This document shows, one piece after another, positions 1-25,558 of a stretch of DNA of 25,558 nt. This DNA comes from a virus. Under the pieces are notes generated by a model, which ran no database searches, had not been told where the DNA came from, and saw only the letters and a program-made list of their open reading frames with translations. How positions within the stretch are numbered: the stretch's first letter is position 1; every line of letters starts with the position of its first letter. Position numbers and translations under genes: made by a program. Location: positions 1-25,558 of the IMG/VR virus record IMGVR_UViG_3300027816_000380; one strand, written 5' to 3'.

Positions 1-799
1 CTTCTCGGAAACGCGCGGGTCGCGCCAATCGCCCGCTTTCGGCGTAGGCCATCCCGCCGCTTCCCGGACCGCTACCCCAAACGGGACGCCCGCCCCGTTC
101 CCGTTGACCCCCTTCGCTTTGAGCTTGGCTTGCCGCGCCCGCCATTGCCCCGGATCTTCCCGCGAATTGAAGCCCGATGCCGTCGGCGTCGGCCATCCTG
201 AAACGGCCAGCCCGACTTGCTGTGTCAACGGAACGCCCGTATCCCAAGGCCGCGGCGGCTTCGTCCCGCGCTTCGCGTCCGTCGTCGTCGGCGTGGACCA
301 CCCGGATTGCGCCGAAGAACAGTCGTTGCCGGATATGCGGCGCCCCGACGCCCGCAGCGCACAAATCGGCGGCCCCGACGCCATATCCCAAGTCTTCCAA
401 GTCAAGGCGTACTCCGCCGAGCCACGCCCGGCCATCGCGGCTTGCAACTTGCTCGCCAAAGATCCTTGCAGGGCGGCACTCGCGAATGTGGCTCGCGAAG
501 GTCGGCCATAGGTGCCGGTCGTCGGACGTGCCCTTGCGGCGCCCGGCAATACTGAAAGGCTGGCACGGACAAGAGCCGGTCCAAACTGGACGATGGTCCG
601 GCCATCCCGCGAGACGGAGCGCGAGCGACCATCCGCCGATGCCAGCAAAGAAATGGCATTGCGTATAGCCGCGGAGGTCTTCGGATCGCACGGCCCTGAT
701 ATCGCGAGTGTCAACGTGGCCATAGGGTATTTCGCCCGCTTCAATCAGGTTCCGCAACCATCGCGCGGCGCCGGGGTTGTTTTCGTTGTAGTAGTTCAC
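1..799 (-). CDS. C5 cytosine DNA methyltransferase, phage type (truncated by window edge, apparent frameshift)
   Basis: This is a DNA cytosine-5 methyltransferase that would transfer a methyl group from SAM to cytosine in phage DNA, probably as protection from restriction. From a GTG start (799) the translation begins MNYYNENNPGAARWL. It shows motif I FAGIGG (residues 51-56), the catalytic motif SCPCQPF (Cys79), an ENV-like motif as GEQV (115-118) and RQRLFF (157-162). After about position 330 the first frame loses its G/C third-position bias. A second frame of the minus strand then takes over down to base 1, with repeated W(S/P)TP motifs and NGNGAG, typical of the variable part of these phage enzymes. 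A single-base frameshift or sequencing error therefore lies near 295-335. An in-frame TTG at 820 is an alternative start. The C-terminus is outside the window. It is the last gene seen of the leftward operon, 61 bp after the SSB-like gene. Confidence 0.85.
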   Translation of the reverse strand, partial: MNYYNENNPGAARWLRNLIEAGEIPYGHVDTRDIRAVRSEDLRGYTQCHFFAGIGGWSLALRLAGWPDHRPVWTGSCPCQPFSIAGRRKGTSDDRHLWPTFASHIRECRPARIFGEQVASRDGRAWLGGVRLDLEDLGYGVGAADLCAAGVGAPHIRQRLFFGAIRVVHADDDGREARDEAAAALGYGRSVDTASRAGRFRMADADGIGLQFAGRSGAMAGAASQAQSEGGQRERGGRPVWGSGPGSGGMAYAESGRLARPARFRE

Positions 800-860
800 G
801 GCGTTTCGCTTTGCAGACAATTCGGGCGCGGCGAGTTTCAGCCCGCCGCGCCCGAAGACT

Positions 861-1589
861 TCACCACGCGATGCCGCTTGCGTCCGGGACATTGGCGGGC
901 GCCGCGGCCGTCGCGCCGGCGTGCTCGAGGATGCCGAAAGCGTCGTCACCGTTCGAACCGCTCGAAAGTCGGGCATCGTCGCCGATCTTCTGGAGCTGAA
1001 CGAGCCCGACATTCACGCCGAAAATCGTTTCAGCGCCGAACCGCGGCGGCAGTACCTTGGGATACGCGTACAGCCGCAACAGCGCCAGACACCACATGCC
1101 AGGATAAAGCGCGGGATCGTCGGACGGGATCACGTTCTTTTTCGCGTCGATCACGCGCGGAAGGAACTGCGAACCGGCGCGGAGGAAGATGCCCGAACCG
1201 TCGGCCGAATAGCCGGGCTTGCCCTTGTTCTGGCTCTGAGACTTCCACGGCCAACGCATCAGCTTCGCGGCCGTCGTCTGGACCATTTGCCCCGAGACCG
1301 GATCATTGACCGAAACGGGCGTGTTTAGCGCCGCGCCGAAGTGCTGCCCGGCGATGCGCCGCGCTTCGTTCTGCAAGGCGGACAGATCGGCCGACGGCGG
1401 GACGATCAGCGTGGCCGACGCTTCCGGCGTGCGGCTCGGATACTTCTTAGATGCATAGAGCTTGTCGATTGCCAGGAAGCCGACGCGCACGGGACAGGTG
1501 ACGATCTGCCCGGACGGGTTGCCGCCCTGATCGTTCAGGACGCGGAACGGATGCGCGGTCATGAGGCGGGCGAGGTCTTCGGGTTGCAT
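861..1589 (-). CDS. DUF2815/Enc34-like single-stranded DNA-binding protein
   Basis: The 242-aa product resembles the DUF2815 (Enc34-type) family of phage single-stranded DNA-binding proteins, which coat DNA during replication and recombination. Supporting signs are an N-terminal strand followed by YPSRTPEASATLIVP, and a later block LYPGMWCLALLRLYAYPK then GVNVGLVQLQKIGDDARL, which matches the family pattern of a 'Y.G.y....' strand followed by 'Ln.lQk..dg.rl'. The start is supported by AAGGGA about 7 nt before ATG. It sits between the DUF2800-type nuclease and the methyltransferase, an arrangement common in phage replication modules. A 23-residue stretch around RIAGQHFGAALNTPVSVNDP recurs almost unchanged in the zinc-ribbon gene at 5322-5660. 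Family assignment is by eye only. Confidence 0.65.
   Translation of the reverse strand: MQPEDLARLMTAHPFRVLNDQGGNPSGQIVTCPVRVGFLAIDKLYASKKYPSRTPEASATLIVPPSADLSALQNEARRIAGQHFGAALNTPVSVNDPVSGQMVQTTAAKLMRWPWKSQSQNKGKPGYSADGSGIFLRAGSQFLPRVIDAKKNVIPSDDPALYPGMWCLALLRLYAYPKVLPPRFGAETIFGVNVGLVQLQKIGDDARLSSGSNGDDAFGILEHAGATAAAPANVPDASGIAW
1300..1368. repeat. 69-bp segment duplicated at 5386-5454 (copy 1, inside SSB-like gene)
   Basis: Bases 1300-1368 and 5386-5454 align over 69 positions in the same orientation with five mismatches (64/69). Both copies are read in the same frame on the minus strand and encode nearly the same peptide, (A/P)RIAGQHFG(A/S)ALNTPVSVNDP. The copy in the SSB-like gene lies inside a conserved domain and is presumably the original. 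Confidence 0.95.
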
Positions 1590-1626
1590 GCGATTTCCCT
1601 TCTAGGTTTACTGGTGATTATTCGAG

Positions 1627-2856
1627 TTATTCGATTTCGGAAAACGCCGCGTCATTGTTGGCCGCGAAGTAGTCCGCAACTTGGGCAAGGGTGAGTGTCT
1701 GTTTTCGTGATCCTTTCTTGACGAGTGAAGGGGCCGAAGTGCCTTTGTCCACGAAAGCCGCGACGGCGGCAAACGTGTCTTTCCCAAGCGCCTTTTCCGC
1801 TTGGATCGGGGTAACGATCGAAGTGAGATCCGCCGCGGCCGTGTCGCCGTCGATTGCGCGCACGAAATCGAGCACGTCGCCGGCGGGCTTGTTCCATTTC
1901 CATGAACGGCCGCCGGGCGCCCATTCGAAACCGTCCGGCAATTCCGTGCGCGCCTTCGCGCGGACGAATGTCGAGAAATCCTTGATGTACTTCGCGAGCA
2001 AAGCGAGCTCGGAATAACGGCGGCCAATCTCCGCGGCCGTCATGCCCGCCAGCACGGGCGGATCCTCGAGCACGGCGAACGCGTCATCCCGGGCGGCGTT
2101 GATCTTGGCTGCCACGGCCGCGCAACCGTAGTCGCCGCTCGCCTGGATACGCGCCCCGGGGCAGAACCGGCACCAATCGCCGGCGGCAAGCGGCGCGTCG
2201 GGCGCGTCCGTCCGCTCGACTGCCTCCGCAAGCTCCGCTTCCCACGCCATGAGCGAAATCAAATCCACGTCCCACGACTGCACCGGGCCGTCGGGGTGCG
2301 GGACTGCAAGCCGGGGCTGAACGATTGTCAGCGTCAATTCCCACGGCGTGCGATCCCCGAACACGCGCCGCGCGCCGGCGGCGTAGTATCGAAGCTGATC
2401 GTTCTCCGCGGCCTCTACCGCGACGCCCTTTCCATACTTGGCGTCCACGACATGAAGCCGCTCGGGCGTCCACACGCACACGTCGCACGTTCCGAACATG
2501 CCTTCCCGGATGTCGGCGAGAGTGAATTTCGTTTCCACGAACAATTCCGCGCCGGGAAGCTGCATGAGCGTTTCGACGTGGCGAAGCACCGCATTCACGG
2601 CCGCGATTTGCTCTTTCGTGAAAGGCGCGGCGTTCCGGGGATCTTCCGGCAGCAACGCCCCGACGTAGCCGCTCGCGTCGTATTCCCCTTCGCGCAAGCA
2701 GTGCTCTTGCAGCGCGTGCAACCGCGTACCTTCCTCCGCGTGGACGCTGGACGGCGTCGGCGGCAACGCCCGGCGGATACGAACCGATCCGGGGCAATTG
2801 ATGAATTGCTTAGCGACGCTGCCGCCAAGAAACGAATGTGCTGTTGGTCCGTTCAT
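1627..2856 (-). CDS. DUF2800-type PD-(D/E)XK nuclease
   Basis: The 409-aa protein resembles DUF2800 phage proteins, members of the PD-(D/E)XK (RecB-like) nuclease group that accompany phage helicases and SSBs. The N-terminus has the typical AHSFLGGSVAKQFINCPGS and then AEEGTRLHALQEHCL. The nuclease core is visible as ELFVETKFTL, GMFGTCDVCVW and LHVVDAKYGKGV (the D...D-x-K signature near residues 125-160). CRFCPGA later, with other cysteines, may form the Cys cluster seen in such nucleases. A longer frame extends upstream, but ATG 2856 is chosen because GGGGGCGGGAACA precedes it and its ATGA overlaps the stop of the 62-aa gene, suggesting translational coupling. Confidence 0.8.
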   Translation of the reverse strand: MNGPTAHSFLGGSVAKQFINCPGSVRIRRALPPTPSSVHAEEGTRLHALQEHCLREGEYDASGYVGALLPEDPRNAAPFTKEQIAAVNAVLRHVETLMQLPGAELFVETKFTLADIREGMFGTCDVCVWTPERLHVVDAKYGKGVAVEAAENDQLRYYAAGARRVFGDRTPWELTLTIVQPRLAVPHPDGPVQSWDVDLISLMAWEAELAEAVERTDAPDAPLAAGDWCRFCPGARIQASGDYGCAAVAAKINAARDDAFAVLEDPPVLAGMTAAEIGRRYSELALLAKYIKDFSTFVRAKARTELPDGFEWAPGGRSWKWNKPAGDVLDFVRAIDGDTAAADLTSIVTPIQAEKALGKDTFAAVAAFVDKGTSAPSLVKKGSRKQTLTLAQVADYFAANNDAAFSEIE

Positions 2857-3041
2857 TGTTCCCGCCCCCTTGCTTGAAGTCTCGCCATCGCGAGTTCCAT
2901 TTCCGCGTGGTTGACTTTCCGGAGACACGCGCTGACGCGGTGATAATCCCCCGCCTGCAACGCCTTTCGGGCGCGGCGGATCCATCGGTGATTGCGCCGG
3001 ATGAGGCGCCAAGTCTGAAAGTCTCGCCACCATTCCAGCAT
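2853..3041 (-). CDS. small basic hypothetical protein (62 aa)
   Basis: A 62-aa basic, Trp/Arg-rich protein beginning MLEWWRDFQTWRLIRRN. No family is recognised. It is accepted as real because GGAGGGG lies about 7 nt before the ATG and its TGA stop overlaps the ATG of the DUF2800 gene (ATGA). The sequence predicts mainly helix with many Arg residues, so nucleic-acid binding is possible but is only a guess. Confidence 0.65.
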   Translation of the reverse strand: MLEWWRDFQTWRLIRRNHRWIRRARKALQAGDYHRVSACLRKVNHAEMELAMARLQARGREQ

Positions 3042-3182
3042 GCGTAATCCCCTCCGCTACGAATTCAATTCGGGTTTTGACCGTGTGCGCGCCGGCGGCA
3101 CACCAGCCCGCCGGGCTTGAAGCGCGTCCGCCCAATGCAACACCATGGGCGGACGCGCACCCGACGCAACACCAGCCGGGGT
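3042..3182 (-). other. intergenic segment with a perfect 13-bp hairpin
   Basis: A 141-bp gap. GCGCGTCCGCCCA (3122-3134) and TGGGCGGACGCGC (3146-3158) form a perfect 13-bp inverted repeat with an 11-nt loop, about 25 nt past the stop of the 197-aa gene on the minus strand. A smaller stem AGCCC/GGGCT lies at about 3105-3118. No T-run follows on either strand, so it is not a standard intrinsic terminator. It could be an mRNA processing or stabilising structure, or a protein-binding site. Confidence 0.7.
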
Positions 3183-3776
3183 TCACTTGGCGGAAGCGGC
3201 TTTCGCCTCCGCAATTGCCTGGACCATGTCGGGCCAAAGCGCGGCGATCTTCGCCGCGGCGTTGTCGCCCGTCGTCACGTCCGACACGGTCTTGAAGCCC
3301 CGCGCGGCGAGAAACGCCGTCCACTTAGCCGGACCTTCCTTCACGCCATGCGCCTTCACAAATTCGAGAACGTGCGGCTTGAATTCGTCGAAATTCTTCG
3401 GGGCGGGCGGAATGCTCGCCGCCATCGCGACCGCCGACGTGTCAGTGACGACCTGGGCGCCCGTCGTCACGGCCGCGGCAGCCGGGGCAGGCTCGGGCGC
3501 CTCGCCGCTGGCGGGCGAGGCATCGGCCTTGCTCGGGCGCCCGCGGCGGCGCTTCGGCTCTGCTTCCGCCGGAACCGCCGGAACCGCCGGAACCTCCGCG
3601 GCGTCGCGCATCGCGTCCAACAGCGCCGGATCGGTCGCGGGGCCGCTCGGGATGGCAGGCGCCGCGACAGTAAGCGACCGGCCGACGCTGGCCAGGAACG
3701 ACTTGAGTTGTGCGGCAAACGCGGCGAAGTCGGCCGGGTCGTCGAATGTTTCGGTGAGGGTAAGTTGAAGCTGCAT
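3183..3776 (-). CDS. hypothetical protein with AT-hook-like motif and Ala/Pro linker (197 aa)
   Basis: The 197-aa protein has three parts. The N-terminus (about 1-65) begins MQLQLTLTETFDDPADFAAFAAQLKS. A low-complexity middle contains VPAVPAVPAEAEPKRRRGRPSKAD, in which KRRRGRPSK is an AT-hook-like basic motif. The C-terminal helical domain (about 120-197) contains PKNFDEFKPHVLEFVKAHG and KIAALWPDMVQAIAEA. The AT-hook points to minor-groove DNA binding. The Ala-Val-Pro repeats are encoded by three perfect tandem copies of CCGCCGGAA (3566-3592). No named family is recognised. It lies downstream of the helicase in the replication block. Confidence 0.7.
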   Translation of the reverse strand: MQLQLTLTETFDDPADFAAFAAQLKSFLASVGRSLTVAAPAIPSGPATDPALLDAMRDAAEVPAVPAVPAEAEPKRRRGRPSKADASPASGEAPEPAPAAAAVTTGAQVVTDTSAVAMAASIPPAPKNFDEFKPHVLEFVKAHGVKEGPAKWTAFLAARGFKTVSDVTTGDNAAAKIAALWPDMVQAIAEAKAASAK

Positions 3777-3857
3777 TTCGTGTGTCTCCGCAACGGGTTA
3801 GGTGCATCGGATGACACGTAAATAGCGCTTCGGCAGTTAAAAATCTATTGCGCAACG

Positions 3858-5162
3858 CTAATTTCGTAGCGTCGCCAATGATATTTTCGCGAGATCGGCC
3901 GTTTTCCGCGCCAGCGTAGCCGCAACGCGGGCGTCGAAAGAATTGTGCAGGTACACGAACGACGCGCGAACGGGCTGCCTCTGGCCTCGGCGCCACGCGC
4001 GTGCAATCATTTGCTCGCAATCGTCGGGCGTCCACGGCGGTTCGGCCAAGAGCACGCGCGTGGCGGCCGTCAGCGTCACACCCTCTTTCAGCGCCATCCG
4101 CTGGCAAATCAGGACGCGCGGAAAAGGCGTGTGCTGGAAATCTGACAACGCGGCTTCCCGGACGCGTTGCGGCGTGCGGCCGTCGATGACAACCGCCTGG
4201 CCTGCGAGCTTCGCCGCGAGCGTGTCGATTACCGCCGTGTGCTCCGCGAAAATGAGCATCTTGCCACAGCCGCCTTCAAGCTCTGTCGCGGCAAGCTCGC
4301 CGATTTTCTCCGCTTTCGCTACGCCGATTTGCCGGCGAACCGTAGCCACAGCGGGGCCGTCCAGCGCGTGCCACGTGCCGGCGGCAATCGCGGCTTCGAT
4401 CGCCTCGAGCACGTCGGCCGGCACGCCTTCGAATTTCGGAAGCGCGCCTTCGATGGCGACTTCGTCCACAGTCAACGGGGCCCGGCCCGGGTCGATCTTG
4501 TGGCGCGCTAGCACGTGCGGTGCTAGCAACGCCTTCAATTCGTCTTCGTTCTGAGTGCCCGTGATTTTCGCGCCGAACGGGGTTTCGACCGTGCGGCAGT
4601 AGCGCTCGACAAATTGATTATACGTGCCGCGCCACGCGCCCGCCGTCCGCGCGAACACGAAGAATTCCCCGGCGTGGTTCGGCGTCGGCGTCGCGGTCAC
4701 GAACCAAACGCGTTCCGCGCTCCGCGCGATCCCGTCGGCCGCGAACATGGCTTTTGTCGCCTTGGCCTTCGGGTCTTTAAGCTTGTGGCTTTCGTCCAGA
4801 ATGAGCACGTCGGCGCCGCGGCGGGCGAGCGCTCGCTTAATCCTTTCGTTCACGGCCACGAGGGTGTAAGCCGCGATCACAATCCCCGCCTGGTCTCGCG
4901 GCGGAACGGCGTCTTTCCCGGTTCGCAGGATCGTGACCGGAAGTCCCCAAAAAGACCATTTGTCGAATTCGGCCGCTTCATTTACGCGGAGGATAGGCGG
5001 GCAAATGATCGTGATCCGGGACGCGCCGAGCAAATCACACGCCCGGACGAATTGCGCCGACTTGCCGAAACCCGCCTTGTCCCCGAGCATCGCAACGCGC
5101 CGCTCGGAAAGGAAAATAGCGCCGCCAATTTGATCGTCGCTCAAATCCACGCGCGCAACCAT
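3858..5162 (-). CDS. SNF2/superfamily 2 DNA helicase
   Basis: The 434-aa protein is a compact SF2 helicase-translocase of the SNF2 type, common in phage replication modules. Motif I is GDKAGFGKS (residues 27-35), motif II DESH (123-126) after VLIL, and motif III TATPTPN (156-162). The C-terminal RecA-like lobe has MLIFAEHTAVIDTLA, then EGVTLTAATRVLLAE and the arginine-finger motif QMIARAWRRGQ. A longer frame reaches 5222, but ATG 5162 (MVARVDLSDDQ) fits the family N-terminus better. It overlaps the end of the membrane peptide by 22 bp. Substrate and partners are not visible; DUF2800 and DUF2815 proteins downstream are usual neighbours. Confidence 0.9.
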   Translation of the reverse strand: MVARVDLSDDQIGGAIFLSERRVAMLGDKAGFGKSAQFVRACDLLGASRITIICPPILRVNEAAEFDKWSFWGLPVTILRTGKDAVPPRDQAGIVIAAYTLVAVNERIKRALARRGADVLILDESHKLKDPKAKATKAMFAADGIARSAERVWFVTATPTPNHAGEFFVFARTAGAWRGTYNQFVERYCRTVETPFGAKITGTQNEDELKALLAPHVLARHKIDPGRAPLTVDEVAIEGALPKFEGVPADVLEAIEAAIAAGTWHALDGPAVATVRRQIGVAKAEKIGELAATELEGGCGKMLIFAEHTAVIDTLAAKLAGQAVVIDGRTPQRVREAALSDFQHTPFPRVLICQRMALKEGVTLTAATRVLLAEPPWTPDDCEQMIARAWRRGQRQPVRASFVYLHNSFDARVAATLARKTADLAKISLATLRN

Positions 5163-5293
5163 TCCACCGCGGCGCCAAGCAGAACGATAAGAGCAACGAA
5201 CGCGAAGGCCGCGATAACGCACACGCTCACGAAGGCCGTGGCGCCCGTGGCGTAATGCCCGCGCAATTCCGCTTCGTCTGGATCTTCGCTCAT
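5141..5293 (-). CDS. single-pass membrane peptide (50 aa)
   Basis: A 50-aa protein starting MSEDPDEAELRGHYATG, followed by one long hydrophobic segment (VSVCVIAAFAFVALIVLLGA) and a short Trp-containing tail. One transmembrane helix is expected. The start is supported by CGGAGAAACGGGCT before ATG. This leader is a near copy of the 3' end of the RuvC gene (see the 26-bp repeats). A longer in-frame extension to 5440 lacks such support. Function unknown. Confidence 0.65.
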   Translation of the reverse strand: MSEDPDEAELRGHYATGATAFVSVCVIAAFAFVALIVLLGAAVEWLRAWI

Positions 5294-5315
5294 AGCCCGT
5301 TTCTCCGCGCGCATT
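5290..5315. repeat. 26-bp direct repeat, left copy (right copy 5657-5682)
   Basis: Bases 5290-5315 and 5657-5682 match at 24 of 26 positions. On the minus strand each reads AAT(G/A)CGC(G/A)CGGAGAAACGGGCTATGA, covering a Shine-Dalgarno element and an ATG. In the right copy the same bases encode the RuvC C-terminus ARRNGL-stop. In the left copy that reading is also preserved although nothing translates it. The two copies bracket the zinc-ribbon gene. Confidence 0.9.
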
Positions 5316-5321
5316 AAGTGG

Positions 5322-5660
5322 TTAATAGTGCCCGCGCCGGTCTTTCGGCGGAGGCGTAGGCGGAAGCCTTGGTGGAGGCGTAGGCGGATCATTGACCGAA
5401 ACGGGCGTGTTAAGCGCCGAGCCGAAGTGCTGCCCAGCAATGCGCGGCGCTTCGGACCTGCGTTCGAAGTATTTCGCTTCCGGGCCGCACCTATCCAGCC
5501 GAAAGAGCCGGGCCACGAAACCGCGCTTGCGTTCGCTACGCGCGGGCAATAGCGGGCCGCCGGGACGGCCGGAAACCAGATCGATTGTTTCTGCTTCCCG
5601 CCGCGCGCACGCTACGGGCGGCGTTCCGCGTGCAAAGGCGCAATTGCTGCAATAAATCAT
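5322..5660 (-). CDS. small Cys-rich zinc-ribbon-like protein with a copied SSB fragment at its C-terminus
   Basis: The 112-aa protein has the layout of small phage zinc-ribbon proteins: MIYCSNC (Cys4, Cys7), VACARRE (Cys18), LVSGRPGG, and CGPEAKYFERR (Cys about 58), so four cysteines could hold a metal. After that point the normal end of the family seems to be replaced. About 20 residues (RIAGQHFGSALNTPVSVNDP) come from the SSB-like gene, followed by PPTPPPRLPPTPPPKDRRGHY, encoded by a 15-bp repeat. The start ATG overlaps the RuvC stop (ATGA) behind GGAGAAACGGGCT. The gene may be an inserted cassette; see findings. Function unknown. Confidence 0.65.
   Translation of the reverse strand: MIYCSNCAFARGTPPVACARREAETIDLVSGRPGGPLLPARSERKRGFVARLFRLDRCGPEAKYFERRSEAPRIAGQHFGSALNTPVSVNDPPTPPPRLPPTPPPKDRRGHY
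5350..5388. repeat. 15-bp tandem direct repeat GGAGGCGTAGGCGGA, period 24
   Basis: GGAGGCGTAGGCGGA occurs at 5350-5364 and 5374-5388. In the zinc-ribbon gene it encodes the two PPTPPP units at the C-terminus. It directly abuts the segment copied from the SSB gene. Confidence 0.9.
5386..5454. repeat. 69-bp segment duplicated from 1300-1368 (copy 2, inside zinc-ribbon gene)
   Basis: This is copy 2 of the 69-bp repeat (64/69 identity with 1300-1368). Three of the five differences are silent in the shared reading frame, leaving one R/P and one A/S change. Confidence 0.95.
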
Positions 5661-6181
5661 AGCCCGTTTCTCCGTGCGTATTCAGCGATAAGAGTTGCAT
5701 CGGCGCGCCCTTCGCATTGCGCGAGCGTTATTCGCCCGCGTGCGGGCGTGAATTCCCGGGCATGCGCGGGGAACAGATCACACGCGGCCGCCACGTGCCG
5801 CGCCTTGTCGCTGCCGACGCGAAGGGCGGCCGTCCAGCGCTGTGAGCTCGCCCGCACTACGCGGCAGCCAGCGGCTACGAACATCGCGCGGAGCGAGCCC
5901 GCAGTGTCGCCGAATTTGTATTGGCTCGAGCCACCCTGCCCGCGCACGCCCCACGTGTGTTCAATGCAGAAAGTACACGGGCCGAAGCTGGATAAAAATT
6001 GGGCAAGCGCCCAAGTCGCGGCATCGTCGATAACCGATCCGCCGACGGGCGACGCCGAAAGCGGCACGTCGTAGACCGCGAGGCTGCCATCTGGAAACAG
6101 CGCGACTATGGCGCCCGTTGAACCGGGATCGCATCCGATATACACGCGATTTTCAGTTACGGGCGAGGGTGATTCGGCCAT
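5657..6181 (-). CDS. RuvC-like Holliday-junction endonuclease
   Basis: The 174-aa protein belongs to the RuvC-like RNase H-fold nucleases that resolve branched DNA in phage replication and packaging. Acidic residues fit the fold: Asp18 in YIGCDPGSTGAIVAL, Glu74 in FCIEHTWG, and Asp161 in EGRADATLIAEYA. KARHVAAACDLFP matches the usual helix before the last acidic residue. ATG 6181 is used, but no clear Shine-Dalgarno precedes it; the longer frame to 6409 runs through the opposing regulator and is rejected. The start overlaps the start of the plus-strand regulator (CCATGG). The stop overlaps the zinc-ribbon start. Confidence 0.85.
   Translation of the reverse strand: MAESPSPVTENRVYIGCDPGSTGAIVALFPDGSLAVYDVPLSASPVGGSVIDDAATWALAQFLSSFGPCTFCIEHTWGVRGQGGSSQYKFGDTAGSLRAMFVAAGCRVVRASSQRWTAALRVGSDKARHVAAACDLFPAHAREFTPARGRITLAQCEGRADATLIAEYARRNGL
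6118..6144 (+). promoter_or_regulatory. possible promoter for the plus-strand HTH regulator
   Basis: TTGAAC (6118-6123) and TATACA (6139-6144) with a 15-bp spacer lie inside the RuvC coding region. They would start transcription about 30 nt before the regulator ATG, upstream of its GAGGG. The spacer is short, so this is only a candidate. Confidence 0.35.
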
Positions 6182-6821
6182 GGCTAAAAGCGTCAAGATA
6201 AATCGTCGGGATGACGATTTTCGCAATCCTATACCTGATGCCGAATGGTTTCGAAAGCGTATGGATGCGCTCGGCTTGCAGAAAGTCCAGATCGCGCCGC
6301 TTTTCGGCATCAGCCCGAATAAGCTATGGCAAATGCTTGCCGGCCGGCGACGCGTGCAAATCCCGGAAGCACTGTTGTGGGCCGAAGTGCTGAAAGTCCC
6401 GCCGCGCACGCTGTTTGAAAAGCTCGGGATAGATTGGCCAGCGGCAACAGTGCAAGTTGTAGGGCAGATAAAAGCCGACGGGCTGATTTATCCGCTCGAG
6501 GTCGCGGCCGTGGCGCCCGCGCCGGACAGCGCGAGCGGAGACTTAGTTGCGGTCGCGCTTTCGGTGGATCTGCCAGCGCTGGGCTTGCGCGCTGGCGCGC
6601 ATTTCTACTTCGCGCCGACAGACCGGATCGACCAACGCGCGGACGGGCGCCTAAGCGCCGTCGGGCTCGGGGATGCCGGGTCGCGGCCGATCGTCGGGGT
6701 TGCGGAAGCGGCGGGGCTTGGGCGCGTGCGGGTCTCGCCGATCACGGGCGCCCCGCCGATAGAAAGCGCCCAAGCAATCAGCGCGGCGCCGATCACGTGG
6801 ATAAGATCCGATCCAAGCTAG
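6180..6821 (+). CDS. HTH-type transcriptional regulator (phage repressor-like)
   Basis: The 213-aa protein has an N-terminal Cro/CI-like helix-turn-helix: EWFRKRMDALGLQKVQIAPLFGISPNKLWQMLAGRRRV (about residues 21-60). A C-terminal beta-rich part (about 95-190) is placed like the S24/LexA domain of CI repressors, but I cannot see a convincing Ser-Lys autocleavage pair. ATG 6180 is chosen because GAGGG lies about 10 nt upstream; the longer frame from 6108 is antisense to RuvC. It is the only plus-strand gene in this half and converges on an XRE gene, so it probably controls the early region. Target sites are unknown; the arrays at 9.7-10.1 kb are candidates. Confidence 0.75.
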   Translation: MAKSVKINRRDDDFRNPIPDAEWFRKRMDALGLQKVQIAPLFGISPNKLWQMLAGRRRVQIPEALLWAEVLKVPPRTLFEKLGIDWPAATVQVVGQIKADGLIYPLEVAAVAPAPDSASGDLVAVALSVDLPALGLRAGAHFYFAPTDRIDQRADGRLSAVGLGDAGSRPIVGVAEAAGLGRVRVSPITGAPPIESAQAISAAPITWIRSDPS

Positions 6822-6842
6822 GCGGCTTTTACTGATAAGCGG

Positions 6843-7052
6843 TCATTCGTCGTCGGGCCAGTCTGGCGGCCTGTAACCCGACAAATACGCCTCGACTAAT
6901 CGCCTCTGTGGCTCGCGAATTTCTCGCCGCCCGGTCTCCAAGTCGTACTGCATTTGCCGGCGCTGTGTGCCCTGGTAGCCCAGCATGGTCGCCATCTGCT
7001 CCAAGGTCAGCCCGAGCCGGTCACGGGCTCGGGCGATCTGTTGCGGGGTCAC
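6843..7052 (-). CDS. XRE-family HTH regulator (small)
   Basis: A 69-aa protein that is almost only a helix-turn-helix: TPQQIARARDRLGLTLEQMATMLGYQG, then RQMQYDLETGRREIREPQRRLVEAYLSGY. This matches small phage and plasmid XRE or antitoxin-like regulators. GTG 7052 is preferred because its GTGA overlaps the stop of the upstream gene; a GTG at 7088 would add 12 residues. No toxin-like partner is obvious; the upstream 76-aa gene is the only co-transcribed neighbour. It faces the HTH regulator with a 21-bp gap and no visible terminator between them. Confidence 0.75.
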   Translation of the reverse strand: MTPQQIARARDRLGLTLEQMATMLGYQGTQRRQMQYDLETGRREIREPQRRLVEAYLSGYRPPDWPDDE

Positions 7053-7279
7053 GAGTTGCGCTCGGCATTGAGGTGCTGCTTCCACCACCTGCGCGCTACG
7101 GCCGGGAGCGTCTCAGGCGTGGCCGTGATGGTGTTGCCGTGGAATCCGCCACCGTAACAAATCTGTTTGCCGAGCGTTCCGTGCGTGCTCCCGGTTTCAA
7201 GGCGAACATAGCCGCCATTGTCAGGAACGAAGAACTTTTTCATGCCGTGATCGCGGGTCTTGATTGTGAAGCGTGCCAT
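7049..7279 (-). CDS. hypothetical protein (76 aa)
   Basis: Begins MARFTIKTRDHGMKKFFVPDNGG and ends in WWKQHLNAERNS. It has a Gly-rich centre (GKQICYGGGFHGNTI). No family is recognised. The start is supported by AAAGGATGACGAC before ATG and by a strong promoter 47 nt upstream. Its stop overlaps the GTG of the XRE gene, so the two form a small operon. Confidence 0.65.
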   Translation of the reverse strand: MARFTIKTRDHGMKKFFVPDNGGYVRLETGSTHGTLGKQICYGGGFHGNTITATPETLPAVARRWWKQHLNAERNS

Positions 7280-7325
7280 GTCGTCATCCTTTCGGGTGGG
7301 CGCGTTGCCCGTTGCTGATGATTGG

Positions 7326-7354
7326 AAGATAGCGCATCGCCTATTGTATGTCAA
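7326..7354 (-). promoter_or_regulatory. sigma-70-type promoter for the 76-aa gene and XRE regulator
   Basis: On the minus strand TTGACA (7354-7349), a 17-bp spacer and TATCTT (7331-7326) lie just upstream of the 76-aa gene. The -35 is perfect and sits in GCGCTTGACA, a context also seen at 11386. Confidence 0.75.
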
Positions 7355-7387
7355 GCGCCATACACAAAGAAATGTCCGCTAAGTCCT

Positions 7388-7579
7388 CTAAGCCCGCTTC
7401 GGGGACGATCCAAAAACGCCATAGCCCGTAATTACTAGCGCAATCACGGCCGCGAGCGGCCAGAAGAACACGCCGGCGAGCACGATGATAACCAGCCACG
7501 CGAGCCCGGCGTTGAAGCCGGCGCGCCATAGCCCGACGAAAAACCCGAACACCAGAACAATCCCTAGAAATTCGGCCAT
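7388..7579 (-). CDS. small membrane protein (63 aa, two TM segments)
   Basis: A strongly hydrophobic 63-aa product (FLGIVLVFGFFVGLWRAG, then LAWLVIIVLAGVFFWPLAAV and VIALVITGYGVFG), compatible with two or three membrane helices. ATG 7579 shares its A with the TGA stop of the preceding gene (TGATG). No family assigned. A holin role is possible from size and topology, but no endolysin is visible nearby, so this is only a suggestion. Confidence 0.6.
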   Translation of the reverse strand: MAEFLGIVLVFGFFVGLWRAGFNAGLAWLVIIVLAGVFFWPLAAVIALVITGYGVFGSSPKRA

Positions 7580-7827
7580 CACACGAGCCCTTCCCCTTCA
7601 AGGCATTCGTAAAGCCACGCTTCGCACTCCGCTAGCGTGCCGCGAAACTCATCCGAGCACCAATGCGTTACGCACTCCCCTGATTCGGTGCCGAAGATAT
7701 AGCAATCCCCGCCGTAAATGAATCCGGGGATTGCCGTTTCCTCGCCATAGTCGAAACCGACGGGCAGCAGTGCCGCCCGAACATTCGGGACGGCCTGCCG
7801 CGTAGCTATGAATTCTTGCCGTGTCAT
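7579..7827 (-). CDS. hypothetical protein (82 aa)
   Basis: An acidic 82-aa protein, MTRQEFIATRQAVPNVRAALL..., with Cys/Trp-rich centre (CYIFGTESGECVTHWCSDEFRG) and acidic C-terminus. No family is recognised. GAAGGA about 10 nt before ATG supports the start. It is followed directly by the small membrane protein through a TGATG junction. Confidence 0.65.
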   Translation of the reverse strand: MTRQEFIATRQAVPNVRAALLPVGFDYGEETAIPGFIYGGDCYIFGTESGECVTHWCSDEFRGTLAECEAWLYECLEGEGLV

Positions 7828-7850
7828 GGTGCGATATCCTTCGCGCGCTG

Positions 7851-8168
7851 TCAGCCCGCGAGAACCGCGTGGCGCGTAGCGATTTCGAGGCCGCGCGCCG
7901 TCCAGCCTTCAGGGCGAAACCAACGCGCGAGTGAGACGTGAACGGTAGACGAGCCGGCGTAAACGGTCGGCTTAACGAGCGCGCGTTTCGGAAGCCAAAT
8001 CTTGACGATCGCGCCTTTTTCAGTCTCCGCGTGAACCTCGAAAGCCTTCTCAGTCTCCCCGAGCACGCGGCCGAAGACGCCCGATACGGCCAGCGCGAGA
8101 CCGCCGCAATTCGAAAAGCAATGCCCCGTGGCGATGTAGACCGACGACCCGAAAGCTACCTTTGCCAT
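7851..8168 (-). CDS. hypothetical protein (105 aa)
   Basis: Begins MAKVAFGSSVYIATGHCFSNCGG; the middle has alternating strands (FEVHAETEKGAIVKIWLPKRAL) and the end contains ARWFRPEGWTARGLEIA. No family assigned. GAGGGGAAC lies about 8 nt before the ATG. It is the first gene of the run 8168 to 7388. A promoter should lie between 8170 and 8290; TTAACT and GCTAAT with an 18-bp spacer are present there on the minus strand but are weak. Confidence 0.65.
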   Translation of the reverse strand: MAKVAFGSSVYIATGHCFSNCGGLALAVSGVFGRVLGETEKAFEVHAETEKGAIVKIWLPKRALVKPTVYAGSSTVHVSLARWFRPEGWTARGLEIATRHAVLAG

Positions 8169-8290
8169 TTTCCGTTCCCCTCTATCCCGTGGCGCCCTAG
8201 TGCGCCGCTCATGAAACGAAATTAGCGCAAATCACTTACGGCAAAGTTAACGCAACACGCTTTTCGCGTTGCGCTCGAAAATAATCACAG

Positions 8291-8332
8291 AAAAAGAAAA
8301 GCCCCGCGGCGGGGAGGCGACGCCGCGGGGCT
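8291..8332 (-). terminator. intrinsic terminator of the 8449-9552 leftward cluster
   Basis: AGCCCCGCGGCG (8300-8311) and CGCCGCGGGGCT (8321-8332) form a perfect 12-bp GC-rich stem with a 9-nt loop. On the minus strand it is followed directly by TTTTCTTTTTC. This is a textbook Rho-independent terminator and shows that the leftward cluster upstream is a separate transcription unit from the genes at 8168 and below. Confidence 0.92.
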
Positions 8333-8439
8333 GTTGCCTGTCGAGCGTTGAAGGTGCCGCGGCGAGCAAGGGGGAAACCGGCGGACCAATCGACAGGACT
8401 TGCAGGGCATAGAATGCCGATACGCACGGAACGCGTCAA
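8291..8439 (-). ncRNA. candidate small RNA or 3'-UTR structured element
   Basis: Between the stop at 8449 and the terminator is about 115 nt without a gene. On the minus strand TTGACG (8439-8434), a 17-bp spacer and CATTCT (8416-8411) could start a transcript near 8404 ending at the terminator. The transcript would have a long-range 8-bp pairing, TCGACAGG (8390-8397) with CCTGTCGA (8337-8344), closing a domain just 5' of the terminator hairpin. The -10 is weak, so it may simply be a structured 3' UTR. Confidence 0.35.
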
Positions 8440-8448
8440 ATGTTGCAA

Positions 8449-8676
8449 CTAGTGCAGCCATTCGAGCAACGGCCCGACGCCGAATGTTTCACACGGCCGG
8501 CGGCGAAGGTGCGCGGCGTGCTGTTTCATTGCTTCGTCGCGCGTGAATGCAACCGTCTCACGGAGCGGAACCCAATGCGCTGTTTCGTGTTCCGTGCGCG
8601 CGGGCTGCAACACGAAGACAGCCCATCGCTCCGCGCAATGGCCGCCGCTGCACTGTTTCAAGATTGGGTCGGTCAT
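8449..8676 (-). CDS. hypothetical protein (75 aa)
   Basis: From ATG 8676 the product starts MTDPILKQCSGGHCAERWAVF and ends FGVGPLLEWLH. It contains His/Cys residues (CSGGHC) but no recognised domain. A longer frame to 8730 is possible but would overlap the upstream gene by about 40 bp. The Shine-Dalgarno is weak. It is the last gene before the 8291-8332 terminator. Confidence 0.5.
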   Translation of the reverse strand: MTDPILKQCSGGHCAERWAVFVLQPARTEHETAHWVPLRETVAFTRDEAMKQHAAHLRRRPCETFGVGPLLEWLH

Positions 8677-9035
8677 TTCATGCACCGTTTCACGATTGTT
8701 GCACTGTTTCACACTGTTGCGGCGTTGCATGCGTTGCAGGGGCGGCCATTACGCGCTCACCGTCATGCATCGCCGTGACGAATGTTCCGGCGGACAGATC
8801 GGGGCGAAAATGCCAATTCATCGGCGTGGCGCGTCCCCTCAAAATCGCCGCGGTTGCGGCGTTTTCCGGGGAATTCGCGTATACGATCACGTCCGTCGTC
8901 CGCGGCACGTATTCACATAGCCGGACTGTGTACGCGCGGAGCGGAGCGGGCTTGCGCCGGCAGAACCGTTCCACCGCTAATTCGATCAATTTCCCGATCG
9001 CGGGGCGTTGCACTGACGTTTCCTGCACTGTTTCA
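8649..9035. repeat. three exact copies of TGCACTGTTTCA plus variants
   Basis: Exact 12-mers lie at 8649-8660, 8700-8711 and 9024-9035, all in the same orientation. Related forms are TGCACCGTTTCA at about 8681, TGCGCTGTTTCG at about 8577, and GTTTCA or GTTGCA words scattered from 8440 to 9230. The copies overlap translation initiation regions of the leftward genes (9024-9035 covers the GTG start of the 112-aa gene). Confidence 0.8.
8690..9028 (-). CDS. hypothetical protein (112 aa)
   Basis: Starts at GTG 9028 with GAGGATG about 5 nt upstream. The sequence reads as a folded domain: IGKLIELAVERFCRRKPAP, YTVRLCEYVPRTTDVIVYANS, PENAATAAILRG, then FRPDLSAGTFVTAMHDGERV. The TDVIVYANSPENAA segment looks like a strand-turn-helix of a small alpha/beta domain. 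No family is named. It is followed 13 bp later by the 75-aa gene. Confidence 0.6.
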   Translation of the reverse strand: MQETSVQRPAIGKLIELAVERFCRRKPAPLRAYTVRLCEYVPRTTDVIVYANSPENAATAAILRGRATPMNWHFRPDLSAGTFVTAMHDGERVMAAPATHATPQQCETVQQS

Positions 9036-9130
9036 TCCTCGAGCTAGCTGTTTCAGTTCGTGCAACGCGGTTTGCATACGTGCAAGCGTTGCGCAACACG
9101 GAAACCGTAGCGCGAAAATCCAAACAATGC

Positions 9131-9225
9131 GTTTCACCGGGCGAGGCTGTTGCATGCATAAGTTGTTGCTCGCGCAACAGTTCCGGCCCCGCACCGTTGC
9201 ATGCAACAGCCTCGCCCGGTGAAAC
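9131..9225. repeat. 28-bp perfect inverted repeat with internal hairpin
   Basis: The arms 9131-9158 (GTTTCACCGGGCGAGGCTG...) and 9198-9225 (...CAGCCTCGCCCGGTGAAAC) are perfect reverse complements over 28 bp with a 39-nt centre. The centre carries its own stem GTTGC-TCGC-GCAAC (about 9164-9177). The structure begins 3 bp after the TAA of the 107-aa gene on the minus strand, in a 200-bp stretch (9029-9228) where I find no convincing gene. The minus strand past it is only mildly T-rich (ATTGTTTGGATTTTC). Confidence 0.95.
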
Positions 9226-9228
9226 AGT

Positions 9229-9552
9229 TTAGGCGAGGTAGAACCAATCGCGGTGTCCGCTTCGGTGCGTACCGCTCGCGAGCTCGAGGCCCGCCACCAT
9301 TCCCGCGGCGTCACCATTGGCCACGACTTTCGCCTGGTAGCGGGCAGCACGGGCACGGAGCGCGCGTAAGGCCCGTTGGTAGCGGGCGCGATCGGACGCG
9401 GCGAGCGCATCCCGCATCGCCACGGCAAGCGCGTAGACGGTAGCAGCGTCCCGTGCAATTTCGTCGGCGGATAATCGCAACGCGGATGGCTCGCGCGCGA
9501 GTTGTGCGGCGATCCGTGCCGCAGCCGTAGCAACGTCTTCGTCGGCGCGCAT
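9229..9552 (-). CDS. hypothetical Ala/Arg-rich helical protein (107 aa)
   Basis: Begins MRADEDVATAAARIAAQLARE and continues as long amphipathic helix (IARDAATVYALAVAMRDALAASDRARYQRALRALRARAARY), ending HRSGHRDWFYLA. No family is recognised. ATG 9552 is chosen because CGGAG lies 7 nt upstream; upstream ATG 9576 and 9597 lack this. It is the first gene of the leftward cluster, with TTGACG about 65 bp upstream. Confidence 0.65.
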   Translation of the reverse strand: MRADEDVATAAARIAAQLAREPSALRLSADEIARDAATVYALAVAMRDALAASDRARYQRALRALRARAARYQAKVVANGDAAGMVAGLELASGTHRSGHRDWFYLA

Positions 9553-9592
9553 GGCAACTCCGTAATCGGCATGCATCGGGGAACACGTCGAG

Positions 9593-9619
9593 AACATACA
9601 ACCCGACGCGTAACGTCAA
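9593..9619 (-). promoter_or_regulatory. candidate promoter of the 8449-9552 leftward cluster
   Basis: On the minus strand TTGACG (9619-9614) and TATGTT (9598-9593) are separated by 15 bp, or a weaker TGTTCT by 17 bp. The -35 sits in TGCTTGACG, like those at 7354, 11220 and 11386. The spacing is short, so the exact -10 is uncertain. Confidence 0.5.
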
Positions 9620-9747
9620 GCAGGAATATTACTTACAACCGCCGCTTGTGAATATCCGGCTCGAGGTGGCGGGGCCGTAATCTGTCGCATCGCTATTATT
9701 CTTGGTAATTGCATTTCGTGCCGCGCAGCACGAAAGTCACCGCGGCG

Positions 9748-10085
9748 TTCCGCCGGTTCCGAACAACCGGCGGAAGCCCTGTTGGCGGGAGAATCCGTGT
9801 ACCTCGTAAAAATTCAGGTTTACAGTTCCGCCGGTTCCCGCCGGTTCCGCCCGAACCGGCGGAAGCCTTGCAAATCAAGGGGTTAGGTCATAGGGCGTAT
9901 ACATCGGATGTAGGCGGATGCGGTATTCCGTACACGTCCCGCCGGTACCGGCGGAAGTCTAAAAAGCCAATGGAAACAAGCACTTAGAATTTTCCGGGAA
10001 TTTTTCCGCCGGTTCGATCTCCGCCGGTTCCGCCCGAACCGGCGGAAACCCCGTGTTTGCGGGCTTTCCGCCGGTCCGCCGGTTC
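9748..10085. repeat. array of CCGCCGGTTC half-sites, direct and inverted (iteron- or operator-like)
   Basis: In a gene-free region, CCGCCGGTT(C) occurs on the plus strand at 9750-9759, 9828-9837, 9838-9847, 10006-10015, 10021-10030 and 10076-10085, with a shorter CCGCCGGT at 10068-10075. The complement (G/C)AACCGGCGG lies at 9764-9773, 9853-9862 and 10036-10045. The 16-bp palindrome CCGCCGGTACCGGCGG fills 9939-9954 and counts as two facing half-sites. Three pairs face each other with 5-6 nt centres (9748-9775, 9838-9862, 10021-10045). This gives about twelve half-sites in 340 bp. They could be iterons, multiple operators or RNA hairpins. Confidence 0.95.
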
Positions 10086-10290
10086 CGCTCCCCTACGGGG
10101 AGGCTAGCGGCTGCTTAGAGCCAGCCCGCTTAGCGCCGTCCCCCTGCCGTAGGGCGCCGCGCCGAATTTTGCCGGGGAAATTCCGAAATGAATTCCAGAA
10201 TTTATAAAGTTGATCGGCGTGCAGGTTTGAAAGATTTCATTTACTAATCGTCGCCAGCGTCAGTGAGACAACTTCGAAAAGGTTCAGCCC
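10086..10290. other. gene-free leader with AT-richer patch upstream of the GapR-like gene
   Basis: No gene is seen. CTCCCC-TAC-GGGGAG (10088-10102) is a short hairpin. Bases about 10160-10250 are clearly AT-richer than the surroundings (AATTCC repeats, TTTATAAAG, TTTCATTTACTAATC) and could be an unwinding element or promoter, though no good -35/-10 pair with normal spacing is visible. Confidence 0.55.
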
Positions 10291-10875
10291 ATGGCCAAGC
10301 GTTCTTCCGAGCCAGCCCCGCGCAACGTCGGCAATTTCCATATCGATATTCCCGACGACAAGACGGCAGCGGCCCGTTACGTCTATCAGCGCGTGCTGAA
10401 ATTGCAGCACGAACGGCAGCGGGACGGCGAGCACATTCGCGACGCGCTCAAGGCCGCGAAGGAAAAGGGCGCCAACGTCGCCGCGCTCCGTACCGCGGCC
10501 CGGCTCAAGAAAATGAGCCCCGAAAAGCGCGTGAAATGGGAAGAAACGATCACGGCCGCGGCATCGTTCTTCGGCTATCTGCCCCTAACCGTGGCGGATG
10601 AGATGCCGCGCGAAAAGGACATTCCGCACGCCGATGCGCTCGCCGGCGTGGTCGCGTTGCAGCAGGAGCAAAAACGCGCCGGGGAAAAGATCCGTGAGAT
10701 TTTCAAGGCGGCGAAAGACGCGGGCGTCGATGTCGATTCCGTCCGCGTGTTCCTCCGCATGGCGAAGCGCGATCAGACCGAAATTCAAGATTGGTTTGAC
10801 GGGCTCGACATGACCGGCAGCGCGCTTGGGATCTGGTCCGGCGATACGGAATATTTGCAGGCCGACGCCGAATAA
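10291..10875 (+). CDS. two-unit GapR/DUF2312-like nucleoid-associated protein
   Basis: The 194-aa protein contains two similar helical units 85 residues apart. Unit 1 (about 38-97) has LQHERQRDGEHIRDALKAAK then GANVAALRTAARLKKM. Unit 2 (about 123-182) has LQQEQKRAGEKIREIFKAAK then GVDVDSVRVFLRMAKR. The pattern E-x5-I-x2-(A/I)-x2-AK-x2-G-x4-(A/S)(L/V)R resembles GapR (DUF2312), an alphaproteobacterial protein that binds overtwisted DNA ahead of polymerases. GapR is usually one unit of about 80-90 aa that dimerises, so a tandem form is unusual. AAAAGG before ATG supports the start. It lies beside the repeat array and may act in phage replication or transcription. Assignment is by eye. Confidence 0.55.
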   Translation: MAKRSSEPAPRNVGNFHIDIPDDKTAAARYVYQRVLKLQHERQRDGEHIRDALKAAKEKGANVAALRTAARLKKMSPEKRVKWEETITAAASFFGYLPLTVADEMPREKDIPHADALAGVVALQQEQKRAGEKIREIFKAAKDAGVDVDSVRVFLRMAKRDQTEIQDWFDGLDMTGSALGIWSGDTEYLQADAE

Positions 10876-10922
10876 GGTATTCGACTTTACGGAAAGTCCG
10901 AACCCACAACGGAGTAACGAAC

Positions 10923-11069
10923 ATGACCAAGCGTAAGAATTCCGAGCCTGCCGTCTGCCCGGTCTCTGGCCAGAAGCTTATCTATTCGGGCCGTGGCCGC
11001 CCGCCGGTTTTCCATTCGAGCGTGACGCCGAAGCAGCGTCGCGAGCATCGGGCAAGGGCAGACGCGTAA
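10923..11069 (+). CDS. small zinc-finger-like protein (48 aa)
   Basis: A 48-aa ORF, MTKRKNSEPAVCPVSGQKL, then IYSGRGRPPVFHSSVTPKQ and a basic tail. CGGAG lies 9 nt before the ATG, a good Shine-Dalgarno. CPVSG...GRGRPPVFHSS resembles short phage zinc-knuckle proteins of the 'C..CGK....GRGRP.yC' type, but with only one cysteine the metal site would be incomplete. It follows the GapR-like gene by 47 bp and precedes the terminator at 11176. Confidence 0.6.
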   Translation: MTKRKNSEPAVCPVSGQKLIYSGRGRPPVFHSSVTPKQRREHRARADA

Positions 11070-11175
11070 TCTGGTTGCGGCGGCGCGGAAAGCGCCGGGC
11101 TGCAACAGATCGGGCCGACCTTGCAACGGCGTTAAACCCAAGAGCCGACTAGCGACTGGCTAACTCGCTAGGTTC
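11070..11175. other. structured non-coding stretch
   Basis: No gene is seen. Stems include GTTGC...GCAAC around GGCGC-GGAAA-GCGCC (about 11073-11106) and CTAGCGA/TCGCTAG (11149-11155 with 11165-11171). With the following terminator they form a folded 3' region after the 48-aa gene. Confidence 0.5.
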
Positions 11176-11215
11176 CGCCCCGTGATCCCCGACAGGATCG
11201 CGGGGCGCTGCTTTT
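11176..11215 (+). terminator. intrinsic terminator after the GapR-like/zinc-finger operon
   Basis: CGCCCCGTGATCC (11176-11188) pairs with GGATCGCGGGGCG (11195-11207) over 13 positions with one G-U pair and a 6-nt loop. It is followed by CTGCTTTTG on the plus strand. It separates the 10291-11069 unit from the late operon. Confidence 0.75.
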
Positions 11216-11219
11216 GTGC

Positions 11220-11249
11220 TTGACGATCTTGCGGGCTTCGTGCTATTTA
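11220..11249 (+). promoter_or_regulatory. candidate promoter of the late operon
   Basis: TTGACG (11220-11225) and TATTTA (11244-11249) with an 18-bp spacer (or CTATTT with 17) follow the terminator immediately. The -35 context GTGCTTGACG matches other promoters in the window. It would give a leader of about 190 nt before the small terminase gene. Confidence 0.6.
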
Positions 11250-11281
11250 TTCTCGCGTCGTAGCCTCCCTACGCAATAGAG

Positions 11282-11351
11282 CTGTCCCGGGGCAAGGGAC
11301 AGTTACTCGAAACGAAAGCCGCTCCGCGTTCAACACCGCGGGGCGGCTTTC
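11282..11351 (+). other. two leader hairpins upstream of the terminase genes
   Basis: CTGTCCC/GGGACAG (11282-11288 with 11296-11302) and GAAAGCCGCTCCGCG/CGCGGGGCGGCTTTC (11314-11328 with 11337-11351; 15 bp with one G-U pair). No T-run follows the second, so it is not a clear intrinsic terminator. It may be an attenuator, a small RNA end or part of a packaging-site region. Confidence 0.6.
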
Positions 11352-11385
11352 GCGTTTGGGCGGCCACGCCACGCTGTTTTTGCGC

Positions 11386-11408
11386 TTGACAGATTTTGCG
11401 CGTATTGT
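11386..11408 (+). promoter_or_regulatory. possible second late promoter (-35 only clear)
   Basis: A perfect TTGACA (11386-11391) in TTTGCGCTTGACA lies 54 nt before the small terminase ATG. No -10 is found at 16-18 bp; TATTGT (11403-11408) is only 11 bp away. It may need an activator or not be a promoter. Confidence 0.3.
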
Positions 11409-11444
11409 CTGCAACTCATTTAATTGCAGGGAAATATCAGTGCT

Positions 11445-11969
11445 ATGGCCGCGAAGAAAAACCCGCGGAAGATCGGTGCAAATGGCGAGGCGAAGCGCGT
11501 GGCGTTCCTCGCCGCGATAGGCAAGGGCCTGTCGATCACGGAAGCGTCGGGCGTGTCCGGGCTCAATCGCAACACTGCGGGGCGACTGCGAAAGCAGGAT
11601 AAGGAATTCGCGCTTGCCTATGACCAGGCGATTGCGGAGGGCCGGCACTATCTCGCTGCCGAAGCCACGCGCCGCGCCGTGGAAGGCACCGAAAAGCCCG
11701 CGCTGCATCAGGGCCGTGAGGTCTACACGCTGAACCGCGAGACCGGGGAATTGCAGCCCTTGCGGCTCCGCGAATATTCGGACGTGTTGTTGATGTTCCT
11801 CATGAAAGCCCGCGATCCGATGCGCTATGACGATCGAATTCGCGCCATGAAATTTGAGCGGCGTTGGCGGAAGCGTGACGGCGAGGGCGACGGCGACGCG
11901 GTCGCGCCGGCGGACGTAATCGACATGTTGGCGAAGCTGGCGAGCCAGAAGGCAAAGGAAGCCGCGTAG
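11445..11969 (+). CDS. terS: terminase small subunit
   Basis: The 174-aa product fits phage small terminase proteins, which recognise the packaging start. The helix-turn-helix is visible in RVAFLAAIGKGLSITEASGVSGLNRNTAGRLRK (about 18-50). Family motifs AEATRRAVEGTEKPALHQGREV and REYSDVLLMFLMKARDPMRYDDR follow. ATG 11445 is used; AGGG lies 13 nt upstream, a little far, and a TTG at 11424 is an alternative. Its TAG overlaps the GTG of the large terminase, the usual pairing. Confidence 0.85.
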   Translation: MAAKKNPRKIGANGEAKRVAFLAAIGKGLSITEASGVSGLNRNTAGRLRKQDKEFALAYDQAIAEGRHYLAAEATRRAVEGTEKPALHQGREVYTLNRETGELQPLRLREYSDVLLMFLMKARDPMRYDDRIRAMKFERRWRKRDGEGDGDAVAPADVIDMLAKLASQKAKEAA

Positions 11970-13309
11970 TGAGTGCGCGCCACGAAATAGCGGCGCGGCT
12001 CAATGGCGCGAACCGCTACACGCTCGAGCTTGTCGGCTGGCGCGCCCGATGGCTCGAGACGGCGCGCCCGAAACAGATCCCGCCCGATGGCGATTGGAGC
12101 ACGTGGCTACTGCTTGCCGGGCGGGGTTTCGGTAAGACGCGCCCGGGCGCGGAGGAAATCGGATTTCAGGCAGCGTCGCAACCCGCCACGCGCTGGGCAG
12201 TCGCCGCGCCGACGCAAGCGGACGTGCGCAACGTATGCTTCGAAGGGGAAAGCGGCCTTTTAGCCGTGATCCCGCCCTATCTCCGCATGCCGGGCCCGCG
12301 CGGGTATTCTTCGCAAGCGCTACGGATCACGCTCCGCAACGGGTCGATAATTCAGGGATACAGCGCCGAAAAGCCCGATCGGTTCCGCGGTCCACAACAC
12401 CACGGCGCATGGTGCGATGAGCTCGCATCGTGGGGTGCGTCCGCCTCGAGTGCACCCGGGAAGGCGCCAAGCAATCGCCTTCAAGACGCGTGGGACAATC
12501 TGCTGCTTGGGCTTCGGCTCGGGAAGCGTCCTCGAATTATCGCCACGTCCACGCCGCGGCCCATCGATTTCTTACGGGCACTGATCAAGGATTCAGGCAC
12601 GGCGGTAACGAAGGGAAACACTTTCGAAAATGCGGCCAATCTTGCCCCGTCGGCGCTGGCCACGTTCAAGAAAGTATTTGAAGGCACGCGGCGCGGGCAG
12701 CAAGAGCTTTACGCCGAAATCCTCGAGCACGCGGAAGGCGCGCTATTCAGCCCCGCAACAATCGAGCTTCACCGCATACGCGACGGTGAGCAACCGCAAT
12801 TCGTGCGGATCGTTGTTGCGATAGATCCCGCCGTGACGGCCGAAGTGCTCGAGGGCCGGAAAAGCGACGAGACAGGAATTATCGTGTGCGGCCTTGCCGC
12901 TGACGGCCGGATTTACGTGCTGGACGACTTTTCGGGCATCTACAAGCCGCGGGATTGGGCGCGCATGGCGCTATCGGCCTATGAGCGGTACCAGGCGGAT
13001 TGCATCGTCGGCGAAATCAATCAGGGCGGCGATCTGATCGAAGGCAATCTAGCCGCGGAGGCGGGTAATCGCGCGGCGTTCGCCTTCAAGGGCATTCACG
13101 CCAAGCGGGGTAAATACCTCCGCGCGGAGCCGATCGCCGCGCTGTATGAAAAAGGAATTGTTTCGCACGTCGGACATTTTCCGGCACTTGAGAAACAAAT
13201 GTGCAACTTCCTTGGTTTTACGGGCGAAAATTCCCCTGATAGACTTGACGCCCTTGTCTATGGCGTCGGCGAACTCGCGCTAGGAACCGCAACTCATGAG
13301 TTTTTCTAA
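11969..13309 (+). CDS. terL: terminase large subunit
   Basis: The 446-aa packaging motor has an N-terminal ATPase with Walker A LAGRGFGKTR (residues 49-58) and Walker B GAWCDELASW (about 143-152), then IIATSTPRP as the coupling motif. The C-terminal RNase H-like nuclease shows VVAIDPAV (about 286) and a late SPDRLDALVYG. It resembles the DNA-packaging proteins of alphaproteobacterial phages and gene-transfer agents. GTG 11969 overlaps the small-subunit stop (TAGTG) with AAGGAA upstream. Its 3' end overlaps the portal gene by 14 bp. Confidence 0.93.
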   Translation: MSARHEIAARLNGANRYTLELVGWRARWLETARPKQIPPDGDWSTWLLLAGRGFGKTRPGAEEIGFQAASQPATRWAVAAPTQADVRNVCFEGESGLLAVIPPYLRMPGPRGYSSQALRITLRNGSIIQGYSAEKPDRFRGPQHHGAWCDELASWGASASSAPGKAPSNRLQDAWDNLLLGLRLGKRPRIIATSTPRPIDFLRALIKDSGTAVTKGNTFENAANLAPSALATFKKVFEGTRRGQQELYAEILEHAEGALFSPATIELHRIRDGEQPQFVRIVVAIDPAVTAEVLEGRKSDETGIIVCGLAADGRIYVLDDFSGIYKPRDWARMALSAYERYQADCIVGEINQGGDLIEGNLAAEAGNRAAFAFKGIHAKRGKYLRAEPIAALYEKGIVSHVGHFPALEKQMCNFLGFTGENSPDRLDALVYGVGELALGTATHEFF

Positions 13310-15413
13310 CCTTGTTCGGCGGCTTGCAGGCCACAAGCCCGAAAGGAAAGCGGGCAAGGGCTCGCGGTTCCTCGAGATCGTCACGGCGAATGACGACTAC
13401 ACCGCGCCGCCTCCGCGCGCCGCGGACCTGCTGAAACTCTACAATGAGCATCTTTGGGTGCGCGCGATCGTCGGCAAGATCGGCAAGCGCGCGGCTGCAC
13501 AAAAATGGTACTTGGAGAAGCCCGACGGAACGCGGGTTGATAAGCATCCGCTTCTGGACTTTCTCAAGAAAGGCACGAAGCGGCTTCCCGGGCGCCTTGG
13601 CGTGCAAGTCACGGTGACGCACAAGGATCTCGCCGGCGAAGCGTTTTGGGCAATCGGGCTGGATCGGTCGGGCGTGCCGGTCGAATTCGCGCCGATCCCG
13701 CCGCATTGGGTGACGAACATTCCCGCTTCGGACGATCCGGGCGAAGTGTTCGAAGTGCAACCCAAGGTCGGAACGCTGTACCGCATTCCCGCCAATCAGA
13801 TCATCCATTTCCGCGATCCCGATCCGCTGGACCCCTACGGCCGCGGCTCGAGCAACGCGCACGCGGCCCGCGTCCAACTCGACACTGATCAGAACGCGGC
13901 GAAGTACCTCGCCGCGTTCTTCAAGAATTCGGCCCGCCCTGATCTGATCGTGTCGGGCAGCAAGGATGCACCAATCAGCGACCGCGACCGGCCCCGGCTC
14001 GAGGAACATTGGAACAATCGCTATCGGGGCGTGGCCAATGCTTTTCGGCCGTTCTTCTCGTCGCAGCCTATCGACGTGAAGGAATTGACGCGCTCGCTTC
14101 GCGACAACTCGATTGCGGAGATCAGCCAAGAGGGCAAGGCGACAATTGCCGAATTCTACGGCGTGCCGCCCGAGATCCTTGGCAGACTTGAGAACAGCAA
14201 CCGCGCCACGATCGACGCGGCGGATCACTTGCTAGGCAAGCATGTGATCGATCCACGCCTTGCCGATCTTCTGGACGTGCTCGGGCCGTGGGCCACGGAA
14301 GCGTTCGGCCTGGACGGGCTCGAGCTCCGCTACGAAACGCCAATCCAAGAGGATCTTGTATTTAAGCTGTCCGTCATGACGGCGCGGCCGGGCGCCTATG
14401 CGGACAACGATTTCCGCAAGCTGACGGGCGACAAGCCTTGGCCCGGCGAGGAATTCGACAAGCCCCGCCCCGATCCGCTCGCCGCGAACGATGACGGCGG
14501 CGACGATCCGGACGGCGAGGGCGGGCCCGGCGGCAAGAAACCCAAGCCGAAGCCGGGCGACGACGCGAAAACCGGCAAGGCCACTAGGGGAAATGACGTA
14601 GCTCCGCGGGGAAATTCCCCCTCCGCGGAGCGAAAAACTCTTTCCCCCGAGGAAATAATCAGGGTATCCGACGCGCATGCGGACCCGTCCGTTGTTGCCG
14701 AAGCGACGCGGATCATGGACGCGATTTTTCTCAAGTTGCTCGAAACTTACGGCGAAGACCTGCTCGGCGTTCTCGAGACCGAAGTACGCTTTCAGGTCAC
14801 GTCGGCCGTTGCCAATTGGCTCGACGGCCGCGGAAGCCGCCTCATTTCAGGTATTGACGACACGACACGGAAAGCGCTAAGAGCCTCGCTTGTTGAAGGT
14901 GCCGCGGCTAACGAAAGTCTAGCCGCCTTGTCAGACCGGATTGAACAGATTTTCGAGGATGCCGCGAGCACGCGGGCCCCGATCATCGGCCAGACCGAAG
15001 CAACCGCGGTGACGGGCTTCGGCTCGCATGAAGCGGCCCGCCAAGCGGGCTTCGACGCGAAGAAATGGCTTGCGAGCGGCGATCAAGCCGTGCGCACGAC
15101 GCATCAAGCGCTTCACGGCCAGATCAAGCGGCTTTCTGAGAAATTCCGTAGCCCGTCGGGCGCGGAGGCGGACCATCCGGGCGACTTCGGCGTGACTTCC
15201 GAGGATATTCACTGCCGGTGCGCCATGCGGCCCGTGCTGACGGGCGAGCTCCAACGCGCGGCCAATCTCACCGATACCGCTTTCGAAGCGGCGTGGGGCG
15301 GCATGCACGCCCGCATTGCCGGCGCGATCGAAGCCGAAGCGCGCAAGATCTTTGCAGGCCAGAAGGCCGTGGCGCTTGCCATGCTGAACCGTATGAGGCC
15401 CGCCCATGGGTGA
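13296..15413 (+). CDS. portal protein fused to a MuF-like head morphogenesis domain
   Basis: The 705-aa product combines two head proteins. Residues about 1-400 are an HK97-type portal (LYNEHLWVRAIVGKIGKRAA, YRIPANQIIHFRDPDPLDPYGRGSS, IAEFYGVPPEILG), the dodecameric ring for DNA entry. Residues about 400-460 are a Gly/Lys/Asp-rich linker. Residues about 470-690 look like Mu gpF minor head protein (QTEATAVTGFGSHEAARQAG, WLASGDQAVRTTHQALHGQ, SEDIHCRCAMRP). These are usually separate genes. TAGGAA before ATG 13296 supports the start. The linker DNA has a 9-bp inverted repeat (14601-14631) and poorer G/C at third positions. Confidence 0.9.
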   Translation: MSFSNLVRRLAGHKPERKAGKGSRFLEIVTANDDYTAPPPRAADLLKLYNEHLWVRAIVGKIGKRAAAQKWYLEKPDGTRVDKHPLLDFLKKGTKRLPGRLGVQVTVTHKDLAGEAFWAIGLDRSGVPVEFAPIPPHWVTNIPASDDPGEVFEVQPKVGTLYRIPANQIIHFRDPDPLDPYGRGSSNAHAARVQLDTDQNAAKYLAAFFKNSARPDLIVSGSKDAPISDRDRPRLEEHWNNRYRGVANAFRPFFSSQPIDVKELTRSLRDNSIAEISQEGKATIAEFYGVPPEILGRLENSNRATIDAADHLLGKHVIDPRLADLLDVLGPWATEAFGLDGLELRYETPIQEDLVFKLSVMTARPGAYADNDFRKLTGDKPWPGEEFDKPRPDPLAANDDGGDDPDGEGGPGGKKPKPKPGDDAKTGKATRGNDVAPRGNSPSAERKTLSPEEIIRVSDAHADPSVVAEATRIMDAIFLKLLETYGEDLLGVLETEVRFQVTSAVANWLDGRGSRLISGIDDTTRKALRASLVEGAAANESLAALSDRIEQIFEDAASTRAPIIGQTEATAVTGFGSHEAARQAGFDAKKWLASGDQAVRTTHQALHGQIKRLSEKFRSPSGAEADHPGDFGVTSEDIHCRCAMRPVLTGELQRAANLTDTAFEAAWGGMHARIAGAIEAEARKIFAGQKAVALAMLNRMRPAHG
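14601..14631. repeat. inverted repeat in the portal-MuF linker DNA
   Basis: GCTCCGCGG (14601-14609) and CCGCGGAGC (14623-14631) are perfect 9-bp arms around GGAAATTCC. The DNA lies at the junction of the two domains where codon bias drops. Confidence 0.9.
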
Positions 15414-16047
15414 TCTGATTTATATCACGTCGCGGCGTGCCGAACCGAAAACGGATGCCGTTGCGCGAACCATTCCGTTCCGCCTTTCGAACGCCGTGCA
15501 AGATCGCGCTGGCGACACGGTCTCGCTTTCCGGCTGGAAGCTCGAAAACTATCTGGCGAACCCGATCATTCTATGGGGCCACGACCACGACTTGCCGTCT
15601 ATCGGCCGCATGGCTCGGCTCGGGCTCGAGGGCGATTGGCTCGTGGGTGACGTGACTTTCGCCACGAAGGAACAGCACCCCTTCGCGGATACGATTTTCC
15701 GCCTTGTGGACGGCGGATTTATCAACGCCGGTTCCGTCGGTTTCAAGCCGCTCCGCTGGGCATACCGCGAGAAAGACGGCGGGATTGACTGGCTCGAGCA
15801 AGAGCTTCTGGAATACTCAATTTGCAATATCCCGATGCACCCCGGCGCGCTCGCTCGCGCCGTCGCCCGCGGCGTCGATATTGCCCCGCTCGCCGATGCC
15901 GTCGGCGCCAAAAATACCGGATCTTATGCGGATCTGGTCTCGAAATTGCTGGCCAGCAATACCCCCGCCCCTCATCAATCAACCCACAACGTCGCGACTT
16001 TGCGAAATCAAGTCGCGCACCGAAAGCTGCGATCGCAGCTAGCTTGA
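15406..16047 (+). CDS. HK97-family prohead protease
   Basis: The 213-aa protein is the serine protease that matures the capsid. Family motifs are FRLSNAVQDRAGDTVSLSGW, the His motif NPIILWGHDHDLPSIG (His59/61) and the Ser motif GFINAGSVGFKP (Ser110), followed by ELLEYSICNIPMHPGA (the conserved 'E.S.v.iP..p.A' motif). The gene overlaps the portal-MuF gene by 8 bp and precedes the capsid gene by 13 bp, the standard order. Confidence 0.92.
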   Translation: MGDLIYITSRRAEPKTDAVARTIPFRLSNAVQDRAGDTVSLSGWKLENYLANPIILWGHDHDLPSIGRMARLGLEGDWLVGDVTFATKEQHPFADTIFRLVDGGFINAGSVGFKPLRWAYREKDGGIDWLEQELLEYSICNIPMHPGALARAVARGVDIAPLADAVGAKNTGSYADLVSKLLASNTPAPHQSTHNVATLRNQVAHRKLRSQLA

Positions 16048-16060
16048 AAGGGCACACCCC

Positions 16061-17539
16061 ATGCATGTACGTATTAAGGAACTCCGCGAGATCGCGGAGA
16101 AAGCCGCCGCGCGCCAAGGCGAGCTTCTCGACATCGCCGCGAAGGACGGTGGCCGCGCTCTGACCGCGGAGGAACAGAAGGAATTCGACGATCTGACCGC
16201 GAAGGCTGACAAGGCCCTCGCCGATATCGTCCCGCTGCAACAGGTCGCGGAGCGCGCTGCCAAGGCCGCCGCGGTCCAGATCCCCGCCGCGCCGGTCCAG
16301 CGCGACGCAACGGGCGTGATTGAGCGCGTGGCACGTCCCGCCGCTGCGATCGACGCGCCGGATCACAGTCCGGAAGCGGAGGCGGCCCGCGTCTTCGCCA
16401 ACCCGAAGGATCCGGACGCCTGGAAGAAAGAGCTTGGCGCCTACGCCTGGTCCGTCGCGAAGAACAAGGCCGTGCCGCGCTTCACGCCGCTCGAGCACTT
16501 GCAGCGGTCGGGCTGCCAAATCCTCGTGGACAAGAGCCTCGCGGAGGCCGATCGCATTCAGCGTGAGGCTATCGCCGCACTCGGAAATAGCGTCAGCCCG
16601 ACGGTGCTTCGCGGCCTGAACAGCCTTTCCGGGCAGGGCGGTGACAACATGATCATGACGCCGCTGTCATCGGAATTCCTCGAATTCCTTCGGGCAGAAT
16701 CGGCGTTCATGCGCGGCGGCCCCAACGTGATCCCGATGCCGCTCGGCTCGCTCGACATGTCCGGCGGTAACGCCGGCGCGGCGGGCACGTACCACGCTGA
16801 GAATGCGGATCTCGGCTACACGCAAGCCACGACGCGCAAGATCAACATGCGCGCCAAGCATATCGGCGCGATCACGGCGCTGGGCAACTACGCGATCGAG
16901 ATCAGCCCCCTCGCACTCCCGGCGATCTTCGGCGACGATCTGGCCAACGGCATCATGCAGGGTATCGATTCTGCTGGTCTCCGCGGCGACGGCACCGGCC
17001 AGAACCCCGCCGGCCTGCTGACACTCACGGCCGCGGCGCACAAGGTTGCCGCGACTAACCTCACGGCCCCGACGGTCGCTCAGATCGACGCGGACGTGAA
17101 GCCCATGATGACGAAGTTGGACGCCTCGCTTGTGCCCAAGCGGCGCCGGCGCTGGCTCATGGCTTCGCGCACGTTCCGTTACTTGCAGTTCATGCGTGAC
17201 GGCATCTCGGGCTATGTGTTCCCCGGTCTGCATCTCGAGGCGCCGGTCTGGTACGACAACGTCCCGGTGATCGTGTCGGACCTTATCCCGGTTGCGCTTG
17301 GCGTCGGCACGAACGAATCCGAGCTCTACCTCGTGGACTTCGGCCACGTGCTTATGGGTAACACCCGGTCACTGACGCTGAAGGCCAGCCAAGAGGCGAG
17401 CTACAAGAACGCGGGCGGTACTCTCGTATCCGCGTTCTCGCTCGACGAAACCGTGATTCGCGCCATGGCGTCGCATGATTTCGACATGCGCCACGACAAG
17501 GCCGCGGCCATTCTGACCGCACTCAAGTGGGGCGCCTAA
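16061..17539 (+). CDS. HK97-fold major capsid protein
   Basis: The 492-aa protein has a charged coiled-coil N-terminus (about 1-75, IKELREIAEKAAARQGELLD), which fits the scaffold-like delta domain removed by the protease. The HK97 fold follows from about 130: FRAES-type segment EFLEFLRAESAFMRGG, then LGYTQATTRKINMRAKHIGAI, DLANGIMQGIDSAGLRGDG, RRRWLMASRTFRYLQFMRDG, and VWYDNVPVIVSDLIP. GAAAGGG precedes the ATG. It is longer than HK97 gp5 (385 aa), largely by its N-terminus. Confidence 0.93.
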   Translation: MHVRIKELREIAEKAAARQGELLDIAAKDGGRALTAEEQKEFDDLTAKADKALADIVPLQQVAERAAKAAAVQIPAAPVQRDATGVIERVARPAAAIDAPDHSPEAEAARVFANPKDPDAWKKELGAYAWSVAKNKAVPRFTPLEHLQRSGCQILVDKSLAEADRIQREAIAALGNSVSPTVLRGLNSLSGQGGDNMIMTPLSSEFLEFLRAESAFMRGGPNVIPMPLGSLDMSGGNAGAAGTYHAENADLGYTQATTRKINMRAKHIGAITALGNYAIEISPLALPAIFGDDLANGIMQGIDSAGLRGDGTGQNPAGLLTLTAAAHKVAATNLTAPTVAQIDADVKPMMTKLDASLVPKRRRRWLMASRTFRYLQFMRDGISGYVFPGLHLEAPVWYDNVPVIVSDLIPVALGVGTNESELYLVDFGHVLMGNTRSLTLKASQEASYKNAGGTLVSAFSLDETVIRAMASHDFDMRHDKAAAILTALKWGA

Positions 17540-17550
17540 TAGCGTCCCGG

Positions 17551-17574
17551 CGGGCGGGGATTTAACCCCGCCCG
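17551..17574 (+). terminator. hairpin after the capsid gene
   Basis: CGGGCGGGG-ATTTAA-CCCCGCCCG forms a perfect 9-bp stem 11 bp after the capsid stop, followed by only TT. It may partly terminate or protect the 3' end of capsid mRNA, which is needed in excess. Confidence 0.55.
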
Positions 17575-17620
17575 TTCCCCGAGAATGATCAGTGAAACAA
17601 ACTTGAAATAAGGAAACACC

Positions 17621-17872
17621 ATGTCTACCCCTACGCTTGCCGAAGTCCAGAAACACGCTAACGAGACGGGGCTTGTGCCTGTCAAGTTCAAGGGCGTGAA
17701 GGTCAACCCGGGCAGCCCCGACGGCCCCGAGAACCGCGCCGGCGAGGCGGGTTTGGGCCTCCGCGTCGGCGAGATCCGCGGCGTGTTGCCCGAGGTCGCG
17801 CACCGCATGATCGCGCTCGATACGGCCGAATTGGTCGTTGTCACCAAGAGCAAGGCCACGCCCGCCGCGTAA
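17621..17872 (+). CDS. small head-region protein (83 aa)
   Basis: An 83-aa protein (MSTPTLAEVQKHANETGLVPVKFKGVKVNPG..., ending TAELVVVTKSKATPAA). AAGGAAACACC before ATG supports the start. Position between capsid and connector, and size, suggest a head decoration or accessory head protein; there is no motif to prove it. Confidence 0.7.
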   Translation: MSTPTLAEVQKHANETGLVPVKFKGVKVNPGSPDGPENRAGEAGLGLRVGEIRGVLPEVAHRMIALDTAELVVVTKSKATPAA

Positions 17873-17898
17873 TCGCTTCCCGCTGTTGAAGGTGCCCC

Positions 17899-18507
17899 AT
17901 GCTCCGCGACGTTGAAATAGCTTCCGCTTCACTGGCCTTTACAACTTTAGCCAGCGCGCGGACTTATATCGGCGGCGCGGGGCATGACGGCGACGCGTTT
18001 CTAACCGCCATGATTGAGGCGGTATCGGTGCAAATCGAAGCCTACTGCGGCACGGTCATCAAGCGGCGGACGGTAACGGAGCGGATCACGCTGGACGTTG
18101 TCTCGCGGTCGCTGATCTTGCGCCACGCGCCCGCCGCGTCGCTTACGTCGCTGAGCTACGACGGCGCGGCGCTAGTTGTTGGGGATTTCCGGCTTGCCAA
18201 AGATACCGCGATGCTTCGTCGGATCGATGGCAGCGGCTTCGAAGTCGGCGCGGACTATGTCGCAGTCTATGAAGCTGGATACGATCCGATCCCGCCCGCG
18301 ATCGAGCAAGCCGCAAACGCGCTGTTGAAGGCCGCGCTCGAGAATGCCCAGCGCGCGGAGGGCGTCCAGCAAGAGCAAGTCCCGGACGTGGGCTCGATTA
18401 CCTACGCGCCGCCCGGTTCCGTACTTTTCGAGGGCATGAACGGCGTGCGCGTCCCGTCGGCGGTCGCGAATCTTCTGGCGCCCTACGTTCTGAGGTATTC
18501 GACATGA
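17899..18507 (+). CDS. head-tail connector protein (gp6-like)
   Basis: The 202-aa protein resembles phage gp6-like adaptors that bind the portal: TTLASARTYIGGAGHDGDAFLTAMIEAVSVQIEAYCGTVIKRRTVTERI, LILRHAPAASLTSLSYDGA, then VYEAGYDPIPPAIEQAANALLKA. These are the helical N-terminus, beta core and C-terminal helix typical of the family. GAAGGTG precedes ATG. The TGA overlaps the tiny ORF start (ATGA). Confidence 0.85.
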   Translation: MLRDVEIASASLAFTTLASARTYIGGAGHDGDAFLTAMIEAVSVQIEAYCGTVIKRRTVTERITLDVVSRSLILRHAPAASLTSLSYDGAALVVGDFRLAKDTAMLRRIDGSGFEVGADYVAVYEAGYDPIPPAIEQAANALLKAALENAQRAEGVQQEQVPDVGSITYAPPGSVLFEGMNGVRVPSAVANLLAPYVLRYST

Positions 18508-18587
18508 GCGCGCAATTCTGGATCGGGCTTTATGTGCTCGCGTTCGTAGCTGCCGCGGCAGCCGTTGCATTCAGGGTATTCGCATGA
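18504..18587 (+). CDS. tiny single-pass membrane ORF (27 aa)
   Basis: ATG 18504 overlaps the connector stop (ATGA) and its own TGA overlaps the next ATG (ATGA at 18584). The 27-aa product starts MSAQFWIGLYVLAFVAAAAA and is almost entirely one hydrophobic helix with Arg near the end. The exact double coupling argues for translation. Its role may be the peptide itself or passing ribosomes to the next gene. Confidence 0.55.
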   Translation: MSAQFWIGLYVLAFVAAAAAVAFRVFA

Positions 18588-18949
18588 GCCTGCAAGCCAC
18601 CGTCGCCCGCATGACCGCCCGCAACGGGGCGCGCTTCACGATCCGCCGCGAGACCGTGGCGGCCGGCGCGAACGCCTGGACCAAAGGCACGGCGACCGTG
18701 ACGTTCCTCGAGGTCGTGGCGCGCGAGCGGTTCTACAGACCCGACGAAATCAAGGGCGCGATCGTGGAAGGCGATGCGCTAATTACCGTGACCGCCCCGC
18801 CGTGCGGCTTTGTGCCCGTGAAGGGCGACAGGATCGCGCTCGGGTCGCACGTCGCGGACGCCGGCGCGGAGTGGCGGCAGATAACGAACGTCTATGCCCC
18901 GCGCATCGGATCGGCCGTCGCGGTCTATAAGCTGACGGTGCGCCAATGA
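18584..18949 (+). CDS. head-tail joining protein (head closure/stopper-like)
   Basis: The 121-aa protein (MSLQATVARMTARNGARFTIRRE..., with YRPDEIKGAIVEGDALITVTA and EWRQITNVYAPRIGSAVAVYKLTVRQ) has the small beta-barrel pattern and position of head closure proteins. The 'i..GD....' and C-terminal strand pattern match head-tail joining families. It overlaps both neighbours by 4 bp. Confidence 0.75.
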   Translation: MSLQATVARMTARNGARFTIRRETVAAGANAWTKGTATVTFLEVVARERFYRPDEIKGAIVEGDALITVTAPPCGFVPVKGDRIALGSHVADAGAEWRQITNVYAPRIGSAVAVYKLTVRQ

Positions 18950-19440
18950 ACCTGTCGCAGTTCGATCGCCAAGCCCGCGAAGCCGCGCGCCGCGTCGTTG
19001 CGGAGGGCACGGAAGCCATCCGCAGCATGGCATTGCAGCTTTATTCGGACTTGCAGACCGAAGCGAAGACGCAAGGCGGCGGCCGGTTCGGATCGCCCGT
19101 CGCGTCGGGCCGGCTTGCGGGTTCGATGCGCATGGGGATCAACGCCGTTGATTACTCGGCAGAGCCCGCGGACCCGGATTATAAATACCCCGCCGGGCGC
19201 GGAGCGCGGCAACTACCGCCCCGCACGATCCGCAATCAGCCGATTGCGCGGATCGCGGCGCGGTTGCGCGTGTTCCGGCTTGGGGATCGAATCTATATCT
19301 CGAATTCCGTCCCGTACATTCGCAGGATCGAAATCGGCCGGCACTCATGGCAGACGCCGGACGGCGTGTTTGATCCGACCGTGCGGGACTTTCTTCGCCG
19401 CTTTCGCAACCCGCTTCTGAGAGTGCGCCGCCTTGGCTGA
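18946..19440 (+). CDS. HK97 gp10-like neck/tail completion protein
   Basis: The 164-aa protein has an N-terminal helix (FDRQAREAARRVVAEGTEAIRSMALQLYSDLQTEA), PVASGRLAGSMRMG (the common '(T/V)G.L..S' motif), and IYISNSVPYIRRIEIGRHSWQTPDGVF (the 'N..pYa..iE.G' motif) near the C-terminus. These are hallmarks of HK97 gp10-type proteins that join head and tail. ATGA overlap with the previous gene. Confidence 0.85.
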   Translation: MNLSQFDRQAREAARRVVAEGTEAIRSMALQLYSDLQTEAKTQGGGRFGSPVASGRLAGSMRMGINAVDYSAEPADPDYKYPAGRGARQLPPRTIRNQPIARIAARLRVFRLGDRIYISNSVPYIRRIEIGRHSWQTPDGVFDPTVRDFLRRFRNPLLRVRRLG

Positions 19441-19855
19441 TTTCACAACATACGCGGCGGCGTTGCGGGCCCGGCTGATCGCCGAATTCACGGCGCTGCC
19501 CCTGTATTGGCCAAACGACGATCGGACGCCAACGCTCGAGGCCGCGCCGAACGGCTTCGTATATTCCGAAATCGAAGTGCGCGACGAAGAACCGGCAAGC
19601 CTCGGGCCGAATGGCCAGCGGTTGCACCGCGACTATGGGGAGTTTCGAATTTACGTGTACGTGCCGCGCGGCTCGCTCGCCGGCACTGCGGAGGGGTACG
19701 CGGAACAGATCCGCGCGGCCTTCAAGGTGCCCGACGTGCCAGACGTGGTTTTCACGCGCCGCACGATCGGGGCCGGGCAAGCGTCGGACAATGACGTAGG
19801 CCGCTTTTGGGCGGTCCCCGTGATCCTGCAATTCTACGCCAATCGAACGGAGTAA
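19433..19855 (+). CDS. tail terminator protein (DUF4128-like)
   Basis: The 140-aa protein (ADFTTYAAALRARLIAEFTALPLYWPND, GEFRIYVYVPRGSLAGTAEGYAEQIRAAF, WAVPVILQFYANRTE) fits tail terminators that cap the tail tube. A TTG start at 19433 overlaps the neck gene by 8 bp; no ATG fits the N-terminus. It lies directly before the tail tube gene, as expected. Confidence 0.8.
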   Translation: MADFTTYAAALRARLIAEFTALPLYWPNDDRTPTLEAAPNGFVYSEIEVRDEEPASLGPNGQRLHRDYGEFRIYVYVPRGSLAGTAEGYAEQIRAAFKVPDVPDVVFTRRTIGAGQASDNDVGRFWAVPVILQFYANRTE

Positions 19856-19860
19856 CGCCT

Positions 19861-20790
19861 ATGCCCCGCGCTATCGCAGCAACTACGCAAGTTTCCTACA
19901 TTCCGGAAGTGACGGACGGCACGACGCCCGCCACGCCGGCCTTTCAGATCTTCCGAGCCACGGGCGAAAGCCTGGAAGTGCAGCGCAAGCTCGTGTTCTC
20001 GGGCGAGCTCAACGCGCTTCGCGGACCGAAGAACTACGCGCTCGCCGCGCGCATGGGCGCCGGCGCGTTCGATTGCGAATTTACGGACGGCAGCCTTGAA
20101 GACATGCTGGAAGCCGCGTTGCGCGGCGCCTGGTCCACCGATGTTCTCGTTAACGCGAACACGCCGAAGCCCTTCACGCTGGAAACGCGTTTCGAGACCG
20201 GCGCAACCGACGTTTTCAAGCGGCTCCGCGGCGCCCAAGTCAATACGTTCAGCCTCAATGCGCGAGCGCAAGAGATCGTGACGGCCCAAGTCGGCTACAT
20301 GTCGCGGCTTTCGGAATTCAACAACGCGTTGATCGCGGGCGCGACGTACACGGCCGGTAACGCTGAACCGATCTTCGCGGGCGACAAGGTCGGCACAATC
20401 ACAATGGCGGGGCTCGCTCTGGATGCGGTCCACACGATCACGATGCAGGTTAATAACAACCTTCGCGCCCGCCCGGCGCTGGGCAGCCTGGACGCGATCG
20501 AGCTTGCGCCGGGCGATCTGGAAGTGACCGGCACCGTGGGGCTGTATCTCGCCGATACGGAATATGACGTACTGACGGCATTTCAGGACGCAACCGCTAC
20601 GTCGCTTTCATTTCAGGTCGGCACGACGGCCGGCAAGATCACGCGTTTCGAAATGCCGTCGATTTTGCTCGAGGAACCGAAGCCCCAAGCCGAATCGAAA
20701 GACGGCGATTTGTTGCTGAACCTCAATTTCCGCGCTATTCAGTCGTCAACTATCGCCGGCGGGTTGATCCGCATAACGAGGAACATTTAA
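19861..20790 (+). CDS. major tail tube protein
   Basis: The 309-aa protein fits the phage tail tube family: VSYIPEVTDGTTPATPAFQIFRATGESLEVQRKLVFSGEL at the N-terminus, FDCEFTDGSLEDMLEAALRG, and late LSFQVGTTAGKITRFEMPSILLEEPKPQ. ATG 19861 follows CGGAGTAACGCCT; the frame continues upstream to 19807 but lacks support. It is followed by the tail chaperone. Confidence 0.88.
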   Translation: MPRAIAATTQVSYIPEVTDGTTPATPAFQIFRATGESLEVQRKLVFSGELNALRGPKNYALAARMGAGAFDCEFTDGSLEDMLEAALRGAWSTDVLVNANTPKPFTLETRFETGATDVFKRLRGAQVNTFSLNARAQEIVTAQVGYMSRLSEFNNALIAGATYTAGNAEPIFAGDKVGTITMAGLALDAVHTITMQVNNNLRARPALGSLDAIELAPGDLEVTGTVGLYLADTEYDVLTAFQDATATSLSFQVGTTAGKITRFEMPSILLEEPKPQAESKDGDLLLNLNFRAIQSSTIAGGLIRITRNI

Positions 20791-20792
20791 TC

Positions 20793-21248
20793 ATGAACCC
20801 ATGGCAGCGGCGTGAATATTCGGAGCGGCTGGAAACCGGCGGCATTTCGGTGTCGGTTCCCGGCTATCCGGAATGGGCTTTCACGGTGCGGCGCCGCTGC
20901 GCATGGAATGCGGACTACCAACGCGCCGTCGTTCGCTGCTCCGCGCGCCCGGAGGCCGCGGAGCTCATGGCGTGGCAGCGGGAGAACCCCGGCACGGCCA
21001 TGCCGGACAAGCTCGCCGCGATCGACGCGGCCATGATGCGCGAGGCGTTCGCGGAAGGCTGCTTGATCGACTGGACCGTGACCGGCCCGGACGGGAAGCC
21101 CTTCCCGCCGACGCTGGGCAATGCGCTGCTACTGTTCGAAAAATTCCCGGACATCTTCGTGGAGCTTTCGACGGCGGCCGGCGAGGCGGGACGCTTCGCG
21201 GCGCCTCTGCCGATCGCCAAGAAAGCCAAGGCCACGGCGGGAAACTGA
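20793..21248 (+). CDS. tail assembly chaperone, short form (gpG-like)
   Basis: The 151-aa product (MNPWQRREYSERLETGGISV..., GLIDWTVTGPDG-type core CLIDWTVTGPDGKPFPPTLG, LLLFEKFPDIFVELSTAAGEAG, then a Lys-rich end) sits between tail tube and tape measure, the fixed place of gpG-like chaperones. GAGGAAC precedes the ATG. Its last two codons GGA AAC form part of the slippery heptamer GGGAAAC just before TGA. Confidence 0.8.
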   Translation: MNPWQRREYSERLETGGISVSVPGYPEWAFTVRRRCAWNADYQRAVVRCSARPEAAELMAWQRENPGTAMPDKLAAIDAAMMREAFAEGCLIDWTVTGPDGKPFPPTLGNALLLFEKFPDIFVELSTAAGEAGRFAAPLPIAKKAKATAGN

Positions 21249-21622
21249 CGGCCCGCCTCCGCTATGAGCAAGGCCCGTGGAAAGAGCATTTAAAGTTTTT
21301 CGCGGGCCGCGGCGGTTGGCGGGAACGTACCCCGCCTGAAATATGGGATGGCTGTTTTATTCTGCCCGGCGCGTTGCCGGTGTGGAAGTCGTTTCTTCGA
21401 TTGTCGCGCGGCCGGAATTACACGGCCATGGGCTACCCCGCCCCGATTTCGTATCGGGACATGCGCGACGAAGCGGAGCGTTGCAAGTGCGAGCTTTCGT
21501 CTGACGTGGTAGAGGACATCCTCGCTACGCTTGACGATCTGTTATTAGAATTGTGCTCGCGCGATGACGATCAGCATAATCGCCGAAATCAACAGCCAGC
21601 GGGCCGCGTCGGGCGCGCGTGA
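20793..21622 (+). CDS. tail assembly chaperone, frameshifted long form (gpGT-like)
   Basis: A -1 slip at 21239-21245 joins the 151-aa chaperone to the overlapping frame that starts LTARLRYEQGPWKEHLKFF and runs to 21622, giving about 276 aa. The downstream part (ERTPPEIWDGCFILPGALP, YPAPISYRDMRDEAERC, VVEDILATLDDLLLELC) is protein-like and has no start of its own near the junction. Its end overlaps the tape measure gene by 59 bp. In lambda-like phages the fusion recruits tail tube subunits to the tape measure. Confidence 0.75.
21239..21245 (+). promoter_or_regulatory. programmed -1 ribosomal frameshift site GGGAAAC
   Basis: G GGA AAC in the chaperone frame is a perfect X XXY YYZ heptamer, immediately followed by TGA (21246-21248). 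After slipping, CTG ACG GCC continues in the open -1 frame. Confidence 0.85.
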
Positions 21623-23648
21623 TTTCAATAACGCGCTCGCGTCTATGCGCGCCGCGACGGCGGCCGGTGCCGGCGCTATCCGCGCGCTAGAAAATTCGTT
21701 CGTGGGCTTGGCCGCTAAGGTGTGGATCGCTAAAGAGGCGATACAAGCTAGCGCGCGGGCGACGATCGGTGCGGCGGATAACTATCAACTTCTTTCGGCT
21801 CGGCTCGGGATCCTCGCGAAGGAAGGCACATCTGCCGGCGCGCTTCTAGCAGGCATCTCGGAAGCGGCGAACCGGGCTCGGGCGCCGGTAGGGGATCTGG
21901 CGGATATCTACAGGCGCAACGCGAACGCGCTGAATGATCTCGGCTACTCGGAAGCCCAGGGCATTCGGCTCGCGGAGACGCTGGCGAAGGTTACGAAGAT
22001 TTCGGGCGTGTCCGCGGCCGAAGCCACTTCGGCCATGGTCCAGCTAAGCCAGGCGATTTCGAGTGGCAAATTTCAGGGCGACGAATTCCGATCGGTCGCG
22101 GAGAATTTGCCCGAAGTGCTTCGGATCCTCGAGCGGCAGACCGGAAAGACGGCCAAACAGCTCCGCGAGATGGCCGAAGCGGGGCAGCTTTCCGGTAAGG
22201 TCTTAACGCAAGCGCTGCTTAACGCGGGCGCGGAAATAGATGATAAGTTTTCGCGCGTCCCAAAGACGGCGGGCGAGGCGTTCTCGCAACTCACGTCGCA
22301 AATCTCGCTGACGTTCGGCGAGATCGCGGCGCAATCTGGCGCGACGCAACGGTTCGTTGAACTGCTGGACCAGATGCGCGCGGCGGTGCTGTCCCCGGCG
22401 TTCGCAAGCGGCGCCCGCGCGTTGGCGGATACAATGGGCGCGATTGGCGAAGCGCTCAAGACGGTCGGCGGTTTCCTCGCTGAAGCCCGAATTCAGTATA
22501 TCGCCTGGACAACGGCCATATCGGAATCGTCCGTTTATAAAATCGCGGTTGAAGGTATCACGGCGCTACGCGACGGCATTTCGTCGCTGTGGTCTTCGAT
22601 GACTTCGGTGGACGTAGCGAAGACCGTTGCGGACACCGCTCGCGCGTCGTTGCCGGGGCTGTCAGAGACGATCGACCGCGCGCGGGAGCTAACCGCGCAA
22701 CTGCGCACGATTGAGCAATTCCGCGGCACGCAAGCGGCGTCCGCTGACCCGGTGAAGGCCGCGGCTAACCCGGACAAGCCTGCTAAAATCAAATTCGAGG
22801 AAAGCGAGCTTTCCAAGCAGCTAAAGCAGCAGATCGAGGCGGAGCGGCTTCGCGCGGAAATCTCGCGAGCCCAAGCCGCGGGCGATAAAGACCGGGTCCA
22901 CAACCTCGAGACACAACTAGAAATTCACTCGCGCATTACCGCGGAGATGCGCAAGAAAGAGCCGGCGTTGTCGCGCGAGCTCGAGCTCATGATTGCGACC
23001 ACGAACCAAGCCCAGCGCCAGAAGGAATTGCAGGCGGAGTTGAACCAGTTCGGAACCGAATTCGCGACAACCATGTTCACGTCGCTCCGCCAGAGCATCG
23101 AAGACGGGAAGCGGTTCGGCGAAGTGCTGGGCAATCTGGCGCTGAAACTGGCGGACATGGTCGTTCAGTTCGCCATTATGAAACCCCTCGCCGAAAGCAT
23201 TGGAAAGAGCATCGGCGGCTTTCTTGGCGCTGGCGGCGTGTCGGATGCTTCGGACCCGTTCGGCATCGGAAAGGGCGGGATCGGTTCGCTGATCAGCGGG
23301 GCGGGCTCGTTGTTCGGCTTCGCGAATGGCGGGGTATTTGACCGCCCCGTCGCGATGGCGGGCGCCGGCGGCTTCCGCGGCGTCATGGCCGAAGCGGGCC
23401 CCGAAGCGATCATGCCCTTGCGCCGCGGGCCGGGCGGGCGGCTAGGCGTGGAAATGCTTGGCGGCGGGCAGTCGTCGCCTGCGAATATCACGATCAACAT
23501 TGCGGGCGACGCGACGGCCGAAACCGTGGCCAAGCTCCGCGCCGTGGCGCGCGAAGAATTCGCCCGAAGCACGCCGGGCCTCGTCCGCCAAGCCGTCGGC
23601 GCGGTCGGCGATCGGCACCGCGCGGATAGCGGCTATTTGAGGCGATAA
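21564..23648 (+). CDS. tail tape measure protein
   Basis: The 694-aa protein sets tail length and helps DNA passage. The N-terminal tape-measure domain is clear (ATIGAADNYQLLSARLGILAKEG, VTKISGVSAAEATSAMVQLSQAISSGKFQGDEFRSVAENLPEVL, AEAGQLSGKVLTQALLN). The middle is charged helix (about 410-500). The C-terminus has FGEVLGNLALKLADMVVQF, FANGGVFDRPVAMAG and GVMAEAGPEAIMPLRRGPGGRLGVE, a motif common to tape measures. ATG 21564 lies inside the end of the chaperone long form. Confidence 0.92.
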   Translation: MTISIIAEINSQRAASGARDFNNALASMRAATAAGAGAIRALENSFVGLAAKVWIAKEAIQASARATIGAADNYQLLSARLGILAKEGTSAGALLAGISEAANRARAPVGDLADIYRRNANALNDLGYSEAQGIRLAETLAKVTKISGVSAAEATSAMVQLSQAISSGKFQGDEFRSVAENLPEVLRILERQTGKTAKQLREMAEAGQLSGKVLTQALLNAGAEIDDKFSRVPKTAGEAFSQLTSQISLTFGEIAAQSGATQRFVELLDQMRAAVLSPAFASGARALADTMGAIGEALKTVGGFLAEARIQYIAWTTAISESSVYKIAVEGITALRDGISSLWSSMTSVDVAKTVADTARASLPGLSETIDRARELTAQLRTIEQFRGTQAASADPVKAAANPDKPAKIKFEESELSKQLKQQIEAERLRAEISRAQAAGDKDRVHNLETQLEIHSRITAEMRKKEPALSRELELMIATTNQAQRQKELQAELNQFGTEFATTMFTSLRQSIEDGKRFGEVLGNLALKLADMVVQFAIMKPLAESIGKSIGGFLGAGGVSDASDPFGIGKGGIGSLISGAGSLFGFANGGVFDRPVAMAGAGGFRGVMAEAGPEAIMPLRRGPGGRLGVEMLGGGQSSPANITINIAGDATAETVAKLRAVAREEFARSTPGLVRQAVGAVGDRHRADSGYLRR

Positions 23649-23651
23649 AGC

Positions 23652-24239
23652 ATGCCCCGTGGCCTAACCGTCGCACAGAAATCCGCGCTTGCCGCGCGCG
23701 TGAAAATGCCGCTCTACTTCGTGAAATTCGATTTCGCGAGCGGCACGGTGCGCGTGTGGAACGGCGTTGGCGACGTGACCGCGCTCGCCGCTACGTGGAA
23801 AGGGCTTGGGGAATTCGGCGTTATTCGCGGGCTCGAGACGGACGCCGGGTTACGCGCAACATCCATTTCGCTGTTGCTGGCGGGCGTACCGAATAACGTA
23901 TTGACGCCGGGCGTTGTCGCCTCGAGCCGGACGGAGCGCTATCAGGGCCGCCCGGTCACGGTCTATTTCGCAGCGGGCGATACCGCCACGGGGTTGCCGC
24001 TCGCCGATCCCGTCGCGATCTGGTCCGGCGTCGCGGACGTGCTCACGTTCGCGCTTGGTGAGAACGTGTCCGCCGAATTGACGTGCGAAAACTTCGCGTC
24101 ACATATGCGGCGATCGAACGGGCTTCGCGCCACGACGGAAAGCCACAACGGCCGGCTCGGGAATCCGTCACCGCGAGATCTGTTTTTCGAACCGACGGAC
24201 CGCCTCATGGGCGCGCCGCGGCCGTTGCTCGAGGGCTGA
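23652..24239 (+). CDS. minor/distal tail protein (DUF2163-like)
   Basis: The 195-aa protein (KMPLYFVKFDFASGTVRVWNGVGDVTALAATWKGLGEFGVIRGLE, LLLAGVPNNVLTPGVVAS, YQGRPVTVYFAAGD) reads as the beta-rich tail-hub type that follows tape measures in alphaproteobacterial phages. Its place before an NlpC/P60-like gene parallels the order of gene-transfer-agent tail-tip genes. Assignment to DUF2163 is by general resemblance only. Confidence 0.6.
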   Translation: MPRGLTVAQKSALAARVKMPLYFVKFDFASGTVRVWNGVGDVTALAATWKGLGEFGVIRGLETDAGLRATSISLLLAGVPNNVLTPGVVASSRTERYQGRPVTVYFAAGDTATGLPLADPVAIWSGVADVLTFALGENVSAELTCENFASHMRRSNGLRATTESHNGRLGNPSPRDLFFEPTDRLMGAPRPLLEG

Positions 24240-24241
24240 AC

Positions 24242-24649
24242 GTGGATAGGTTGCCGGGATGGGAACAGCGATTGCAAGCGATCTTCGATCGCGAGAACGG
24301 CGCCCCGTTCCAATGGGGTCGCGCGGATTGTGCGACGTTCGCGGCGGATTGCGTCGAAGCGGTCACGGGGCGCGACGCACTCGGGCCGTTGCGCGGCTCC
24401 TACGCATCGCGGATCGCGTCCCGTGCGCGGATGCGCGCTCGCGGCTGGCGCACGATGGCCGAAGCGGCGGGCGGCGTGCTCGAGGGCATGGGCGCGCGGC
24501 CCGTGCCGCCGCGGTTCGCGAGTGCGGGTAGTATCGGCGTGACTGCGGACGGTGCGCTATGCGTCCGCTTCCCTGTCGGGTTTGTCGCGCGGTTCGCTGA
24601 CGGTCGTTTCGGCCTCGCGGCCAATGTCGAAAAAGCGTGGGATCTCTGA
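24242..24649 (+). CDS. NlpC/P60-like (DUF6950-like) tail peptidase
   Basis: The 135-aa protein starts at GTG 24242, 2 bp after the previous stop. It has RLPGWEQRLQAIFDRENGAPFQWGRADCATFAADCVEAVTG, where WGRADC (Cys30) matches the catalytic cysteine motif of phage tail-tip cell-wall peptidases. The conserved His is not obvious, as in the DUF6950 branch. It probably helps open the cell wall during entry. TGATG junction with the next gene. Confidence 0.75.
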   Translation: MDRLPGWEQRLQAIFDRENGAPFQWGRADCATFAADCVEAVTGRDALGPLRGSYASRIASRARMRARGWRTMAEAAGGVLEGMGARPVPPRFASAGSIGVTADGALCVRFPVGFVARFADGRFGLAANVEKAWDL

Positions 24650-25558
24650 TGCCTAATTTGCTCGCGCAAGCTGCGATCGGTGCCGCCGTTTCGGTAGTGA
24701 CGGGGTTTCTCGCGCGCAAGCTCGCCAAGAAACCGAAGACGGAAACCACGCTTGCGCCGGCGACGCCTCGCCCGATGACGGATAACTTGACGGCGAGCGT
24801 GGAAGTAGGAAGCCCGCTCCCGGGCGTGTTCGGGCATCGGCGCGTAGGCGGCAAAATCGTGGTCTCCGCGAAGTCGGGTACGAAAACTTACAACGTCATC
24901 ATGATCGCCGGCGCGCCCGTGACTGCGATCAACGCCGTGTTTTTCAACGACAGGCTTTTGTCGATCGACGGAAGCGACCGCGTCACAACTTCACCTTGGG
25001 CGAAGAACGCCGAATATTCCGCGCGCGTGAAGCTCTACAGCGGCGCGCAATTGACGGCAGACCCGTGGCTTACTGCGGCATTCCCGGGCTGGAAGGCGGA
25101 CCACGTCGGCAAGCAGATCGCATATGCGGTTGTCGAATTTGATCCCGCCGTGAACCCGACCGCGTTCGATAAAGTCTATCAGGCCGGCACGCCCGACATC
25201 ACTTTCGACGTGTCGGGCTTCCGTTGCTACGATCCACGAAACGGCGCGCACAATATCGCGGACCCGACCACGTGGGGCTATTCGTCCAACGCGGCAATCA
25301 TCAAAGCCAATTACCTCATTCATGCGCTTGGCGCGGCGTTGCCCACGTCCGCCGTCGATTGGCCATCGGTGACGGCCGCGGCAAACATCTGTGACCAGGC
25401 GGTTACGCTAAAGGCCGGCGGCACGGAAGCGCGCTACACGTGCGCCGCGCAATGGCTCACGGATGAGCGGCATGAAGACGTTCTAGCGCGCATGAACGCG
25501 GCGGACGCGGGGCGCGTGCACCTTGTCGGTACGAAGTGGCGCGTTTCGTCCGGGGCCG
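24649..25558 (+). CDS. tail-tip/host-specificity protein (partial, 3' end outside window)
   Basis: Open to the window edge (about 303 residues seen). It starts MPNLLAQAAIGAAVSVVTGFLARKLAKKP, a hydrophobic N-terminus, then ASVEVGSPLPGVFGHRRVGGKIVVSAKSG, AFFNDRLLSI-type segment VFFNDRLLSIDGSDRV, FDVSGFRCYDPRNGAHNIADPTTWGYSSNAA and later QAVTLKAGGTEARYTCAAQWLTD. This is the pattern of large baseplate/tail-hub proteins (gpJ-like, Phage-tail_3) that follow the NlpC gene. ATG shares the A of the previous TGA. Confidence 0.85.
   Translation, partial: MPNLLAQAAIGAAVSVVTGFLARKLAKKPKTETTLAPATPRPMTDNLTASVEVGSPLPGVFGHRRVGGKIVVSAKSGTKTYNVIMIAGAPVTAINAVFFNDRLLSIDGSDRVTTSPWAKNAEYSARVKLYSGAQLTADPWLTAAFPGWKADHVGKQIAYAVVEFDPAVNPTAFDKVYQAGTPDITFDVSGFRCYDPRNGAHNIADPTTWGYSSNAAIIKANYLIHALGAALPTSAVDWPSVTAAANICDQAVTLKAGGTEARYTCAAQWLTDERHEDVLARMNAADAGRVHLVGTKWRVSSGA

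Follow-up and report, generated by a model that had tools for sequence, protein, structure and literature searches.

Twelve clustered half-sites in a phage control region: a probable protein-binding array and candidate replication origin

What is the function of a short DNA word that is repeated many times in the gap between two divergent phage genes? We analysed such a locus in an IMG/VR virus record; its stretch of 25,558 bases is referred to here as the window. A preliminary description of this DNA had reported about twelve copies of a 10-bp word in 340 bp, arranged as tandem direct copies (9828-9847), as three facing pairs with 5-6 nt centres and as one continuous palindrome (9939-9954). 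We recovered all of these elements. The array is most likely a cis-acting DNA site, a replication origin being the likeliest kind.

Anatomy and distribution of the half-sites

Within 9750-10085 (336 bp), we found 12 copies of CCGCCGGTTC. Eight are exact (9750+, 9828+, 9838+, 9853-, 10006+, 10021+, 10036- and 10076+), and four carry one mismatch (9764-, 9939+, 9945- and 10068+). All of them fall inside the 693-bp gap (9598-10290) between the divergent genes, and the array, which has the core TTCCGCCGGTTC, extends over 9748-10085. In 300 dinucleotide shuffles of the gap, matches to the word with at most one mismatch numbered 0.22 on average and three at most, against 12 in the actual sequence. 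The best exact 9-mer of the gap occurs 10 times, where the shuffles mostly gave two. Over the entire window, 27 such matches to the word are present against 7.4 expected, and the array accounts for 12 of the 27. The array is real and non-random.

Read from left to right, the array begins with facing pair A (9748-9775), TTCCGCCGGTT-6 nt-AACCGGCGGAA, whose 11-nt arms match at 100% (half-sites 9750 and 9764). The next unit (9826-9864) consists of the half-site at 9828, which has no facing partner, placed in tandem with pair B (9838-9862; half-sites 9838 and 9853, with a 5-nt centre). Palindrome C is continuous over 16 bp (9939-9954; CCGCCGGTACCGGCGG). The following unit (10004-10047) again joins a half-site lacking a facing partner (10006) to a pair, D (10021-10045; half-sites 10021 and 10036), and the array ends with two overlapping direct half-sites on the plus strand, 8 bp apart (10066-10085). 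Units B and D are near-duplicates, loop and flank included: the 30-nt segments that begin at 9838 and 10021 share 97% identity. The centres of the four facing pairs lie at 9762, 9850, 9946 and 10033, at intervals of about 88, 96 and 87 bp. These pairs span 16, 24 or 25 bp, while direct copies follow one another at steps of 8, 10 or 15 bp. Rayleigh tests detected no helical phasing of the array sites (p 0.81 and 0.99; 0.18 for the pair centres).

Four of the 12 half-sites lack a facing partner and still retain the same sequence, which fits a sequence-specific DNA binder better than a hairpin. The variable distances between half-sites would likewise suit a monomer-type binder better than a rigid dimer. 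The array is therefore probably a protein-binding one, in a control region of the phage.

We also asked where else the word is found. It is clustered in this one gap and not scattered in the phage or in its siblings. No stoperator-type dispersal was observed, high-scoring copies being confined to the gap except for look-alikes at 3564-3592, where a small GC-rich repeat containing TTCCGGCGGTTCCG, similar to the array word, lies in a coding region. The repeats of cluster O and cluster A mycobacteriophages (17-bp palindromes; stoperators) also consist of many copies of one short word, but are genome-wide (PMC4351075), whereas the array is confined to one gap. The preliminary description had named a dispersed repeat as the finding that would speak against its reading, and no such dispersal was seen in the phage, the siblings or 385 genomes of one class. 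In those genomes (the class of Methylorubrum, which may not be that of the host), the facing pair occurred in two, once each. A search of the same genomes, run without a positive control, gave no homologue of the leftward gene, and the best portal match (genome G044) differed in gene order. In public genome contigs, the facing pair was found in at least 119 stretches from many phyla, mostly as one hairpin each among the matches listed. We found no similar DNA in phage or plasmid records. The IMG/VR matches to the facing and tandem pairs were the siblings and an unrelated hairpin (contigs L007 and L008), and the densest matches inspected were coding or one-strand repeats.

The unrelated hairpin (L007:1425-1463 and L008:2849-2887) is 38 nt long (GTCGACCGCCGGTTC, a short loop and the reverse complement) and occurs alike in contigs with two different metagenome ids. 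It splits a terminase-like frame just ahead of the Walker A motif (LGG / ENGNQVGKTW), where it disrupts the frame and introduces a stop; a bypass element, a mobile hairpin and an artefact are all conceivable.

Flanking genes and origin-type signals

The preliminary description had placed the array between a leftward gene cluster and the first rightward gene, which agrees with the borders that we assigned. On the left, the gap is bordered by a gene for a 122-aa protein (9229-9597, minus strand), which overlapping frames concealed in the raw list of open reading frames. We took this gene as real because a homologue of 35% identity lies at the matching position of a relative, L015. An AlphaFold model of its product (pLDDT 55.7) was too poor for use. 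On the right, the border is a gene for a GapR-like DNA-binding protein (10291-10875, plus strand; PF10073, E 3.5e-12, in two stretches) that also has a homologue in L015; in both phages the protein apparently consists of two GapR-like halves, as judged from the sequence. GapR recognises overtwisted DNA, and in Caulobacter it has been linked to replication (PMC8510090, PMC7498317). Immediately after the 122-aa gene on its downstream side, at 9131-9225, lies an inverted repeat with perfect 28-bp arms separated by 39 nt, and L015 has a comparable one (2888-2982; 31 nt, 94%).

By PHROGs and Pfam matches, the leftward cluster encodes an exonuclease, an Enc34-type ssDNA-binding protein, an SNF2-type helicase, a RuvC-like resolvase and HTH proteins; terminase, portal, capsid and tail genes lie rightward of the gap. 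An XRE/CI-like HTH regulator (6180-6821, plus strand; HTH_31, E 5.7e-5, below the curated cutoff) is a candidate binder of the half-sites. No initiator family was recognised among the PHROGs and Pfam matches of the window's proteins, the phage record being incomplete and several small genes being without a match. No tRNA genes were found. At the left end of the window (1-850, minus strand), a frame contains TGSCPCQPFS, which is typical of cytosine-C5 DNA methyltransferases, and a methyltransferase gene is also present in the L015 record. The only promoter-like sequence in the gap is TTCACA-16-AATATT before the leftward gene (9625-9652, minus strand), a weak match (one found, 1.3 expected).

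We calculated DNA stability from nearest-neighbour energies. For stretches of 80 and of 100 bp alike, the minimum of the whole window falls at 10177-10284, which starts 92 bp right of the last half-site. The AT-richer patch noted earlier at about 10160-10250 is thus confirmed in a stronger form. This segment is a candidate unwinding element and/or rightward promoter. Gaps are AT-richer than genes, and the promoter of the GapR-like gene is expected at 10177-10284; AT-rich DNA ahead of a gene may be no more than its promoter. In a hand-made gene list, the segment ranks first among the ten gaps of at least 60 bp, so that the coincidence, taken alone, is modest.

A perfect match to the IHF consensus, AATCAAGGGGTTA, lies at 9873-9885 (plus strand), between pairs B and C, and is a candidate IHF site. 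It is the only one in the window, where 0.235 would be expected per window and 0.014 per gap. No DnaA box (TTWTNCACA) occurs in the window. The cumulative GC skew, proposed in the preliminary description as a check, has a broad minimum at 8305, 1.4 kb from the array. This minimum is confounded, since divergent transcription alone could produce it. In a motif scan, LexA, parS, CtrA and DnaA motifs were rejected. The alphaproteobacterial LexA box is GTTC-N7-GTTC; the array has spacings of N5 or N6, and no such box lies within it. The ParB-type 16-bp palindrome of a parS centromere, TGTTNCACGTGAAACA, gave no match.

The relative L015 and a second repeat cluster

We searched for relatives using the GapR-like protein, the first leftward gene, terminase and portal as queries, and obtained identical siblings and one distant relative that shares the gene order. 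Two sibling contigs match the 693-bp gap at every base, so they say nothing about selection and offer no evolutionary test. At the left end, window 1-236 aligns to a sibling contig with 95% identity over 1-198, followed by a gap; the remaining overlap is 99.9% identical. The distant relative, L015, is an IMG/VR record of 33.6 kb with the order RuvC-like, CI-like, 122-aa homologue, GapR-like, small and large terminase. It also encodes a DNA polymerase and a primase-helicase.

In the equivalent gap of L015, we found neither CCGCCGGT nor any comparable repeat. On the far side of its 122-aa homologue, at L015:3269-3622 (354 bp), the words GTTTCA/TGAAAC occur 12 times, and the least stable DNA of the whole record begins at L015:3257-3265, coinciding with this array. 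A repeat array and easily melted DNA thus recur together in both phages. One TGAAAC copy in L015 overlaps the -35 element of a promoter-like minus-strand sequence, ATGAAA-17-TATAAT, and this overlap favours regulation in L015. The window itself has a second repeat cluster, beyond the leftward gene as seen from the array (8486-9225), with nine TGAAAC/GTTTCA words, four of them in the form TGAAACRGTGCA, and therefore with the same core as the L015 array. Ten GTTGCA words were also observed in 8486-9225. Given this second cluster, the L015 array is more likely its counterpart, and the lineage of the window may be alone in having the CCGCCGGTTC array. It seems rather unlikely that one origin or control layout (about 12 half-sites of mixed orientation, the least stable DNA, a position near the GapR-like gene) has been kept while its word turned over completely between the relatives. 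Such turnover is what selection for origin incompatibility or for immunity specificity would cause.

Replication origin and alternative functions

We favour, tentatively, a replication origin with iteron-like sites. Several observations argue for it. Twelve half-sites lie in a single gap where the shuffles averaged 0.22, and the word is clustered there alone in the phage and its siblings. The least stable DNA begins 92 bp from the last site, and the window's single perfect IHF consensus is inside the array. The leftward cluster carries exonuclease, ssDNA-binding, helicase and resolvase genes, to which L015 adds the polymerase and primase-helicase, and in L015 the 12-copy array of another word falls on the least stable part of the 33.6-kb record. 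The layout also matches that of published origins (PMC3349717, PMC5043065). Starting from what was observed (clustered repeats, a match to the IHF consensus, a minimum of stability, and replication and recombination genes nearby), we infer an origin that would work as follows. The half-sites of 10-12 bp would be occupied by an initiator, presumably one that the phage encodes, and IHF would assist folding of the region by bending it at 9873; the resulting strain would open the AT-rich DNA at 10177-10284, where phage replication proteins would load.

The closest published layouts illustrate both the likeness and its limits. In the lambda origin, O binds four 18-bp iterons that adjoin 38 bp of AT-rich DNA (PMC3349717). 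This origin resembles the array in being a phage site with clustered repeats of internal symmetry next to AT-rich DNA, but its iterons lie inside the initiator gene, whereas the array comprises twelve irregular half-sites of 10-12 bp in a gene-free gap. The origins of iteron plasmids (P1, F, RK2, pSC101 and R6K) likewise combine a site array with an AT-rich stretch, several of them with IHF or HU, and their iterons are usually helically phased (PMC5043065). The array, in contrast, is of mixed orientation and unphased, and neither a DnaA box nor a recognisable Rep gene was found. The origin of the PLE satellite of Vibrio cholerae, with RepA_N iterons, shares repeats with inverted sub-repeats in noncoding DNA of a phage-related element (PMC7145576); the PLE iterons, which depend on RepA, converge on a poly-A tract, and we saw neither RepA nor such a tract here. 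The array may thus work like an iteron origin in its layout, by analogy; membership of the iteron-origin family is not established, since phasing and DnaA boxes were tested and found absent and no initiator was recognised.

The same results count against an origin, as do the broad skew minimum at 8305, the position of the L015 array in the neighbouring gap with a TGAAAC core shared with the window's other cluster, and the stability coincidence, which is far weaker when ranked only against other gaps. The earlier proposal of iterons plus an unwinding element is partly supported: the adjacent melting DNA, the IHF consensus and the L015 layout speak for it, and phasing, DnaA box, initiator, skew and the location of the L015 array speak against it.

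An operator array, which the preliminary description had offered as its alternative for the HTH regulator at 6180, is possible, if less probable. The CI-like regulator, or a small HTH protein (6843), would bind the half-sites and control divergent promoters of the leftward early genes and of the rightward GapR and terminase genes. The array does lie midway between divergent genes, and the L015 copy that overlaps a promoter-like -35 suggests that arrays in this lineage can cover promoters. The L015 homologue of the regulator also differs in the recognition-helix region (SPNKLWQM versus APYMVTRM, assigned by eye), paralleling the change of word. However, a rigid XRE-type dimer would not tolerate the variable half-site distances, and the constant spacing of CI/Cro-type operators is not seen among pairs of 16, 24 and 25 bp and four partnerless sites. 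The gap's only promoter-like site is about 100 bp outside the array and no better than chance, and twelve sites are many for a single switch.

The near-duplication of units B and D also raises the possibility of host-derived REP/REPIN-like palindromes, multiplied locally and without a function in the phage. A Chloroflexota contig (L116:4018-5217) has REP-like GC-rich hairpins with the same core beside a Y1 (IS200-like) transposase gene, so that this hairpin type can be a REP element elsewhere. REPINs resemble the array as GC-rich palindromic doublets that form hairpins, but they occur scattered through bacterial genomes in association with a RAYT gene (PMC3116915), and for the array word in the phage we found neither dispersed copies nor a recognisable transposase gene. 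The tandem half-sites also differ from the inverted-doublet layout of REPINs (PMC3116915), and with the pair found only once in each of two of the 385 genomes, and elsewhere mostly as single hairpins among the matches listed from many phyla, we consider this origin of the repeats improbable. A role in packaging (cos/pac) or partition, with terminase or a ParB-like protein as the binder, is quite improbable. The small terminase gene is 1.3 kb downstream of the array, and the cosB site of lambda likewise combines clustered repeats with an IHF site; however, another gap of 375 bp with hairpins directly precedes the small terminase gene and fits better, and no partition gene was detected among the scanned proteins of the window or L015. 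Highly improbable is an RNA element whose hairpins would act in a transcript through the gap, by attenuation or antitermination. The region folds better than its shuffles (z -4.24), but good folding is expected from any set of inverted repeats, and the partnerless third of the units has retained its sequence. Moreover, the array has no T-run terminators, and no Rfam families were found except sub-threshold microRNA matches elsewhere.

If the array is an operator, it would belong to ordinary phage biology. If it is an origin, it would provide a compact start site for an uncultured phage group carrying a GapR-like gene, and the comparison with L015 would show the pace at which an origin or operator word changes.
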